64,000 nucleotides of DNA, taken from positions 372,001-436,000 of the forward strand of contig NGFI01000014.1 in the NCBI GenBank assembly GCA_002215645.1. The letters run 5' to 3'. The DNA is from Gemmatimonadetes bacterium 2013_60CM_65_52 (GTDB taxonomy: Bacteria > Gemmatimonadota > Gemmatimonadetes > Gemmatimonadales > Gemmatimonadaceae). Both the position numbers and the translations under genes were made by a program. The number at the start of each line of letters is the position of its first letter. The first letter of the stretch is position 1. The notes under the pieces were generated by a model. The model saw nothing but the letters and a program-made list of their open reading frames with translations. It was not told where the DNA came from and made no database searches. Below are positions 1-64,000 of this stretch, piece after piece.

Positions 1-2
1 GC

Positions 3-1469
3 ACGGGTGATTTGTCCCAGAGCGTGATGCCGCACAATCATCGGCACGTGCTGGCGGACTGGCATCGGGCGTCGCCCGAGATCGTCCAGCAGGCAATTGC
101 CGCGGCAAAACACGCGAGTGTGGAGTGGGCGAACTGGTCGTGGGAAGACCGTGCGGCGGTCTTTCTTCGTGCGGCGGAGCTCCTGACCACCACGTGGCGA
201 CAGACCGTGAACGCGGCCACCATGCTGGGCCAATCGAAGACGGTGTTTCAGGCGGAGATCGACGCGGCCTGCGAGCTGATCGATTTCTGGCGCTTCAATC
301 CCGCCTACGCACAGCAGTTGTACGACGAGCAGCCGCTGAGCACGAACGCGATGTGGAATCAGTTGGACTATCGTCCGCTGGAAGGATTCGTGTATGCGGT
401 GACGCCGTTCAACTTCACGTCCATCGCCGGCAATCTCCCCACGGCGCCGGCGCTCATGGGCAATACGGTCGTCTGGAAGCCCGCCGGCTCGGCGATGCTG
501 TCGGCGTACTACATCATGCGTCTGCTCGAAGCGGCGGGTCTTCCGCCGGGGGTGATCAACCTGGTGCCGGGCGACGCGGCGGCGATCTCGAACGTGGCAC
601 TCACGCATCGCGACCTGGCCGGCGTGCACTTCACGGGAAGTACGGGCGTGTTCAATACGATGTGGCAGACGATCGGGGCGGACATGTCGCGCTACGCGAC
701 CTATCCGCGCATCGTCGGTGAAACGGGCGGCAAGGATTTCATTCTCGCCCATCCGTCGGCCGATCCGCAGGCACTCGCGGTTGCCATCGCGCGGGGCGGA
801 TTCGAGTACCAGGGCCAGAAGTGCTCCGCGGCAAGCCGCGTCTATGTGCCGCGGTCCCTCTGGCACGACGTCCGGGACCGGGTGGTCGGCATCATCGACG
901 AGCTTGGTGTCGGCGACGTGACGGATTTCCGCAACTTCATGGGCGCCGTCATCGACGAGCGCGCGTTCGGGAAGATCTCCGAGTACGTGAGCGATGCAAA
1001 GCGTAACGCGAAAGTCATCGCGGGCGGCAAGGTGGACGGCAAGGACGGATACTTCATCCATCCGACGCTCGTCGAAACCGCCGATCCCGGATATCGCCTG
1101 TTGTGCGAGGAGATCTTCGGTCCGGTGGTGACCGTGCACGTGTATGACGATGCACGGTGGGACGAGACGCTGCGCGTCGTGGACACCACGTCGCCGTATG
1201 CGCTGACGGGAGCGGTGTTCGCCAACGACCGCCGTGCGGTGCGCGAGGCAATGTTCGGGCTGCGAAACGTGGCCGGAAATTTTTATGTGAATGACAAGCC
1301 CACCGGCGCGGTGGTAGGCCAGCAGCCGTTCGGCGGGGCACGCGGCTCGGGCACCAACGACAAGGCGGGCTCGAAGCTGAACCTCGTGCGCTGGGTGAGC
1401 GCGCGCAGCATCAAGGAGACGTTCTCTCCGCCACTCGACCATCGCTATCCGTTCATGGCGGAGAAGTAG
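3..1469 (+). CDS. L-glutamate gamma-semialdehyde (1-pyrroline-5-carboxylate) dehydrogenase, 5' end outside window
   Basis: NAD-dependent aldehyde dehydrogenase that oxidises glutamate semialdehyde to glutamate, the second step of proline catabolism. The reading frame is open to the window edge. Numbering from the TTG at 12, the general-base Glu is residue 237 (GETGGKDF) and the catalytic Cys is residue 271 (QGQKCSA). The PHNHRHVLA, NAATMLGQSKT and TPFNFTSIAGNLP blocks are those of the P5CDH (RocA/PutA C-terminal) family rather than generic aldehyde dehydrogenases. The family is usually about 540 residues with roughly 55 ahead of the first motif seen here, so the true start lies upstream and the TTG at 12 is not it. 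No proline dehydrogenase is visible, but it could be just outside. Downstream comes a convergent gene. Confidence 0.93.
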   Translation, partial: TGDLSQSVMPHNHRHVLADWHRASPEIVQQAIAAAKHASVEWANWSWEDRAAVFLRAAELLTTTWRQTVNAATMLGQSKTVFQAEIDAACELIDFWRFNPAYAQQLYDEQPLSTNAMWNQLDYRPLEGFVYAVTPFNFTSIAGNLPTAPALMGNTVVWKPAGSAMLSAYYIMRLLEAAGLPPGVINLVPGDAAAISNVALTHRDLAGVHFTGSTGVFNTMWQTIGADMSRYATYPRIVGETGGKDFILAHPSADPQALAVAIARGGFEYQGQKCSAASRVYVPRSLWHDVRDRVVGIIDELGVGDVTDFRNFMGAVIDERAFGKISEYVSDAKRNAKVIAGGKVDGKDGYFIHPTLVETADPGYRLLCEEIFGPVVTVHVYDDARWDETLRVVDTTSPYALTGAVFANDRRAVREAMFGLRNVAGNFYVNDKPTGAVVGQQPFGGARGSGTNDKAGSKLNLVRWVSARSIKETFSPPLDHRYPFMAEK

Positions 1470-1472
1470 CGC

Positions 1473-2906
1473 TCACTTCGTCCAGAGAAAGAGGGCTCCG
1501 CAAGGGCCAGCTCGATACTTCGCTGGCACGGTACCGGCTGAGTAGAGCTCCGCGCCATGCAGGGCCTCGGGTGGCAACGCATTGAGGTCCCCCGGCTGTA
1601 CCTTGATGCCGTTGATGAACACGTCTACCGCGCACGCGGCTCCGCCCGGCCTCATGCTCGCTGGCGAGCCTAGTGTCGACATGCCGCGAGTCGAGACGAG
1701 AAGGGCCTCGGCGCCGAAGCCGGACACTCTCACCAGAGGAGCGAGCCGGAACAGGTCCGCCGTCTCGAACGGTCGACGACGCGCGATTTCGTCTTCGGTG
1801 AAGTAACGCCCCATGCCACTTCGGGAGCGCTCATCGAACTCGCGATTGCCGGCGGCATTGGGACTGTTCACGCGCTTCGCGATGACGCGCAGCGAGTCCA
1901 GGACTACGGCCGCACGTTCGAGCTTGACGGTGATCGGCGCGGTCTGGTTGTCGAGGTCAACTCGCAATCGGCGCGGGTAATACCCGAGCGCAAGGACCTC
2001 GAAGCCTTGAGTCCCCCCAGGAAGCCCGGCGAGGCGAAACGCGCCGTCCGGGCCTGACGCCGTGCCGTGCGAGGTGCCTAACAGGTGGATCTGCGCCGAG
2101 GCAACGAATTGGCCGCCGGTGGACTCCACGCGTCCCGTCAGCACGAATCTGCCAAGCACTGCCGCGGTGTCGGTCGTCGCGAGGGCCGGCGTGCCAACTG
2201 CGGGTGCGGGTGGTTCGGCCTGTGTGTCGAGCGTGATATCGCGCACGAGCAACCCTGCCTCGCCAATCTGCTCCTCGATGACGCCCGAGTGCTCGGCGCC
2301 TCCCGTCTGTGCCTGGAGGAGGAGTGATCGCGCGATGGGCAGTCCGCAGGCGCGATACACGCCGCTGGAGTCGGCCGTTACGGTCGCGGTGACCTCACGT
2401 GGACGTACTGCCAGCGTCGTGCGATCCAGGTCGAAGTCGCTCCACGTGAAGACGACCGAAGCGCCCGGAACCGTGCTGCCGGCGCGACGGATCGTTCCGA
2501 GCATGACGCCGACCGACGTATCTCGGACGGCGGCCGGACAGAACACACGCCGGAGCGTGGCGGCCGACGGAATGGCGAGGACGACGCGGGACTCGCCTTG
2601 CACGTCGATTTCAAGCGGCGGCGCGCCGATGCCCGTGGAGTCGATCCACGGGTGCTCCACGCTCAGCACGTAGCGCCCCTGGTGCAGGCCACCGAGCACG
2701 AACCGTCCCTGCGCGTCGGACGACGTGCTATGAAAGAGCGTGTCTGCGAGCCTGGCGGCCGGCGTCGCAATGACGGTCGCGCCGGCGAGCGGCCGCCCGT
2801 GGACGCTGTCGACGACCGTGCCCCTGATGCTTGGCGGTTCCGACTGCGCAAGCGCGATGACGGGAAACGCGGCGAGGACGGCAGAGCTGGCTAAGAGACG
2901 TCGCAT
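1473..2906 (-). CDS. Secreted carboxypeptidase-regulatory-like / TonB-plug domain protein without barrel
   Basis: 477 residues with a clear Sec signal peptide (MRRLLASSAVLAAFPVIALAQ). A first carboxypeptidase regulatory-like beta-sandwich follows at about residues 26-110 (RGTVVDSVHGRPLAGATV) and a second at about 253-330 (LTGRVESTGGQFVASAQIHLLG...GPDGAFRLAGLPGG). A TonB-receptor plug-like segment spans roughly 370-475 (FETADLFRLAPLVRV, CAVDVFINGIKV, LPPEALHGAELYSAG). The protein stops after the plug, so the 22-strand barrel of a real receptor is absent. Short proteins of this design recur in Gemmatimonadota. The role is unknown; periplasmic or outer-membrane association is inferred. It ends 3 bp from the convergent P5C dehydrogenase gene. 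Confidence 0.8.
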   Translation of the reverse strand: MRRLLASSAVLAAFPVIALAQSEPPSIRGTVVDSVHGRPLAGATVIATPAARLADTLFHSTSSDAQGRFVLGGLHQGRYVLSVEHPWIDSTGIGAPPLEIDVQGESRVVLAIPSAATLRRVFCPAAVRDTSVGVMLGTIRRAGSTVPGASVVFTWSDFDLDRTTLAVRPREVTATVTADSSGVYRACGLPIARSLLLQAQTGGAEHSGVIEEQIGEAGLLVRDITLDTQAEPPAPAVGTPALATTDTAAVLGRFVLTGRVESTGGQFVASAQIHLLGTSHGTASGPDGAFRLAGLPGGTQGFEVLALGYYPRRLRVDLDNQTAPITVKLERAAVVLDSLRVIAKRVNSPNAAGNREFDERSRSGMGRYFTEDEIARRRPFETADLFRLAPLVRVSGFGAEALLVSTRGMSTLGSPASMRPGGAACAVDVFINGIKVQPGDLNALPPEALHGAELYSAGTVPAKYRAGPCGALFLWTK

Positions 2907-2995
2907 GTGAGCGGAAAAGAGAGGTCGCGTATGTTCGCTCGCGTGCGAAGCGGCGGCCAGTGCCGCCAGGATACGAAGGTGCCCATCTTTAGCGC

Positions 2996-3910
2996 ATGGC
3001 CAGATACCGCTATTACACCGCCGACGTCTTTACGGACACGCCCTTCGGAGGCAATCAGCTCGCCGTCTTTCCGGACGCACGCAACATCCCCGAGAGGCGC
3101 CTGCAGGATGTGGCGCGCGAGTTCAACTTCTCGGAGACGACGTTCGTCTATCCTGCCGAAACACAGGAGGGAACGCGCCGAGTGCGCATTTTTACGCCCG
3201 GAGCGGAACTGCCATTCGCCGGCCATCCCACGATCGGCACCGCGCACGTCCTTGCGGCCATCGGTGAGCTCGTCTCGAGCACCAGCGAGCTTCGCATCGT
3301 GCTGGATGAGCCGGTAGGACCGGTTCCGGTCACCATCACGCTACGCGAGGGACGGCCGGTGTTTGCACAGCTCTCCGTAGCGAAGCTTCCCGAGCTTGGT
3401 CCACCTGCGCCGGGCCGCGAGGCGCTGGCGCACGTCCTCGGGCTCGAGCTCGACGACTTCCTCCCCGATCCCTGGATACCGCAGGGATACTCGTGCGGCC
3501 TGCCCTTTCTGTTCGTGCCGGTGCGCAACCGCGCCGCAGTGGCGCGTGCACAATTGCGTCTCGACGCCTGGGAGAGGACACTCAAGGGCACCTGGGCCTC
3601 GGAGATCCATCTCTTTGCGCGCGACGCCGAGCGTCCGGGCTCCGACCTTCGCGCCCGGGTATTCGTGCCGGGGCTGAGCGTGCCGGAGGATCCAGCAACG
3701 GGTAGCGCCAATGCGGCGCTTGCAGGCTACCTGGCGGCGCGAGACACGCGGCGCGACGGCACGTTGCGCTGGCGCGTGGAGCAGGGATTCGAGATGGGAC
3801 GGCCCAGCATTCTCGATGTCGAGGCGGACCTCCGCGACGGAATGGTGACGGCCGTGCGGGTGGGCGGCAGCTCGGTGCTTGTGTGCGACGGCACGATGGA
3901 GATCGCCTGA
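2996..3910 (+). CDS. PhzF family isomerase/epimerase
   Basis: 304 residues matching the PhzF fold throughout: N-terminal YYTADVFTDTPFGGNQLAVF, the catalytic Glu in FNFSETTF (Glu47, equivalent to Glu45 of PhzF), the HPTIGTAHVL motif, and the C-terminal DPATGSANAALAGYL motif that lines the active site. Family members catalyse acid-base isomerisations such as the DHHA isomerisation in phenazine synthesis. No phenazine genes are nearby, so the substrate here is unknown. The ATG at 2996 agrees with the conserved N-terminus. The 89 bp upstream separate it from a divergent gene and contain a small GC hairpin (2952-2967). Confidence 0.9.
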   Translation: MARYRYYTADVFTDTPFGGNQLAVFPDARNIPERRLQDVAREFNFSETTFVYPAETQEGTRRVRIFTPGAELPFAGHPTIGTAHVLAAIGELVSSTSELRIVLDEPVGPVPVTITLREGRPVFAQLSVAKLPELGPPAPGREALAHVLGLELDDFLPDPWIPQGYSCGLPFLFVPVRNRAAVARAQLRLDAWERTLKGTWASEIHLFARDAERPGSDLRARVFVPGLSVPEDPATGSANAALAGYLAARDTRRDGTLRWRVEQGFEMGRPSILDVEADLRDGMVTAVRVGGSSVLVCDGTMEIA

Positions 3911-3913
3911 GCC

Positions 3914-4195
3914 CTACGCCTGGCCTTCAGCGGCGCGCCGACGCGCGAGATGAAGGGCTCCCGTGACCGCAACGATGCATCCCACGACGATTCCTCCAAC
4001 GCCCGCATAAGCGAGAAAGCGAGCCCGATCCGCGGCGGCGAGAGCGGACTCTGTGCGCGGCCCGGGATGGCGGAAGGACAGCCGTCCTATCTCGGAGAGG
4101 CGCGCCTGGGCGACGAGACACGTGATCGCGCCGGCGAGGATGCAGAGCAGCGCGGTGAGGTCCACCAGACGGGCACGGCGAGATACGACGGGCAT
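3914..4195 (-). CDS. Small two-TM membrane protein
   Basis: 93 residues with two hydrophobic segments (about residues 11-30, LTALLCILAGAITCLVAQA, and 60-82, LAYAGVGGIVVGCIVAVTGAL) linked by a polar loop and ending in an Arg-rich cytoplasmic tail. It resembles no family I can name. It sits 3 bp from the end of the convergent phzF-like gene and is divergent from serA, whose start lies 95 bp away. The role is unknown. Codon bias is like its neighbours, and the ATG at 4195 is the only start that keeps both membrane segments. Confidence 0.6.
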   Translation of the reverse strand: MPVVSRRARLVDLTALLCILAGAITCLVAQARLSEIGRLSFRHPGPRTESALAAADRARFLAYAGVGGIVVGCIVAVTGALHLARRRAAEGQA

Positions 4196-4290
4196 GGCTC
4201 CGAATATGGCGCGCCACGCGAACGGCGCCCATGGGTTGCCCGGCGCACGCTGCCCGGCGAGCTTGCGGATATCCCCCGAACAAGACTTCC

Positions 4291-5898
4291 GTGCCCTGCC
4301 GTATCCTCGTCACCGATGACATCGACGCCGAGGGCGTCGCCCTGCTCACTGCCGAGCCGTCCTTTACCGTGGACGAGGTTCCGACGCTCCCGCCGGACGA
4401 GCTGCTGGAGCGTATCGACAGGTACGACGCCATCCTGGGGCGCAGCGCGACGCGCATCACGGCAGAGCTGCTTCGGCGCGCCACACGATTGCGCGTGGTG
4501 GGACGTGCCGGCGTGGGCGTCGACAACATCGCGCTCGACGCGGCCACCGCGCTCGGCGTGGCGGTCATCAACGCGCCGGCCGGCAACACCGTGGCCGTCG
4601 CCGAGCTTTTCTTCGGATCGCTCATCGGTCTGATCCGTCACTTGCCCCGTGCGGCGACCTCCATGCGCGACGGCCGCTGGGAGCGCGCCCAGTTCCTCGG
4701 CACGGAGATCAAGGGGAAGGCGCTCGTCATCGTCGGCGTGGGGCGCATCGGCGGCGAGGTTGCGACGCGTGCGCTCGCATTCGGCATGGACGTCGCGGGC
4801 TACGACCCCTACGTCGGCGACGACCGATTTCGCGCGTTGCGCATTCAGCGTCTCGCGACGCTCGAGGACGCGTTGGACATGGCGGACGTGCTCACCGTGC
4901 ACACGCCTCTTTCCGAGGAGACGGCGGGCATGATCGGGCGGCGCGAGCTCGCGCGCCTGCGCAGCGGCGCGATCGTGATCAACATGGCGCGCGGCGGCAT
5001 CATCGAAGAGTCGGCGCTCGCGCAAGCGCTGGAGACGGGCCAGCTTCGGGGCGCCATCGTTGACGCCTTCGTCAAGGAGCCGCTCGCGGCGGATCATCCG
5101 CTGCGGAAAGCAAAGAACGTTCTGCTGACGCCGCATGTCGGTGCATCCACGGCGGAGGCACAGCGCAACGTGGCGGTGGATGCGTGCGCCGCCGTGCGCG
5201 ATGCACTGCTGCACGACGAGCTCTCGCGCTCCATCAACGTCGCCGGTGCCGGCATCGGCGACTGGCGCGCACTGCAACCCGCTCTGCAAGTGACGCGGCG
5301 CGCGGCACGCGTCGCAAGCGCAATCCTCGCCGATCGTGGCGTGCGCGCCGCACAACGTCTCTCGCTTCGCTGTGGATCGGAGCTCGCGGGCTCCGGCGCG
5401 GCATTGCTTGCCGCCGCCGCGGCAGGCGTGCTCGAAGGCGCCGTGGACGTCGAGCGGATCAATCTCATCAACGCGCGATCGATTGCCGAGACGCGTGGCG
5501 TCGAGCTGTCCTCGTCGGAGTCGTCGTCCCTTGGGCCGTTCGGCATTCAGATCAGCCTGAGCGGCGGCATGCAGGAGATTGCGGTCGGATGCGTCGCGCC
5601 CGACGGCGCTCCCGGGCGGCTGACGCGAATCGGCGGCTTTCACGTGGACGTCGCGCCACGCGACACACTCATCATCCTCACGAACAACGACGTTCCCGGC
5701 GTCATCGGCCGCGTCGGCACGGTGCTTGGCGACGCCGGCGTGAACATCGCCGAGTATCATCAGGCCCGCCTGGCGCAGGGTGGCGAGGCGTTGGCGGCGA
5801 TCAGCGTGGACGGCGTCCCGCGCGCCGAAGTCCGCGACGCGCTGTTGCAGCTCGGCGACGTCCGTTCGGCAACGGTCGTCCATTTCCGCGGCGTGTGA
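4291..5898 (+). CDS. serA: D-3-phosphoglycerate dehydrogenase
   Basis: First enzyme of the phosphorylated serine pathway, oxidising 3-phosphoglycerate to 3-phosphohydroxypyruvate. At 535 residues it is the long form. It has a substrate-binding domain, a Rossmann domain (IVGVGRIGGEVA; VGRAGVGVDNI; NMARGGIIEE with the active-site Arg; LLTPHVGAST with the catalytic His), an intervening ASB domain (about 315-440), and a C-terminal ACT domain (TLIILTNNDVPGVIGRVGTVLGDAGVNI) that in homologues binds serine for feedback control. I choose the GTG at 4291 because upstream residues are not conserved; a longer reading from 4231 is possible. Its TGA overlaps the GTG of the next gene (GTGA), so translation is probably coupled through the whole serine operon. 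Confidence 0.95.
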   Translation: MPCRILVTDDIDAEGVALLTAEPSFTVDEVPTLPPDELLERIDRYDAILGRSATRITAELLRRATRLRVVGRAGVGVDNIALDAATALGVAVINAPAGNTVAVAELFFGSLIGLIRHLPRAATSMRDGRWERAQFLGTEIKGKALVIVGVGRIGGEVATRALAFGMDVAGYDPYVGDDRFRALRIQRLATLEDALDMADVLTVHTPLSEETAGMIGRRELARLRSGAIVINMARGGIIEESALAQALETGQLRGAIVDAFVKEPLAADHPLRKAKNVLLTPHVGASTAEAQRNVAVDACAAVRDALLHDELSRSINVAGAGIGDWRALQPALQVTRRAARVASAILADRGVRAAQRLSLRCGSELAGSGAALLAAAAAGVLEGAVDVERINLINARSIAETRGVELSSSESSSLGPFGIQISLSGGMQEIAVGCVAPDGAPGRLTRIGGFHVDVAPRDTLIILTNNDVPGVIGRVGTVLGDAGVNIAEYHQARLAQGGEALAAISVDGVPRAEVRDALLQLGDVRSATVVHFRGV

Positions 5899-7274
5899 CG
5901 GCGGCATCAGCACCCGTGGTCTCGCGCGACGAGGACGTGCGCCGGACCTACGCGACGGACGTCTCCGGGCTCGAGCTCGTGCCCGAGGGTGTGGCGCGGC
6001 CGGCCGACGCGGTCGAGGTAGCCGCGCTGCTCGCGGAAGCGAACGCATCGCGTACTCCGGTGACGCCCGCTGGTGGGCAGACGAGTACGACCGGAGCATC
6101 CATCACGGACCGCGGAATCCTCATGTCGCTGCGCGCGATGCAGCGCGTCATCGACATCGATGTAGACGCACGCAGCGTGCGCGTCGAGCCAGGCGTGCTG
6201 CTGGGCGAGCTCAAGCGAACGTGTGCGCAGCACGATCTGCTGCTCGCTCCCGATCCCACGAGCGAGGAGGAATGCACGGTTGGCGGCGCCATCGCGTGCA
6301 ACGCTTCCGGTGCGCGATCACTTCGATACGGCCCGACACGCAACCACGTTCGTGCACTGACCGTGGCGCTGGCCGACGGGTCGTTGGTGGAGCTTCGGCG
6401 GCCATCGCTCGAGAAGAACACGGTCGGTTACGCCTTCGCACAGGACGCCGTGGACTGGTTCATCGGCAGCGAAGGCACGCTCGGCGTGGTGGTGGAGGCC
6501 GAATTGGCGTTGCTGCCGATGCCGGAGCACGTGATCGGGCTCGCGATTCCGTTCGTGCGCGAAAAGGAAGCGTTCGCGTTTGTCGTCGCGGCACGGGAGA
6601 GCACGGCGGTCCACCCACGATGCCTCGAGTTCTTCGATGCGCTCGCGCTCTCGATCGCGCGCGATACCGGCGACACGTCGTGGGCACTGGGCGCGGAGGC
6701 GTTTGTGTACATCGAGGAGGCGCCCATCCGCGGTGTCGATCCCGCTCTGGACGAGTGGCTTGCTCTTGCCGATCGGTTCGGGGCCATAACGGATGACATG
6801 CGCGTGTACGATGGCGAAGCAAGCCTGCGCGAGGCGCGCCGAGTGCGACACGCGATTCCCGCGCATATGAATGAGCGGGGCGCCGCGCGTCGCGTGCATG
6901 GTGGGCGAAAGGTCTCGACGGACTGGGCGGTGCCGTATCGCGAGCTTGGACGAGCCATTCGCCGCGCGCGCGCCCTTGCCAGCGAAGCCGGCATCGCGCA
7001 GGCCGTCATCTACGGACACGCCGGCAATGGACACCCGCATCAGAACTTCATCGCCGACGACGCGGCGCAACTGTCGCGCATCGAACGTGTCGTCGAAGCG
7101 ACGCTGCGCGAGGTGATCGCGCTTGGCGGCACCGTGGCGGCCGAGCACGGCATCGGCAAGATCAAGCGGAAGTGGCTGCCATTACAGATGACACCCCTCC
7201 AGCTCCGCGTCATGCGCGCCGTGAAGCAGGAGCTCGATCCCGCGGGGATCCTGTCGCCCGGAAACGTCCTGTGA
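5895..7274 (+). CDS. FAD-linked 2-hydroxyacid dehydrogenase/oxidase (GlcD/D-LDH/D-2-HGDH type)
   Basis: 459 residues of the vanillyl-alcohol-oxidase-type FAD family. The N-terminal PCMH FAD-binding domain is clear (PVTPAGGQTSTTGASI; GGAIACNASGARSLRYGPTRNHV; FIGSEGTLGVV). So is the FAD_oxidase_C cap (GHAGNGHPHQNF; GGTVAAEHGIGKIK; ELDPAGILSPGNVL). Known members oxidise D-lactate, glycolate or D-2-hydroxyglutarate and pass electrons to quinone, cytochrome or ETF. The GTG at 5895 lies in a GTGA overlap with serA, and the gene ends in a GTGA overlap with serB. Its place inside a serine operon suggests D-2-hydroxyglutarate, a side product of SerA, as substrate; this is inference. The usual GHxGDGNLH motif reads GHAGNGHPH here. 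A longer frame from 5184 is a shadow inside serA. Confidence 0.88.
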   Translation: MTAASAPVVSRDEDVRRTYATDVSGLELVPEGVARPADAVEVAALLAEANASRTPVTPAGGQTSTTGASITDRGILMSLRAMQRVIDIDVDARSVRVEPGVLLGELKRTCAQHDLLLAPDPTSEEECTVGGAIACNASGARSLRYGPTRNHVRALTVALADGSLVELRRPSLEKNTVGYAFAQDAVDWFIGSEGTLGVVVEAELALLPMPEHVIGLAIPFVREKEAFAFVVAARESTAVHPRCLEFFDALALSIARDTGDTSWALGAEAFVYIEEAPIRGVDPALDEWLALADRFGAITDDMRVYDGEASLREARRVRHAIPAHMNERGAARRVHGGRKVSTDWAVPYRELGRAIRRARALASEAGIAQAVIYGHAGNGHPHQNFIADDAAQLSRIERVVEATLREVIALGGTVAAEHGIGKIKRKWLPLQMTPLQLRVMRAVKQELDPAGILSPGNVL

Positions 7275-7921
7275 GCGAGGATGGATTTGCCAGCATCATT
7301 CTCGACGTCGATTCCACCCTGTGTGGCGTGGAGGGAATCGACTGGCTCGCCGCGGCGCGCGGCGCGGACGTGAGCGAACGCGTCGAGGAGCTGACGCGCC
7401 GCGCCATGGCCGGTGAAGTCGCATTGGACTCGGTGTATGGAGAGCGGCTCGCGCTCGTAGCGCCCTCGTGGGAGTCGGTTGCCGCGCTCGCCGACGTGTA
7501 CGTGGCCGCTCTGGCGCCGGGTGCCGGAGAGACAGTCCGGGAGATCATGGCGAGCGGGCGCAGCGTGGTGCTCGTCAGCGGCGGCATCCTCGAGGCGATC
7601 CGGCCGGTGGCGGTGCAGCTCGGCATTCCACAGCGGCACGTACATGCCGTATCGCTGCGCTTCGACACAAAGGGCAACTATCGCGGTTACGACACCACGT
7701 CGCCGCTCGCGACGTCCACGGGTAAACGCGTGGTCGCTGAGACACTGCATTTGCGGCGGCGCGTGCTGGCAGTCGGCGACGGCGTGACCGACCTCGCGAT
7801 GCGCCCCGCCGTGGATTCCTTCGCCGCCTACACCGGATTCATTCGACGCGCATCGGTTGCGGATGTGGCCGACGTCGAGATCGAGGACTACCGACAACTG
7901 GGGGAGCTCGTGCTGACATGA
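7271..7921 (+). CDS. serB: HAD-family phosphoserine phosphatase-like protein
   Basis: 216 residues. HAD motif I is FASIILDVDSTLC with the nucleophile Asp and the DxDST signature of phosphoserine phosphatases. It is followed by GIDWLAAARGA, motif II VLVSGGILEAIRPVA, and motif III/IV around LAVGDGVTDLAMRPAV. The reaction is phosphoserine to serine plus phosphate. It starts with GTG at 7271 in a GTGA overlap with the FAD-linked gene and ends in an ATGA overlap with the aminotransferase, so the context strongly supports serine synthesis. It is slightly shorter than E. coli SerB because it lacks the N-terminal ACT-like domain, which is common outside Proteobacteria. Confidence 0.88.
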   Translation: MSEDGFASIILDVDSTLCGVEGIDWLAAARGADVSERVEELTRRAMAGEVALDSVYGERLALVAPSWESVAALADVYVAALAPGAGETVREIMASGRSVVLVSGGILEAIRPVAVQLGIPQRHVHAVSLRFDTKGNYRGYDTTSPLATSTGKRVVAETLHLRRRVLAVGDGVTDLAMRPAVDSFAAYTGFIRRASVADVADVEIEDYRQLGELVLT

Positions 7922-9024
7922 CCGGCCTGCTGACGAACGGAACGTTCTTCTTTCCCGGACCCACGGAAGTGCGCCCCGAGGTGCTGCGGGCGATGACGCT
8001 GCCGATGATTCCGCATCGCGGACCGCAGTTCGAGTCCGTGTTCGCGCGGCTTACGGCGTCGCTGCAGCTCGTCTTCGCCACTTCGCGTCCGGTGTACGTG
8101 TGCAGCTCGTCCGCCACAGGGTTGATGGAAGGGGCCATTCGCTGCGCGCCCGCCGGCCGCGTCCTCTCCCTCGTCAACGGCGCGTTCTCGGCGCGCTTTG
8201 CCGCGGCTGCGCGCGCGTGCGAGCGCGACATGGACGTGCTCGAAGTGCCGTGGGGCGAAGCCGTGGATCCCGATGTCGTGCGCTCGAAGCTGGCGTCGAC
8301 GCAGTATGCGGCGGTGACGGTGGTGCACTCGGAGACATCAACGGGCGCGCTCACCGACATCCGCGCCGTGACGGCGGCCGCGCACGAGCACGGCGCCGTG
8401 TGTTTGGTGGATTCGGTCACCGGGATCGGCGCGGCCGAGCTTCTCTTCGACGCATGGGGACTCGATTTCGTGCTCACGGGCTCGCAGAAAGCGCTCGCCC
8501 TGCCGCCAGGCTTGGCATTCGCCGTTGCGTCCGCAGAATTCGTCCAAGGGGCGCGTGCGCAGCGCGACCGCGGGCTGTACTTCGATGTCGTGGAGTTCGA
8601 CGCGTACGCGGCGAAGAATCAAACGCCCAACACGCCCGCGATTCCCCTTTTCTTCGCCGCGGACCTCCAGCTTGCGGCGATCGTCGCCGAGACCGTACAG
8701 GTGCGGTGGGCGCGTCACGCGGCGATGGCACAGCGCACGTACGAGTGGGTGGACGCACTACGGTCGCGTCACGGCGACGCACTGCACGTCCTCGCCCCTG
8801 AAGGGCGTCGCACACCCAGCGTCACAACCATCACGCTGCCTACCTCGCTCACGGCGGGGAAAGTCCTGCGTGCCGTTTCAGAGCGCGGCTACACCATCGG
8901 GAGCGGCTACGGCAAGAACAAGGAGACGACCGTCCGCATCGGGCACATGGGCGATCATACCATGGAGGGGCTCGAGCGCTGTCTCGCGGCCTGCGACGCG
9001 GCCTTCGATGCGCTGATCGTCTAG
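7918..9024 (+). CDS. Class V aminotransferase (phosphoserine or serine-glyoxylate type)
   Basis: 368 residues, fold-type I PLP enzyme of class V. Key segments are FFFPGPTEVRPEVLRAM, HSETSTGALTDIRAV, CLVDSVTGIGAAELLFDAWGLDFVLTG and the Schiff-base Lys in GSQKALALPPG. The family includes alanine/serine-glyoxylate aminotransferases and some phosphoserine aminotransferases of non-canonical type. Being the last gene of a serA/serB operon, it most likely supplies the missing transamination of 3-phosphohydroxypyruvate with glutamate. This role is inferred, since its motifs are closer to the SGAT/AGAT branch than to E. coli SerC. It starts at ATG 7918 in an ATGA overlap. Its last codons overlap the convergent diguanylate cyclase gene by 4 bp. 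Confidence 0.85.
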   Translation: MTGLLTNGTFFFPGPTEVRPEVLRAMTLPMIPHRGPQFESVFARLTASLQLVFATSRPVYVCSSSATGLMEGAIRCAPAGRVLSLVNGAFSARFAAAARACERDMDVLEVPWGEAVDPDVVRSKLASTQYAAVTVVHSETSTGALTDIRAVTAAAHEHGAVCLVDSVTGIGAAELLFDAWGLDFVLTGSQKALALPPGLAFAVASAEFVQGARAQRDRGLYFDVVEFDAYAAKNQTPNTPAIPLFFAADLQLAAIVAETVQVRWARHAAMAQRTYEWVDALRSRHGDALHVLAPEGRRTPSVTTITLPTSLTAGKVLRAVSERGYTIGSGYGKNKETTVRIGHMGDHTMEGLERCLAACDAAFDALIV

Positions 9025-10352
9025 CGCTTGGAGGCTGGGCTTCGCAGGTCGGACTGAATGACGGCGTGCTCGCCGGAGTATTCGGTCTCCTCGCTCCAGG
9101 CGCGAACGCAGTCGCGATTGGCGTGCTTGGCGGCGTACAGCGCGCTGTCGGCGCGGGACCACAACACCGCGGCGAAGTTCGGCTCGCCGCGCGGCGCGCC
9201 GACCGCCACACCCACGCTGGCGGTGAGCTTGACGGGCGCATTCTGCGGACCGATGGTGAACTGGTGTGCGCGGATCCGCTCGCAGAGGCGGGCCGCAAAG
9301 AGATGCGCGCCTGCCGCGCCCGTATCGGGTAGGAGAAGAGCGAATTCCTCGCCACCCACGCGTGCGACGATGTCACCACCGCGCCCGGAGGCCAGGAGCA
9401 TGGCTCCGACTTCGCGGAGCACGGCGTCGCCCGCGGGATGTCCGTAGGTGTCGTTGACCAACTTGAAGTGATCGAGATCGAGTGCGACGAGGCCGAATTC
9501 GCCGCTCGCCCGCGTGGCGCGCGCCGCCTCACGCACGAGCGACTGGTCGAAGCCACGGCGATTGAGGCACCCCGTGAGTGGATCGGTGAGCACCATGCTC
9601 GAGAGCTGGTCCCGCACTCTGTTATACGCCATGCCCACGCGCGTGACGGTGTCGGGTGGCCTGTCCGCGGCCACGTCGTAGCTCGGCGTGAAGTCGCCGT
9701 CCTCGGCGCTCTGGAAGAGGCTCACGACGGTGCGAAGCCGGCGGCGCACGCCCGTGGCTTGCATGATCATGAGAGACACGCCCGCCGCACAGAGCGCAAG
9801 CGTCCAGAATTCCTCCAGGACGTCGACGCGCGCGTGCCGGCTCATGGCAAGGTAGATGAGCCCCAGATAGCCCAGCACACCGAGCTGGAGGACGCGCCAG
9901 GCATGACGTGCGCCGAAGAAGAAATTCGCCACGTGAACGATGACTGCCATGCCGAGGAGCGCTCGCTCGTAATGCGTGGCGGTGGTCGTCGCGGCCGTCA
10001 TGGCAAACACGAACGCGAGATCGGCGGTGAGGACCGTCATGACGAGCTCCGAGCTCGCCTCGGTACGCCGCCACAGCGGTGCGTGCAAGAGCACGATCGC
10101 AAGCACGTAGGCCGATACGATCGTGGCCACGTCGCCGAGGGCGTTCGTTGCCACTGTGCTGCCGCTCGACTTGATCAGAACGAAAAGCTGAACGACGCCG
10201 ACGATGATGGCAGCCACCGCTCGCGATGGCGCTTGGAGGCGTAGCACAGCGCCCGCGGCAAGATCGCGCTGTACGTCCCGGGAGTCGCCAAGTGGCGCAG
10301 CGCGCCGGGACAAATTGACCGTGTGGGCATCCACTGGGAATCGACCGTTCAT
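9021..10352 (-). CDS. Membrane-bound diguanylate cyclase (GGDEF)
   Basis: 443 residues. About six hydrophobic segments occupy residues 45-200, then a HAMP-like helical linker (about 203-252), then a GGDEF domain (253-425). The active-site loop is GGEEF (333-337), an active form, and an inhibitory I-site RGGD (324-327) sits exactly five residues upstream, so product feedback is expected. DLDHFKLVNDTYGHPAGD is the standard nucleotide/metal-binding segment. The enzyme makes cyclic di-GMP from two GTP. The signal sensed by the membrane domain is not evident. The gene stands alone, with an inverted repeat over an AT-rich tract about 46-75 bp upstream of its start. Confidence 0.93.
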   Translation of the reverse strand: MNGRFPVDAHTVNLSRRAAPLGDSRDVQRDLAAGAVLRLQAPSRAVAAIIVGVVQLFVLIKSSGSTVATNALGDVATIVSAYVLAIVLLHAPLWRRTEASSELVMTVLTADLAFVFAMTAATTTATHYERALLGMAVIVHVANFFFGARHAWRVLQLGVLGYLGLIYLAMSRHARVDVLEEFWTLALCAAGVSLMIMQATGVRRRLRTVVSLFQSAEDGDFTPSYDVAADRPPDTVTRVGMAYNRVRDQLSSMVLTDPLTGCLNRRGFDQSLVREAARATRASGEFGLVALDLDHFKLVNDTYGHPAGDAVLREVGAMLLASGRGGDIVARVGGEEFALLLPDTGAAGAHLFAARLCERIRAHQFTIGPQNAPVKLTASVGVAVGAPRGEPNFAAVLWSRADSALYAAKHANRDCVRAWSEETEYSGEHAVIQSDLRSPASKR

Positions 10353-10397
10353 GTTCTTGTCACTATGGCGAGTGCCATGCCAGAACGTCGAGCACAG

Positions 10398-10426
10398 TGC
10401 AACTACTTATATTTCAAAGAGTTGCA
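10398..10426. promoter_or_regulatory. Inverted repeat over AT-rich tract upstream of diguanylate cyclase
   Basis: Arms TGCAACT (10398-10404) and AGTTGCA (10420-10426) are perfect complements 15 bp apart. They enclose the only AT-rich stretch of the region, which reads TATAAG on the minus strand, a likely -10 element. It lies 46-75 bp upstream of the cyclase start. The arrangement suggests a repressor or activator site over the promoter. No regulator is identified. Confidence 0.35.
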
Positions 10427-10504
10427 GCGTCGTCGGCACGCATCGTTCGTACGGCAGCGGACACGCGGAGTGCGGGAATTGGCTCATTCTGCACGAGGCC
10501 GCTC

Positions 10505-10529
10505 GGTGCTCGAAATCACTACGAGCACC
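10505..10529. other. Hairpin between ABC exporter and diguanylate cyclase genes
   Basis: Arms GGTGCTCG and CGAGCACC form a perfect 8-bp stem with a 9-base loop in the 233-bp gap upstream of the ABC exporter's 3' end. No T-run follows on either strand, so it is not a convincing intrinsic terminator. Apart from this and the inverted repeat at 10398-10426 I see nothing in this gap. Confidence 0.3.
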
Positions 10530-10585
10530 TGCTGAGTGCCCGGGATGTTCGCAGGCGGCGGACTGAATGACCGCCCGGAGCAGCC

Positions 10586-12390
10586 TTATCCCGCGATCGC
10601 GCCGGACGGAAGAGGCGTTCTGCCCGGTGCGAGCGGCGCGGCAGTCACCGTTCGCCGCTCACCCACCTGCTGGCGCCACATGGCATAGTAGAGCCCTTTC
10701 CGTGCGAGCAGATCGTCATGGCAGCCCTCCTCGACGATGCGGCCGCGCTCGAGCACGAAAATTCTGTCCGCATGCAGCACTGTACTCAACCGATGCGCGA
10801 TGAGCACCGTGATGACGTCCGCGGTCGCCGTGACGTCGCGCATGGTGCGGCTGATCTCCTCCTCCGTGAGCGAATCCAGCGAGCTCGTCGCCTCGTCGAA
10901 GACGAGCAGCTGCGGTTCGCGCAGCAGCGCGCGCGCAATGGAGAGACGCTGCTTCTCGCCGCCGGAGATCTTCATTCCTCCCTCGCCGATGACGGTGTCG
11001 AGCCCCTGCTCCGCACGGCCGAGGAGCGACTGCGCGGCGGCACGACGCAGTACGTCGAGGCACTGCGCGTCCGTCGCGCTCGGCCGCACGAACAGGAGGT
11101 TCTCGCGAATGGAGCCGCTGAAGAGCTGCGCGTCCTGCGTCACGAAGCCGATCCGCTCCCGGAAGCGGTCCAGGTCCACCCGTTCGTTCGACACCTGGTT
11201 GTAGAGAATGGCACCGTGGCTCGGGCGATAGAGGCCGACGAGCAGCTTCACCAGTGTGGTCTTGCCCGCGCCGGATGGACCGACGAATGCGAGCGTTTCT
11301 CCGCGTCGCGCGCTGAATGAGACATCGGCGAGCGCCGGCGTGCTGCCCGTGGCATGAGTGAAGCTCACTCCCGTGAATGACAGCTCGCGCAGATCATCGA
11401 TGGCCACGGGATCGCGCGGCTTCGGGTCCACCGGAATGCGGAAGATCGCGTCGAAGTTGGCGAGCGATGCCTCCGTCTCCCGAAAGATGTTGACGACGTT
11501 CCCCAGCTCCTGCATGGGTCCGAAGATGAAGAACGAGTAGAAGAGCAGCGCGAAGAACTGTCCGACGCTCATCTCCCGCTGGAAGATCAGGTAGAGCATG
11601 AGCAGCAGGATGCACGTCCGGATGAAGTTCACGGCCGTGCCCTGGACGAAGCTGATGGAGCGGATGTAGCGCACCTTCCTCAGCTCCAGGCGCAGGATCT
11701 TGTCCGTCGTCGCGTTGAGGCGGAGCTCCTCCTGTTTCGCGAGCCCCAGGCTCTTCACGAGCTCGATGTTGCGCAACGACTCGGTCGTGGCGCCCGCCAG
11801 CGCCGTCGTCTCGGCGACGATGACCTTCTGGATGACCTTCACCCGGCGGCTGAGCACCGTGCTGATGGTGAAGAGAATGGGCACGGTGGCGAGAAAGGCC
11901 AGCGGGATGGACCAGTGGACGCGGGACGCATAGACCATCACGAAGGTGACGCCCACGAGCGTCAAGAACACGAGGTTCACGAACACGTTGATGAACCGTT
12001 CCGTGTCCGAGCGCGCCTTTGAAGCTTGCCGAGGGTCTCGCCGCTGCGCTGATCCTCGAACGTCTGGAAGGGCAGCGCGAGCGAATGCCGGATGCCGTCG
12101 GAGTACAGGTCTGCGCCGACGCGCTGAACGACGACGTTGACGAAGTAGTCCTGGAAATTCTTCGCCACGCGCGACACGAAGGCAACGCCAACCGCCATGC
12201 CGAGCAGCGTGAGCACCCCGCGGAAGAATTCGGCGCGCGTGTACTTGCCGTACTGCGTCGCATAGCTGTCGATCACGTGCCGGAAGATCAGCGGATCGAG
12301 CAGCGAAAACACCTGGTTGACGGTCGCCAGGAGGAGAGCCAGGGCGACAAAGCGCCAGTACGGCCGGAGGTAGCGAAGGAGTGTACGCAT
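10586..12390 (-). pseudogene. ABC transporter, fused permease and ATPase (MsbA/LmrA type), frameshifted
   Basis: Homodimeric ABC exporter half-transporter of about 601 residues if read across a frameshift. The N-terminal frame (12390 to about 12020) gives MRTLLRYLRPYWRFVALALL through SGETLGKLQ. The rest, from about 12018 to 10586, continues in another frame with ARSDTERFINVFVN, more TM helices and a complete ATPase domain: Walker A GPSGAGKTT, signature ISGGEKQR, Walker B LLVFDEATSSLDS, H-loop IAHRLS. The break falls at CTTCAAAGGCG (12016-12026 region, minus strand), where one extra A would restore LQKARSDTE. Either the gene is recently inactivated or one base was lost in sequencing. The substrate is unknown (lipid- or drug-exporter type). 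Confidence 0.88.
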
Positions 12391-12432
12391 CGAACAACAG
12401 TAACCCCAGCGCCTCCCCCGCGGTTCATCAGG

Positions 12433-13578
12433 CTAGGAAGCCGCGCGGTACCTCGCGATCCAGCGGGGCGTCACGACCGGCACGGGGCGCACGATCGGCT
12501 CGGTCGCCAGCCTGAGCGACGGTGTGCCACGCAACAACTCGAAGTGGATGACGAGCCACAGCGCGAGATACGGCAGCGTCGGTACACCGAGCAGACCGAT
12601 GCCCAGCAGGACGGCGCCTTCGACCGTACGGCGGCTGTTCACGTACCACAGCACGCATCCGGTCGCGGCGATGATGAAGGATTGGCGCTCCGCCTGGTGA
12701 TTGAACAGCACGACGAACACCAGGAGCGAGCAGAGGTACTGCATGCGAAACGCTTCGTTCTTCCACGACTCGCGGCGCAGCGCGATGGGCAGGAGGAAGA
12801 AAGCCGTGCCGAGCAACTGCACCACCCAGTTGGGCCAGGTGATCTGCGACCAATCGCGGAGCTGACGCATGAGCGAGAGGCCAAACATCATGTCGGCCGC
12901 GTCGGTCCGCTCGACGGACAGCCACCAGCGATACTGCTGCACCAGCTCGCGTGGCGGGATGATGAGCAACGGCAGCGATGCGACGGCGATGAGCGCGATG
13001 GCCGTCGCGATGACCGCCGTTCGACGGCGCACCTGCAATACGCCAAACACCAGCGCGGCAAGCGGGAAGATCTTGATGGCCGCTCCGACGACGACTGCGT
13101 ACCCCGCGCGGAGCAGGCGGCCTTCCTCGTATGCGATGGCTGCGAGCAGAATGAGCGCGGTGACCAGCCCGTTGCTGGACGAGCTCTGGATGGCGACGAA
13201 GACCTCCGGCGCCAACAACAGCAGCGCGAGGTTTGCGCGGCGCGGCGGGAGGAGTCGCATCACCGCGAACACGAGAAGTCCCGTGTTCAACGCGTTCCAC
13301 AACAGGAGCGCGAGTGGATACGGAATCACCGCCAGCGGGGCGAACAGCATTGCCGCCGAGGGGCTGTACTTGAAGAGATCCGCCGCCGCCGCGCCCTGCT
13401 CGGCCGGATAGGCCGCGTAGAGATTCTGGTGGCGCGCCAGATGAGCGAACGACTGGCGGAAAATCGTGAAAGTCGTGTGCTCTCGGCTTAGGACGCCGCG
13501 CTGGATCGTAGCCACGGCAACGCCAACGCCGTACAGCGCGAGCAGCGCACCGCGCTGTCGAGATGGGGAAATAGACAT
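12433..13578 (-). CDS. GT87/DUF2029 polytopic membrane glycosyltransferase
   Basis: 381 residues from the ATG at 13578, with about nine to ten hydrophobic helices. It carries the family motif YAAYPAEQGAAAADLFKYSPS (a long loop after TM1) and the NALNTGLLVF, AAIKIFPLAALVFG and FNHQAERQSFIIA segments. GT87 enzymes such as mycobacterial PimE are polyprenol-phosphate-dependent sugar transferases working on the outer face of the inner membrane. Upstream in-frame residues (to 13746) are not membrane-like, and I reject them. A paralogue with the same order of motifs lies at 43308-44459. The gene follows the ATP-grasp/LLM pair by 107 bp on the same strand. Confidence 0.78.
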   Translation of the reverse strand: MSISPSRQRGALLALYGVGVAVATIQRGVLSREHTTFTIFRQSFAHLARHQNLYAAYPAEQGAAAADLFKYSPSAAMLFAPLAVIPYPLALLLWNALNTGLLVFAVMRLLPPRRANLALLLLAPEVFVAIQSSSSNGLVTALILLAAIAYEEGRLLRAGYAVVVGAAIKIFPLAALVFGVLQVRRRTAVIATAIALIAVASLPLLIIPPRELVQQYRWWLSVERTDAADMMFGLSLMRQLRDWSQITWPNWVVQLLGTAFFLLPIALRRESWKNEAFRMQYLCSLLVFVVLFNHQAERQSFIIAATGCVLWYVNSRRTVEGAVLLGIGLLGVPTLPYLALWLVIHFELLRGTPSLRLATEPIVRPVPVVTPRWIARYRAAS

Positions 13579-13685
13579 CGGCCGGGACGGGTGGGCGTCG
13601 ACGGGAGGATGTTCGCGTTGCGAACAGTGAGGGCGAAGTATCGGGCATTCGGGCGGTCCGCGCCATAGCGAAAGACCGTACGCCC

Positions 13686-14771
13686 TCAAACGAGCGGCAT
13701 GACCTCCTCCGCGAAGCGCTCCATCTCCTCGAGCTGCGGACTGCACTGCAGCAGAAGCAGCCCGACGCCGGCCTCCTGGAATTGGCGAATCCGCTCCGCC
13801 ACCTGTTCCGGCGTCCCTACGAGGCCAGCGCGCAGCCCGCGGTTGGAGACCGAGTAGTCTTCCAGCGACACGCGCTGCTCGAGCTGCGTATTGGCGAGCC
13901 AGTCCTGATAGTTGTGGTAGCCTGGCGAGCCCTCGGCCACGTTGGTGATGCGGGCGAGCTCGCGGCGGGCCTCCTGCTCCGTGCGACGTACGATGACGTA
14001 CGCCGCGACGCCGAATTCCATGGCCGTTCCCCCGGCCGCTGCGCGACGCTGCCGCATGTCGTCGATCTTCGGCACGATGCGCTCGACCGGATCGCCGTGC
14101 ATGACGTAGGCGTCACATTTGGACGCGATGAGATTCTTCGCCGTCTCGGATTCACCGCCCGCGTAAATGGTTGGCGCGGGGCGACGCACGGGTTTCGGCT
14201 CGACGATCAGTTCGTCCACGGTGTAGTAGTTGCCACGATGCGTCAGCCGCGCTTCGCGCCACGCGCCACTGACGACGTCGAGCCACTCCGCGGTGCGGGC
14301 GTAGCGGTCGTCATGCCGGTCGAAGTGGACACCATAGCGCCGCGCCTCGTCGGCCCACCACGCGCTGACGACGTTCAGCGCAAGGCGGCCGTTGGAGATG
14401 TGATCGATGTTGGCGGCCTGTTTGGCGAGTTGCGCGGGAGGATGATACTGCGGCCGCACGGCAACCATGAGCTCGAGTCGCTCTGTGACGGCGGCAAGGG
14501 CGGCGGCCGTGCTCCATGCGTCGAGTGCCGGCGCGTCCTCACCCTTGATGTCGTTCAGGAACAGCTCGGCGATGAGCGTGAGATCGAAACCGATCTGCTC
14601 GCTGCGCTGCGCGAGGCGCTTGGTGTAGTTCCAGCTCGCCTCCATTCGCTCGTCCTCGACGTTGCGAAGCCAACCGCCAAAGACGGGAAGCCAGTATCCG
14701 AAGCGAATGCGGGTGGGTGGCGATGCGCCAACGTCGGCCAGCGCCCGTTCGGGCGCGAGGATCGTGCTCAC
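13686..14771 (-). CDS. LLM-class flavin-dependent monooxygenase (SsuD/SfnG-like)
   Basis: 361 residues, TIM-barrel bacterial-luciferase-like enzyme. Segments FGYWLPVFGGWL, AQRSEQIGFDLTLIAE, LELMVAVRPQYHPPAQLAKQ, DHISNGRLALNVVSAWW, HDDRYARTAEWLDVVSGAW and PAPTIYAGGESETAKNLIA match the FMNH2-dependent alkanesulfonate/dimethylsulfone monooxygenase branch. Such enzymes cleave C-S bonds to release sulfite during sulfur starvation. The exact substrate is not known. It starts with GTG at 14771 in a GTGA overlap with the ATP-grasp gene, so the two are translated together. A partner flavin reductase is not visible nearby. The sulfur link is supported by the Met/Cys-rich leader upstream of the pair. 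Confidence 0.87.
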   Translation of the reverse strand: MSTILAPERALADVGASPPTRIRFGYWLPVFGGWLRNVEDERMEASWNYTKRLAQRSEQIGFDLTLIAELFLNDIKGEDAPALDAWSTAAALAAVTERLELMVAVRPQYHPPAQLAKQAANIDHISNGRLALNVVSAWWADEARRYGVHFDRHDDRYARTAEWLDVVSGAWREARLTHRGNYYTVDELIVEPKPVRRPAPTIYAGGESETAKNLIASKCDAYVMHGDPVERIVPKIDDMRQRRAAAGGTAMEFGVAAYVIVRRTEQEARRELARITNVAEGSPGYHNYQDWLANTQLEQRVSLEDYSVSNRGLRAGLVGTPEQVAERIRQFQEAGVGLLLLQCSPQLEEMERFAEEVMPLV

Positions 14772-15736
14772 GCGCCCACTCCCGCCGGCGCACCGGCGCG
14801 CAGCTCGATATAGTCGCCGAAATTCACCCAGGGATCGAAGCCGACGACGTTGGGCGCGTCGGCGACGAAGTTGGAGAGCGCGTTGATGTCGTAGAAGTAG
14901 TGCTTGCCGTCGCGGTCGTCGACGAGGAGCTCGATGCCACCGATGTCGAGCTGCGTGAAGCGGGCGATGCGCTCCACCTGTTCGATGATCTCGGCGGAGG
15001 GAAATCCCGCTTCCACGCGGAGTCCGGTCTTGGGCGCATCCACGGCGCACGCGCCGCGCACGAGCTCTACTCCGTTCGTGGTCTGGCACGCATCCGCCGG
15101 GCAGAGATCGAACGAACCGGTGGCGGGGAAGACATTGATCGCGTAGAGATAGCGCCCGCCAATGGTTTCGACGCGCGTGATGTGTCCGTCGCGGAGGGGC
15201 GCGGCTTCCTGCACCAGCGCGACACCATCCACGCCGAGCGAGACTTCACCGCGCCCGACGGCTCCTTCCAGCGCCGCTGCCGTTTCGTACTTCGTGATGC
15301 CCGCTCCGCTACCGCCCACGTTCGCCTTCACGAGCACCGGATAGCGGAGATCCTCCGCGGCGGCGACGGCCTGCGACGGATCGTTGATCACCACGGCGCG
15401 CGGGAACGGAAGGCCGAGCTGAGCAAGCGCGTCCAGTTGGCTCGCCTTCGAGAGCTCGTACCCGTACGTGGTGCTGCCATTGATGACGGGCACACCGATC
15501 CGCTCGAGATGATGGAGCCAGTGCAGCGTATGGAACGTGGACTGTCCGTGTCCGCGCAGATACGCCGAGGGGCTCGCGCGATTGATGACGAGGGAGTACG
15601 GGGACGTTCGTTCCGACGGATCGAAGCGGTGCGCGGCGGCATCGAGCCGCACGTACTCCAAACCCCGGCGATCCAGCTCGGCAAACAGCGGCCGGAACCA
15701 GTCGGGGTGTTCGTGGTAAATCGCAATTGGCAGCAT
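14768..15736 (-). CDS. RimK/glutathione-synthetase-like ATP-grasp ligase
   Basis: 322 residues from the ATG at 15736; a GTG at 15775 is an alternative start. ATP-grasp features are visible: KASQLDALAQLGLPFPRAVV, the phosphate-binding strand YPVLVKANVGGSGAGITKY, VALVQEAAPLRDGHITRVE, and the metal site region DIGGIELLVDDRDGKHYFYDINALSNFV, with the Glu and Asn that bind Mg. Such ligases join a carboxylate to an amine or thiol using ATP. The substrate is unknown. It is coupled by GTGA to the LLM monooxygenase, and together they are the only genes between the leader/terminator region and a separate GT87 gene. I know of no named pathway with this exact pair. Confidence 0.82.
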   Translation of the reverse strand: MLPIAIYHEHPDWFRPLFAELDRRGLEYVRLDAAAHRFDPSERTSPYSLVINRASPSAYLRGHGQSTFHTLHWLHHLERIGVPVINGSTTYGYELSKASQLDALAQLGLPFPRAVVINDPSQAVAAAEDLRYPVLVKANVGGSGAGITKYETAAALEGAVGRGEVSLGVDGVALVQEAAPLRDGHITRVETIGGRYLYAINVFPATGSFDLCPADACQTTNGVELVRGACAVDAPKTGLRVEAGFPSAEIIEQVERIARFTQLDIGGIELLVDDRDGKHYFYDINALSNFVADAPNVVGFDPWVNFGDYIELRAGAPAGVGA

Positions 15737-15812
15737 GGCGTGTATCTGGGAATGGGGTCGGTCGCTTCTCGTCACGTATCCGCTGAGGCGGCGGTACGCT
15801 CCCGAAAATGGA

Positions 15813-15845
15813 AGCGCCCCGGTCCGCGTGGGGGACCGGGGCGCT
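15813..15845 (-). terminator. Strong hairpin, attenuator upstream of ATP-grasp/LLM pair
   Basis: A perfect 13-bp stem (AGCGCCCCGGTCC with GGACCGGGGCGCT) and a 7-base loop. On the minus strand it is followed by TTCCATTTTCGG, a short T-rich tail. It lies 22 nt after the stop of the short leader ORF and 77 nt before the ATP-grasp ATG. It could terminate transcripts of the upstream barrel gene (16014-18398). But a promoter and leader ORF lie between that gene and the hairpin, so attenuation of the pair downstream is the better reading. Confidence 0.75.
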
Positions 15846-15867
15846 CAGCGACGAAGGACGTCGTGAT

Positions 15868-15948
15868 CTACGTGTGCGCGCCGAGTCTCCCTTGCGGACG
15901 GTTCCGCATGAGACACGGGTACATGTGGGCACACACCGGCGTGGGCAT
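15868..15948 (-). CDS. Met/Cys-rich leader peptide (26 aa), probable attenuation uORF
   Basis: Short ORF whose ATG (15948-15946) coincides with the transcription start expected from the promoter at 15984-15956, so its mRNA would be leaderless. The peptide begins MPTPVCAHMYPCLM and ends RNRPQGRLGAHT. Met or Cys occupies residues 1, 6, 9, 12 and 14, that is five of the first 14, plus His8. The stop TAG is 22 nt before a 13-bp terminator hairpin. A short ORF rich in regulatory codons followed by a terminator is the classic attenuator layout, here expected to respond to Met/Cys supply. This fits the SsuD/SfnG-like enzyme downstream. A precursor peptide modified by the ATP-grasp ligase is an alternative. 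There is no homology evidence; the call rests on layout. Confidence 0.6.
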   Translation of the reverse strand: MPTPVCAHMYPCLMRNRPQGRLGAHT

Positions 15949-15955
15949 GAGATGC

Positions 15956-15984
15956 ATTTTCGGACGGTGGGACGGCATTGTCAA
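15956..15984 (-). promoter_or_regulatory. Sigma70-type promoter of the Met/Cys leader and ATP-grasp/LLM unit
   Basis: On the minus strand a perfect -35 TTGACA (15984-15979), a 17-bp spacer and a -10 GAAAAT (15961-15956, four of six to consensus). Seven bases separate the -10 from the A of the leader ATG at 15948, so transcription should start at or next to that A. The promoter lies within 35 bp of the end of the upstream gene at 16014. Confidence 0.65.
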
Positions 15985-16013
15985 GCCGACGCCGTCCACG
16001 GAGGCGGCCAGCG

Positions 16014-18398
16014 TCAGAATCGCGCCTCGACGTAGGTATCGATCCGCCACATGCGCTCGGGATTGATGCCGCGCGCGACGTCGAAGCGGATGAGTCCGTC
16101 CATCACGGAGAACCCCGCGCCGACTCCGGACATCGGAAGTCCGATGCTCCGCCACGCCGTGCGATCGCCGGCCCAGCCGAAGTCCGAAAACAGCACCGGG
16201 CGAAGGAGCGCACTGCCGTGCGCCAACTCTGCACGCGCGAGCCAGAAGGCATTTCCCGTCTCCTTGCCGGGACGTTGGCCGCGGACGGTCTGCGTTCCGC
16301 CCAGGAACCAGAAGCGCTGCGCGGGCAGCGCACCCGCCGAGGTACCCGCCGCGAGGGTGAGCGCCGCGGCGCCATCGCCGATGCCATGTGAGGCGGTGAG
16401 ATCCGCTGCCGCGCGCGCGTAGCTGCCGGTGTCTCCTCGCGCCGCCTCGAGGCGTACGTCGCTCAACAAACGAAAGCCTTCCGGATCGAGCCCCATGCTT
16501 GCGAGATGTCGGGCGCGCGCGCCGACGTACACGCCTTTGTCCGCAGTCAAGTTGGGCTCGAAGCTGGAGCCCATGGTTACGCGAGCAAAGGAGAACGTCG
16601 TCTTCTGGACTGCTGTGCGCTGCTGCTCCGCGAAGAGCGACCAGAGGAAACCGCCGCCAGCGGCTCCATCGGGTACAGACGTCAGCTCCAGCCCCGAGGC
16701 GCGGTAGTAGAATCCTTCGTCGCGGCCAAAGAGCAGTGCAGAGATGGAGCTGCCGAGTGACAGCGGGTTGCCCCAGTCGCCGGCGGAGACGAGGCGATTG
16801 TACGCCCCAACGGAGAGCGTGCGCCTCAGATCGCTGCGCGACGCGAACAGCTCGACGGCCGGTTGCCAGTCCGCGATACCAATGCGACCTGTCGCGTGCA
16901 GCGAGTAACCCGCGCCCAGCTCCTGGTCGATCCTCGCTCCACCGGAAATGCCCTCCACCCGATTGTACCGAAAATTCTGGAGCTCGGCATGCGGCGGCAG
17001 CGGTGCAAAGTCGGCCTGAGCTCCCATGCTGAGCGCCTGTGTCACGAGCGCATCCATCTCGACCGCGCCGAAGGTCTCCTCGCCCTTGTCGTAGATGGAG
17101 GGCGGAAGATCGGGAGAATTCGCGAGGCGTGTGGAATCGCACGGAATGCGCGTGAGCACCGGATTCGGGTTGCCGCGAGACGTCCGTACGCGCGTTCGCA
17201 CGCCGATGCTGTCGCACTGCGCCTTGTTTCGCGCCCGACGGTCCTCTCGCACCGTTTCCTCATGCTCGCCCGAACCGACCGTCACCTCGACCGTGGTTCC
17301 GCCTTGCGTTCGTGCGCTGTCCTTCGCCACCTCGATCTTCGGAAGCGGCGCTCCTGAGTTCACGTGCTCGTACGTGTACTTCTGCTCCAGCTTCATCGGG
17401 ATGTGCATGAAGCCCGCGGTCGCGTTGCCCTCCATCACCTGGAGACGTGGAAGCCAGAAGCGCCCTTGATACAGACCGTACTCTACGCCGATCGCACTGA
17501 TCGACGCGGTCATGGGGAACATGAGCGGCTTCATGATCGTGGGAACGTCCTCGAACGACTTCGGGTCGTCTTCCTCGGCCACCGCCTTGATGTCCATCGG
17601 CACGCTCATGCGGTATGCGGCCCGCACGAGATGGCCGCCGTCGAGATCGAACCAGAGCGAGCCGACAGCGAGGTTCCATTTCGGTGCGCGCGGGCGCACC
17701 TGGAGCTCTCGCAGCCGAATCGCGTGTCCGTCGGGAAGCCGGAACGTCGCTGAATCACCGGTCTTGAACGTGTAGTACGCCTCGGATCCGGCTGCCAATG
17801 GATTCACGACGCCCTCATTCTCATCCACCGCTTCACGAGCGGCGCTCGAGCCGATCCACATGGTCTCGCTGCCGGGATAGTACGGAATCGGCGTGATGTC
17901 GCCGGTGAGATCGACATGTGCCGACTTCCCCGCGATCGGTATCGCCGTTCTGGAGCCCGTGACGTCGACGTATGCGCCCACGTCGCGACGCCATTGTACG
18001 CGCGTCGCGCTTTCCGTCCGGAACGCAAGGCGATCGCGTCCGAACCTCGTGAAGGCGAGTCCCACTGAAATGCGCTGGTACGTCGTGGCATCGTACGACG
18101 CGAGCGACGAATCCAGCCGCATGCGCGCCTGTCTCGCGAGCAACAGCAGGGGCCGGGCCGCGCTGTCCCGAAATGCCGTGGCAAGATGCTCGGCCGTGAC
18201 CGGCACTCGCTTGGGCTCGCGGTGCACGCGGATGGAGTCGCGACGGGCGCGCGCCAGTGCGCGCACCGAGTCACGCGTCAGTTGCTTTGCCGCCCGCGTC
18301 GAGTCGCGCCCCGATTGCTCGGCGGACGCCGCGGGCCGCGCCTGCTGCGTGGGTACTGGCGCGGCCTGCAGGACCACAACGATGACAGCAGCGAGCAT
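16014..18398 (-). CDS. Outer-membrane protein with Omp85-like C-terminal barrel
   Basis: 794 residues. The signal peptide is MLAAVIVVVLQAAPVPTQQA. An Arg/Asp/Ser-rich segment follows (about 25-60), then a mostly beta domain (about 100-370) with YQRISVGLAFTRFGRDRLAFRTE and a gap-like linker rich in charged residues. From about 450 comes a beta-barrel ending FWFLGGTQTVRGQRPG and a last strand RIDTYVEARF with terminal Phe. The LGGxxxVRG motif is the L6-loop signature of Omp85 barrels (BamA, TamA, FhaC). I see no clear POTRA domains, so this is not BamA itself. The N-terminal part may be related to DUF5686-type proteins. Function is unknown; insertion or surface display of a lipid or protein is possible. 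Confidence 0.7.
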   Translation of the reverse strand: MLAAVIVVVLQAAPVPTQQARPAASAEQSGRDSTRAAKQLTRDSVRALARARRDSIRVHREPKRVPVTAEHLATAFRDSAARPLLLLARQARMRLDSSLASYDATTYQRISVGLAFTRFGRDRLAFRTESATRVQWRRDVGAYVDVTGSRTAIPIAGKSAHVDLTGDITPIPYYPGSETMWIGSSAAREAVDENEGVVNPLAAGSEAYYTFKTGDSATFRLPDGHAIRLRELQVRPRAPKWNLAVGSLWFDLDGGHLVRAAYRMSVPMDIKAVAEEDDPKSFEDVPTIMKPLMFPMTASISAIGVEYGLYQGRFWLPRLQVMEGNATAGFMHIPMKLEQKYTYEHVNSGAPLPKIEVAKDSARTQGGTTVEVTVGSGEHEETVREDRRARNKAQCDSIGVRTRVRTSRGNPNPVLTRIPCDSTRLANSPDLPPSIYDKGEETFGAVEMDALVTQALSMGAQADFAPLPPHAELQNFRYNRVEGISGGARIDQELGAGYSLHATGRIGIADWQPAVELFASRSDLRRTLSVGAYNRLVSAGDWGNPLSLGSSISALLFGRDEGFYYRASGLELTSVPDGAAGGGFLWSLFAEQQRTAVQKTTFSFARVTMGSSFEPNLTADKGVYVGARARHLASMGLDPEGFRLLSDVRLEAARGDTGSYARAAADLTASHGIGDGAAALTLAAGTSAGALPAQRFWFLGGTQTVRGQRPGKETGNAFWLARAELAHGSALLRPVLFSDFGWAGDRTAWRSIGLPMSGVGAGFSVMDGLIRFDVARGINPERMWRIDTYVEARF

Positions 18399-18446
18399 AG
18401 CCGAACGACTCGGTGGCGAGATGGGAGTGCCCCCACGTACGCCACA

Positions 18447-18468
18447 CGGGCGGAAAAGTTTCCGCCCG
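18447..18468 (-). terminator. Perfect palindrome after M14 peptidase gene, terminator-like
   Basis: Arms CGGGCGGAAA and TTTCCGCCCG separated by 2 bp form a near-continuous 10-bp stem. It begins 3 bp after the stop of the M14 peptidase gene (18471) and sits 49 bp before the start of the next minus-strand gene. No T-run follows, so termination may depend on the inner A/T part or on Rho, or the site may bind a protein. Confidence 0.5.
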
Positions 18469-18470
18469 GC

Positions 18471-20783
18471 CTAGTGACGCAGTGCGTTCCAGATGATGGG
18501 GTACGTCGCCATGCTCTGCGCGCGGTACTGCGGCCGGAAGCCGAACAGCACCACGTGGCCCCTGGCTCGCCTGACGTCGACGAGCGCCGCTCTGCCAGCA
18601 AGACGCGGCGCACCGAGCAACCAGCCTGACAAGAGCGGATTCTCTCCTGCGGCGGGATAGCGCGCGACGACCGTGACCCTGCTGGAGTCGCTCACCGAAA
18701 ACGCGGGCGATCCCTCGAACCAGATCGCGGGCTCCGGCGCGGAGTACCCAGCAAGCAATGGGCTCGACCGGTCGAGCTCCACACGCAACAGCGACCCAGG
18801 CGCGTAGAAATCGCTTGGGCGCACACCGGCGAGCACGTTCGCGACGGGAAGCTGGAGTGCCTCGATGGCGTAGCTGCTTGCTTCGTTGAAAGCGAGCACC
18901 GTGCCGCCCGAGTCCACGAACGTGCGCAGCGCCGCCGCACCGGCGTCTCCGAGTCCGCCCTTCAGTGAATCGGGATAGCTCCCAGCGGGTCCCTGCTGAA
19001 TGGCGCGTGCCTGCTGATCGGGAATGATGACCGCATCGAAGCGCGCATTGAGGTTGCCCGCCCGCACGTCACGTGCGGTGAGCGTCGTAAACGGGATCCG
19101 ATACTGGTCGAAGACCCAGCGAGTCCACCCCTCGTCCATCGACGGAGTGGCATTCCGGAAGATGGCAATGCGCCGGTTTCCGTCGTGCGAGAGTCCGGCG
19201 GCCAGCCACGGCATCGGAGCCACGACGGCGAGCGGCGTCGCTGCGACTCTGACCAGTGCGGGAGACGCAAAGACATCGAACCCGTAGAGCAGCGGCAGCG
19301 TGTGGGCGACGACGTCATATGGCCGCTTCGGCGGCCCGCCCGGATACTCGTGCAGATCGGGGTAACGCTGCCGCTCGAGGAGGGTCTTCGCGAACGCGCC
19401 ATACGGTTGTGCGATGTTGATCAGGTAGCTCCCGGCCGCGAATGCTCGTGCGTTCGCGCTGAAGGCCGTGTCGGCGCGCAGGATCTCCACCTGCCCGCGC
19501 TGCAGGATGCGAAGCACCGCATTCACCGCGGTGTCGCGCGAGGGCTGGGGAGGAATGATGAGTGTCGCCGGCCAGTCTGAGCGCCCCGGCGCTCCTTTGC
19601 CCTGCACGGCGCGCTTCTGCACTTCGCCATAGCTCGCCATCCACATCGCGCGGTCCGTTGCCGCCTGTGCGAGCAGTGCCCACGACGCGGCGGTCTGATA
19701 GCGCACGATGTCACCGATCGTCCAGGTGCCGCCCATCCACCGCGTCAGGAAGTCCACGCCTGACACTTTCGGGTCGACGTTGTATCCGGGGCGAAGGGAA
19801 TCGAAGGGCACGGCGAGCGGCGAGGCCAACGACGCGCTCGCGGTCTCGGTGAGGATGCGGATGGCACCGTGATAGTGCTGAAACGCGCGCGCGGGCGTCC
19901 AGCCGTCGTATGCGGTGTTGTTGCCGATACCGGTGAATCCCCGGCTCGTGAGGCGCCACGTCATCGACTTGCCCATCTGCGCCACGCCGGCCATGAGGAT
20001 CGGGTCGATGTCGGGCTCGATGGGATCCATGTAGGGCGGGATGAAGATTCTCGTCCCGAACGCTCCCTGCTGGTGAATGTCGTTGACGATCTGCGGATGC
20101 CACTGGTCGTACAGCGAGTCGACGACCATCTGCGTCTCGACCTGCGTGAACGCATACCAGTCACGATTGTTGTCGTGACCCGTGTAGTGATGGTAAAGCT
20201 CCGGCGGATTCGTTCCCTCCCACGCCGTGCCGAGCGAGCTGCGATACCAGTCACCGACGATGTCCACGCCGTCGGGGTTCACTGAGGGCACCAGGATCAC
20301 GAGTGTGTTCTTCCTGATGGACCGCGCTTCGTCGCTCTCGCCCGACACCATGTCGTAGGCGAGGCGCAGCGGAGTGAGAATGCCGCCAACTTCGGTGGAG
20401 TGAATGCTCGACGTGATGAGCACGACCACTTTCCCGTCGCGCTCGAGTGCCGAGCGTTCACGCGACGTCGTCAGGCGTGGGTCGGCGAGTCGGCGTTGCG
20501 CGTCCTTCAGCGCCGGAAGGTGTGCGATGGTCGCGGAATCACCGATGAATGCGGCGAGAAAGGGCCGTCCGAGCGTCGTGCTGCCCAGCGTGCGCACTCG
20601 AATACGCGGCGACGCGGCCTCCAATGCATTGAAGTAGGCGACGACCTGACGCCACTGCGGCAGCTTGCGGTCGGTGCCCGGATCAAAGCCGATGACAGAT
20701 GCCGGTGTGGGGATGGGCCTCTGAGCGCCGATCACGCACGGTGAAAGTGCCAGCAGGGGTGCAATGAGGTGACGAAGACGCAT
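18471..20783 (-). CDS. Secreted M14-family zinc carboxypeptidase
   Basis: 770 residues with a signal peptide (MRLRHLIAPLLALSPCVIGAQ). The peptidase domain spans about 45-400. The zinc ligands are in SSIHSTEVGG (HxxE), the third His is probably in VNDIHQQGAFG, and SVNPDGVDIV is the conserved substrate-binding loop. NNRDWYAFTQVETQ is typical of the large M14 branch found in Gemmatimonadota and Bacteroidota. The C-terminal part (about 480-770) looks like a glutamine-amidotransferase-like or Rossmann domain (VVIPDQQARAI, LRTFVDSGGTVLAFNEASSYAI) and ends GHVVLFGFRPQYRAQSMATYPIIWNAL. It probably degrades peptides outside the inner membrane. The P1 peptidase gene lies 14 bp upstream, suggesting a peptidase operon. 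Confidence 0.88.
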   Translation of the reverse strand: MRLRHLIAPLLALSPCVIGAQRPIPTPASVIGFDPGTDRKLPQWRQVVAYFNALEAASPRIRVRTLGSTTLGRPFLAAFIGDSATIAHLPALKDAQRRLADPRLTTSRERSALERDGKVVVLITSSIHSTEVGGILTPLRLAYDMVSGESDEARSIRKNTLVILVPSVNPDGVDIVGDWYRSSLGTAWEGTNPPELYHHYTGHDNNRDWYAFTQVETQMVVDSLYDQWHPQIVNDIHQQGAFGTRIFIPPYMDPIEPDIDPILMAGVAQMGKSMTWRLTSRGFTGIGNNTAYDGWTPARAFQHYHGAIRILTETASASLASPLAVPFDSLRPGYNVDPKVSGVDFLTRWMGGTWTIGDIVRYQTAASWALLAQAATDRAMWMASYGEVQKRAVQGKGAPGRSDWPATLIIPPQPSRDTAVNAVLRILQRGQVEILRADTAFSANARAFAAGSYLINIAQPYGAFAKTLLERQRYPDLHEYPGGPPKRPYDVVAHTLPLLYGFDVFASPALVRVAATPLAVVAPMPWLAAGLSHDGNRRIAIFRNATPSMDEGWTRWVFDQYRIPFTTLTARDVRAGNLNARFDAVIIPDQQARAIQQGPAGSYPDSLKGGLGDAGAAALRTFVDSGGTVLAFNEASSYAIEALQLPVANVLAGVRPSDFYAPGSLLRVELDRSSPLLAGYSAPEPAIWFEGSPAFSVSDSSRVTVVARYPAAGENPLLSGWLLGAPRLAGRAALVDVRRARGHVVLFGFRPQYRAQSMATYPIIWNALRH

Positions 20784-20797
20784 CGGTGGTCGGGGGG

Positions 20798-21963
20798 TCA
20801 GCGGGCGGGAACGTTGTACTTCGCGAGAATTTCCTTGACGCGGTCGAGAGGGATGGCCTCTATCGTTCGGCCGCGGCTGGTGACGGTCGTCGCCATGAAG
20901 AGGGAATTGTATATCGCCTCTTCGGTGGCCTCGATGACCGCCTCGAACAATGGGGACATGTCGTCGTTCGGCAGCTCGGCCGGCATGAGAACGCGGCGCG
21001 TGCTGTCTCCGTTGACGCGAGACACCGTCGCTGCCGAGCGACGCACGCTCGGCGACGTGGAGAATGCGATGACGAAATCACCGGAGCCGTTGGACGCATC
21101 GGAGCCAGTGCGCGCGAGACCCATCATCGCACGCGCCGCGAGCCGCCCGAGGTTTCGGTCGGAGAGCGGCGCGTCCGTGGCAACGACGATCATCACCGAG
21201 CCGTCGCCGCGTTCGCGCCCGAGAGCGCTCCTGAACGCGTAACGTCCGAGCTCGCGCCCCACCGGAGCGCCAAGCACCTGAAGGACGCCGCCGAAGTTGC
21301 TCTGGACGAGCACACCGACGGTCCACGCGCCCAGCGTAGCGGCAGTACGCGCGATGACGTTCCGATACCGCCCTTCCACTCGAACGCGATCGTCCCTGCA
21401 CCGGCGCCGACGCTTCCTTCGGCAACCGGACCCGCGCTCGCATTCAGCAGAGCAGAGTGGACGGCCTCCGCGCCGATCGGGCGTGAACGAATGGCATTGA
21501 GTCCGCCGTCGTTGGTTTCACCGACAACGGGATTGATGGACTGCACGCGCTCCATGCCCGGCTGCGCGAGGAGCTCGGCGACGAGCGCATCGGCGGCGCG
21601 CCAGACACACAGCGTGCACGTGAGGAGAATGGGCGTCTCGAGCTCGCCAAGCTCACGAAGCTGCGTTGCGCCGACGAGCTTTCCGAACGCGTTTCCCACG
21701 TGCACTGCGGCAGGCACGCGATCCAGAAACAGGTTGCCGCCGTGAGGAAGAATCGCGGTGACGCCGGTGTGGACGGAGTCGCCGAGCACCACCGTCGCGT
21801 GGCCGACGCGCACGCCACTCACATCCGTGATGGCATTGTGAGGGCCCGGCGAAAAGATACCGGGTGCGACGCCGAGCTCCCGCGCTCGCGCACGTGGGGA
21901 CTGAGCACGAGCGGCTGCTGCGATGACGAGAGCGACCAGTGCGATCCCTGCTCGGAGTCTCAT
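20798..21963 (-). pseudogene. P1-family aminopeptidase/esterase (DmpA/BapA type), frameshifted
   Basis: A secreted P1 peptidase of about 388 residues if one base is restored. The first frame (21963 to about 21342) has a signal peptide, then GIFSPGPHNAITDVSGVRVGHATV, GGLNAIRSR and FEWKGGIGTSSRVLP. The second frame continues with TLGAWTVGVLVQSNFGG and RGDGSVMIVVATDAPLSDRN, where the Ser (codon at 21199-21197) is the autoprocessing nucleophile. The join falls at about 21339-21342, where CTGCCGCTACG lacks one base. Without that base no product contains both halves, and the nucleophile lies after the break. The family removes N-terminal D- or beta-amino acids. It is likely co-transcribed with the M14 peptidase. 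Confidence 0.85.
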
Positions 21964-22006
21964 GGGCCAAACATGTGGCGTGCGTCACACCGCCGTCAAA
22001 ACAACC

Positions 22007-22035
22007 TTGCGGGCGGCATATCCCTCGCGTATTGT
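22007..22035 (+). promoter_or_regulatory. Promoter of the aromatic leader/DAHP synthase operon
   Basis: TTGCGG (22007-22012, four of six to -35) and TATTGT (22030-22035, four of six to -10) are separated by 17 bp. The -10 ends six bases before the A of the leader ATG at 22042, so transcription would start at the initiation codon and the mRNA would be leaderless. Confidence 0.55.
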
Positions 22036-22041
22036 GCATGC

Positions 22042-22128
22042 ATGTCGCCACGCCCAGCCTTTTTTACGTACTTTTTTAGCTACGGCTACCGGACTCCGGG
22101 CCGTGGATGGCGACGTGCGCGCGACTGA
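22042..22128 (+). CDS. Phe/Tyr-rich leader peptide (28 aa) of the aromatic operon
   Basis: Short ORF starting MSPRPAFFTYFFSYGY and ending RTPGRGWRRARD. Residues 7-16 hold four Phe (all TTT) and three Tyr codons, with one Trp at 23. It precedes an intrinsic terminator (22156-22189) and the genes for DAHP synthase, chorismate mutase and prephenate dehydrogenase. This is the layout of phenylalanine/tyrosine attenuation as in pheL-type leaders. The segment CGGGCCG (22097-22103), just after the Phe/Tyr codons, is exactly complementary to the left arm of the terminator (22156-22162) and can serve as antiterminator when the ribosome stalls. No Shine-Dalgarno sequence is needed if the transcript begins at the ATG, as the promoter suggests. 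Confidence 0.8.
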   Translation: MSPRPAFFTYFFSYGYRTPGRGWRRARD

Positions 22129-22155
22129 GATCTGACATCTCGCCCACGAATCCTC

Positions 22156-22189
22156 CGGCCCGTGAGAAATCACGGGCCGTTTTGTTTTT
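22156..22189 (+). terminator. Attenuator terminator upstream of DAHP synthase
   Basis: A perfect 10-bp stem (CGGCCCGTGA with TCACGGGCCG) closed by a GAAA tetraloop and followed by TTTTGTTTTT. This is a textbook intrinsic terminator, 28 nt after the leader stop and 34 nt before the aroF start. Its left arm can instead pair with 22097-22103. Confidence 0.9.
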
Positions 22190-22222
22190 CTCCCGTTCGT
22201 CTGCCCCTCTTCGCTTCGTCCA

Positions 22223-23281
22223 ATGATCATCATCACGCGCCCCGACATCACCGACGCCGAGCTCGATCACATCCGCGAGCGTATCGAGGCGGTTGGCCTC
22301 CATACGCATCTCTCGCGGGGCGAGAAGCGCACCATCATCGGCTGCATCGGCGACGAATCCCTTCTTCAGGAGCTGCCGTTGCGGTCGATCCCCGGCGTGG
22401 AAAACGTCCTCGCCGTGCTGAAGCCGTACAAGCTCGCATCGCGCGAATTCTCGGTGAATCGCTCCATTGTACGTGTCGGTGCGAGCGCGGCGATCGGCGG
22501 CCAGGAGCTCGTCGTCATCGCCGGTCCCTGCTCTGTCGAGAATCGCGGAATGCTGCGCGAGACGGCCGACGCCGTGCGCGGTTCGGGCGCGCGCATTCTC
22601 CGGGGCGGCGCCTTCAAGCCGCGTTCGTCGCCCTACTCCTTCCAGGGGCTCGGCCGGGAGGCGCTGGCGCTCCTCGCCGACGTGCGGGCGGAATACGGTC
22701 TTCCCGTGGTGACGGAGGTGCTCGACACACGGGACGTCGATCTCGTGGCGGAGCACGCGGACATGTTGCAGGTGGGTGCGCGCAACATGCAGAACTACGC
22801 GCTGTTGTCGGAGCTCGGCCGCGTGCAGCGGCCCGTCCTGCTCAAGCGCGGACTCTCGGCGACCATCAGCGAGCTGCTGATGGCCGCGGAGTACATCATG
22901 GCGCACGGCAATCGGCAGGTCGTGCTGTGCGAGCGCGGCATTCGCACCTTCGAGCGCGCCACGCGCAATACGCTCGACGTCTCGGCGATTCCGGTGTTGC
23001 AGCGGGAAACGCACCTGCCGGTCATCGTCGATCCGAGTCATGCCGGCGGGGACGCGGCGCTCGTCGCGCCGCTCGCGTTCGCGGCCATTGCGGCGGGAGC
23101 GGACGGGCTCATCGTCGAAGTGCATCCCAGCCCGGAGGACGCGCTCTCCGACGGCGATCAGTCTCTGGACATTCCGGCATTCGATGCGTTGATGCAGCGT
23201 CTGCCCGCCTTTGCCGCGGCGGCCGGACGCGCGCTCACGCTCGACGGCACGACGGCACTCGCGGGAGCAGCCGTCGCATGA
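22223..23281 (+). CDS. aroF: 3-deoxy-7-phosphoheptulonate (DAHP) synthase, type Ibeta
   Basis: Condenses phosphoenolpyruvate and erythrose 4-phosphate, the first step of the shikimate pathway. 352 residues: an N-terminal ferredoxin-like/ACT-like regulatory domain (about 1-70, [23 protein letters not shown]...[18 protein letters not shown]), then a TIM barrel with [74 protein letters not shown] and [17 protein letters not shown]. The ACT-like domain in relatives gives allosteric control by aromatic amino acids. It ends in an ATGA overlap with chorismate mutase. Transcription is probably attenuated by the leader at 22042-22189. Confidence 0.96.
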
Positions 23282-23574
23282 CGCCCGATGGCGGCAGCGA
23301 TCCGCTCGAAGGGCTCGGCCGATTTAGAACGGAGATCGAGGACATCGACCGCCGTCTCGTCGCGCTGCTTGCGGATCGCGTGGCGCTTGGGAAGAAGACG
23401 GCGGAGATGAAGCGGGCGGCGGGACTGCCCATCCTCGATCCGCAGCGAGAGGCAGAAGTCATCAGACGCGCCGTCACCGCCGCCCGCGAGCGCGACCTGC
23501 CGCCCGAGCGGATCCGTGAGATCTTCTGGCACATCGTCGGACTCTCGCGCACGGTGCAGGAGAGTGGCGCGTGA
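23278..23574 (+). CDS. Chorismate mutase (AroQ type)
   Basis: 98 residues, all-helical AroQ fold. Helix 1 is FRTEIEDIDRRLVALLADRVALGKKTAEMKR with the active-site Arg and Lys positions, followed by LPILDPQREAEVIRRAV and a last helix REIFWHIVGLSRTVQ. It converts chorismate to prephenate. It is freestanding rather than fused to DAHP synthase or a dehydrogenase. ATGA overlap upstream and GTGA overlap downstream tie it to aroF and tyrA. Confidence 0.93.
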   Translation: MTPDGGSDPLEGLGRFRTEIEDIDRRLVALLADRVALGKKTAEMKRAAGLPILDPQREAEVIRRAVTAARERDLPPERIREIFWHIVGLSRTVQESGA

Positions 23575-24434
23575 AGCCGATCGCGCGGGTGGCCGTGGTT
23601 GGCCTGGGGCTGATGGGAGGCTCACTCGCCCGCGCGCTGGCAGTACGAGACGTACGTGTGCTCGGCTACGACGACGATCCCGAGTCACTCGATTCCGCCG
23701 AACGGGAGGGCATCGTCCATGAACGGCTGGACGCCGAGCTGACGCGTGTCGCGTCCGCCGACGTCATCGTGCTCGCGACGCCGGTGGACGCCGCGATCCG
23801 GCTCCTTCCCTCGGTGGCCCGCTCCGCGAATGGCGTGCGGCTCGTCATGGACATGGCGAGCACGAAACGGAGCATCGTGTCGGCAGCGGAGCTCAATGGA
23901 CTCGGCACTCGCTACGTAGGAGCGCATCCGCTCACCGGTAGCCATCGGAGCGGTTGGCGGGCTTCTCGTGCGACGCTCTTCGACGAAGCGCGCGTTTTCC
24001 TCTGTCCAACCTCGGCCACCACCCCGGACGCTCTGGCGCTGGCGGAAGCATTCTGGCGCGGATTGCGCGCGGGCGTCGAGATCATGGACGCGGCACAGCA
24101 CGACGAGCAGATGGCGTGGCGGAGCCATCTGCCGCACGTGATGTCTGGTGCGCTGGCGGTCGTGCTCGGCGACATGGGGATTCCACGTTCCGCGCTGGGT
24201 CCCGGCGGTCGGGACATGACGCGTCTCGCTGGCAGCGCGCCGTCACTCTGGACCTCCATCGTGGAAGACAATCACGAGCCGCTCGTCGTGGCGCTCGCCG
24301 CGCTGGAGCGCCGGCTTGCGCGCGTGCGCGAAGATCTGCGAGCGCGCGACTCCGCGGGAACCCACGAGTTCTTAGCCGGCGCGCGCGCGTGGTTCGACGG
24401 CGAGCCGCTCACGGGCGGTGAGACGGAGCGGTAG
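23571..24434 (+). CDS. tyrA: Prephenate dehydrogenase
   Basis: 287 residues. The N-terminal NAD(P)-binding Rossmann fold shows VAVVGLGLMGGSLARAL and DVIVLATPVDAAIRLLP. The catalytic region has VMDMASTKRSIV and GAHPLTGSHRSGW (catalytic His in HPLTGSH). The helical domain carries HDEQMAWRSHLPHVMSGALAVVL and MTRLAGSAPSLWTSIVEDN. It makes 4-hydroxyphenylpyruvate for tyrosine. GTG at 23571 overlaps the chorismate mutase stop. There is no C-terminal ACT domain, so feedback control would come from DAHP synthase or transcription. The ABC exporter gene follows after 9 bp. Confidence 0.93.
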   Translation: MKPIARVAVVGLGLMGGSLARALAVRDVRVLGYDDDPESLDSAEREGIVHERLDAELTRVASADVIVLATPVDAAIRLLPSVARSANGVRLVMDMASTKRSIVSAAELNGLGTRYVGAHPLTGSHRSGWRASRATLFDEARVFLCPTSATTPDALALAEAFWRGLRAGVEIMDAAQHDEQMAWRSHLPHVMSGALAVVLGDMGIPRSALGPGGRDMTRLAGSAPSLWTSIVEDNHEPLVVALAALERRLARVREDLRARDSAGTHEFLAGARAWFDGEPLTGGETER

Positions 24435-24443
24435 TTTTCGCGA

Positions 24444-25382
24444 ATGGCGAACGTTCCCGCTCTGAAGGTCGAAGGGTTGCGCAAGGCCTACGGCGACGTG
24501 GTCGCGGTGGATGGCCTCGACCTCACCGTGAACGCCGGCGAGTGCTTCGGTCTCCTCGGTCCGAACGGCGCGGGCAAGACGACGACGATCGAGATCTGTG
24601 AAGGGCTCACCGATCCGGATGCCGGCGTCGTGGAAGTGCTCGGCCAACGTTGGGATCACGACGAGCGCGCACTTCGCGAGCGGCTCGGCATCCAGCTTCA
24701 GGAGACGCAGCTCGCGGAAAAGCTCACAGTAGACGAGACAATTCGCCTGTTCCGGAGCTTCTACGTTCGCGGGCGCGACGTCGGCGATGTGATCGACGTC
24801 GTGCAGCTCGGCGAGAAGCGCTCCTCGCGCGTGGGGAAGCTGTCTGGCGGCCAGAAGCAGCGCCTCGCGCTCGCGTGCGCCATCGTCGGCGACCCGGAGC
24901 TGCTCTTTCTCGACGAACCGACGACGGGACTCGATCCGCAGTCGCGGCGACAGCTCTGGGACCTCATCACGGAGTTGCGGGCGAGCGGGCGGAGCATCGT
25001 GCTGACGACACACTACATGGACGAAGCGGAGCGACTCTGCGACCGCGTCGCCATCGTCGATCACGGCCGCATCATCGCGCTCGGTGCGCCCCGCGAGCTC
25101 ATCGCGTCGCTCGGTGCCGAACATGTCGTGGAATTCACGACGCCGGAGGCGCCGCCGGGCGCGTTGGATGCCACGCGTCTTCGTGCGATCGATGGTGTCA
25201 TGGCAGTCCGCGAGCATGACGGCCGATGGACGCTGGAGGTGGCCAATCTCGCGCAAACCGTTCCGGCGCTCCTGGCCGAGCTGCAACGGCTTCAGCTTGG
25301 CCTTGGGGAGCTCGCCACACATTCGGCGACGCTGGAGGATGTCTTCGTCTCCCTGACTGGGCGGCAACTGCGCGATGCCTGA
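24444..25382 (+). CDS. ABC transporter ATP-binding protein (ABC-2/DrrA type)
   Basis: 312 residues. Walker A GPNGAGKTTTIE, Q-loop around QLQETQLAEKL, signature LSGGQKQRLALA, Walker B LLFLDEPTTGLDP and H-loop TTHYMDEAERL are all intact. A C-terminal DrrA-like domain (about 230-312) is present. It powers the permease encoded by the next gene, which overlaps by 8 bp. It sits 9 bp after tyrA, so it is likely transcribed from the aromatic operon. The substrate is unknown. Confidence 0.93.
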   Translation: MANVPALKVEGLRKAYGDVVAVDGLDLTVNAGECFGLLGPNGAGKTTTIEICEGLTDPDAGVVEVLGQRWDHDERALRERLGIQLQETQLAEKLTVDETIRLFRSFYVRGRDVGDVIDVVQLGEKRSSRVGKLSGGQKQRLALACAIVGDPELLFLDEPTTGLDPQSRRQLWDLITELRASGRSIVLTTHYMDEAERLCDRVAIVDHGRIIALGAPRELIASLGAEHVVEFTTPEAPPGALDATRLRAIDGVMAVREHDGRWTLEVANLAQTVPALLAELQRLQLGLGELATHSATLEDVFVSLTGRQLRDA

Positions 25383-26445
25383 TTCCCGTTCCGAGGATCG
25401 CCGGCCGTGGAGCGAGCGGTCGCTGGCGCAATTGACGCTCGTTCGATTCCGGGAGTTCATTCGCGAGCCCGAGGCCGTTTTCTGGACGTTCGCGTTTCCC
25501 ATCATCCTCGCGCTGGGACTCGGCATCGCGTTTCGGAACAAGCCGGCCGACGTGGTGACGATCGGCGCGATTCACGGTACAGCGGCGCGCGATTCCGTGG
25601 TGGCGCGGCTCCAGCATGCACACGGGCTTCGCGTGCTCAGCATGGACGACTCAGCCGCGGCGCGCGCGCTCCGCACCGGTGAGGTGGCGCTGGTGGTGGT
25701 GGCTTCCGCGGGCGGAGCGGAATATCGGTTCGACGACACGCGGCCCGAAGGTCGCTCTGCCCGTGCGCTCGTGGACGACGCGTTGCAGCGCGCAGCGGGA
25801 CGTAAGGATCCCATGTCCGTCAGTGAGCGGAAGGTGCGCGAGAAGGGATCGCGTTACATCGATTTCGTCGTGCCCGGCCTGCTCGGGATGAACATCATGG
25901 GCGGTGGCATATGGGGACTTGGGTTTGCCATCGTCGAGGCGCGGCGGAGGAATCTGCTCAAGCGACTCGTGTCCACGCCGATGCCGCGGTCGCACTACCT
26001 GGCATCGTTCCTCTTCTCGCGCTTCTTCTTTCTCGTTCTCGAAATCGCGGTCCTGGTGGGCAGCGCGGCCCTGTTTTTCGACGTTCCAGTGCGGGGCTCG
26101 GTGCTTCAGCTCTTCGTCGTCTGCCTGTCGTCGGCGCTCGCTTTCGGCGGAATGGGGTTGCTCATTGCGTCGCGTGCCCGGACGATGGAGGGCGTCTCCG
26201 GGCTCATGAACCTGACGATGATGCCGATGTGGGTGTTGTCCGGCGTGTTCTTCTCGTCGTCCAACTTTCCACGCGTTGCACAACCCGTCATTCAGGCGCT
26301 GCCGCTCACCGCAACGAACAATGCCTTGCGGGCAACGATGCTTCAGGGCGCGGGATGGAGCGCGGTCGCACCCTCGCTCGCGATCGTGGGCGCGTGGCTC
26401 GTCGTCAGCTTCGCGCTGGCGCTCAAGTTGTTTCGCTGGCGCTGA
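25375..26445 (+). CDS. ABC-2 type transporter permease
   Basis: 356 residues. One N-terminal TM segment (about 35-52, FWTFAFPIILALGLGIAF) precedes a large extracytoplasmic domain (about 55-165). A five-helix ABC-2 core follows (FVVPGLLGMNIMGGGIWGLGFAIVEARRRNLLKRLVSTPMPR, then the NLTMMPMWVLSGVFFSSSNFP signature). It partners the ATPase upstream and probably exports a small molecule or lipid. Its 3' end overlaps the convergent decarboxylase gene by 23 bp. Confidence 0.9.
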   Translation: MPDSRSEDRRPWSERSLAQLTLVRFREFIREPEAVFWTFAFPIILALGLGIAFRNKPADVVTIGAIHGTAARDSVVARLQHAHGLRVLSMDDSAAARALRTGEVALVVVASAGGAEYRFDDTRPEGRSARALVDDALQRAAGRKDPMSVSERKVREKGSRYIDFVVPGLLGMNIMGGGIWGLGFAIVEARRRNLLKRLVSTPMPRSHYLASFLFSRFFFLVLEIAVLVGSAALFFDVPVRGSVLQLFVVCLSSALAFGGMGLLIASRARTMEGVSGLMNLTMMPMWVLSGVFFSSSNFPRVAQPVIQALPLTATNNALRATMLQGAGWSAVAPSLAIVGAWLVVSFALALKLFRWR

Positions 26446-27853
26446 CGTCCGCCTCCCGCTTCACGGCGTCCCACAATGCGGCGACGTCCTTCCACTCCGT
26501 GGTGACGGAGCCGATCGAGACGCGCACCATCCACCGCCCGTCGAGCATCGCCGGCGTCAGGTAGGCTTCACCCGAAGCGTTCACACGCTCGGCCCAGCGC
26601 AGGGTATGCCGATCGAGATCCTCCGCGGAGAGTCCGCTCGGGTCGTGACGAATACACACGGTTTGCAGCCGAACGGGCGCGAGCACGCACCATCCGTCCG
26701 TCGCATCAATGAGCTTCGCGAGCGCCTGGGCATTCTCCATGTCGCGGCGCAGGCGCTGCTGCAGTCCGGCCACGCCCTGTTCGCGGATGAGAAACCACAT
26801 CTTCAGTGCGCGAAATCGTCTGCCGAGCGGCAATCCCCAGTCGCGCAGGTTCTTCACCTGGTCGTCCACCGTGGAGCGCAGATAGCTGGGGTTGGTGGAC
26901 ATGACTCGCACCAGATGATCGGCGTCGCGCACATAGTAGAGCGAGCAATCGAACGCGACGCCGAGCCACTTGTGCGCGTTGACGACGACCGAGTCTGCCT
27001 GTTCGATGCCATTCCACATCCAGCGGCACTCAGGGAGAATCATCGCGGACCCCGCCATGGCAGCGTCGACGTGCAGCCAGATGCCGTGCGGTGCGATGAC
27101 GGATGCGATCGCCGCCACGGGGTCGATTGCAGTGGTCGTCGTCGTGCCGACGGACGCCACAACCGCGCACGGATGTCGTCCCGCAGCGAGATCTTCCGCG
27201 ATTGCCTGTGCCAACGCGTCGGCCTGCATGCCGAAATCGGCATCATGTGGAATCAGCCGCAGATTCTCGCGTCCGAAGCCCGCGAGTAGCGCGGCCTTTT
27301 CCACGGAGCTGTGCGCGTGGGCCGAGGTGTATACGATCAGGGCGGCCTGTTCGCCATGAAGTCCGGCGCGCGCCAACGAATAATTCGACGCACGCTCTCG
27401 AGCGCAGAGCAGCGCCACGAGCGTGCTCGTGGACGCAGTGTCCTGAATTACGCCGCTCCATGCGTCGGAGAGGCCGGCCATCTGCCGGAACCAGTCGCAG
27501 ACGACTTCTTCCAGCTCCGTGAGCGCGGGGCTCGACTGCCAGGACAGTCCCAAGACGCCGAGGCCCGTGCCAAGCATGTCGCCAAGAACGCTCGAGAGCT
27601 CGCCGTTGGAGGGGAAATAGCCGAAGAAGCGCGGATGCTGCCAGTGCGTCAGCCCCGGAACGATGATCTCGTCCACGTCGCGGAAAATGTCTGTGAACGA
27701 CTGCCCGTGCTGGGGCGGCGATGCGGGCAGCTGCGCGCGAACGTCGCCAGGCTTCGTGCGGGCCATGACCGGTCGATTGGCCACGTGCGCGCGATAGTCG
27801 GCGACCCAATCGACGAGCTGATGCGCAAGGCGGCGAAATTCTTCCGGGCTCAC
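26423..27853 (-). CDS. PLP-dependent group II decarboxylase (aromatic L-amino acid decarboxylase-like)
   Basis: 476 residues. The fold-type I decarboxylase of the AADC/DDC group is evident from HPRFFGYFPSNGELSSVLGDMLGTGL, QDTASTSTLVALLCARE, YTSAHAHSSVEKAALLAGFG, WLHVDAAMAGSAMILPE and the PLP Lys295 in VNAHKWLGV. Members decarboxylate tyrosine, tryptophan, phenylalanine or DOPA to amines; the exact substrate cannot be told. It starts with GTG at 27853 in a GTGA overlap with the VTT-domain protein gene. It converges on the aromatic operon, an arrangement that may or may not be functional. Confidence 0.9.
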   Translation of the reverse strand: MSPEEFRRLAHQLVDWVADYRAHVANRPVMARTKPGDVRAQLPASPPQHGQSFTDIFRDVDEIIVPGLTHWQHPRFFGYFPSNGELSSVLGDMLGTGLGVLGLSWQSSPALTELEEVVCDWFRQMAGLSDAWSGVIQDTASTSTLVALLCARERASNYSLARAGLHGEQAALIVYTSAHAHSSVEKAALLAGFGRENLRLIPHDADFGMQADALAQAIAEDLAAGRHPCAVVASVGTTTTTAIDPVAAIASVIAPHGIWLHVDAAMAGSAMILPECRWMWNGIEQADSVVVNAHKWLGVAFDCSLYYVRDADHLVRVMSTNPSYLRSTVDDQVKNLRDWGLPLGRRFRALKMWFLIREQGVAGLQQRLRRDMENAQALAKLIDATDGWCVLAPVRLQTVCIRHDPSGLSAEDLDRHTLRWAERVNASGEAYLTPAMLDGRWMVRVSIGSVTTEWKDVAALWDAVKREADVSASETT

Positions 27854-28428
27854 GACGGCTCACCTCCGGCCGATTCGCGAGGCGCCGCCATGCGCCGCCG
27901 AGTAATGAACAGCAGCACGATCAGGAGCAGCAACGCCAGGAGTCCGAGCCGAACCTCGAGCCGGCGCGTAACCTGAAGCACACGCAGCGCCGCTCCGCCA
28001 AAGGCGAGGCCGACGTACGCGAACGCGATCGACCAGAGCAGGCAACTGATTCCGCTCGCCATCCCGTAAAGACTCAGCGGTACACGCGCCGCGCCGCATG
28101 CAATCGGCAGGGGCAGTCTCAGCCCATACGCGAAGCGAATCGCGAGCGAAGCACGCCACGGGTGACGAGCGACCAGACGCAACGCGGTCTCGATTGGTTC
28201 TTCCTTGTCCGGCCACCGCCTGCGGACCCAGTTGATGCGCGAATAGCCGATCCAATAAAGCGCGAGTGACGCCAGCCAGATGCCGATGGCCACCGCGGCG
28301 ATGACGGCCAGCAACTGTGCCCGGCCATGCCTCGCGGCAATGCCACCGAGGATGGGATTCGTCTCCTCGAACACGATGCTCGTCAGCCCCAGGACCGCGT
28401 ATTTCCACGCGCGTGCGAGCGGCGCCAT
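27850..28428 (-). CDS. DedA/VTT-domain membrane protein
   Basis: 192 residues. The VTT (DedA, SNARE-associated) region shows an N-terminal re-entrant segment with FEETNPILGG, a TM helix AVIAAVAIGIWLASLALYWIGY, the conserved RFAYGLRLPLPIACGAARVPLSLYG, and two C-terminal helices. DedA proteins work as lipid flippases (undecaprenyl phosphate or phospholipid). It overlaps the decarboxylase start by GTGA, so the two are translated together, although no joint function is obvious. Start ATG at 28428. Confidence 0.85.
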   Translation of the reverse strand: MAPLARAWKYAVLGLTSIVFEETNPILGGIAARHGRAQLLAVIAAVAIGIWLASLALYWIGYSRINWVRRRWPDKEEPIETALRLVARHPWRASLAIRFAYGLRLPLPIACGAARVPLSLYGMASGISCLLWSIAFAYVGLAFGGAALRVLQVTRRLEVRLGLLALLLLIVLLFITRRRMAAPRESAGGEPS

Positions 28429-28578
28429 GGTGTGGGCATGACGGAGGACTGGTGCGGCGGATTGCAGGATCAGGAACAGAATACGACCATTCCTCGTGGG
28501 GCGGGGCGATGGGGCAGGGAAATCTATCGCCGGGGAACGGCCGCCAGAATCACCGGATCACCTCAATTCAGAGACAGA

Positions 28579-30636
28579 ATGCCGATGCGTCGTTCACTCC
28601 TTCTCGCGCTCATCGCCATCTCCAGTTCGGCGGGTGGGCAGTCCGCGTCGTCCCTGCGTCTCGTCCCGCAGCCCCGAGAGGCAAGACCTGGACGTGACCT
28701 CGTGCTGTCGGGGGGCATCAACGTCATCGTCCCCACCGACAGCGACGACGCATTCGCCGCGCGGGATCTTCGAGACGCACTGCGCGAGAACGGCATCGCC
28801 GCGGGCGGTTCTCGGGCGAGTGCGCGCGTGGTCCTGCTGCGCACGTCGTCGCCCGCCGCACGGACACTCCTCCAGGACGCGGGTGTCGCGTTCGACAACG
28901 CGATGCGCGAGGAGGGCTACGCCATCATTCCGCAGGGCAGTACGCTCACCGTCGTGGGCTCCACGAGCGCGGGGATCTTCTACGGCGCGCAGACGGTAAA
29001 GCAGCTCGTGCGCGGCCGCGGCGCCTCGGCAGTACTGCAGCTCGCCGCAATTCGCGACTGGCCCGCGCTGGCGCATCGCGGCCTCCATGACGATTTGTCG
29101 CGCGGGCCGGTGCCCACGCTCGATTACATGAAGCGGCAGATCCGCACGTTCGCCGCATTCAAGATCAACACCTATTCGCCGTACTTCGAGCACACGCTCG
29201 AGTATCGCGCCAATCCGCTCATTGCGCCGCCGGGTGGTGCGTTGTCGCGAGCGGACGTGAAGGAATTGGTCGCCTATGCGCGGCGCTATCACATCGACGT
29301 CATACCCGAACAGGAAGCCTTCGGCCACCTGCACCACGTGCTGAAGTACGAGCTGTACGCGCCGCTCGCCGAAACGCCGCATGGGCACGTGCTCGCGCCC
29401 GGCCAGGCCGGCTCCATGGCGCTCATTCGCCAGTGGTTCGCGGAGATCGACAGTCTCTTTCCGAGCCGATACGTTCACCTCGGCGCAGACGAGACCTTCG
29501 AGCTCGGGCGCGGTCAAACGGCGGAGCGCATTCGGCGCGACAGCATCGGCCCCGTGTACCTCGGATTCCTGCGCGACATCGTCGAATCCATCAAGCGGCC
29601 GGGCAAGCGCTACCTCTTCTGGGGCGACGTCGCGGTCAACCATCCGGATCTCGTCCGCTCGCTCCCGAAGGAAATGCTCGCCGTCGCGTGGTCGTACGGC
29701 GCGGATACGAGCTTCGCGCGTCAGATCACACCGTTCACGCAGGCGGGCATCGAGACGTGGGTGGCGCCAGGGGTGAGCAGCTGGAATCGCGTGTACCCGA
29801 ATTACAACATCGCATTCGTCAACATCCGCAACTTCGTGCGCGACGGCCAGCGCCTTGGTGCCACGGGTGTATTGAACACGACCTGGGACGATGACGGCGA
29901 GGCGCTGTTCAATCAGAGCTGGGCCGGCGTGCTGTTCGGCGCGGCCGCTTCGTGGCAGCCCGGCGAGAGCAGCATCGACGAGTTTCAGCGGTCCTACGGC
30001 CGCGCACTCTTCGGCGACACGACCGGCCACATCGACGCCGCCGAGCGGCTGTTGATGGCGGCCCACGCGACGCTGCGGCAGGCGGGTCTTGGCGAAGGTA
30101 GTGATGCGCTATTCTGGCGTGATCCGTTCAGCGCCGATGGATTGGTGACCGCACCGCGCATTCGCCCGTACTCGCGCGCGCTGCGCATCGCGGCGGAATC
30201 CGCCCTCGTGCACCTGGCGCAGTTGCGTGCAGCCGGCAACGTCAGAAGCACGGACGTCATCGACGCCATGGAGCTCGGTGCGCGACGCTTGGACCTCATC
30301 GGCATGAAGTTCCAGCTCGCTGATGACATACGCGAGGCCTACGGGCGCGCTGCCGACTCCACGAATCGCGATCGCGGGCGCGATCTCGCGGACATCTCCG
30401 GCGTCAACGGCCGCATGCAGGACCTGCGGGACGCCTACTCGCTCACGCGGGACCTGTACGAGTCCTCATGGCGGAAGGAGAACCGGCCGTACTGGATCGG
30501 CAACGTGCTGGTGAAGTACGATCTCGCCACCCAGTTGTGGCAGGCACGCGCGGATCGATTCGCGGCAACACGAGCGGAATTCTCCCGGACGCGTCGGCTG
30601 CCGAGCTTCGACGCCGCCGGCATCCCCGCGCCGTGA
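28579..30636 (+). CDS. GH20 beta-N-acetylhexosaminidase, secreted
   Basis: 685 residues from ATG 28579, preceded by GAGACAG. The signal peptide is MPMRRSLLLALIAISSSAGG. An N-terminal GH20b domain (about 30-160, ending YAIIPQ...TVVGSTSAGIFYGAQTVKQL) leads into the TIM barrel with RGLHDDLSRGPVP, FKINTYSPYFEHTLEY, DVIPEQEAFGHLHHVL and the catalytic Asp304-Glu305 in HLGADETFELG. WAGVLFGAAASWQPGE closes the barrel. The C-terminal helical region (about 520-685) is unassigned. It hydrolyses terminal GlcNAc/GalNAc from chitin, peptidoglycan fragments or glycans. The frame extends upstream to 28327 but those codons overlap a divergent promoter region. Confidence 0.88.
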   Translation: MPMRRSLLLALIAISSSAGGQSASSLRLVPQPREARPGRDLVLSGGINVIVPTDSDDAFAARDLRDALRENGIAAGGSRASARVVLLRTSSPAARTLLQDAGVAFDNAMREEGYAIIPQGSTLTVVGSTSAGIFYGAQTVKQLVRGRGASAVLQLAAIRDWPALAHRGLHDDLSRGPVPTLDYMKRQIRTFAAFKINTYSPYFEHTLEYRANPLIAPPGGALSRADVKELVAYARRYHIDVIPEQEAFGHLHHVLKYELYAPLAETPHGHVLAPGQAGSMALIRQWFAEIDSLFPSRYVHLGADETFELGRGQTAERIRRDSIGPVYLGFLRDIVESIKRPGKRYLFWGDVAVNHPDLVRSLPKEMLAVAWSYGADTSFARQITPFTQAGIETWVAPGVSSWNRVYPNYNIAFVNIRNFVRDGQRLGATGVLNTTWDDDGEALFNQSWAGVLFGAAASWQPGESSIDEFQRSYGRALFGDTTGHIDAAERLLMAAHATLRQAGLGEGSDALFWRDPFSADGLVTAPRIRPYSRALRIAAESALVHLAQLRAAGNVRSTDVIDAMELGARRLDLIGMKFQLADDIREAYGRAADSTNRDRGRDLADISGVNGRMQDLRDAYSLTRDLYESSWRKENRPYWIGNVLVKYDLATQLWQARADRFAATRAEFSRTRRLPSFDAAGIPAP

Positions 30637-30726
30637 CCGGCACTACCCGTCTCGTCGGCGTCCCGGGCGCGTACGAAGGACGCCATCCGTGCCCTGCGGG
30701 CGGGCTGCGGCTCTGCCCCGTGCGCG

Positions 30727-30828
30727 CTACTTTCCGTCCAGCAGCAGAAGAACCGCGGCAATGGCAATGAACAGCAGCACGAGACAGCCACACCCTGGAT
30801 TGCGCGGAACCCACCGCGGAAGACGCAT
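30727..30828 (-). CDS. Putative 33-residue membrane microprotein
   Basis: A short minus-strand frame: MRLPRWVPRNPGCGCLVLL, then a hydrophobic helix rich in Ile/Ala/Val/Leu, ending LLDGK. A basic N-terminus, a GCGC motif at residues 12-15 and one TM helix make a plausible small membrane protein, and it fills a 273-bp gap with no other gene. Evidence is composition only. Start ATG 30828, stop TAG 30729-30727. Confidence 0.4.
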   Translation of the reverse strand: MRLPRWVPRNPGCGCLVLLFIAIAAVLLLLDGK

Positions 30829-30909
30829 CACGGCAAGATACCCGGAGGGTCAGTCCGGTAACGCGCTTGAAGTGAGCAGCAGGAGACTCATCCGCCAAAC
30901 CCACCTCGA

Positions 30910-31998
30910 ATGAACCTCCGTCTCGTTTCGACACTTGTATTTCTGCTCGCGCCGCCGCTGGTCGCGCAGCCGGTGCGACAACTGCCAGGCACCACGGGCG
31001 ATTTTGCCATTCACAATTTCAAGTTCGCCAGCGGTGAGACCCTGCCCGTCCTGCGCGTGCACTACAGGACCCTGGGCAGTCCGCGGCGCGACGCACGCGG
31101 CGTGGTGCGCAACGCCGTCCTCATCCTTCACGGCACGACCGGGTCGGGAAACAATTTTTTCTCGCCCATCTTCGCCGGTGAGCTGTTCGGGGCGGGGCAA
31201 CCACTCGATACCACGAAGTACTACGTCGTGCTGCGCGACGCGATCGGACATGGACAGTCGAGTCGTCCAAGCGATGGATTGCGCGGGCGATTTCCGCATT
31301 ACACGTACGACGACATCGTCGATGCCGACTACCGATTGCTCGTCGAGCGGCTCGGCGTCGCGCACCTGCGAGTCGTCATGGGAACGTCGATGGGCGGCAT
31401 GCTCAGCTGGGTGTGGGCGGAGCGTCACCCCGACTTCATGGACGGCGTCGTGCCCCTCGCGTGCGCGCCGACGCAGATCGCGGGACGCAACCGCATGATG
31501 CGCCGCATGGCGATGGATGACATCCGCAGCGATCCCGCGTGGAAGAACGGCGATTACACGGCCCCACCGCCCGGATTGCGCGCCGCGCTCCAGATCCTGT
31601 GGTTCATGACGAGCGCACCGCTCGTGCAGCAGCATGACGCGCCCACGCGCCAGGCCGCTGACTCGCTGATCGAGCATTTTCTCGAGTCACGCATGCGCGT
31701 CACCGACGCGAATGATTTTCTCTATGCGTTCGATGCATCGCGCGACTACAATCCCGAGCCGATGCTCGACCGGATTCGAGCCGCAGTGCTCGCGATCAAC
31801 TCGGCGGACGATCAGGTGAATCCGCCGGAGCTCGGCATCGTCGAGCGGCTCATTACGCAGGTGCAACGCGGGCGCTTCCTCCTCATTCCCATAGGTCCCG
31901 AGACGCGCGGCCACGGCACGCACACGGTCGCCAAGCTGTGGAAGAAGCCCTTTGCGGAATTTCTCGAATCGCTGCCACCGTTGCCGCTCCTGCATTGA
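30910..31998 (+). CDS. Secreted alpha/beta-hydrolase of the homoserine O-acetyltransferase (MetX) family
   Basis: 362 residues with a signal peptide (MNLRLVSTLVFLLAPPLVAQ). The MetX-like fold includes LPVLRVHYRTLGSPR, AVLILHGTTGSGNNFF, VVLRDAIGHGQSSRPSDGL, the nucleophile elbow GTSMGGMLSW, the acid region INSADDQVNPPE and His in HGTHT. Real MetX is cytoplasmic and carries GGSMGGMQ. The signal peptide and GTSMGG suggest an exported hydrolase or transferase of this family rather than methionine synthesis. No met genes are adjacent, and MsrA follows 45 bp downstream. Confidence 0.82.
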   Translation: MNLRLVSTLVFLLAPPLVAQPVRQLPGTTGDFAIHNFKFASGETLPVLRVHYRTLGSPRRDARGVVRNAVLILHGTTGSGNNFFSPIFAGELFGAGQPLDTTKYYVVLRDAIGHGQSSRPSDGLRGRFPHYTYDDIVDADYRLLVERLGVAHLRVVMGTSMGGMLSWVWAERHPDFMDGVVPLACAPTQIAGRNRMMRRMAMDDIRSDPAWKNGDYTAPPPGLRAALQILWFMTSAPLVQQHDAPTRQAADSLIEHFLESRMRVTDANDFLYAFDASRDYNPEPMLDRIRAAVLAINSADDQVNPPELGIVERLITQVQRGRFLLIPIGPETRGHGTHTVAKLWKKPFAEFLESLPPLPLLH

Positions 31999-32043
31999 TG
32001 CGGGCAGCGGAACTGGACGTCTCCCGACGCGATTGGTAAAGGC

Positions 32044-32589
32044 ATGAGCAATAGCGAAATCGCCACGCTGGGCGGCGGCTGCTTCTGGTGCCTCGATGCC
32101 GTGTACCGTGGATTGCGAGGCGTCTCCTCGTCCGTGAGCGGCTACGCCGGCGGCACGCCGCCCAAGCCGTCCTACGAGCTCGTCTGTTCGGGACGCACCG
32201 GACACGCGGAAGTCGTTCAGCTCACGTTCGACCCGGCACAGATCACCTTCCGCGAGCTGCTCGAGGTGTTCTTCGTCATCCACGATCCGACCACGCTGAA
32301 TCGCCAGGGCGGCGACGTGGGGACGCAGTATCGGTCGGTGATCTTCTACCACTCACCGGAGCAGAAGGCCGCCGCTGAGTCGCTCATTCGCGAGCTCGAC
32401 GAAAGCGGCCGCTACGACGCGAAGATCGTCACGCAGGTTCTGCCCGCGCCGGAGTTCTACGCCGCGGAGGACTACCACCAGGACTACTTCGCCAAGAACC
32501 CCGCACAGGGGTACTGTCGCGCGGTGGTGGCGCCGAAGGTCGTGAAGGCGCGGAAGGAATTCTTCGACAAGTACAACGCCAGCCGTTAA
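32044..32589 (+). CDS. msrA: Peptide methionine sulfoxide reductase MsrA
   Basis: 181 residues. The catalytic motif GGGCFWCLDAVYR places the nucleophile at Cys13, followed by GYAGG, HAEVVQLTFDP, FVIHDPTTLNRQGGDVGTQYRS and EDYHQDYFAKNPAQGYC with a C-terminal resolving Cys. It reduces methionine-S-sulfoxide in proteins. It lacks a signal peptide, so it is cytoplasmic. It overlaps the convergent small membrane protein gene by 4 bp. Confidence 0.97.
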   Translation: MSNSEIATLGGGCFWCLDAVYRGLRGVSSSVSGYAGGTPPKPSYELVCSGRTGHAEVVQLTFDPAQITFRELLEVFFVIHDPTTLNRQGGDVGTQYRSVIFYHSPEQKAAAESLIRELDESGRYDAKIVTQVLPAPEFYAAEDYHQDYFAKNPAQGYCRAVVAPKVVKARKEFFDKYNASR

Positions 32590-32825
32590 CGGCTGAAGCG
32601 TGCCTTCCTCACCTTCTTCAAGAACGTGACCGCCACGAGTGCGCTTGCAACCGACCATGTCACCGTGAAGTAGACACGGATCTTCGGCGCAGTGTGTGCG
32701 ATGTCCGCGAACTGGTAGATCGCGAGCGCGATCAGGTCGAGCACCACGACTGCCACGACGAGCCGCAGCGTAGCGCGCCGCATAGCGGCGCGCCTCACTG
32801 TACGGACGTCATCCTGATCGGCCAT
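32586..32825 (-). CDS. Small two-TM membrane protein at the end of the RND operon
   Basis: 79 residues from ATG 32825, preceded by GAGGGG; a TTG at 32843 is possible. It has two hydrophobic helices (LRLVVAVVVLDLIALAIYQFA and VYFTVTWSVASALVAVTFL) and a basic C-terminus KKVRKARFSR. It starts 7 bp after the RND pump stop, so it is probably co-transcribed with the efflux genes. I know no family for it. A small pump-associated protein is possible but unproven. Confidence 0.6.
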   Translation of the reverse strand: MADQDDVRTVRRAAMRRATLRLVVAVVVLDLIALAIYQFADIAHTAPKIRVYFTVTWSVASALVAVTFLKKVRKARFSR

Positions 32826-32832
32826 CAACCCC

Positions 32833-35800
32833 TCAGTCACCAAGCGCCGGATGCGCTCCGACCGGCACAGGATGCTCGGCCGTCATCGGCGGCGTGAATC
32901 CGAAACGGCCGGCGAGCCAGTGCCGCGCCTCGTCCATTACCTCGTAGAACGTCGGAATGACGAGCAGCGTAAGCAGCGTGCTCGTTATGACGCCGCCGAT
33001 GATCGCGACGCCAAGCGGAGCGCGGAACTGCGCACCCTCACCACGACCGAGCGCCACCGGAATCATGCCGGCGATGAGCGCGAAGGTCGTCATCAGAATG
33101 GGACGCAGACGGATCGCGCCCGCTTCGATGAGCGCTTCACGCAACGGCTTCCCCTCTTTCTCGCGCGCCCACTTGGCGAAATCGATGAGCAGAATCGCGT
33201 TCTTCGCGACGATGCCCATGAGCAGGATCACGCCGATGAGCGACATGATGTTGATCGTGTAGCCCGTGAGCGCGAGCGCCAACAGCACGCCGATGAGCGA
33301 AAGCGGCAGCGACATCAGAATCGCGAGCGGATCGAGAAAGGATCCGAACTGCGCGACAAGGATGAGATACATCAGCATCACCGCGACGCCGAGCGCGAAG
33401 AAGATCTGGCCGAACACCTCGTTCTGTGACTGTGCATCACCGCCGAGCGAGAAGCGCACACCCGGTGGCAACGTGATCTTTGACATCCTGGCCACGACAT
33501 CGTTCGTGATGTCGCCGGTCGCCCGGCCCGATGCATTGGCCTGCGCGGAGACGACAAGATCGCGATCGAGGTGATCGATGATCGCCGGTCCAATGCCCTG
33601 TCGCACGGTTGCGACCTGTCCGAGCGGAACGGTCGTCGGCGCACCGCTCGGCGGTGTGACGAGGATCGGAAGCTGCCGGAGATCCTCGGCGTTGCGGCGA
33701 GCCTCGGGAACGAGACGCAACCGTACGTAGCGCATCTGTCCCGTCGGGTCCTGCCAGTCGCCCGCGTCGATGCCGGCGAACGCAGGACGCAGCGACTGCG
33801 CGATCTGACCCGCCGTCACACCCAGCGCTCCGGCGACGCCTCGATTGAGATCGACGTCGAGCTCAGGCTTCTGCCCCTTGGTGGAGAGATCCACGTCCAC
33901 GGCGCCAGGCGTGCTCTTCACGATGGACAACACCTGATCAGCCGCCTGGTTGATGGACGCCAGGTCATTGCCGCGAAGCTGATACTGCAACTGCTTGCGC
34001 CCGCCGCCGAAGTCATTGGTGAACACGGACAGTGTCACGCCCGCGACGTTCTTCGTGTCCTCGCGGAGAACCTGTGCGAACTGTTCCGCGCTCACGCTGC
34101 GCTCGTTCTTCGGCACCAGGCGGACGTAGATGGTCCCTTCGTCCACGCTGCCCGACGCGCCGCCACCGAGCGTGGTGTACGTGTACTTCACTTCCTTGTG
34201 GGAGCGCGTGATGCGCGCTGCCTCCATGGCCTTGAGTCGCGTGTACTCGAGGTTCGAGCCAGGCGGCGTCTCGACCGCAATGGTGAATTCCGCCTTGTCG
34301 TCCTCGGGGAAGAACCCGACGCCGACGGTGCGAACGGCGAGTCCGGCCGATGACACCGCCTTGGGCAGCGTCAGGAACATTCCGACGCCGATGACGCCGA
34401 GCAGCAGCTTCACGGGTGTCGCAAGGCGCTTGCTCGTGAGGGCGAACACGATGACGCCGACGCTGGCCAATGCCGCCAGCAGACCGAGCAGGCCGGCGGT
34501 GAAGAGCGTGAACGACGAGAAGAAGGTGCCGATGGCGAGGGCCACCATCGCCGAACGGTGGTCGAGCGCCCACGCAATGACCAGCTTGTAGTTCTCAGCC
34601 TGGAGATTGAACCAGTGGTTGAAGACGTCGAGCTTCTTCGTGATCCACCTTTTCTTGTCTTCCGGCAGATGCGGATCGGCCCAGTAGGCCGAGAGCATCG
34701 GGTCGAGCGAGAACGAGACGAACAGCGAAACGAGCACCGAGCACGCGATGGTCAGCGCGAACGGCTTGAACCACTGTCCGCCCACTCCGGGCATGAACCC
34801 GATGGGGAAGAACACCGCAAGGATCGAGAACGTCGTCGCCGCCACGGCGAGCCCGATCTCATCGGTGCCCTCCTTGGATGCCGTGTAGTGATCCTTTCCC
34901 ATCTCCACGTGCCGCACGATGTTCTCGCGGACGACGATCGCGTCGTCGATCAGAATACCGATCGCGAGTGAGAGGCCGAGGAGCGACATCGTCTCGAGCT
35001 TGAATCCGAGCACCCAGACCGCGATGAAGCTCGCCAGCACGGACACCGGGAGCGCGAGACCAGTGATGACCGTCGAACGCCAGGAATTCAGGAAAAGGAA
35101 GACGACGAGCACCGTGAGGAACGCGCCCTCGATGAGCGCTTCCTCCACGTTGCGCACGGCGTGGTCCACGCGAACGCCGGAATCCTTCACGAGCTCCAGC
35201 TTCGTCCCCTTGCCGAGCGTGGGCTGAAGCAGCTGGACGCGCGCACGAATCTTGTCCGATACTTCCGTCGTGCTGAATCCCTTGGACTTCTTGATGTCGA
35301 TGCCGACGGCCTGGCCGTCGTTGAACAGCGCCATCGTGCGCGGCTCCTCGGTGCCGTCGCGGATGGAGGCCACGTCGCCCAAACGCACGAGCGCGCCGTT
35401 GTAGTCGGCAATGACGAGCTGCCCGAACTCCTGCGCGTTCTGGAGCCGCCCCTTGAGGCGGATGGAGCGCTCATCGAGCGCACCCGTCACCTTGCCGACG
35501 GGCGCCGCGAGATTCTGAAGCTGAAGAGCCTGCACCACCTGCCCGACGCTCACGCGCGCGGACTGCATGCGGTGGGGATCGAGCTCCACGGTCAGCTCGC
35601 GCTCCACCTTGCCGGCGACGGTCACCTCCGCGACGCCGGTGATCGAGCGCAGCTCGCGCGTGATCGTGGGATCGGCGAGTCGCGTGAGCTCCGCCTGCGA
35701 CAGCGTCACCGACGTGAGCGCGAGCGAGACGATGGGCCGGTCGGTGTCGTTGAACTTCTTGATGATCGGCTCCTTCATCTCCGTGGGCAGATCGGCGCGC

Positions 35801-36144
35801 TTTGCCGAGATGGCATCACGGAGATCCTGCGTCGCCTCGGCGAGGTCCTTCGAGAATTCGAACTCGACGATGATCTGTCCGAACCCGTCGTACGCCTTGC
35901 CGTTGATGTGCTTTACGCCGCTGATCGACGCGATCTGCTCCTCGATGGGATCGAGGATCTCCTTCTCGACGCCGTCCGGCGACGCGCCCGGATACGGAAT
36001 GCCGACCACCACCACCGGCGGCGCGACGTCAGGAAACTCGTCCGTCTTCAGCTTGAGCAACGCGAACAAGCCGAACACCACCAGCGCCACCATCGCGACG
36101 ACGGTGATGAGAGGACGCTTGATCGCAAAATCCGAGATGAACAT
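32833..36144 (-). CDS. RND efflux pump inner-membrane permease (HAE1/AcrB type)
   Basis: 1103 residues. The N-terminus MFISDFAIKRPLITVVAMVALVVFG, PPVVVVGIPYPGASPDGVE and the repeated RND architecture (12 TM helices, two large periplasmic loops) are clear. GLSLAIGILIDDAIVVREN is TM4 with the proton-relay Asp pair, and PLSLIGVLLALALTGYTINIMSLIGVILLMGIVAKNAILL is the mirrored region. It works as a trimer with the adaptor and TolC proteins encoded just upstream to expel drugs or other small molecules. Length is slightly above AcrB (1049), mainly an extra helical hairpin around residues 540-620 containing FFSSFTLFTAGLLGLLAALA, a known variation. Confidence 0.95.
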   Translation of the reverse strand: MFISDFAIKRPLITVVAMVALVVFGLFALLKLKTDEFPDVAPPVVVVGIPYPGASPDGVEKEILDPIEEQIASISGVKHINGKAYDGFGQIIVEFEFSKDLAEATQDLRDAISAKRADLPTEMKEPIIKKFNDTDRPIVSLALTSVTLSQAELTRLADPTITRELRSITGVAEVTVAGKVERELTVELDPHRMQSARVSVGQVVQALQLQNLAAPVGKVTGALDERSIRLKGRLQNAQEFGQLVIADYNGALVRLGDVASIRDGTEEPRTMALFNDGQAVGIDIKKSKGFSTTEVSDKIRARVQLLQPTLGKGTKLELVKDSGVRVDHAVRNVEEALIEGAFLTVLVVFLFLNSWRSTVITGLALPVSVLASFIAVWVLGFKLETMSLLGLSLAIGILIDDAIVVRENIVRHVEMGKDHYTASKEGTDEIGLAVAATTFSILAVFFPIGFMPGVGGQWFKPFALTIACSVLVSLFVSFSLDPMLSAYWADPHLPEDKKRWITKKLDVFNHWFNLQAENYKLVIAWALDHRSAMVALAIGTFFSSFTLFTAGLLGLLAALASVGVIVFALTSKRLATPVKLLLGVIGVGMFLTLPKAVSSAGLAVRTVGVGFFPEDDKAEFTIAVETPPGSNLEYTRLKAMEAARITRSHKEVKYTYTTLGGGASGSVDEGTIYVRLVPKNERSVSAEQFAQVLREDTKNVAGVTLSVFTNDFGGGRKQLQYQLRGNDLASINQAADQVLSIVKSTPGAVDVDLSTKGQKPELDVDLNRGVAGALGVTAGQIAQSLRPAFAGIDAGDWQDPTGQMRYVRLRLVPEARRNAEDLRQLPILVTPPSGAPTTVPLGQVATVRQGIGPAIIDHLDRDLVVSAQANASGRATGDITNDVVARMSKITLPPGVRFSLGGDAQSQNEVFGQIFFALGVAVMLMYLILVAQFGSFLDPLAILMSLPLSLIGVLLALALTGYTINIMSLIGVILLMGIVAKNAILLIDFAKWAREKEGKPLREALIEAGAIRLRPILMTTFALIAGMIPVALGRGEGAQFRAPLGVAIIGGVITSTLLTLLVIPTFYEVMDEARHWLAGRFGFTPPMTAEHPVPVGAHPALGD

Positions 36145-36153
36145 GAAAAAACC

Positions 36154-36181
36154 GGTGAACGGTGAACGGGTTACGGGTTAC
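36154..36181. repeat. Two doubled heptamers across the adaptor stop codon
   Basis: GGTGAAC occurs twice in tandem (36154-36167) and is followed at once by GGGTTAC twice (36168-36181). The array fills most of the 33-bp gap between the RND adaptor and permease genes and includes the adaptor stop codon. Confidence 0.6.
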
Positions 36182-37323
36182 GGCCGCTTCGCATCGCTGG
36201 GCGCTGACACTTTGACCGGCGTGCCCGGTGTAATACCGCGGGCCGCGCCGAGCAATACCGTGTCGCCGGCCGCGAGGCCGGCGGCCACTTCGACCGTTTC
36301 CGCCGCCGCATCGCGGATTCCAAGCGTGACTTCCACTTTGTCGATCTTCCCGTTCTTCAACCGCACGACAGTGGGACGCAGGCCGCGCTCGTCCACCGCG
36401 CTGATCGGGACCATCGGTGCGGTGCGTATCTCGGTCGCCACGCGACCCTCCGCAAACAACCCGCCGACGAGCGTGTTGCCCGAATTCGGAATGGCCGCGA
36501 TGATCTTCACCTGGCGAGTTGCCGCGTCGGCCGTGGGATTCACGCGTGTGATACGGCCGAGGAACGTCCGCGTCGGATATCCCGTGACCTTGAACTCCAC
36601 TGGCATACCGACACGAACCTGGCTCAGTTGCTCGGCAGGTACCGACGCCTCGAGCTGCATCGACGCGGGATCCACCACCGTGTACAGCGCGGTGCCGGAC
36701 GACACGACGTCGCCCGCGCTCACCTGTCGCGCCGCGACGACACCGGCGAACGGCGCACGCACGGTGGCCTTCTCGAGCGACTTGGTCACGTTTGCAAGCG
36801 CCGCGCGCGCGTTCGCGAGCTGCGCGCTGGCGGCGAGCAGTTGATTGTGTGACGCCTCCACCTGGCGCTCGGCGATGGCGCCGGCCTTCTCCAACGTTTC
36901 GTTGCGCTGCAGATCGCGCTTCGCAATCTCGTAGCTGCTCTCGGCCGTGGTCACCGCCGAGCGCGCGGAGATTTGCTGGTCGCGAAGCACCTGCGCGTCG
37001 AGCTGCGCGAGCGGCTGGCCGGCGTGAACGCTCTGCCCTGATTCGACGAACGTCTGCACGACCGATCCCTGCATCTCCGCGCGAATCGTCGCCGAGCGTA
37101 ACGGCGCGAGGGATCCGGACAGCGCTGGTCCCGTACGGATCTGTTCCGCGTGGACGACCGTCACGTTCTCCGGACCCACCTGCATGGTCTGGAGCTTCGC
37201 GGTCGCCGCGCTGGCGTCGTCCGCCTTCTTGCACGAGGCGGCGCCAACCGCCAATGCCAGAACGGACAGAATGCGGACGTATCGACTGGCGTTGCTCACG
37301 CGAACTCCCTGCAGGGCGGTCAT
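36178..37323 (-). CDS. RND efflux periplasmic adaptor (membrane fusion protein)
   Basis: 381 residues. A hydrophobic N-terminus ends AVGAASCKKADD, with Cys31 a possible but imperfect lipid attachment site. Then the usual adaptor order is seen: beta-barrel/lipoyl halves around IRAEMQGSVVQTFVESGQSVHAGQPLAQLD and VRAPFAGVVAARQVSAGDVVSSGTALYTVVDP, a coiled-coil hairpin (about 105-185) and a membrane-proximal domain. It bridges the permease and the TolC channel. ATG 37323 overlaps the tolC stop (ATGA); GTG 37302 is an alternative start that fits the signal sequence better. Confidence 0.93.
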   Translation of the reverse strand: MTALQGVRVSNASRYVRILSVLALAVGAASCKKADDASAATAKLQTMQVGPENVTVVHAEQIRTGPALSGSLAPLRSATIRAEMQGSVVQTFVESGQSVHAGQPLAQLDAQVLRDQQISARSAVTTAESSYEIAKRDLQRNETLEKAGAIAERQVEASHNQLLAASAQLANARAALANVTKSLEKATVRAPFAGVVAARQVSAGDVVSSGTALYTVVDPASMQLEASVPAEQLSQVRVGMPVEFKVTGYPTRTFLGRITRVNPTADAATRQVKIIAAIPNSGNTLVGGLFAEGRVATEIRTAPMVPISAVDERGLRPTVVRLKNGKIDKVEVTLGIRDAAAETVEVAAGLAAGDTVLLGAARGITPGTPVKVSAPSDAKRP

Positions 37324-38975
37324 GGGGTCTGGCTCCCGGTGGTTTGACCAGCGCCGGTTCCGCCGGCGCTGGAGGATTGCGGACGTTGCGTCTGTGCCTG
37401 TTGCTGTTGCGATTGCTGCGACGGCTGAGTCGCGCGCTGTGCCGCCGCGCCGAGCGCACTCGTGTTGATGGGCAGGTCTCGGATGAGGGCGATACGCGCA
37501 CGCGCCACGGCGAGGTCGCGCGACGTCTGCGCCTGGTTCGCCACCGCCTGCTCGAGCAGCAGCCGCGACTGCGTCAGGTCGGTCTGCGTGGAAAGGCCCT
37601 CGCGGTACCGCAGCGCGTCGATGTCATACGCCTTCTTTGCCTGCTCGGCCGTACCGCGGCTTGCGACAAAGGCCGCCTCCGCCGATGCGAGCTGATTGAT
37701 CGACACACGGGTGTCGAGCGCGGCGAGCTCGCGCGCCTGCCGCAGCCGCGCACGCGCTTCGTCGAGGTTGGCCTGCGCCACTTCGACCTGGCCGCCCGTC
37801 CGTCCGCCACTGAACAGCGACCATGCGATCGTCCCGCCCACCGTCCAGTTTTCGCTGTACTGGTTCAGCGTGGGAAACACGTTCTGCGGAAAGAAGAGCC
37901 GCTGATAGTTCGACGTCAGCGACAGCGACGGGAAGAAATCCGCGCGGGCAACCTTGAGCAGGCCCTCCGACGCACGGAGCGCCTCTTCGCTTTCCCGCAC
38001 CGGCGCGCGATTCGCCGTGGACGTATCCGATGCCGGCCGCCCGAGCGGTGTTTCACTCGCGTTCGCCGCAACGATGCTCGTGACGCGCCCCGGTTCGTCG
38101 ATTGGCGTGGTGAGCTGCAACGGCTCGTCGAGCGGAAGATTGAGCAGTTGGCGGAGCCGCAGATAGGCGACGTCGCGATCACCGCGGCGGCTGATGACCA
38201 CGGGCTTCTGGTTATCGCGCGTCACGGTGGCGCGGAGCAGATCGAATTCGCTGACGTTGCCCACCTGCCGTGCGACGCGTGTCTGGCGCAGCAGCTCTTC
38301 CGTCTGCGAGAGCGACGTGTCGGCGATGGCGACCAGGCGGTCGGCGAGTACAGCGTCGAAGTAGGCCTGGGTGACGTCCAGGGCCAGTTGTGCGCGCTGC
38401 GCTACCACCTCGATTTCGGCGCCGCGTTCCTGCGCGGCGGCGGACTGCGTCTGGCCCGACACACGGCCCCCGGTAAAAACGTTCTGGGATACGCCGAAAC
38501 CCAGGGTGTACGCGTTGCGCGCGCCGAAGCCGACCTTCGAGAAGTCGATGCTCTGTGCTGCCGGACACGTGGATGCCTGCGCGAGAATGGCTGCGCGCTC
38601 CGCCGGTGTGGCGTTCGCCGGGATCTGCGGGGCGCAGACGGACTTCTTCGTCGTATCCGCGGAGCCGGACGAGCTCGACGCGAGCGCGGAGAACTGCGAC
38701 CTGAGCGTGCGCGCGTACGTGAGGTTGGAGTTCACCTGCGGCAGATACTGGCTGCGCGCCTGGCGGAATTGGCCGGTCGCACGCGTCACACCCGCGCGCG
38801 CGATCTGGATCGTTTCGCTCTCGCGTGCGGCGAGCGTGATGGCTTCCTCGAGCGAGAGTGCGCGCGTCTGTTGGGCGTGCGCGCGCGTGGGCCCGAGCGT
38901 GGTGATCGCGAGCAGGAGCACAAGCGCGGGCGTGCGCGCGCGGCGTCCGGCTGACGCGATCGGATCTGCGTTCAT
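37320..38975 (-). CDS. TolC-family outer-membrane efflux channel
   Basis: 551 residues from ATG 38975, with a signal peptide ending RAHAQQ. Two outer-membrane-efflux repeats are present (LSLEEAITLAARESETIQIARAGVTRATGQ and later LRASEGLLKVARADFFPSLSLTSNYQR), with long alpha-helical barrel segments. The C-terminal tail is rich in Gln/Ser/Gly, low complexity. It forms the trimeric exit duct of the RND pump. It ends in an ATGA overlap with the adaptor gene and starts 32 bp after the TetR regulator stop. Confidence 0.93.
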   Translation of the reverse strand: MNADPIASAGRRARTPALVLLLAITTLGPTRAHAQQTRALSLEEAITLAARESETIQIARAGVTRATGQFRQARSQYLPQVNSNLTYARTLRSQFSALASSSSGSADTTKKSVCAPQIPANATPAERAAILAQASTCPAAQSIDFSKVGFGARNAYTLGFGVSQNVFTGGRVSGQTQSAAAQERGAEIEVVAQRAQLALDVTQAYFDAVLADRLVAIADTSLSQTEELLRQTRVARQVGNVSEFDLLRATVTRDNQKPVVISRRGDRDVAYLRLRQLLNLPLDEPLQLTTPIDEPGRVTSIVAANASETPLGRPASDTSTANRAPVRESEEALRASEGLLKVARADFFPSLSLTSNYQRLFFPQNVFPTLNQYSENWTVGGTIAWSLFSGGRTGGQVEVAQANLDEARARLRQARELAALDTRVSINQLASAEAAFVASRGTAEQAKKAYDIDALRYREGLSTQTDLTQSRLLLEQAVANQAQTSRDLAVARARIALIRDLPINTSALGAAAQRATQPSQQSQQQQAQTQRPQSSSAGGTGAGQTTGSQTP

Positions 38976-39006
38976 TGCGGTGTCGTGTTCTGGAGTGAGG
39001 TTGGAC

Positions 39007-39618
39007 TCAGTGTGCGTGAATGCGTGTCTTCCGTACGGATGCACGGGTCGTTTGCTTCACGCCGAGCATGCGAAGAAAGCAATTGGTGTAGCGTTCGGCC
39101 GCTTGTTCCATGGGCGGATACACATCCGGTACAAAGCTGCGCGCGATGGCGTCGCTCATGACCGTGCCCACGAGGATCACGGCAGCCGCCTCCTCGTCCG
39201 CGTTGACGTCGGCGAGACCCTTCTTCTTCAGGGCGCGCACATAGCGGGTGATGATGTCGTGGACGGTGCGGCGTCCCTGACACGCGAATTGCGCGGCGTC
39301 GGGGCGTTCGTCGGACTCGCCCATGCTGTGCAGCAGCAGGTGTCGCATGTCGCGCAGGCGATCGAGACTGGTTTGAATCCAGACTTTCAGCTCGCACTCG
39401 GGATCCACCGGATCGTCGGTGAGCTCGGTGGGCGGCGCGCCGTCCTGCTGCTGGACCAGGACAGCCTGCATCAGGGCGCTCTTGGATCCGAACGTTCGGA
39501 AGAGCGTGACTTCGTTGACGCCGGCCTCTTGCGCGATGAGGCGGGTGGTAGCGCCGCGGAAACCGTGCTTGCTGTAGACGCGAGAGGCGGCTTCGAGGAT
39601 GCGTTCGCGAGAGATCAT
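39007..39618 (-). CDS. TetR-family repressor of the RND efflux operon
   Basis: 203 residues. The N-terminal TetR helix-turn-helix is ILEAASRVYSKHGFRGATTRLIAQEAGVNEVTLFRTFGSKSALMQAV. The C-terminal ligand-binding helices are divergent, as usual. It is the first gene of the efflux operon (then tolC, adaptor, permease), so it likely represses its own operon. A perfect inverted repeat overlaps its likely -10 (39653-39668). The inducing ligand is unknown. Confidence 0.92.
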   Translation of the reverse strand: MISRERILEAASRVYSKHGFRGATTRLIAQEAGVNEVTLFRTFGSKSALMQAVLVQQQDGAPPTELTDDPVDPECELKVWIQTSLDRLRDMRHLLLHSMGESDERPDAAQFACQGRRTVHDIITRYVRALKKKGLADVNADEEAAAVILVGTVMSDAIARSFVPDVYPPMEQAAERYTNCFLRMLGVKQTTRASVRKTRIHAH

Positions 39619-39652
39619 GAGGCGCAGGAGTCTAGCGGCGTCGGGCTGGAAT

Positions 39653-39668
39653 GCAAGTATCCACTTGC
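39653..39668. promoter_or_regulatory. Putative TetR operator over the efflux-operon promoter
   Basis: GCAAGT and ACTTGC are perfect 6-bp inverted arms with a 4-bp spacer. On the minus strand the spacer and right arm contain GATACT, a likely -10, with TTCCAA 17 bp upstream as a weak -35. It lies 35-50 bp before the repressor start. Binding here would block transcription of the whole operon. Confidence 0.5.
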
Positions 39669-40053
39669 TTGCTGCTAATTGGAATACACCCGAATATTTC
39701 CCGAAACAGATGGACGCGCAAGGCCCGCCGCCATCGTTGGCGGTGCATTGGAGGTTCAGGATGTCGCATAAGCTGAACTAAGCACGGAGGCTAGTTCAGT
39801 TTGCGACCAGGAGTCAACGGAATGCGCTCGCGCACCTACGGCACACGGCCACGCATTCCCGACGCGCCCATCTCCACCGACATCGTGCGCCACTCGGCCC
39901 GCGTTGTCACCGAGGTCGTCGAATCGCGATAGTGTCGTGGTTCGACATTGCCACCGGATCACAACGAGATGGACAACCAATTGTCCGCAGAACCTTTGAC
40001 AACGCGTGTCCGCCCACGCACTTTGGTGCTGCCCAATACCCCACCGACGCCCG
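39669..40053. other. Non-coding region between efflux operon and DUF4118-like gene
   Basis: About 385 bp without a convincing gene. It holds a hairpin CTGAACTA...TAGTTCAG (39773-39799, 11-base loop, followed by TTT) and an inverted repeat GGACAA-CCAA-TTGTCC (39971-39986) lying 10 bp upstream of a TTGACA box (39996-40001). These may be the operator and promoter of the plus-strand gene that follows. Short frames here look random. Confidence 0.4.
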
Positions 40054-40554
40054 ATGAAGGGCGTTCATGGATGGGCCAATTCCGTGACGTCATCAACCCC
40101 GCATTCCAAGGGGACGGCTCATCTTGTCGCGCCACATCGGCACCGGCGCGGCTGGTTGGAGCGCCGTCGTACTTCGCGCCGCGGCCGATTTGAGCTCGCG
40201 CTCATCGGCGGCGGCGCCATTGCCCTCGGTCTCGCCGGAACGCTTCCGGGAGAGTCGCCGAGAAACACCATGCTGCTGTTGGTCCTGAGCGGCATGGCGA
40301 TGACGATCATCGCTCGCGTGGTCGGCTTCGCGCCGGCACTCGCAACCGCTTTCTTCGCACCACTCGTGATCGCCCTGACCGATCCCATGTGGACGCTCGG
40401 TAATACCATCGATGACTTCACGCTCGCCAACGAGAGTGAAGCCACGTTCGCCACGTTCCTTGCCGCCGCGGTGCTCGGGCTGCTCCTTCGACGCCTGCAT
40501 CGCAAACGGACCCGGTCCGCTCGACACCACTGGAGTACGGCGTCCCAGCCCTAG
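40054..40554 (+). CDS. DUF4118-like small membrane protein
   Basis: 166 residues from ATG 40054; GTG 40006 and TTG 40156 are other possible starts, and the first 35 residues look poorly conserved. Four hydrophobic segments follow: LALIGGGAIALGLAGTL, MLLLVLSGMAMTIIARVVGF, ALATAFFAPLVIALTD and ATFATFLAAAVLGLLLRRL. The pattern, with a polar loop TLGNTIDDFTLANESE between helices 3 and 4, is that of the KdpD-type DUF4118 membrane domain (GFGPA...DFF...DP...). No kinase domain is attached. The role is unknown. Confidence 0.5.
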   Translation: MKGVHGWANSVTSSTPHSKGTAHLVAPHRHRRGWLERRRTSRRGRFELALIGGGAIALGLAGTLPGESPRNTMLLLVLSGMAMTIIARVVGFAPALATAFFAPLVIALTDPMWTLGNTIDDFTLANESEATFATFLAAAVLGLLLRRLHRKRTRSARHHWSTASQP

Positions 40555-40582
40555 GCGGGATGCCGGAGAGGAGACCACACGG

Positions 40583-40825
40583 ATGATGATTCACGACCCG
40601 ATCAGGGCGCCCGACTCCGGCCGCCGCGATTCGCCCATCTTCGTTCCCGCCGTCAAGGAGCCCGTTGTCCTCCGGCGGCGCGGAGAGCGCAGGCGCCGGC
40701 GCACGAAAGTCATCTATCTCCTCACGGTCGTCTTCGTCCTCGCCGCGTTCGCGTACGCCTTCTTCGAGAACGCGCGCGAGGAGTCGGCCGTGCGCAAGGC
40801 AACGACGCCGTTCACGGCGAAGTAG
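40583..40825 (+). CDS. Small single-TM protein
   Basis: 80 residues from ATG 40583, preceded by GGAGAGGAG at a good Shine-Dalgarno distance. There is a cytoplasmic-looking Arg-rich segment (RRRGERRRRRTK) before one TM helix VIYLLTVVFVLAAFAYAFF and a short charged tail. Unrecognised. It precedes the SulP transporter by 45 bp on the same strand and may be co-transcribed. Confidence 0.6.
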   Translation: MMIHDPIRAPDSGRRDSPIFVPAVKEPVVLRRRGERRRRRTKVIYLLTVVFVLAAFAYAFFENAREESAVRKATTPFTAK

Positions 40826-40870
40826 CTCGCGCCTTGGACGTCAGTCACTCGACGCGTTCGTGATCGAGGC

Positions 40871-42544
40871 GTGAGCGGGCCGGCCGCGTTCGTGCCCAAG
40901 CTCGTTTCGGCACTGCGCACGTACGATCGCGCGCAGTTCGCCCGAGATGCCGTTGCCGGCGTCATCGTCGGCATCGTCGCGCTTCCGTTGGCCATCGCCT
41001 TCGCCATCGCCAGCGGCGTCTCGCCGGAGCGTGGACTCTGGACCGCGATCATTGCGGGGTTCCTGATCTCGGCACTGGGCGGCTCGCGTGTGCAAATCGG
41101 CGGCCCTACCGGTGCGTTCGTCGTCATCGTCTACGGCATCATTCAGCAATACGGGCTGGATGGCCTCATGGTCGCGACGCTCATGGCCGGCGTCATCCTG
41201 GTGGTCATGGGATTCGCCGGTTTCGGCACGGCGATCAGTTTCATCCCACATCCGCTGGTGACCGGATTCACGAGCGGCATCGCGCTCATCATCTTCTCGA
41301 GCCAGGTGAAGGACTTCCTCGGACTTCGCATGGGCGCGGTGCCGGCGTCGTTCGTCGGCAAGTGGAGTGCATTCTTCGAGCACATGTCGGCCGCAACGCC
41401 GGCCGCGATGGTGATCGGACTCGTGGCACTCGCCATCATCATGCTCTGGCCGAAGGTGAGTCGGAGGATACCGGGGCCGCTCGTCGCGCTGCTCGTGACG
41501 TCGGTGGCCGCCCGTCTGCTGCATCTTCCCGTGGAAACCATCGGCACGCGTTTTGGCAACATCAATGCGTCGCTCCCACATCCCGCGATGCCCCATCTGA
41601 CGATCGAGCAGCTCACGGGACTCGTGGGGCCCGCGTTCACGATCGCGCTGCTGGCGGCCATCGAGTCGCTGCTGTCGGCAGTGGTTGCCGACGGCATGAT
41701 TGGCGGGCGACATCGTCCGAACATGGAGCTCGTCGCACAGGGTGTCGCCAACTTCGTGTCGCCGCTGTTCGGCGGGATTCCTGCCACGGGGGCGATTGCC
41801 CGAACGGCGACCAACGTCAAGAACGGCGGCCGCACGCCGGTTGCCGGGATCATTCACTCGGCGACGCTTCTCGTCGTCACGCTGTTCGCGGGACGCTGGG
41901 CGGCATACATCCCGATGGCGGCCCTCGCCGCGATCCTCCTCGTGGTGTCGTATCACATGAGTGACTGGCGCGGATTCCGGAGCGAGCTGCGCTCACCGAA
42001 GAGCGACGTCGTGGTACTGCTCACCACCTTCGCGCTCACGGTGCTCGTGGATCTCACCGTCGCGATCGGCGTCGGCATGGTGCTGGCGGCGTTCCTCTTC
42101 ATCCGCCGCATGGCGTCCGTCACCAACGTCACGGTCGTGACGGACCAGCTCGACGAGGATGGCATGCCGCGCGTCGATGAGCGCGAGACGATCGACACGC
42201 GGCGCATTCCCGCGGGCGTGGAAGTCTTCGAGATCACCGGTCCGCTGTTCTTCGGTGCGGCCGCCGCATTCAAGGACACGCTGAGCAGCATCGCCGAGCG
42301 GCCGAGGGTGCTGATCATTCGAATGCGCTACGTGTCGGCGCTCGACAGCACGGGCATGCACGCGCTCTCCGAGCTCGTGCATCGCTCGCGTGCGGAGGGC
42401 ACACGCGTGTACCTGGCGGAAGTACACATGCAACCCTTGGTGGCGCTCACCGGGTCGGCCGCTCTGGACGAGATCGGACGCGAGCACCTCTTCGATTCGC
42501 TCGAGCAGGCGTTGGAGGCGGCGAAGACTACGCCCGCACGCTGA
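40871..42544 (+). CDS. SulP-family anion transporter with STAS domain
   Basis: 557 residues from GTG 40871. The SLC26/SulP transmembrane core includes DAVAGVIVGIVALPLAIAFAIASGVSPERGLW, GGSRVQIGGPTGAFVVIVYGI, PHPLVTGFTSGIALIIFSSQVKDFLGL, ESLLSAVVADGMIGGRHRPNMELVAQGVANFVSPLFGGIPATGAIARTATN. The C-terminal STAS domain (about 440-545) contains FFGAAAAFKDTL and ALDSTGMHALSELV. Family members carry sulfate, bicarbonate or dicarboxylates; substrate cannot be told. The 3' end overlaps the convergent HAD gene by 17 bp. Confidence 0.93.
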   Translation: MSGPAAFVPKLVSALRTYDRAQFARDAVAGVIVGIVALPLAIAFAIASGVSPERGLWTAIIAGFLISALGGSRVQIGGPTGAFVVIVYGIIQQYGLDGLMVATLMAGVILVVMGFAGFGTAISFIPHPLVTGFTSGIALIIFSSQVKDFLGLRMGAVPASFVGKWSAFFEHMSAATPAAMVIGLVALAIIMLWPKVSRRIPGPLVALLVTSVAARLLHLPVETIGTRFGNINASLPHPAMPHLTIEQLTGLVGPAFTIALLAAIESLLSAVVADGMIGGRHRPNMELVAQGVANFVSPLFGGIPATGAIARTATNVKNGGRTPVAGIIHSATLLVVTLFAGRWAAYIPMAALAAILLVVSYHMSDWRGFRSELRSPKSDVVVLLTTFALTVLVDLTVAIGVGMVLAAFLFIRRMASVTNVTVVTDQLDEDGMPRVDERETIDTRRIPAGVEVFEITGPLFFGAAAAFKDTLSSIAERPRVLIIRMRYVSALDSTGMHALSELVHRSRAEGTRVYLAEVHMQPLVALTGSAALDEIGREHLFDSLEQALEAAKTTPAR

Positions 42545-43220
42545 GGGGCGATATCGTGAAGTGCTCGCGCAGATCCGCCGGATTGTCGTAGATGGCGATG
42601 GCGCCGCCGAAGGCCTTGTCGGGCCACCACCCTCCACATCGAAGGGCAATCGCCGGCACGCGCGCGCGCGATGCGGCCTCGACGTCGTACGGCGTGTCTC
42701 CAATGAGAATGGTGTGTGCCGCGTGTCGCCGGGATTTGACCAACGCGGCTCGCACGATGTCCGGATCCGGCTTCGAGCGGTCCGCGTCACCCGACGAAGC
42801 CGCCGCCTGGATCAGGTCCGCGACGCCGGCCTGCACGAGTGTCGCGCGCACCTCGTTCTCCTGCGCCGACGTCGCGACCACGAGCTCCAGTCCCTCGGCG
42901 AGCAGGAGCTCGAGGAGCGCGCGCGCTCCGGTAGTGGGCCGAAGCGCCGGCAGCTCGCGCATGAAGAGCTCGCCGCGTGTGGCGGCGATGCGATCCGCTT
43001 CCCCGCTGTCGCGATCGAGACCAGTGAGCGCCGGCAGCAGCTTGTCGCCCCCCACCCCGATGAGCGGCCGCACCTCGTCGAACGCGACGACGTAGCCATG
43101 CTCGCGAAGCGCCCCTACCCAGGCACGGGCGTGTGCATCGTTGCTGTCGATCAGCGTCCCGTCGATGTCGAGGAGAACCGCCTGCAAGGCGTCACCAGGC
43201 GGATGCAGCGGTGCCGTCAT
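42528..43220 (-). CDS. HAD-superfamily phosphatase (phosphoglycolate phosphatase-like)
   Basis: 230 residues. Motif I is VLLDIDGTLIDSNDAHARAWV with nucleophile Asp and Asp+2, then the cap with RPLIGVGGDKLLPALTG, motif II VVATSAQENEV, Lys in RSKPDPDIVRAAL and motif IV ILIGDTPYDVEAASRARVPAIALRCGGW. This is subfamily IA with the Gph/PGMB-like cap. The substrate could be phosphoglycolate or a sugar phosphate. The gene stands alone, convergent with sulP. Confidence 0.9.
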   Translation of the reverse strand: MTAPLHPPGDALQAVLLDIDGTLIDSNDAHARAWVGALREHGYVVAFDEVRPLIGVGGDKLLPALTGLDRDSGEADRIAATRGELFMRELPALRPTTGARALLELLLAEGLELVVATSAQENEVRATLVQAGVADLIQAAASSGDADRSKPDPDIVRAALVKSRRHAAHTILIGDTPYDVEAASRARVPAIALRCGGWWPDKAFGGAIAIYDNPADLREHFTISPLSVRA

Positions 43221-43307
43221 GGCGTCCGGGCTCCGTCAATTCTGATGCCTGCGGACGCTGAGGCGACGGGATGCCGTGCGCCCCTGCTCGCCGTCTACAT
43301 TGCGCCC

Positions 43308-44459
43308 ATGCACGCCCTCCTTTCGGCCACGGCGGCCAGGCGATTCGCCGCCGCGCTGTGGATCGTTGCTGTCATCGCCGCGACGGCGCAGCAGGGCCTC
43401 GCGCACCAGAACAACAACTACCTGATCTTTCGCGCCGCGTCGCTCCACCTGGTGCACGGCCAAGATCTGTACGCCGCGTATCCGGCACTGCACTTCGATT
43501 TCTTCAAGTACAGTCCGACATTCGCGCTGCTCTTTCTGCCATTCGCGCTGTTGCCGTTCGCCCTCTCGATGCTGCTCTGGAACGCGCTCAACGCCGGCGC
43601 GTTGTGGATCGGCATCGGTGCCGTGCTGCCGACGCGACGAGCCACCGTTGCGCGCGCCGTCGTCTTCCTCGACATGCTCGGCTCGCTGCAGAACGTGCAG
43701 AGCAACGCCCTGGTCGCCGGCCTCATCATTCTGACATTTGCCGCGTACGAGCGGCGTCACACCGTACTGGGCAGTCTCGCGGCGGGCATCGGTGCAGCCA
43801 TCAAGATCTTTCCGGTCGTCGGCGTGACCTTCGCGCTGTGCCATCCACGAAAGTTCCGCGTGGTCGCGGCCGTGCTGGTAACCACGTTGGTGCTCCTGGC
43901 CCTGCCGCTCCTCGTGACGCCGTGGACGACACTGATGACGCAGTACTCGTCGTGGCAGGCGATCGAGAACCGGGACACGGTGGACCGCGGATTCACGGTG
44001 ATGCAGATGGTCGAGCTGCTGCTCCACCGTGATTGGCCCAATCTCCCTATCCAGATCATCGGTGCGGTGGCGCTGATGGCGCCGGTGATCGTTCGACGCG
44101 CGCAACAACGCGAATGGCGGTTCCGACTGACCTATCTGTGCTCGGTGCTCGTCTTCTGCGTGATCTTCAATCACCAGTCCGAGAGCCCGACGTTCGTCAT
44201 CGCCGTCGCTGGCGCGGCAATCTGGTTCGCTTCGCTGCCGCGCATGTCACGATGGACGTGGGCGCTGCTCATCCTGTTCGTTGTCGGAACAATCCTGGCC
44301 TCCTCCGACGCCATGCCGAACGTGGTGCAGCGAGAGGTATTCGACCGCTATCACGCGAAGACGATTCCCGCCATCATCCTCTGGCTCGTGATGCAATGGC
44401 AGTTATGGACGTTCAGCCCGGCCGAAGCGATTTCTGCCGACGTCGCGTCAGCGTCCTAG
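43308..44459 (+). CDS. GT87/DUF2029 polytopic membrane glycosyltransferase (paralogue)
   Basis: 383 residues from ATG 43308, with about ten TM helices. Shared with the gene at 12433-13578: QDLYAAYPALHFDFFKYSPTFALLFLPFA, LLWNALNAGALWIGIGAVLP, GIGAAIKIFPVVGVTFAL, LTYLCSVLVFCVIFNHQSESPTFVIA. Polyprenyl-phosphate-sugar-dependent mannosyl- or glycosyltransferase activity is expected from the family. The first loop Asp (HFDFFKY) is the likely acidic active-site position. It overlaps the 3' end of the convergent ChbG gene by 12 bp, and a GT2 gene for making polyprenyl-phosphate sugars may be the one at 45346. Confidence 0.8.
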   Translation: MHALLSATAARRFAAALWIVAVIAATAQQGLAHQNNNYLIFRAASLHLVHGQDLYAAYPALHFDFFKYSPTFALLFLPFALLPFALSMLLWNALNAGALWIGIGAVLPTRRATVARAVVFLDMLGSLQNVQSNALVAGLIILTFAAYERRHTVLGSLAAGIGAAIKIFPVVGVTFALCHPRKFRVVAAVLVTTLVLLALPLLVTPWTTLMTQYSSWQAIENRDTVDRGFTVMQMVELLLHRDWPNLPIQIIGAVALMAPVIVRRAQQREWRFRLTYLCSVLVFCVIFNHQSESPTFVIAVAGAAIWFASLPRMSRWTWALLILFVVGTILASSDAMPNVVQREVFDRYHAKTIPAIILWLVMQWQLWTFSPAEAISADVASAS

Positions 44460-45284
44460 CCCGGCAAAATTGACGAGCCTGATGTCGCCGCGAGTGAGCC
44501 GCTCCACGACGAGTGGCGAGCGGAGCGCCGCGAGCTCGCGCTCGCGTTCCGAGCGATAGGGGTCCTGCGCCGCCAACGTCGCGTCGTCATAGCCGGGATG
44601 CAGCATGAGCTCGGTGGCACCCGCCGGCAACCGATCGAACAATGCAAGGAGCCGGCGCTCGACGTCGAGCGCGCCTTGCAGCCCAATGCCGCGAAAGGTC
44701 GGTGAACCGCTGAGCAGCGCGCGGTCCTCGGCACCGAGCGTGCGCGATGCAACGCGCCATGAGGCGCGGAGCGCGAGCATCTTCGCGCTGGCCACAACGT
44801 CCGCTGTCGGCCGGTCGAGCGGCTTTCGGACAATTCGTATGCGCGCGGCGCGCGCGCTCGCCAACACGGCGGGAAGCACACCCGGCAGCGCGTGCGCGTG
44901 ACGGTGGCTGTCGAGATGCGTGATGGCGATGCCGGCGCGCGCCAGCGCCGCGAGCTGGGCGTCACATTCGCGACGAACGTCCTCCGGGCTCACGCGCCCT
45001 ACGAGTGCGCGACGCGCCAGCTCAGCGAGCGGGTGAAATTGTCCGGTGCGAGGATCAGCCAGCGTGGCAACGTCGGTGAGCGGACGTCCGGTCACGAGGT
45101 TGAAGTGGAGTCCCACGCCGAGCGTTGGTGTCTGCCGCGCGATTGCAGCGGCTTCCTCGAACGCCGGGCTGTTCACGAGCATCGACGTCGAGGACAGCGT
45201 CCCGCACCGATGGGCCTCGACGATGCCTCGATTTACGCCGGGTGCGAAGCCGAAGTCATCGGCGTTGACGATGAGCGTCTTCAA
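44448..45284 (-). CDS. ChbG/HpnK-family carbohydrate deacetylase
   Basis: 278 residues from TTG 45284. The start is chosen because TLIVNADDFGFAPGVNRGI is the family N-terminus; upstream in-frame codons to 45491 run into the GT2 gene. Motifs: NADDFG (metal Asp), GVGLHFNLVTGRPL, ITHLDSHRHAHALPGVL (metal His residues), ELMLHPGYDD. These zinc or magnesium deacetylases remove acetyl from chitobiose or hopanoid-linked GlcNAc. Downstream of the GT2 gene by 61 bp, same strand, so a glycolipid pathway is likely (inference). Confidence 0.85.
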   Translation of the reverse strand: MKTLIVNADDFGFAPGVNRGIVEAHRCGTLSSTSMLVNSPAFEEAAAIARQTPTLGVGLHFNLVTGRPLTDVATLADPRTGQFHPLAELARRALVGRVSPEDVRRECDAQLAALARAGIAITHLDSHRHAHALPGVLPAVLASARAARIRIVRKPLDRPTADVVASAKMLALRASWRVASRTLGAEDRALLSGSPTFRGIGLQGALDVERRLLALFDRLPAGATELMLHPGYDDATLAAQDPYRSERERELAALRSPLVVERLTRGDIRLVNFAGLGR

Positions 45285-45345
45285 ACGAATCGCACGGAAC
45301 GACTGAAAACGGCCGAGCGTGCGGATACCGCGCCGTGTGGTGGAA

Positions 45346-46230
45346 CTACGCGGCGCCGACGCCCTGCGGCATGGGAATCCCGTGCGGCATTGGCATCCCG
45401 TGCGGCGGCGTGTGCACGCCCGGGTTCCACTGATCCTCGGCCGGAAACGTGAAGCGCTCGTTTGCCGCGGCGTACTGTCCGCGCCACGCATTCATGCGGA
45501 CGCGCCAGATGTCCACGAACATACGCCGGCTGTCGCTCGCGAAGCGCATGGTGGTGGGCTCGTCATCATAGCGGAAGTTGACCGCGGTCTGCCTGATGCC
45601 GAGCGCATGCTGCTGCGCGATGTAGAGGCATTCGATGTCGAAGCCGAAGCCGGGAATGGTAGCGCGCGAGAAGCAGAGCTGCGCGGCCTCGGCGGTGAAC
45701 CCCTTGAGACCAGCCTGCGTGTCGAGGATGCCCGGCAGCAGAAAGAGCTGCACCACCTTGTTGAACGCGCGGCTCATGACGTGCCGAGTGTACAGGTAGT
45801 GGAAGAAGGTCGGGCTCATGAGGTAGCGCGATTCGGGCAGGACGCGACACGCGATGGCGATGTCGCTGCCATTGCGCAGCTCCTTCACGATCTTGTGCAC
45901 TTCGTCGAGCGGATAGGCGAGATCGACGTCGGTGAAGACACGGTATTTGCCGCGTGCCGCCAGCATGCCGCGGGCGACCGAGAAGCCCTTGCCGCGGTTG
46001 CGCGAATTCCGAAGGAGGCGGGCGTAGCTGGCTTGCCGCGTAAAATCCTCGAGGATGAGCTGCGTCTCGAGCTCCGTCGAATGGTCATCGACGAAAAGCA
46101 CTTCCAGCGGTCCCGGGAAGCTGGTCGCGAAACGATCGACCGAGGCGAGTGTGCTCGGAAGCTGATCCGCCGCATTGTACACGGGAACGATCAGTGAGAG
46201 CACCGGCATCTTCGACGTCGAATACTGCAT
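45346..46230 (-). CDS. GT2-family glycosyltransferase (dolichyl/polyprenyl-phosphate sugar synthase-like)
   Basis: 294 residues. LSLIVPVYNAADQLPSTLASVDRF and VLFVDDHSTE are the GT-A nucleotide-sugar site, FTDVDLAYPLDEV carries the DxD-equivalent, and GKGFSVARGMLAARGKY, LDTQAGLKGFTAEAAQLCFSRA and GFGFDIECLYIAQ are typical of DPG/DPM synthases. The C-terminus (about 270-294) is an odd Met/Pro/Gly/His tail with HGMPMPHGIPMPQG. It may supply lipid-linked sugar to the GT87 enzyme nearby. A perfect inverted repeat GGACAT-CAC-ATGTCC sits 22 bp upstream. Confidence 0.87.
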   Translation of the reverse strand: MQYSTSKMPVLSLIVPVYNAADQLPSTLASVDRFATSFPGPLEVLFVDDHSTELETQLILEDFTRQASYARLLRNSRNRGKGFSVARGMLAARGKYRVFTDVDLAYPLDEVHKIVKELRNGSDIAIACRVLPESRYLMSPTFFHYLYTRHVMSRAFNKVVQLFLLPGILDTQAGLKGFTAEAAQLCFSRATIPGFGFDIECLYIAQQHALGIRQTAVNFRYDDEPTTMRFASDSRRMFVDIWRVRMNAWRGQYAAANERFTFPAEDQWNPGVHTPPHGMPMPHGIPMPQGVGAA

Positions 46231-46251
46231 CGGACCTCACTTAACGAAGCG

Positions 46252-46266
46252 GGACATCACATGTCC
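46252..46266. promoter_or_regulatory. Inverted repeat upstream of GT2 gene
   Basis: Perfect 6-bp arms GGACAT and ATGTCC with a 3-bp spacer, 22-36 bp before the GT2 start. It could be a repressor site. The rest of the 288-bp gap to 46518 holds a weak hairpin (46457-46489 region) but no gene. Confidence 0.35.
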
Positions 46267-46518
46267 AACACACGCTTGGCGTAGTACCTGCGCGCGACGC
46301 GAAAGTACCCGAAAAGTCGGCAACACAGGGTGAACGCCTCGCCAAGTGTCCAATGACTGAACCCGCCCGGCCGCACCAAGGTGCGCCGGGGACTTGGCCG
46401 TTCCGCCCGGTTACCTGCGCAAATCTAACGCGTGCGTATCCGGCCGCGCCATAGTTTTGTCCAAACCATTGCGGGACAACAGGTTGGACTGTGCCTGCGG
46501 CGCCTGCTCGCGCCGCCG

Positions 46519-48261
46519 TCAGCGCGCGATTCGCTTCAGTTGCTCGAGAGCGTCCCGCGCGGTCACGCCCGGAAGCGCCCCGGGCGCCGTCGCCTGGATG
46601 AGCCGCTCGTCGCGATGGTACAGATCATTGCCAAAGTGCAGCGTGCTGTCGCGCACGAACGCCGTGCCATAGAGGATGTAGACCGGAATCCTCCTGCGCA
46701 GGCGCACGGTGCGATTGTCTCCGCCATTCATCATCGCGTCGTGCACGCGAACCGCATCCCATCCGAGCACCCACTCGGCCAGCTCCGCGGGCTTTTCCAG
46801 CCGGATGCAGCCATGGCTGAACGCGCGCACCTCCTTCTTGAACAGCTCGTGATTGGGCGTGTCGTGCATGTAGATGTTGAAGTCGTTCGGAAAGAGAAAC
46901 TTCACGAATCCGAGAGCGTTCTTTCCGCCGGGGCGCTGCCGGATTCGCCTCTGCCCGCCGTCGTTGTAGTACTCCATGTTCTCGCGCGAGAGATAGCCCG
47001 GATCTGCGGCGAGCTTCGGTTCGATCTCCTTTGCCTGGATGGCCGGAGTGACGTTCCAGTACGGCCGGAAGACAACCATTTCCATGTTGTCGCTGAACAC
47101 GGGCGTCGCCTTGTCCTCGTATTCCTGGCCGACGATGACCTTCATCTCGAGCGCGGGCGCCCCGCTGTCGTACGCGGTCAGGCGGAACGCGGGCACGTTC
47201 ACATAGATGTAGCGCTCGCCGAGCGTGCGAGGGAGCCAGCGGAATCGCTCGAGATTCGCGGCGATCTGACCGAGGCGATACGCAGCACTGACGTTCAACG
47301 ACGCCACCGTCTCGGCATCGAGGAGCCCGTTCACGATGAGGCCGTGGCGCTCCTGAAACAGCTCGACGGCATCGGCGAGCGAGCGGTCATACAGGTCATG
47401 CGGAATCGAGTCGACCGCGTAGCCTTCCGCGGCAAGACGCGCGCGAAGCGACTGAATGCGGCCGCGCGTGTCCCACTGTCCTGTCCTCAGCGCCCGCCCG
47501 GAGGGGACTCTTGGCCAGTCTCCCGCGGCAACGATGTCGCGGTATCGCCGCAGCTCGTTCTTCAGGATCACGTAGTCGGCTTCCGCGGGACGCATCTCTT
47601 CGATGCCGCGAGACAGCGTGTCGCCGAGCGTGTGTACGAGAGCGCTGTCCACGTCGTCGTCGTTGGGATCGATGTGCCATGACTGTCCAACCGCGCGGGG
47701 CGACACCTGTCCCACGAGCAGATCCACGCCAAGCGCCGCGAACATTGCCGACAGCAACACGTCCGCCTCGGCGAGCCCGGCCGCCGAGGGGGACGTCACA
47801 TTCTTCACGGCGACGACTGCGTTGGAGAGCTCGGCGATGGGATACGCATCGAGTCGCAGGGCGTCGTCCGAGCTCGAGAGCACGGCATCGGTGAGCGAGC
47901 GGACGCGGTCCGATGCAAGGCCGTCGCTCGTGAACCATAGCGGCGTTTCGCCGAGGCTCTTGTACAGTGCCTTCGTGTGCCGCCATGCATTCGGCGAAAC
48001 GCGCTCCGGTGGCCCGGCGGCGAGTCGCTGCACGATAGCGGCTTTGACCATGGCAATGGGAACGCCCTGTACCTGCGTGAGCGTGGCCGGTGCCCACACC
48101 GCAGGATGGCGAAACCGCAGAGAGAGTCTTTTCGGTCGGGCGCTTCCCTCCTTTGCGCAGGCGGCAATGAATACGGTGGCGACGGCTAGCGCTGCGGACA
48201 CTAGCCGCCTCGTGAACACCGATGCGCGAAACGGTCGGATGATGGGGTGAGCGGTGAGCAT
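46519..48261 (-). CDS. L,D-transpeptidase (YcbB/LdtD-like), lipoprotein or secreted
   Basis: 580 residues from ATG 48261. The N-terminal hydrophobic segment ends ATVFIAACAKEG, a likely lipobox Cys. A large N-terminal scaffold domain (about 60-290) is followed by a peptidoglycan-binding-like segment DRSLADAVELFQERHGLIVNGLLDAETVASLN. The YkuD catalytic domain contains YVNVPAFRLTAYD, MHDTPNHELFKKEVRAFSHGCIRLEKPAELAE with the catalytic Cys in SHGCIRL. It makes 3-3 peptidoglycan cross-links. The gene is divergent from the sensor kinase across about 170 bp. Confidence 0.92.
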   Translation of the reverse strand: MLTAHPIIRPFRASVFTRRLVSAALAVATVFIAACAKEGSARPKRLSLRFRHPAVWAPATLTQVQGVPIAMVKAAIVQRLAAGPPERVSPNAWRHTKALYKSLGETPLWFTSDGLASDRVRSLTDAVLSSSDDALRLDAYPIAELSNAVVAVKNVTSPSAAGLAEADVLLSAMFAALGVDLLVGQVSPRAVGQSWHIDPNDDDVDSALVHTLGDTLSRGIEEMRPAEADYVILKNELRRYRDIVAAGDWPRVPSGRALRTGQWDTRGRIQSLRARLAAEGYAVDSIPHDLYDRSLADAVELFQERHGLIVNGLLDAETVASLNVSAAYRLGQIAANLERFRWLPRTLGERYIYVNVPAFRLTAYDSGAPALEMKVIVGQEYEDKATPVFSDNMEMVVFRPYWNVTPAIQAKEIEPKLAADPGYLSRENMEYYNDGGQRRIRQRPGGKNALGFVKFLFPNDFNIYMHDTPNHELFKKEVRAFSHGCIRLEKPAELAEWVLGWDAVRVHDAMMNGGDNRTVRLRRRIPVYILYGTAFVRDSTLHFGNDLYHRDERLIQATAPGALPGVTARDALEQLKRIAR

Positions 48262-48431
48262 GTGGCTGGGCTCGGGTAGCGCGGTTGTGCCGTACCCGCC
48301 CCAAGGGGCGAGACTCGGGCCACGCTTACCGGACAGAACCGTAGGCCTGCGTTTTGGCCGATGCTGGCAAGCGCTGAGGCCGTCGGTCAGTTTTCTCCGA
48401 TGCACCGCGGCAATCGTCCTGACGATCAACC

Positions 48432-50366
48432 TTGAGCTCGGACTCGAGTTATCTGCGCGGATGGATGCGCTGGCCGCTGGCGCGCCAACTGCCGCTGCTC
48501 ACGGCGCTCGTCGTCGTCATCGTCGTGGCGCTCACGTTGACGCTGACGTATCAGGCGCTCGTGCAGAGCAAGACGGAGGCAACGCATTCGCGGCTCATCG
48601 GATTGATGGTGCCGCTCGTGCAGTCCGGCGAAACCGGAACGCGCTCTCGCGTCGCCGCGCTCGAGCACCTCACACGCGACTCCTCCATTCAGATGAGCCT
48701 CGCCACGTTTGACGCGACGCGCGGTGAGGTAAAGGACAAGGCGGTGCTCCGTCTACTCGAGTCGGTGCGCGTGCCGACCGACACCGGGCTGCCCATCGAG
48801 CTATGGACTGCGGATCGGCATCGCGTTGCGCACGTGGGCGGGGATGTTGGCGATTCCGCGAGCTCACCGGAGATGCGTCCGCTGTCGGGGCGTGCGGTGA
48901 CAAAGATTCCGCCTGATCCCCCTGGACTCGACTCGGCGCGCATCGGCACTCTCTACTCGACGGGTGGCCGCGTGTACTTCTGGACCGTGGCGCCGGTGTT
49001 CCGCGGCGGCAAGCGTGTCGGCTATCTGGCTCAGCAGCGACGCATCACCAACACGCCGCAAACGCAGCAGATGATCAATGCGCTGTTCGGTGGACAGCTC
49101 TCGCTTTACGTGCGCAACGCGACGGATGATTTCTGGACGACAATCGACGGGCATGCGGCACCGCCCGATACGCGCCGCGATAGCATGGAGTCGGGCTTCG
49201 TGGCGTATCGTCCCGGCGCCAGCGGACTGATTGGCACGGAGCGCCGAGTTCGGGGCACTCCGTTTCTCTTCGTCCTCGAGGTGCCGCGGAGCATGATCGT
49301 CGCGGAACCACGTGCGACGCTGCGCCGCATCATGCTCGTCACCCTGCTGCTCGTGATCGCGGCGGCGGGGATCACGTGGGCGTTGGCACGGCGCGTAACG
49401 CGTCCGCTGCGCGCACTGACTACGGCGGCCGAGGCCATCGCACAGGGCGACTTCAGCCGACGAGTCGATGTTGCGGCTGAAGAAGCGGATGAGGTGGAAC
49501 GTCTGGCCGCGAGCTTCAATAGAATGGCCGGTGAAGTGGAGGCGTCGCAGCGCGAGCTCGCCTCGGAGGTGGAGTCCGCACTTGCCGTCTCCGCGGAGCT
49601 GGAAGCGGCGAACGAACGTCTCCAGGAGACGTCGGCGGAAGCAGAAGAGGCGCGGGACACGGCGCTTCGCGCGAATCAGGCGAAGAGTGACTTTCTCGCT
49701 GTCATGAGCCACGAGCTGCGCACGCCGCTCAATGCCATCGGTGGGTACACCGAGATCCTTCAGATGGGAATTTACGGCGAGCTCAACGCCGCCCAGCAGG
49801 ATGCGCTGCTTCGCGTGGCGCGGAGCCAGCAGACGCTGCTGGCATTGATCAACGACGTGCTGAATTTCGCCAAGCTCGAAGCGGGCGAAGTCAGCTACTC
49901 GATCACCAACGTTCCGGTGGCACCGGCGCTCGCCGTGCTGGAGGAGCTCGTTGCTCCCCAGCTTCGCGACCGCCGCATGCAGTACACGGTGCAGCCGTGC
50001 GACCCATCGGTTGCGGTGCGCGCGGACAGCGAGAAGCTGCAGCAGATTCTCATCAATCTGCTGTCGAATGCGATCAAGTATTCGCCCGAGGGCGGCCGGA
50101 TCGACGTGAGCTGCGAGCCGACCAATGGAAAGGTGCACATACACGTGCGCGACACCGGCATCGGCATTGCCGCCGACCGGCTCGACAAGATCTTCGACCC
50201 GTTCATTCAGGTTGGACGCGCGCTGAATCGCCCGCACGAAGGCGTGGGACTCGGACTTTCCATCAGCCGCGATCTCGCGGCGGCAATGGGCGGATCCCTG
50301 TCCGTGACGAGCGTGCTCGGTGAGGGAAGCACGTTCACAGTGACGCTGAACCGTGCAATGACCTGA
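48432..50366 (+). CDS. Membrane sensor histidine kinase with HAMP domain
   Basis: 644 residues from TTG 48432; ATG 48465 is another possible start. TM1 (LPLLTALVVVIVVALTLTLTY), an extracytoplasmic sensor domain (about 50-290), TM2 (IMLVTLLLVIAAAGITWALA), HAMP (about 315-370), a coiled coil rich in Glu/Ala (375-415), HisKA with phospho-His427 in AVMSHELRTPLNAIGGYTE, and HATPase_c with N box LLSNAIKYSPEGG, G1 DTGIGIA and G2 GVGLGLSI. It phosphorylates itself and then a response regulator, which is not encoded beside it (orphan). The signal is unknown. The next gene starts 41 bp downstream. Confidence 0.94.
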   Translation: MSSDSSYLRGWMRWPLARQLPLLTALVVVIVVALTLTLTYQALVQSKTEATHSRLIGLMVPLVQSGETGTRSRVAALEHLTRDSSIQMSLATFDATRGEVKDKAVLRLLESVRVPTDTGLPIELWTADRHRVAHVGGDVGDSASSPEMRPLSGRAVTKIPPDPPGLDSARIGTLYSTGGRVYFWTVAPVFRGGKRVGYLAQQRRITNTPQTQQMINALFGGQLSLYVRNATDDFWTTIDGHAAPPDTRRDSMESGFVAYRPGASGLIGTERRVRGTPFLFVLEVPRSMIVAEPRATLRRIMLVTLLLVIAAAGITWALARRVTRPLRALTTAAEAIAQGDFSRRVDVAAEEADEVERLAASFNRMAGEVEASQRELASEVESALAVSAELEAANERLQETSAEAEEARDTALRANQAKSDFLAVMSHELRTPLNAIGGYTEILQMGIYGELNAAQQDALLRVARSQQTLLALINDVLNFAKLEAGEVSYSITNVPVAPALAVLEELVAPQLRDRRMQYTVQPCDPSVAVRADSEKLQQILINLLSNAIKYSPEGGRIDVSCEPTNGKVHIHVRDTGIGIAADRLDKIFDPFIQVGRALNRPHEGVGLGLSISRDLAAAMGGSLSVTSVLGEGSTFTVTLNRAMT

Positions 50367-50406
50367 CCGCCACCGGCGTGGCTCGCCTTCTGCTCATCGC
50401 GGGCGC

Positions 50407-52113
50407 ATGCGTCGTTCGGTCCTGCTCGCCATCGTCGGCTCGCTGGCTCCTGCCGTGGGCGCTGCGCAGAACGACTCCACCGCGTTCATCTGCGATGGAC
50501 GCGTGGTCGCACGAGTGAACATCACGACTGAACGCCCGCCGTTCTCGGGAACCGCGGCGAAATGGCGGGCCGCGGCGCATGCCATCGGGCTGCACCATGC
50601 GACCACACGTCGCACCGTGATCGAGGCGTTTCTTTCGCTTGCGCCCGGAACGATCTGTACGGAATTCCGTCGCTCCGAGTCCGAGCGCGTGCTGCGGGCG
50701 CAACCGTTCCTGTCACAGGCGGTCGTGCGCGTGGCGCCCGATACCGGCATTGGTGTCGTCGTCGAGGTGACCACGACCGACGAAGCGCCTGTACTCGTGA
50801 GCGGCCGATTTCGCGGCCTGAGACCGGAGTCCTTCTCGCTCGGCAACGAGAACGTCGGCGGTCTCGCGCTTCGCGTCGAAGGACGTATCGAGAACGGCGG
50901 AAGCTACCGGACGGAATTCGGCGGACGCATGGAGCAGGATGCACTGGTCGGCCATCCGTATCGACTCGTGCTCGACGGAGCGCGCTATCAGATCGGACAC
51001 CGCCTCGTGGCCGAGGTCGAACATCCGCTCTTCACCGATCTCCAACGTATCTCGTGGCATGCGGGCATCATCGTCACTGACGACTATCCGCGCTTCGAGC
51101 GCGTCGATGCCGACCAGTTGGCGCTGCAGGCGTCCGACCGAAGCTGGGGCGTCAGCTCGCTGCTGCGCGTGTTTGGCACGCATACGGTGACGTTGTTGGG
51201 CGGCGCCATCGATGGACGCCGGTTCGAACCGGCCACGCGAGCAGTCATCGTGCAAGACACCGGCGTGGCGCCGGATACGAGCGCCACGCTGCGCGGGCGC
51301 TATCCGTCGTTCGAGGTGGGGAGGATCGGCATCACGGGCGGCGTACGGCGCGTGACGTTCCAGACCGTGAGCGGCTTCGATGCCCTGGTCGGATCGCAGG
51401 ACGTCGCCCGTGGCGCGATGCTCGGAGTTCACATCGCCCACGGTTTACCGCAGTTCGGCGAGCGGGACCTGTTGATATCCGGCGCACTGTACGCCGGCGC
51501 GGCGAGCGCGAATGCGTTGCTGGCGACGCTCGCGCAGCTCGAGGGTAGACGCGACGCAGCGAGCACGTGGAACAGCGTCATTGGGAGCGCTCGCACGGCG
51601 CTCTACTGGGGCAGCGCGCCCGGGCTGGTTCTCGTCGTGGACGATCAGCTTTCGGCCGGCCGCAACTCACGTCTCCCGTTGCAGCTTTCGTTCAGGGATT
51701 ACGACTACGGATTGCCGGGCTACCGCAATTCCGGGCTTGCCGGCGCACTTCGGAACGTCGCGCGCGCGGAGCTGCGGGTCAGCGGCGAATCCCTCGTGCG
51801 CGAGGCCGACATCGGCCTTGCTGCATTCGTTCAGAATGGGCTGCTGCGTGCAGGCGACGTCCCGTTCGGCGTGGACGCCACGCGTACGACACTCGGCATC
51901 AGCGTGCTTGGCGCGTATCCTTCGCGCTCGAAGCGACTGTACCGCGCTGACCTCGCCTTTCCGCTTACACGCAGCGGGCGCGGTGCGGGAGGCGTGGAGG
52001 TGCGCTTCAGCAGCTTCGACCGCACGCAGGGCTTCTGGACAGAACCGGACGACGTGACGCGCGCGCGCACGGGCACGAATCCGAGCCGGCTGTTTGCGTG
52101 GCCGCAGCGCTGA
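50407..52113 (+). CDS. BamA/Omp85-like outer-membrane protein
   Basis: 568 residues with a signal peptide (MRRSVLLAIVGSLAPAVGAAQ). One or two POTRA-like units (about 22-130: ICDGRVVARVNITTERPPF, TRRTVIEAFLSLAPGTICTEFRRSESERVLRAQPFL, VEVTTTDEAPVLVSGRF) precede a predicted beta-barrel (about 150-568) made of alternating short strands. The canonical VRGY loop is not evident, so the call rests on the order signal, POTRA-like, barrel. Role unknown; possibly outer-membrane insertion or secretion. Starts 41 bp after the kinase gene on the same strand. Confidence 0.55.
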   Translation: MRRSVLLAIVGSLAPAVGAAQNDSTAFICDGRVVARVNITTERPPFSGTAAKWRAAAHAIGLHHATTRRTVIEAFLSLAPGTICTEFRRSESERVLRAQPFLSQAVVRVAPDTGIGVVVEVTTTDEAPVLVSGRFRGLRPESFSLGNENVGGLALRVEGRIENGGSYRTEFGGRMEQDALVGHPYRLVLDGARYQIGHRLVAEVEHPLFTDLQRISWHAGIIVTDDYPRFERVDADQLALQASDRSWGVSSLLRVFGTHTVTLLGGAIDGRRFEPATRAVIVQDTGVAPDTSATLRGRYPSFEVGRIGITGGVRRVTFQTVSGFDALVGSQDVARGAMLGVHIAHGLPQFGERDLLISGALYAGAASANALLATLAQLEGRRDAASTWNSVIGSARTALYWGSAPGLVLVVDDQLSAGRNSRLPLQLSFRDYDYGLPGYRNSGLAGALRNVARAELRVSGESLVREADIGLAAFVQNGLLRAGDVPFGVDATRTTLGISVLGAYPSRSKRLYRADLAFPLTRSGRGAGGVEVRFSSFDRTQGFWTEPDDVTRARTGTNPSRLFAWPQR

Positions 52114-52116
52114 GCG

Positions 52117-53526
52117 CTACGGCCGTTCGATCGGTAATCCCGACGCGGCCCATTCGGCAAAGCCGCCGGTCAGACTGGCGACGTTGTCGAATCCATTTGC
52201 CGCGAGGATGCTCGCCGCGATGGCGGATCGTCCTCCTGACTGACAGTGGACAACGATTGGCACGTCGCGCGGCAGTTCATCCAGGTGATCGCCGAGCTGG
52301 CCGAGTGGAATGTTCCGCACGCCGGTGAGATGTCCGTGCTCCCACTCCGCGTCGCCGCGTACGTCGAGGACGAAGGCGCCCTTCTCTCCCAGGAGCGTGG
52401 AGAGTGCACGCACGCTCACCTGTGATGTCGTCTCTGTGCGCGCCTCGTCGAAAGTGTCGCGCCCGAACCAGCCATCACATTCGAGATCGATCATCGCGAG
52501 CCTGCGGGCGGCTTCCGTGGCGACGTGAGGATCATCCCCGCCCGTAAGGAGGAAGAACTCCCGATCGTATGGAATGAGCGACCCCGCCCACGTGGTGAAG
52601 CTTCGGTTGAGCGGAATGTTGATCGTGCCCGCCAGGTGTCGCGCGACGAATGTCACGGCGTCGCGCGTGTCCACGACGAGCGCGCCGTCGTCGAGAATCG
52701 GAGTGATCTGCTTTCCATCGATGCGACGTGGCGACTGAATGCCTCCGACCATGGCCGGGCCGTCGCGATTGATTCGCTTCATGTGCGCGAAATATCTTGG
52801 CGGCTCGGGCTGTCCCTCGAGGACCAAGCGGACGAACTCGTCCTCGTCGCTCGCTGCAAGCCCCCAGTTGGCGATGCGCTCGTAACCAAGCGTCGTTGAC
52901 GGCACGGCGCCGAGTGCCTTGCCGCAGGCGGACCCCGCGCCGTGTCCCGGCCAGAGCTGCAGGTAGTCGGGCAGCGTGGCGAATTTTTTCAAGCTGGCGA
53001 AGAGCGTGCGCGCGCTGCCATCCATCGTACCGGCAATATTCGCCGCACGCTCGAGCAGGTCGGGGCGCCCGACGTCGCCCGCGAAAATGAAATCGCCAGT
53101 GAGGGCGCCCATCGGATACTCGGTTGCGGCGGTGTCCGTAACAAGAAACGTGAGATGCTCGGGAGTGTGTCCCGGCGTGTGGCGCGCGTCGAGCCGAACG
53201 TTGCCGACGGCGATGGTGTCTCCGTCATGCAGCAGCCGCGCGCGCGCCGACTCCGCGAACGCATACTGCCAGTCCTTTCCGCCCTCAGCGGAAAGATGGA
53301 GCTGCGCGCCGGTGTGCCCGGCGAGCTCTCTGCTCCCCGATACGAAATCCGCGTGAATGTGCGTCTCCGTAACGTGGCTGAGCCGGAGGCCCTCCTCCGC
53401 AGCGGCGCGTACGTATTGCTCGATGTCGCGATTGGCATCCACGACGACCGCATCGCCCGTAGCCTGACAGCCGATCAGATAGCTCGCCTGCGCGAGGTTT
53501 TCGTCGTAAAAGCGTCGAAGAAGCAT
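52117..53526 (-). CDS. MBL-fold persulfide dioxygenase-like protein with two rhodanese domains
   Basis: 469 residues. The metallo-beta-lactamase domain (1-245) has THIHADFVSGSREL (iron/zinc ligands His56, His58, Asp60), DARHTPGHTPEHLTFLV and the persulfide-dioxygenase hallmark FIFAGDVGRPDL. A first rhodanese domain (about 265-355) lacks the loop Cys (LLTGGDDPH). A second (about 372-468) has an active loop HCQSGGRSA. Such CstB/BigR-operon type enzymes oxidise persulfides to sulfite and move sulfane sulfur to thiosulfate. It sits downstream of, and convergent to, the BamA-like gene and upstream of no obvious sulfur regulator. Confidence 0.9.
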   Translation of the reverse strand: MLLRRFYDENLAQASYLIGCQATGDAVVVDANRDIEQYVRAAAEEGLRLSHVTETHIHADFVSGSRELAGHTGAQLHLSAEGGKDWQYAFAESARARLLHDGDTIAVGNVRLDARHTPGHTPEHLTFLVTDTAATEYPMGALTGDFIFAGDVGRPDLLERAANIAGTMDGSARTLFASLKKFATLPDYLQLWPGHGAGSACGKALGAVPSTTLGYERIANWGLAASDEDEFVRLVLEGQPEPPRYFAHMKRINRDGPAMVGGIQSPRRIDGKQITPILDDGALVVDTRDAVTFVARHLAGTINIPLNRSFTTWAGSLIPYDREFFLLTGGDDPHVATEAARRLAMIDLECDGWFGRDTFDEARTETTSQVSVRALSTLLGEKGAFVLDVRGDAEWEHGHLTGVRNIPLGQLGDHLDELPRDVPIVVHCQSGGRSAIAASILAANGFDNVASLTGGFAEWAASGLPIERP

Positions 53527-53533
53527 CGGGCCG

Positions 53534-54979
53534 TCAGGGCACCACGCGCTGCGGACGCTTGGCCATGAGAGCCTCGATCTCAGGGATCTCGCGCGGGGCG
53601 GAGCTGATGCGCTCGAGACCCTGCGGCGTGATCACGTAATCGTCCTCGATGCGCACGCCGGTGTTCTCGTACCGCTGCACAACGGGTCGCACCTTGGCAA
53701 CAAACGCGCGGTTCCGCGGCGTGTCGGGTAGCGCATCCAGCATCGCGCTGCCGATGTAGATGCCCGGTTCAATCGTGAACGCGTCGCCTTCCTTGAAGCG
53801 ATGGTCACCGTAGTAGAATTGCGCGGGATCGTGTACGGCGAGGCCCAGTCCGTGAGAGATGCCGTGGATCATCCAGAACGTCGCCTGCCGGCATGAGCGC
53901 GGATTCGCCTGACAGTTCACGGGCCACGGCATGTCGAGCGTGGCGTCTTCGCGTTCCACGAGACCGAGCGCTGCCAGTCCCTTAGCGCGGATGTCGAACG
54001 CGGAGTCTGTCGCGGCCGAGGCAAGCATACCCGGCTTCGAGTTCCGCTCGGCGGCCTTCTGCGCGTCGAGCACGAGCTGATAGAGGGCACGCTGTTCCGG
54101 CGTGTAGCGGCCACTCACGGGAATCGTACGTGTGATGTCCGCCGCGTAGCCCTCGTACTCCGTGGCTGCGTCCATGACCACGACGTCGCCTGGATGTACG
54201 TCGCCTCGGTCGCGCATGTAATGCAGCTGCGTTCCATGCGCGCCTCCACCGACGATGGAGCCGTACGCCGGACGACCACCACCCAGTCGTGTAAACGCGT
54301 ATTCGAGTGCGGCCTGGATCTCGTATTCGTGTGTGGGCTGAGGGATGCCCAGCACCTCGAGATGCCCCTGCGAGCTGATTTTCGCCGCGGTGCGCAAGAG
54401 CTCCATCTCGGCCGGACTTTTTCGTGCGCGGAGCTCGTCGAGGACAGGATGGCCGTCGCGCACGGTGATTCCCGGGTGCCGGGCGGCCAGCGCCTTCATG
54501 AACTCGCGTCCGCGCGAGAGGGAATCCTGCGCGGCAAAATCGGCGTCGCCGAAATCGGCGAGGAAGAAGAACGGCAGCCCGGAGGCGGCAACGGAGTCCG
54601 CGAAACGTTCCAACGCGGGCGCCGAGCGTGCGTGCAGTCCCCAGTCTGCCACGACGGCGGCGGAATCAGGGCGCCGACCGTAGTAGAACGCCGCACGCGG
54701 CGCGGCAGGTGAGATGAACAGCGTGCTCATGCCCCTGCCGCGGCGGACGACCATCGCGAATGCGGCGTCCGGCTCGTCGAAGTTGGTGAGATAGTGAAAT
54801 GCGGGCAGTTGAAAGAACGGACCGAAGTCGGTCGTGGGCGTCCGGCCGCCGATCGCGATCACGATGCCATCGCCGATGTGCGCCGCGAGCGAGTCGCGTC
54901 TCGCGGCGTACTCGCTCGATGGAATCTGCGCGGCCGCCGTCTGCGCACCGAGCGCGACTGCGACGAGCAAGCGCTTCAC
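53534..54979 (-). CDS. Xaa-Pro aminopeptidase (M24B, aminopeptidase P), exported
   Basis: 481 residues from GTG 54979 with a short signal peptide (VKRLLVAVALGAQTAAAQ). The N-terminal AMP_N domain (about 25-165) includes GRTPTTDFGPFFQLPAFHYLTNFDEPDA. The pita-bread catalytic domain has the metal ligands Asp in VVMDAATEYEGYAADITRT, His in MIHGISHGLGLAVHD, Glu in FTIEPGIYI and Glu in GVRIEDDYVIT. It removes the N-terminal residue before proline. GTGA overlap with the S9 peptidase gene; together they form a proline-peptide degrading unit. The reading frame runs on upstream to 56095, but that is a shadow of the S9 gene. Confidence 0.93.
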   Translation of the reverse strand: MKRLLVAVALGAQTAAAQIPSSEYAARRDSLAAHIGDGIVIAIGGRTPTTDFGPFFQLPAFHYLTNFDEPDAAFAMVVRRGRGMSTLFISPAAPRAAFYYGRRPDSAAVVADWGLHARSAPALERFADSVAASGLPFFFLADFGDADFAAQDSLSRGREFMKALAARHPGITVRDGHPVLDELRARKSPAEMELLRTAAKISSQGHLEVLGIPQPTHEYEIQAALEYAFTRLGGGRPAYGSIVGGGAHGTQLHYMRDRGDVHPGDVVVMDAATEYEGYAADITRTIPVSGRYTPEQRALYQLVLDAQKAAERNSKPGMLASAATDSAFDIRAKGLAALGLVEREDATLDMPWPVNCQANPRSCRQATFWMIHGISHGLGLAVHDPAQFYYGDHRFKEGDAFTIEPGIYIGSAMLDALPDTPRNRAFVAKVRPVVQRYENTGVRIEDDYVITPQGLERISSAPREIPEIEALMAKRPQRVVP

Positions 54980-57396
54980 GGCCGCTCCGGCGTCATGGCG
55001 GGCAGAACTCGCAGCGGCTGGTTTCGCGGTACGCCGATCTGGTATTCCTTCGGCGGCTCGGCGCCCATGAGGTTCTTCACGAAGTAGTCCCACCGGCGGC
55101 GCGTCATGTATGCGCTCATGCTGCCGTAACCATGCGCCTGGTTGGGGAGCATCAGCAGGTCGAAGTCCTTGTTCGCCTTGATGAGGGCCTCCACGACGAG
55201 CTCGGTGCTGACCGGAGGGACGTTGTCGTCCATCGTGCCGTGCGCGAGCAGCAGCTTGCCGCGAAGGTTGCGCGCGAGCGTCTGGTTCGCTTCGGCGTCG
55301 TAGTTGTCGCCATTGGGGCCGCCGCGAATGAGGAGGCCCTGATAGCGCTCGCCCCAGTCGTCCTCGTAGACGCGGTTGTCGTGGTTGCCGGATTCGGAGA
55401 TGCCGACCTTGAAGAAGTCCGGATAGCGGAACATGGCGTCCGCCGTGGCGAATCCGCCGCCCGAATGTCCCCAGATTCCCGCGCGATCGACGTCGATGAA
55501 CGCATAGCGCCGCGCGAGCTCGCGCATGCCGGCCACCTGATCCGGGAGTGTGTTGTCGCCCATCTTGCCGTAGTACGCGTCGTGAAACGACTTCGAGCGC
55601 CACGGCGTGCCCATGCCGTCGATCTCCACGACGATGAAGCCGAGCTCCGTCAGTGCGTGATTGTCGCCGCGCGCGGGATAGAAGCTCCTGCCCCCGACGC
55701 TGCCCGTCTGCGGTCCCGGGTAGATGTGGTTGATGATCGGATACTTCTTCGTCGAGTCGAGGTTGGCCGGCGTGTACAGAAGGCCGTATAGGTCCGTCGT
55801 GCCGTCCCGTGCCTTCACCACGATCGGCGTCGGCGCGTTCCACCCAGCTGCCACGAGACGCGTGATGTCGGCTCGCTCGAGCGTCGTGATCAGCTTTCCG
55901 CCCGCGTCGCGCAACACCGTCACCGGCGGCACGTTCGGCTGCGAGTAGCTGTCCACGAAATATTTGTTGGTCGGCGAGAGCTGCACGGAGTGGTCGCCGT
56001 TTTCCGGCGTCAGCACGCTGAAGTGTCTGCCGTCCAGGTCCACGCGGCAGAGCTGGCGGAAGTATGGATCGCGGCCCGGCGTCTTGCCGACACAACCGAA
56101 CCAGATCACGCGAGCCTTGTCATCGATGTGCTGGATGGCCGTGACGTTTCCCGTTCCGGTGGTGATCTGCTGCTTCAGCTTTCCGGTGTTGAGATCATAT
56201 AGATAGAGCTGCCCCCAATCATCGCGCTCCGAGAACCAGATGAACTCGCCGCTGGCCGGCAGGACGTGCCAGTTGGACGCGCCGTTGCCCGACTCGTACT
56301 GTGTCGCGACGACCTCCTCGTACACATCGCGCACCACGCCCGTCCGTGCATCCGCGACGCGCAGCGTGGCCTTCTTGTGATCGCGCGACGAGGAGACGAA
56401 CGCGACGTGCGACGCGTCGGGATACCATTCGACATCCGTCCATTCGCCGGCGCTGCACGACACGTCGTCGCAGAGCGTGGAGCGGTGCTGATCGGCGGGC
56501 ATCTGGAAGCGCGTCACCGCCGCGTTGTCCACGTCGATGACCACGCGCTGTATGGTCGTGATGATGCTGTCGCCCGGCAGCGGGTACGGCCACGCGCTGA
56601 GCGCCGGATGTCCAGCGACCGTGTTCACGAGATACATCATGCCCACGCCGCGCTCGTCCTGCTGGAACGTCGCGATTTTTCTGGAGTCGGGTGACCACGT
56701 CAGAATCGCGTTGTCACTGTGCGTCCATCCCGCATTGTCGGTCGCGTAACCGAAACTCTTCACGCCGTCCGTCGTGAGTTGACGCTCCTGATTGGTGGAG
56801 ACGTCGCGCACCCAGAGGTTGTAATTCCTGATGAACGCGCCGCGCTTTCCATCGGGCGAACGCACTTCGGGGGGGCGTCCGCCAGATGACGCACCGCCGC
56901 GCCGGCCGCCAACCACCGCCGGCGTTGCAGCCTCGCGGTCATCGACGGCGGCGCCGCACCGCCCCGTCTCCACGTTGCACTCGTAGCGACGCGTGCCCAC
57001 GTGGACCAGGACTGCGCCGGTGGGTGTGAACTCGATCGTGTTGAACGGCAAAGCATTCGCACCGACGGTCTGTCCGCTCGCGGCGCTGAGGCCGGCCGCC
57101 ATCTTCGCGTTGTCGAACGCACGCGTCCGCGTCCCCTTGGCAGGATCCACCAGAATGAACTCGGAGCCGTTCGGCGTCGACACGCGGTACCAGAGTCGGT
57201 CGTTCGCGAGCCACACCGGACGGATGGACGAGCCGAACACCAGGGGATTCACGGTCTGCCCCAGCAAACGCTCCGCACGAGCATAGTCCACCGCGGTATA
57301 GGCCTTCTGCTGCGCCGACATGGCGGGGGCGATCAGCATGGCGGCGACGCCAGCAGTGGCGGCGGCACGGAGGACGGGAATCGAGGACAGGCGCAT
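54976..57396 (-). CDS. S9 family peptidase (dipeptidyl peptidase IV-like), secreted
   Basis: 806 residues from ATG 57396, with signal peptide MRLSSIPVLRAAATAGVAAMLIAPAMSAQ. An eight-bladed propeller (about 60-520; for example SFGYATDNAGWTHSDNAILTWSPDSRKIA, WVSS-type strands) precedes the catalytic alpha/beta-hydrolase domain: KKYPIINHIYPGPQ, the nucleophile in GIWGHSGGGFATADAM, Asp in LLAHGTMDDNVPP and His in LPNQAHGYG. The family cleaves Xaa-Pro dipeptides from peptide N-termini. It is coupled by GTGA to the aminopeptidase P gene. A start 28 residues upstream at 57480 is unlikely because it lacks a signal sequence. Confidence 0.93.
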   Translation of the reverse strand: MRLSSIPVLRAAATAGVAAMLIAPAMSAQQKAYTAVDYARAERLLGQTVNPLVFGSSIRPVWLANDRLWYRVSTPNGSEFILVDPAKGTRTRAFDNAKMAAGLSAASGQTVGANALPFNTIEFTPTGAVLVHVGTRRYECNVETGRCGAAVDDREAATPAVVGGRRGGASSGGRPPEVRSPDGKRGAFIRNYNLWVRDVSTNQERQLTTDGVKSFGYATDNAGWTHSDNAILTWSPDSRKIATFQQDERGVGMMYLVNTVAGHPALSAWPYPLPGDSIITTIQRVVIDVDNAAVTRFQMPADQHRSTLCDDVSCSAGEWTDVEWYPDASHVAFVSSSRDHKKATLRVADARTGVVRDVYEEVVATQYESGNGASNWHVLPASGEFIWFSERDDWGQLYLYDLNTGKLKQQITTGTGNVTAIQHIDDKARVIWFGCVGKTPGRDPYFRQLCRVDLDGRHFSVLTPENGDHSVQLSPTNKYFVDSYSQPNVPPVTVLRDAGGKLITTLERADITRLVAAGWNAPTPIVVKARDGTTDLYGLLYTPANLDSTKKYPIINHIYPGPQTGSVGGRSFYPARGDNHALTELGFIVVEIDGMGTPWRSKSFHDAYYGKMGDNTLPDQVAGMRELARRYAFIDVDRAGIWGHSGGGFATADAMFRYPDFFKVGISESGNHDNRVYEDDWGERYQGLLIRGGPNGDNYDAEANQTLARNLRGKLLLAHGTMDDNVPPVSTELVVEALIKANKDFDLLMLPNQAHGYGSMSAYMTRRRWDYFVKNLMGAEPPKEYQIGVPRNQPLRVLPAMTPERP

Positions 57397-57549
57397 GGCA
57401 CGAGAGAGGAGGACGGGCAGCGCAACGAAAGTCGGGCGCGGCGCACCCTGAAGTATCGCGCTGGAACGGCAGCCCGCCAAGGCACGCTGGCGAGCGCCCG
57501 ATACCGCTCATATCGTCACGACATGCGCGCCATGCGAGTTGCCCGCTAG

Positions 57550-58443
57550 ATGCCGGAGCTACCCGACGTCACCGTGTATGTCGACGCGTTGCGCGAGCGC
57601 GTGGTCGGACAGCCACTCTCAGCGTACGCCATCCTGAGCCCGTTCATTCTCCGAACGGTGGATCCGCCGCTCGACGCCGCGGTCGGCCGGCAGGTCGGCA
57701 GCGTCGAGCGCCTTGGCAAGCGCATCGTCTTCGGCTTCGACGGCGATCTCTCCGTGGTCATCCATCTGATGATCGCCGGCCGCTTTCGCTGGCTCGAGCC
57801 CGGCTCGCGAAAGAAGGTACCGGCAAGGATTTCCCTCGCGAGATTCGAGTTCCCGACAGGTGCGCTGGTTCTCACGGAAGCGGGAACGAAACGCCGTGCC
57901 GCGCTGCACGTCGTGGCGGGCCGTGCGGGGCTCCAGCAGTTCGACCGCGGCGGCCTCGAGGTGCTCGACGCGACGACGGACCAGTTCGCCGAGCGTTTGC
58001 GCAGGGAGAATCACACCCTCAAGCGGTCGTTGACCGACCCGCGACTGTTCAGCGGCATCGGCAACGCGTACTCGGACGAGATTCTGCATCGCGCGCGGCT
58101 CTCGCCGCTCATGCTCACCACCCGCTTGAGCGACGAAGACATCGCGCGCCTCTTCGATGCCACTCGAGGAACGCTGGTGAGCTGGACCGATCGGCTGGCG
58201 AACGAGCGCAGCGGCGGATTCCCCGAGCATGTGACCGCGTTCCGCGAGGGAATGGCGGTTCACGGCCGATACGGCCAACCGTGTCCGGAGTGTGGCGCAC
58301 CGGTCCAGCGCATCCGATACAGCGACAACGAGACGAACTATTGCGCGCGCTGTCAGACCGGAGGGCGCTTGCTGGCGGATCGGGCGATGTCGCGCCTGCT
58401 CAAGCAGGATTGGCCGAGGACACTCGAGGAGCTCGAGGGCTGA
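57550..58443 (+). CDS. Formamidopyrimidine-DNA glycosylase (MutM/Nei family)
   Basis: 297 residues. It begins MPELPDVTVYVDALRER, with Pro2 as the catalytic nucleophile after Met removal and Glu3 the general acid (Fpg normally PELPEV). The H2TH region NHTLKRSLTDPRLFSGIGNAYSDEILHRARLSP and a C-terminal zinc finger CPECGAPVQRIRYSDNETNYCARCQTGGR (Cys-x2-Cys-x16-Cys-x2-Cys) are complete. It excises oxidised bases such as 8-oxoguanine in base-excision repair. Whether it is Fpg or endonuclease VIII type cannot be settled. It is divergent from the S9 peptidase. Confidence 0.93.
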   Translation: MPELPDVTVYVDALRERVVGQPLSAYAILSPFILRTVDPPLDAAVGRQVGSVERLGKRIVFGFDGDLSVVIHLMIAGRFRWLEPGSRKKVPARISLARFEFPTGALVLTEAGTKRRAALHVVAGRAGLQQFDRGGLEVLDATTDQFAERLRRENHTLKRSLTDPRLFSGIGNAYSDEILHRARLSPLMLTTRLSDEDIARLFDATRGTLVSWTDRLANERSGGFPEHVTAFREGMAVHGRYGQPCPECGAPVQRIRYSDNETNYCARCQTGGRLLADRAMSRLLKQDWPRTLEELEG

Positions 58444-58466
58444 CCTCTCTAAACGACGCCGCAGCA

Positions 58467-58598
58467 GTATCCGGAGGGAACCCCAGTACTCGGTGTCCGG
58501 CATCCTGTACAAGGGGCGTATCCGGTAAAAGGCGCCCTTGGTCGGCCGTCACGTCCATCCGGGTACGTCGTTTACCGAGTACCGGATACCGAGTTCTG
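58467..58598. repeat. Palindromic intergenic repeat element with repeated TATCCGG boxes
   Basis: CAGTACTCGGTGTCCGG (58484-58500) and CCGGATACCGAGTTCTG (58582-58598) form an inverted repeat with 15 of 17 positions complementary. GTATCCGG also occurs at 58467-58474 and 58518-58525, and its complement at 58582-58589. The element fills the 184-bp gap between convergent genes and may act as a bidirectional terminator or be a dispersed REP-like repeat. Confidence 0.55.
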
Positions 58599-58627
58599 AT
58601 CTTCACTACTGGTTTCCAAAAGCGCCG

Positions 58628-59824
58628 TCAGTCCAGCGCCTTCGAGGCGGGCGGCATGACCGCGTGGAAGTCCGCATGGAAGCGCTCCATGTACGACTCC
58701 AGGAGCGCGTCGACACGCTCCCGGTTGTCCGCGGCAACGATGAGTCCCGCGTGCTGCTTCTTGACGAGGCGGCGGACGACGTTCGCGTCATCATACGCCG
58801 ACATGTCCGGCCATTCCTGACGCGCGAGCGTGAGAATGAGTCCGGCGTAATCCGCGCGCTTCGGAGGCGGCGCGTATTCTTCGCCGCGGGCATCGGCGAC
58901 CTCGAGGCGCGCCCATTCCCGCCACAGGTTCACGTCCGTCGCCGCATCGATCATGTCCACGATGTACGCACCGCCGACGCGCGCCGCCGTCTCGAGAAAA
59001 TAGAGGCGGCCGTCCTCGGCCGCCCTGATGAACTCCGTATGAAGCACTCCACGGACGAGTCCGAGCCCGCGGATGATCTCCGCATTCAGGTGGGTGAGGT
59101 CGCGACCGAGCTGTGATCCGCGCGGGAGCGTGGCCGTCGCGAACAAACCGCCGCCGTGATAGACGTCGAATGGCGTGTTCAGATAGCCGCTCGATTCGGC
59201 AAAGACGGGTTGCATATCCCACGCGATGGAATCGACGTGCATGACCTGCCCCGGAATGAATTGTTCGAGCAGATGGTGCGGTCGTCGGTTCTCGAGCTGA
59301 TCGAGCACCCGCCACACCTCGTCGACGTCGTCCATCTTCTTGAGTCCGATGGCCGACGCGGAACTGCGCGGCTTCAGAATCCACGGTGGGGCAACCGCGT
59401 CGAGAAAGAGCGCGACCTCCGCCCGGTTGATGAGCGACACGAACTCCGGCACGAGCACGCCATGCTCCTTGGCGCGCATACGCATGGCGAGCTTGTCGCG
59501 AAAGTAGCGCATGGTCGTCTCGCCCATGCCTGGAATGCGCAGGTGCTCACGCGCCGCCGCCGCGATCTCCTGATCGAACTCATCGAGGGCGACGATGCGA
59601 TCGATGGCTTCGCTGCGCGCCAGATAGCTCAGCGCGTCGAGCATCTGCTCGCGACCGAGCTCCTCCGGCATGAGGTAGCGCTCGTCCATGCTCTCGATCG
59701 GCCACTCGGCGTCCTTGAGGTTCTCCGCGGTGAGGAGCAGCACACGGCATCCCAGTGCGCGGCACTCGCGGAGAAAATCCTGGCCCTTGAAGTAGCTGGT
59801 GATGCAGAGAATGGTGGTTGGCAT
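58628..59824 (-). CDS. ATP-grasp domain protein (carboxylate-amine ligase-like)
   Basis: 398 residues. The pre-ATP-grasp Rossmann-like domain (about 1-100) contains TTILCITSYFKGQDFLRECRALG. The ATP-grasp domain has MRYFRDKLAMRMRAKEHGVLVPEF, PPWILKPRSSASAIGLKKM, HHLLEQFIPGQVMHVDSIAWD and the metal-binding ending LYFLETAARVGGAYIVDMI. It is a carbamoyl-phosphate-synthase-L-chain/biotin-carboxylase-like ligase that activates a carboxylate with ATP; the substrate is unknown. It stands alone, and differs in family from the ATP-grasp gene at 14768. Confidence 0.85.
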   Translation of the reverse strand: MPTTILCITSYFKGQDFLRECRALGCRVLLLTAENLKDAEWPIESMDERYLMPEELGREQMLDALSYLARSEAIDRIVALDEFDQEIAAAAREHLRIPGMGETTMRYFRDKLAMRMRAKEHGVLVPEFVSLINRAEVALFLDAVAPPWILKPRSSASAIGLKKMDDVDEVWRVLDQLENRRPHHLLEQFIPGQVMHVDSIAWDMQPVFAESSGYLNTPFDVYHGGGLFATATLPRGSQLGRDLTHLNAEIIRGLGLVRGVLHTEFIRAAEDGRLYFLETAARVGGAYIVDMIDAATDVNLWREWARLEVADARGEEYAPPPKRADYAGLILTLARQEWPDMSAYDDANVVRRLVKKQHAGLIVAADNRERVDALLESYMERFHADFHAVMPPASKALD

Positions 59825-59941
59825 GGCGTCGCGGGCGATTGAACGTCACCAAGACTGCAGGCGGTGGCGAGCGGCGCAAGTGCGGAGCGCACTGGACGAC
59901 AGCGCATCGCCGATGAATAGTTCAGGGTATCACTGGCCGGA

Positions 59942-60367
59942 GTGGAAATGCAGCACCCTGTCGTCCGCCGGGAATTTGTTCGCGTCGCGTTCGGAGCGGC
60001 CGCCGCGCTGCTCATCCCCTTCCGTACCACGCGCGCGATGTCCGCTCCGGCACCTCACCCGACCCCGCGTCCCGGCATCACCGCGGCCAAGGTGTTGAGG
60101 GGCGACCAGGTGGGGAACGACCCAAAGCTGGCGGCTATCTTCGACGGCGTGCGTACGATGCCGGAAATCGTCGATGGAATCGGCTGTCAGTGCGGCTGCG
60201 CGGCGTCGGAAGGATTCTACTCCCTGCTCACGTGCTACGAGGGTGAGAGCGCGATGGCGAGAGGCTGCGCGATATGCCAGGGCCAGGGCGCCCTCGTCGT
60301 ACGACTCCACAGAGACGGCAAGTCGCTCGACGAGATTCGCAGAGCCATCGACGCGAAGTTCGGTTGA
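59942..60367 (+). CDS. PCYCGC-like exported metal-binding domain protein with Tat-like signal
   Basis: 141 residues from GTG 59942. The N-terminus VVRREFVRVAFGAAAALLIPF is twin-arginine-like (RREFV plus hydrophobic stretch). The mature part has MPEIVDGIGCQCGCAASEGFYSLLTCYEGE and GCAICQGQGALVVRLHRDGKSLDEIRRAID, the Cys-rich pattern of the PCYCGC family (CxCGC...C...CxxC). Six Cys residues could bind a metal, perhaps copper or a cofactor. It is followed 2 bp later by the DUF2911 gene, suggesting an operon. Function unknown. Confidence 0.7.
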   Translation: MEMQHPVVRREFVRVAFGAAAALLIPFRTTRAMSAPAPHPTPRPGITAAKVLRGDQVGNDPKLAAIFDGVRTMPEIVDGIGCQCGCAASEGFYSLLTCYEGESAMARGCAICQGQGALVVRLHRDGKSLDEIRRAIDAKFG

Positions 60368-60369
60368 CC

Positions 60370-61257
60370 ATGCGGTGCACGATGCGACCGCTCTCGGTCA
60401 TCGCCATTGCCGTGCTCGCGTGTCCAGCGAACGCCCAGATCCGCGCGAGCGAGCCCGCGACGGTCACGCAGACCATCGACGGCACGAAAATCACCATGCA
60501 GTACTCGCGTCCGCGGGCGCGTGGACGCGAGACGCTGTTCGGCTCGCCCGACGTGGTGCGGTGGAACGAGGTGTGGACACCGGGCGCCAACTATGCGACG
60601 ACGCTCGAAGTGAGCAAACCGGTGAAGCTGGAGGGCCATCCGGTGAAACCGGGCACGTACTCGGTGTGGATGGTCGTCCGCCAATCGGGCGAGTGGACCT
60701 TCGTGCTCGATCCGAACGTGCGCATCTACCACATGTTCCCGCCGGACTCGAGCGACCGGCAGGTGAGGTTTCCGATTCATCCGCACGATGGGCCGTTCAC
60801 CGAGGTTCTGACGTGGTCGGTGCCGGAGATTCGCGCTGACGGCGGGACGCTGGTGATGCAGTGGGGACGCACTCGGGTGGACATGCAGGTCGAGGTCGAG
60901 CCTTCGCTCCGCATCACGATGGACGAAGCCGATGCCCTCCCCTATCTCGGCGAGTACACGTTCACGAGGAACCGGCGCGCCGGCGCCACGGTCACGTCGA
61001 AATTCTTCGTCGTGTATGAGCAGAACACGCTCAAGGGCTATTGGGAGCCGGACGACGCGTATTATCACCACTTCGCCCTGATTCGCATCGCGCCGGACTG
61101 GTTCGCGCCGGGCGTGTACGACGAGCAGGGCCGGATCTACGAGGTGTATCGCCCCGACATGACGGTGGAGTTCAAGCGCGAAGAGGGGCGCGTCATGTCA
61201 CTGGAGATTCGCATGGACAACGATTTCGTGTGGGGCACCGCGAAGCGCGTCCATTAG
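60370..61257 (+). CDS. DUF2911 domain protein, secreted
   Basis: 295 residues from ATG 60370; ATG 60382 is close and also possible. The signal peptide includes MRPLSVIAIAVLACPANAQ. The DUF2911 beta-rich domain (about 30-180) has IDGTKITMQYSRPRARGRETLFG, VRWNEVWTPGANYATTLEVSKPVKLEG and PVKPGTYSVWMVVRQSGEWTFVLDP. A second domain (about 190-295) is predicted beta. The family is common in Bacteroidota and Gemmatimonadota and of unknown function. It begins 2 bp after the PCYCGC-like gene and precedes a GNAT gene by 8 bp. Confidence 0.85.
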   Translation: MRCTMRPLSVIAIAVLACPANAQIRASEPATVTQTIDGTKITMQYSRPRARGRETLFGSPDVVRWNEVWTPGANYATTLEVSKPVKLEGHPVKPGTYSVWMVVRQSGEWTFVLDPNVRIYHMFPPDSSDRQVRFPIHPHDGPFTEVLTWSVPEIRADGGTLVMQWGRTRVDMQVEVEPSLRITMDEADALPYLGEYTFTRNRRAGATVTSKFFVVYEQNTLKGYWEPDDAYYHHFALIRIAPDWFAPGVYDEQGRIYEVYRPDMTVEFKREEGRVMSLEIRMDNDFVWGTAKRVH

Positions 61258-61265
61258 ACTCCGGC

Positions 61266-61559
61266 ATGGCGAACGAGGATCTGGAAGTCGTCGACAACGC
61301 GGACGCGTCGCGCTTCGAGGTGCACGTCGGAGACGATGTCGCGTACTCCGAGTATCGGCGCCATGACCACGTGATCGTGTTCACGCACACTTTCGTCCCG
61401 CCCGAGCTCGAGGGGCATGGGATTGGCGGCCGACTCGCGAAGGTCGCGCTCGACCGCGCGCGCGCGGAAGGCCTCGCGGTCGTTGCGCGATGCCCGTTCA
61501 TCGCGACGTACATCCGGCGGCACCCGGAGTATCAGGACCTGCTGCAGCACACGACCTGA
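61266..61559 (+). CDS. Small GNAT-fold acetyltransferase (YjdJ/PF14542 type)
   Basis: 97 residues from ATG 61266. RFEVHVGDDVAYSEYRRHDHVIVFTHTFVPPELEGHGIGGRLAKVALDRARAEGLAVVARCPFIATYIRRHPEY contains the acetyl-CoA loop GHGIGGRLA and the CPFIATYIRRHPEYQDL signature of the minimal GNAT family. The substrate is unknown. It is 8 bp downstream of the DUF2911 gene, and converges on the DUF3108 gene. Confidence 0.88.
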   Translation: MANEDLEVVDNADASRFEVHVGDDVAYSEYRRHDHVIVFTHTFVPPELEGHGIGGRLAKVALDRARAEGLAVVARCPFIATYIRRHPEYQDLLQHTT

Positions 61560-61560
61560 G

Positions 61561-62370
61561 CTACTTGCTCGTCGACGCTTCGCGGAGGGTGAGTGCCACC
61601 GATCCCATGACCGGAACGTGGCTCTTGAGCATCACGACCGTTCGCGCCGCATCGTCGCTCAGATACACCTCGGCCTGGCCGCCCTGGCTGAACAGGCCGT
61701 TCGCATTGGTGATCGTCGGCTGTACGACGATCGTCGAAAACGTTCCGGCTGGCACCGTCACGGTGTCCTTCCGCAGCACGCGGATGATGACCTCGCGTCC
61801 CGACTTGAAGTAGCGCGGAATCGTGTCCACCTCGCCCACCCTCAGCGGCAGCGTGCGGACGTAGAAGAGGAACGAGATGTCGTCGAGCGGCTCGTTGGTG
61901 GTAAGCGAATCGACGTCGCCGCTGTACGTCTCGCGGAAGATGCCGCGTTCGGGCGCGATCTCGTAATTCTTCTTGCGGGTATGCGTCAGCTCGCGCTGGT
62001 TCTGCGAGAACCGGCGAGAAACGAAGCGATACGGATCGAACCAGGTATCGAACTGCTCGCTCACCTTGGCGAAGAGAAAACCCGCGTCCAGCCGCAGCGC
62101 CGCATGGTACGTCGGATGACCATCCGTGGTCTCGGACGAGAGCACCTCGAGCGATCCGTTTCCAACCCCGCGTCCCTTGTACTCGACGTCGTAGGTCGCA
62201 CGCTCGCCCACCGACACCCGATAGCCGGACGCCACGGAGGTGACGTCGCTGGCGGGAACCGTGGCGCCGTGCGCCGCCATTGGCTGTGCGCGCAACGGGG
62301 CGCTCCCTCCCAGCAGCGCCAGAGCCACCGGCGCCACAATCAGCCCACGACCAACGTTGAATAGCCTCAC
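61561..62370 (-). CDS. DUF3108 domain protein, secreted
   Basis: 269 residues from GTG 62370, preceded by AGGAG at 5 bp spacing. The signal peptide is LIVAPVALALLGGSAPLRAQ. The DUF3108 domain has YRVSVGERATYDVEYKGRGVGNGSLEVL, YHAALRLDAGFLFAKVSEQFDTWFDPYRFVSRRFSQNQRELTHTRKKNYEI and DISFLFYVRTLPLRVGEVDTIPRYFKSGREVIIRVLRKDTVTVPAGTFSTIVVQP. Function unknown; often called an outer-membrane-associated or lipid-related protein. It is divergent from the TetR gene at 62537, with two operator-like repeats between them. Confidence 0.85.
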   Translation of the reverse strand: MRLFNVGRGLIVAPVALALLGGSAPLRAQPMAAHGATVPASDVTSVASGYRVSVGERATYDVEYKGRGVGNGSLEVLSSETTDGHPTYHAALRLDAGFLFAKVSEQFDTWFDPYRFVSRRFSQNQRELTHTRKKNYEIAPERGIFRETYSGDVDSLTTNEPLDDISFLFYVRTLPLRVGEVDTIPRYFKSGREVIIRVLRKDTVTVPAGTFSTIVVQPTITNANGLFSQGGQAEVYLSDDAARTVVMLKSHVPVMGSVALTLREASTSK

Positions 62371-62413
62371 GATTGCTCCTGCGTCCTGAATCCGGCCGGT
62401 GTGTAGGGTGTAC

Positions 62414-62437
62414 AAAGTAGACCAAGTCGTCTACTTT
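62414..62437. promoter_or_regulatory. Operator 1 between DUF3108 and TetR genes
   Basis: AAAGTAGAC and GTCTACTTT are perfect 9-bp inverted arms around CAAGTC. It lies in the 166-bp divergent region, 44-67 bp upstream of the DUF3108 start. The core TAGAC...GTCTA is shared with operator 2, so both are probably bound by the adjacent TetR protein. Confidence 0.7.
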
Positions 62438-62443
62438 ACATGA

Positions 62444-62465
62444 AACTAGACCGTTTGGTCTGGTT
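62444..62465. promoter_or_regulatory. Operator 2 between DUF3108 and TetR genes
   Basis: AACTAGACC and GGTCTGGTT form 9-bp inverted arms around GTTT with one mismatch (position 4). It begins 7 bp after operator 1 and just precedes a TTGACA-like box on the minus strand (62470-62465). Confidence 0.65.
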
Positions 62466-62536
62466 GTCAAGCACCCCGCGCCGACCTATCGTCCATCCAC
62501 ACCAGATACGCACCCAATGGCCACCCGGTTCCCTGG

Positions 62537-63202
62537 ATGACACGCCCAACCCCTGCTCCCCGACATTTCGTCACGAGACGAGGCATCCCCGGGTTGGACA
62601 CGGATGCCGGCGACGCACGCGTCCCGACGCAGGAGCGTGGCACACGGCGGGTGGAGGCCATTCTCGACGCCGCGGCGGAGCTGGTGACTGAGCTGGGCGT
62701 CGAAGGCGTTACCGCGCAGGCGCTGGCCGATCGCGCCGCGACGTCCAAGGGGTCGCTCTACCACTTTTTCCCGGACGTGTCCGCGGTGTTGCGCGCGCTC
62801 GGCGAGCGACATCTCGGGGAGATCGAGGCGATCGTCCTGCGGATCGAGCAGGACGAACAGATTCCGTGGCGGCAGCTTTCAGCTGACGACGTGGTTGCCC
62901 TGATGCTCGCGCCGCTCGATTACCTCGAGCGCAACTGCGACCTCCTCGCGCTCGTGCGTGCGCCGAACATTTTGCCGCGCCCATCGCGCTCCATGCAGCC
63001 GATGCTCTCGTTCGTCGAGTTCATTCTCGAGGCGCGGTTTCCTCTCATGCCGGAGGCGAGGCGTGCCGCTCGCGCGGCTACGATCGTGGCGGTCATCGAC
63101 GGCGTCGTCGGCACGGCAACACGCGGATGCTCGGCAGGTGCGCCGGACATGCGACGCGATCTCGAGGAACTCCTCGTGCTGTACCTCGCCGGCATCGACT
63201 GA
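62537..63202 (+). CDS. TetR/AcrR-family transcriptional regulator
   Basis: 221 residues. The first 37 residues are an extra unstructured tail; then the TetR DNA-binding domain follows: RRVEAILDAAAELVTELGVEGVTAQALADRAATSKGSLYHFFPDVSAVLRALGERH. The C-terminal TetR ligand domain spans about 95-215. It likely represses itself and the divergent DUF3108 gene through the two operators at 62414-62465. The ligand is unknown. ATG 62537 is used; a start closer to residue 33 is possible. Confidence 0.92.
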   Translation: MTRPTPAPRHFVTRRGIPGLDTDAGDARVPTQERGTRRVEAILDAAAELVTELGVEGVTAQALADRAATSKGSLYHFFPDVSAVLRALGERHLGEIEAIVLRIEQDEQIPWRQLSADDVVALMLAPLDYLERNCDLLALVRAPNILPRPSRSMQPMLSFVEFILEARFPLMPEARRAARAATIVAVIDGVVGTATRGCSAGAPDMRRDLEELLVLYLAGID

Positions 63203-63298
63203 ACGGCGTGGCGTCCACGGTCGAGCTCGATGCACATGAGCTCCCGCGGCGCTTTTTGTGCACTCCTGACCATGCCATTTTCATTTGGGAGTGCCACA

Positions 63299-63811
63299 AT
63301 GCGAACTCATGCGAACGTGCTCGTCGCCCTTACGCTTGCCGTCGCCGCTGTGTCGTCGCCGGCGTTCGCGCAGGAACACGGCCACGGTCATGGGAACGAC
63401 AAGGATCGTGACCGGGGACGCGGTTCGGGTGAACGAGAAAATCGCGATCGGGACGAGCAGCGGGGCCACGACCAGAACCGCGGCCGTCAGCCCGATCGCG
63501 TCTATGTCCAATCCAACGGCAACGTGGCGCGTATCCCGCCCGGTCTGGCCAAGAAACCCGGCGGCATGCCGCCCGGACAGTACAAGAAGTACTACCGTCC
63601 GTCTGACGGCGTCGTCGTTCTTCGCGACGTCTTCAACGAGCGCGGCTATACCGTCGTCCGGACGTCACCGTACGGTGCATCGCAGTACGTCTACTATCGC
63701 GCCCCGGACGGCACCGTCCGTCGCGCCATCGTGAGCCCCGGAGCGACCCGGCTGACCTTCACGAACGTGCCGATGGCGCTTCTTCAGGAGATTCTCGCGC
63801 GGCTATACTGA
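63299..63811 (+). CDS. Secreted charged, His/Asp/Arg-rich small protein
   Basis: 170 residues from ATG 63299, preceded by GGGAG. Signal peptide MRTHANVLVALTLAVAAVSSPAFAQ. A low-complexity segment rich in His, Gly, Asp and Arg follows (EHGHGHGNDKDRDRGRGSGERE, about 26-70), then VARIPPGLAKKPGGMPPGQYKKYYRPSDGV, and a C-terminal beta-rich part VVVLRDVFNERGYTVVRTSPYGASQYVYYRAPDGTVRRAIVSPG. It resembles RcnB-like/DUF1236-like periplasmic proteins in outline only. Function unknown. Confidence 0.7.
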   Translation: MRTHANVLVALTLAVAAVSSPAFAQEHGHGHGNDKDRDRGRGSGERENRDRDEQRGHDQNRGRQPDRVYVQSNGNVARIPPGLAKKPGGMPPGQYKKYYRPSDGVVVLRDVFNERGYTVVRTSPYGASQYVYYRAPDGTVRRAIVSPGATRLTFTNVPMALLQEILARLY

Positions 63812-63872
63812 TGCCGGAGGGGTTCGCCCTCCGAGCATGCATCGTTTGCCTCGAAGCTACAAGGCGTGAATT

Positions 63873-63953
63873 AACCACAGAGGACGCAGAGAGCACAGAG
63901 AAAACTACAGAAGTTTTTTGTCGTTCTCTGTGCTCTTTGTGTGCTCTGTGGTT
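63873..63953. repeat. MITE-like near-perfect palindrome (CACAGAG repeat)
   Basis: The left arm starts AACCACAGAGGACGCAGAG and continues to AAAAC (63873-63904). The right arm, GTTCTCTGTGCTC through CTCTGTGGTT (63923-63953), is its reverse complement with about four differences. The 18-base loop includes AAGTTTTTT. The CACAGAG-rich sequence is of the kind widely dispersed in environmental bacterial genomes. The remaining gap, 63812-63872 and 63954-64000, shows nothing else. Confidence 0.7.
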
Positions 63954-64000
63954 CAATTGCTGTCCTCACAGATTTTATGAGACCGAAACGGCGCGGAGGG

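Follow-up and report, generated by a model that had tools for sequence, protein, structure and literature searches.

A very likely Met- and Cys-sensing transcription attenuator ahead of an ATP-grasp/monooxygenase operon in Gemmatimonadota

The window analysed here is a stretch of 64,000 nt from Gemmatimonadetes bacterium 2013_60CM_65_52 (contig NGFI01000014.1, positions 372,001 to 436,000). On its minus strand, a short upstream open reading frame (uORF) with Met and Cys codons and a hairpin precede a gene pair encoding an ATP-grasp ligase and a bacterial-luciferase-like flavin monooxygenase (LLM). This raises the question of whether the uORF and the hairpin control the operon, and by which signal. 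The comparison described below indicates that the element is very likely a ribosome-mediated transcription attenuator that senses Met and Cys, although stalling, the effector, the start site and termination are inferred and no expression data support them. The following features were assigned; the promoter elements, the uORF with its sensor codons and the U-tract were read directly from the sequence.

15984-15979, minus strand: -35 element TTGACA; relatives share the TTG(A/C)C spacing
15961-15956, minus strand: -10 element GAAAAT, after a 17-nt spacer from the -35 element and 7 nt ahead of the ATG at 15948
15948-15868, minus strand: uORF MPTPVCAHMYPCLMRNRPQGRLGAHT, 26 codons followed by the TAG stop codon (15870-15868), which these coordinates include
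15933-15931, 15924-15922, 15915-15913 and 15909-15907, minus strand: uORF sensor codons Cys6, Met9, Cys12 and Met14, respectively
15914-15885, minus strand: extended protector (1:2) hairpin over Cys12-Leu13-Met14, with the core 15908-15903 paired with 15898-15893, from folding and covariation
15891-15876, minus strand: antiterminator 5' strand (region 2), within the uORF tail, ending a few nt short of the stop codon
15844-15830, minus strand: antiterminator 3' strand (region 3), common to the terminator 5' arm
15846-15812, minus strand: terminator hairpin with a 14-bp perfect or wobble stem (15846-15833 with 15825-15812) and a 7-nt loop (15832-15826)
15800-15811, minus strand: interrupted U-tract CCATTTTCGGGA after the terminal TT of the stem
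14768-15736, minus strand: ATP-grasp ligase gene (RimK/LysX-like), start ATG 15736 assigned by orthology, the frame being open from GTG 15775
13686-14771, minus strand: LLM gene, SsuD/SfnG/alkanesulfonate-monooxygenase-like, overlapping the ATP-grasp stop codon by 4 nt

The promoter spacing of the uORF is compatible with a leaderless start. It is inferred from this spacing that the transcript starts at or next to the ATG at 15948; no 5' end has been mapped. The uORF has few sensors compared with its relatives, namely two Met and two Cys codons beyond the initiator, and it lacks a run of Cys codons, both Cys being isolated, whereas CCCC runs occur in some relatives. The terminator stem begins 21 nt after the stop codon, the T-rich stretch past the hairpin is interrupted (TTCCATTTTC), and the ATP-grasp ATG at 15736 lies 75 nt past the hairpin. 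The antiterminator is a 13-bp interrupted helix in which GGG-GAC-CGG-GCGC (15891-15876) pairs with GCGC-CCGGTC-CCC (15844-15830), and the outer helix of the protector, GTCTC at 15914-15910 with GAGAC at 15889-15885, overlaps it. By itself the window antiterminator was not significant (z = -1.5 against shuffles); its significance derives from conservation across relatives and not from the window alone. An Rfam scan of the window gave no match, hence no SAM-II riboswitch (RF00521) at this locus, and thus no catalogued element accounts for it. A preliminary description of the locus, made from the sequence alone, had proposed the promoter, the 26-codon Met/Cys uORF and the terminator. These held, with coordinates right to within a base or two, and its hairpin numbers (13 bp, 22 nt from the stop codon and 77 nt to the gene) were adjusted to 14 bp, 21 nt and 75 nt. 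The antiterminator that it had seen, GGCGC with GCGCC, held in part, being only the visible part of the helix between 15891-15876 and 15844-15830, and the mechanism that it had called unproven now has a full set of protector, antiterminator and terminator.

Relatives were gathered with the ATP-grasp gene by a whole-genome search and from named genome contigs, the latter belonging to Gemmatimonadota MAGs, mostly Gemmatimonadaceae, plus outgroups. A short Met/Cys-rich uORF was found at 25 of the 61 Gemmatimonadota loci with the ATP-grasp/LLM pair. The layout upstream recurs: TTGAC, a -10 element, ATG or GTG, an ORF of 26-33 codons with abundant Met and Cys, a small hairpin, and a terminator of high GC content. 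The peptide sequences diverge strongly while their composition is constant (MTRSQSAPAMPMMSMCSMCQSTHGTGGAQQ, MIRQSANQLMCTMCMCTSMRLQPQGTGGAHY, MTRAQTMCCCCMCLMCQPTPEGLGVHDM, MTSAQTTCMCCCSCMCCLMCQPASEALGDRM, MNHVAHTARMCCCICCHAAHWAGGGKSART). In most of the 25 leaders, the Met/Cys content exceeded that of at least 95% of shuffles of their own upstream region; three (L008, L023, L058) failed this test, are weaker, and were counted by eye. The sensor classes were assigned partly by eye, and the data are comparative and computational, mostly from MAGs. Since relatives repeat the arrangement, the window leader is more than a chance occurrence. The preliminary description would have been refuted by the lack of a conserved short ORF or hairpin in relatives; both were found to be conserved at the same place. 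An automatic leader call at L048 was rejected as a spurious ORF adjoining a SAM-II. The same-genus locus L006 keeps a terminator-like hairpin with no Met/Cys uORF at the site, and it is possible that this is a decayed attenuator.

The promoter is conserved together with the leader. Leaving aside the tandems with SAM-II, nearly all leaders have TTG(A/C)C at 34-37 nt ahead of the start codon; this set comprises 22 tabulated leaders plus L022, which the tree described below scores as none. The exceptions are L060, which has a TTGCTT variant nearby, and L041, which shows none. This distance is expected if transcription begins at the start codon, which is an inference without a mapped 5' end in any of these leaders.

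Sixteen leaders were aligned (alignment A1), and three recurring helices were recognized, corresponding to protector, antiterminator and terminator; the terminator hairpin recurs at the corresponding position across the aligned leaders. Pairing between the uORF tail and the terminator 5' arm was found in 16/16 leaders, with a mean of -24.1 kcal/mol, whereas 300 shuffles of the tail gave a mean of -15.4 kcal/mol (SD 0.74), the best being -17.7. The tail strand stops 1-20 nt ahead of the stop codon in these leaders. In the core helix of the protector, 93.8% of cells were paired, and 12 double-changed cells were counted against 3.9 after shuffling (0/500). One column pair splits into CG in 8, GC in 6, and UA in 2 leaders. 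Thus, the comparison shows covariation in the protector hairpin that spans the last sensor codons, and the mutually exclusive pairing of the terminator arm is likewise shown. Support is not uniform: the antiterminator test was weak or failed in L019, L025 and L027 (z of +0.8 to +1.2), and some lineages (L006, L019, L023, L025, L027) have a weaker leader, protector or antiterminator, or lack one of them.

To follow the pairing as a function of ribosome position, the RNA was folded with the terminator 3' arm still unmade. The modelled upstream capture of region 3 was 0.84 with the ribosome on the last Met/Cys codon and 0.24 with the ribosome at the stop codon; the corresponding values for the window were 0.87 and 0.13. 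Two of the 16 modelled leaders discriminated only weakly between the stalled and finished states (L002, 0.82 vs 0.56; L007, 0.91 vs 0.60). At equilibrium the terminator is favoured, and the switch must therefore be kinetic, like known attenuators. A covariance model built from the 16 leaders (R1) recovered leaders of the same gene on which it had not been trained, in genomes G015 and G011 (E = 1.5e-13 and 4.6e-11, respectively). The search covered 60 genomes and returned the trained leaders plus related elements elsewhere; once E exceeded about 1e-3, most matches covered only a terminator fragment or fell in coding sequence (e.g. L132).

Sister lineages carry a different sensor at the same site. 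SAM-II, a riboswitch described from alpha-proteobacteria, takes the place of the uORF at 22 loci and stands in tandem with a leader at three (L015, L016, and, by eye, L058). By cmscan, L014 (38.7 bits) and L015 (43.0 bits) scored above the gathering score of 36, and L009, L012, L013, L016 and L018 scored 30.8-35.7 bits, below it; in L038, L040 and L043-L057 the motif was recognized by eye. A pattern test had missed L014 and L016, which were recovered by cmscan, and L056, recovered by eye. In a tree of the ATP-grasp protein with 62 rows, one of them a Bacteroidota outgroup, 22 rows carry the leader, 22 SAM-II, 3 both, and 15 neither. The leader label changes 6 times on this tree, and well-supported branches force at least 4 of these changes; for all four labels together, 11 changes were counted, indicating that the sensors were exchanged repeatedly. 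At other genes, leader peptides are known to have changed places with a riboswitch or a T-box (PMC2965389). That SAM-II accompanies the same genes is shown, and it ties the pair to sulfur amino acids. The link to sulfur in the preliminary description therefore held independently, since in sister lineages a SAM-II riboswitch governs the same pair. SAM-II was found in 46 of the 48 relative genomes of good quality, against 0 of 14 control genomes. A second, strong SAM-II (60.6 bits) adjoins the ATP-grasp gene at L013 (1013-1088, minus strand), on the opposite strand and for a divergent gene.

The order of ATP-grasp followed by LLM is retained almost throughout the relatives. Among named solved structures, the closest match to the LLM protein is alkanesulfonate monooxygenase (8vw6, 7e-112), followed by SfnG (8t0u, 5e-57). 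It scored 253.9 bits against TIGR04021 (SfnG), under the cutoff of 382.95, so that it is related to SfnG but not its equivalog, and 185.1 bits against TIGR03565 (SsuD), where the cutoff of 518.2 was likewise not met. Since both cutoffs are missed, the substrate is undetermined. It is likely that the two enzymes free sulfur from organosulfur compounds, the substrate being inferred. An FMN-reductase-like gene was read by eye directly upstream in some tree rows with neither sensor; an FMN reductase is the partner expected for the LLM enzyme class. Relatives of the ATP-grasp protein with 54-64% identity (L071-L110) occur in Planctomycetota, Bacteroidota, Armatimonadota and others.

A transcription attenuator is expected to have a short ORF enriched in sensor codons between promoter and operon, an intrinsic terminator before the first gene, and a mutually exclusive antiterminator that uses RNA covered by a ribosome at the stop codon. 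All three were present; the U-tract is imperfect in the window and strong in many relatives. In the proposed mechanism, transcription would begin at or beside the uORF ATG, and the leading ribosome would read the Met and Cys codons in the first half of the peptide. A shortage of charged elongator Met-tRNA or Cys-tRNA would stall the ribosome on these codons, leaving the tail (15891-15876) free to pair with 15844-15830. The terminator would be prevented, and RNA polymerase would continue into the ATP-grasp/LLM operon. When both Met and Cys are sufficient, the ribosome would reach the stop codon and cover the tail, and the hairpin at 15846-15812 would terminate transcription. Attenuation had already been the interpretation in the preliminary description. 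The comparison strongly supports it, and the start site, the stalling, the efficiency of termination and the response to Met and Cys are inferred only.

Four other explanations were considered. The first is translational attenuation as in the mycobacterial polycysteine ORFs, in which stalling on the uORF would control translation of the ATP-grasp gene rather than termination. In its favour, translation attenuation has been reported as the mode of action of the mycobacterial Cys uORFs (cited in PMC13236596), and the U-tract of the window is imperfect. Against it, 75 nt separate the hairpin from the gene start, and behind the hairpin comes T-rich sequence, which is strong in many relatives (e.g. 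TTTTTTTTG), and the antiterminator competes with the terminator arm and not with the Shine-Dalgarno region. Translational attenuation is thus considered unlikely.

The second is that the Met/Cys peptide acts as a metal-sensing (copper-sensing) arrest or chaperone peptide, like CutF/CruR. Although its CxxC-like and MxM motifs look like copper ligands, peptides of the CutF type need a Sec signal, CxxxC and a proline-rich C-terminus (PMC9973294), and neither a signal sequence nor a Pro-rich end was seen in the leaders. Furthermore, residue content tracks the target, being Met-only at metX, Cys-rich at sulfite reductase, and mixed at the ATP-grasp/LLM pair; SAM-II substitutes at the same site, and the targets are sulfur genes, not metal genes. 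This explanation was rejected as very improbable. The third is that the hairpin merely terminates the upstream gene (16014-18398), the uORF being incidental. That gene does end at 16014, about 170 nt ahead of the hairpin. However, the upstream sequence and genes vary among relatives while leader and hairpin remain linked to the ATP-grasp gene, the upstream gene and the hairpin have a promoter between them, and the covariation and the antiterminator are conserved, so that this view is largely refuted and hardly tenable. Finally, a graspetide-like RiPP, with the short ORF encoding a precursor modified by the ATP-grasp ligase, is suggested by the ATP-grasp gene downstream and by a weak match to the NCBIfam maturase GRASP_SAV_5884 (21.8 bits against a cutoff of 350), but was rejected and is practically ruled out, because the peptide is unconserved apart from its Met/Cys composition, SAM-II lineages retain the same ATP-grasp gene without any peptide ORF, and a terminator separates the peptide gene from the ligase gene.

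The transcription attenuator is probably one element of a wider attenuation network. Further leaders in the same genome were sought only via the model, a pattern and homologous genes. On contig C9 (G000:C9:314030-314299), a SAM-II (37.8 bits) comes first, then MPTRLSMRMSMRITTDFLQGMTDGRPRARA with a terminator, and behind them a homoserine dehydrogenase - metX-like operon, whose gene names were assigned from the sequence by eye. This hom-metX leader scored only E = 0.04 with R1 and was recognized by inspection alone. It is Met-rich, lies after the SAM-II, and corresponds to 1531-1810 of L152 (G000:C9:312500-316500). Its kin in relatives of the same genus and family are MTRMLRSARMLMPMMMTAFPLGETDGRARVYDA and, ahead of metX, MRTIMSMTMRMMRMMRMTMRMTMRMTMRMTTASLSRESHGGRRMRG; the antiterminator test was weak or failed for the hom-metX leader L150 as framed. 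A leader with about 15 internal Met codons was observed between SAM-II and metX at about 679-820 of L201 (G022:C26:309000-312000), and it appears likely to have expanded from ATGCGAATGACC repeats.

Cys-rich leaders were found at other sulfur genes. On contig C10 of the same genome, at about 23,283, an OsmC-like gene and a sulfite reductase have a Cys-rich MLSRAANGSTMLRNCAHQYCACACACMCACMQVSRGRPV with a strong terminator ahead of them, and the antiterminator of this leader gave z = -3.8. The leader occupies 732-960 of L184 (G000:C10:22552-26862). In a genome of the same genus (L195, G004:C57:60500-70500; 1260-9834), SAM-II and a Cys-rich leader stand before an apparently complete sulfate-assimilation operon, read by eye as CysN/C, CysD, CysC, CysH, sulfite reductase and CysK. 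Two more leaders were seen, one ahead of a rhodanese-type sulfurtransferase (L115), the other ahead of a further sulfite reductase (L112). These two real-looking leaders came from a search for the promoter plus Cys codons, which also returned the known L118; its remaining matches L111, L113, L114, L116, L117 and L119 were rejected as chance matches. With Met at hom-metX, Cys at sulfate and sulfite assimilation, and both at the present operon, codon content follows the operon. A bolder reading, which we consider likely, is that Gemmatimonadota have a sulfur-amino-acid regulon on RNA leaders with peptide codons matched to the operon: Met-only at hom-metX and metX (MRTIMSMTMRMMRMMRM..., about 15 internal Met), Cys-rich at sulfate and sulfite genes, and mixed at the monooxygenase pair. 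A leucine leader (MNAFALLLSLVLLLGLTLSRGVAARAEVRS) with a terminator before leuA (L131, G051:C40, 1535-1665) has the same design for another amino acid. Leader-peptide attenuation may possibly be general in Gemmatimonadota.

Several known systems resemble the attenuator in part. Mycobacterial leaderless Cys uORFs precede cysA2 and nirA (Shell 2015, PMC4633059), and Canestrari 2020 reportedly also deals with mycobacterial leaderless polycysteine short ORFs. The likeness lies in a leaderless short ORF with Cys codons ahead of sulfur-assimilation genes, and both mycobacterial kinds of target, thiosulfate sulfurtransferase and sulfite reductase, also have leaders of this sort in Gemmatimonadota (L115, L112, L184). 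In contrast, the window has mixed Met/Cys codons, an intrinsic terminator with an antiterminator, and an ATP-grasp/monooxygenase target, and belongs to another phylum. The mycobacterial parallel drawn in the preliminary description is adjusted by the terminator and antiterminator. Cys leaders were also predicted in Actinobacteria without a terminator (Seliverstov 2005, PMC1262725). The preliminary description knew of no Met plus Cys leader ahead of this gene pair in this group; the idea of a mixed leaderless peptide as such has a precedent in metL of Streptomyces lividans, a leaderless 29-aa peptide with Met and Cys, MSTTSDRTPATEATTTPGARCMCRRMCAF (..RCMCRRMCAF), before metNIQ (PMC8079986). It differs in that its authors saw no clear terminator and its target is a transporter, and comparative conservation, a SAM-II swap or a codon-matched network is not reported in the relevant sections (PMC8079986). 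The classical trp/his/leu attenuators have sensor codons, protector, antiterminator and terminator in identical order; the present type differs from them in sensing Met and Cys, in its likely leaderless start, and in its interchange or tandem with SAM-II. SAM-II, which sister lineages have at this very place ahead of the pair, responds to the end product of the same pathway, but it is absent from the window locus and binds SAM directly, whereas the leader would sense charged tRNA. Our search of the open-access literature, which is weak evidence, found no report of such leaders in Gemmatimonadota, no Met-only leader with a full attenuator, and no SAM-II/leader tandem. The attenuator class is thus already known, and its mixed Met/Cys form in Gemmatimonadota is probably new.

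If the bolder reading is true, Met-tRNA attenuation and SAM-II/leader tandems reading SAM and charged tRNA would be designs for which we found no worked example in the open-access literature. If the Met codons are truly read out, attenuation reaches the amino acid that also starts every protein, and a tandem of SAM-II and leader would give separate readings of SAM and of Met/Cys-tRNA on a single transcript. The natural series of SAM-II only, both, and leader only offers a model for the replacement of one RNA sensor by another. The hitherto unassigned ATP-grasp/monooxygenase pair is linked to sulfur-amino-acid supply, its leader most likely switching the genes on when sulfur amino acids run short, and a little-studied, mostly uncultured phylum gains a testable sulfur-starvation regulon.
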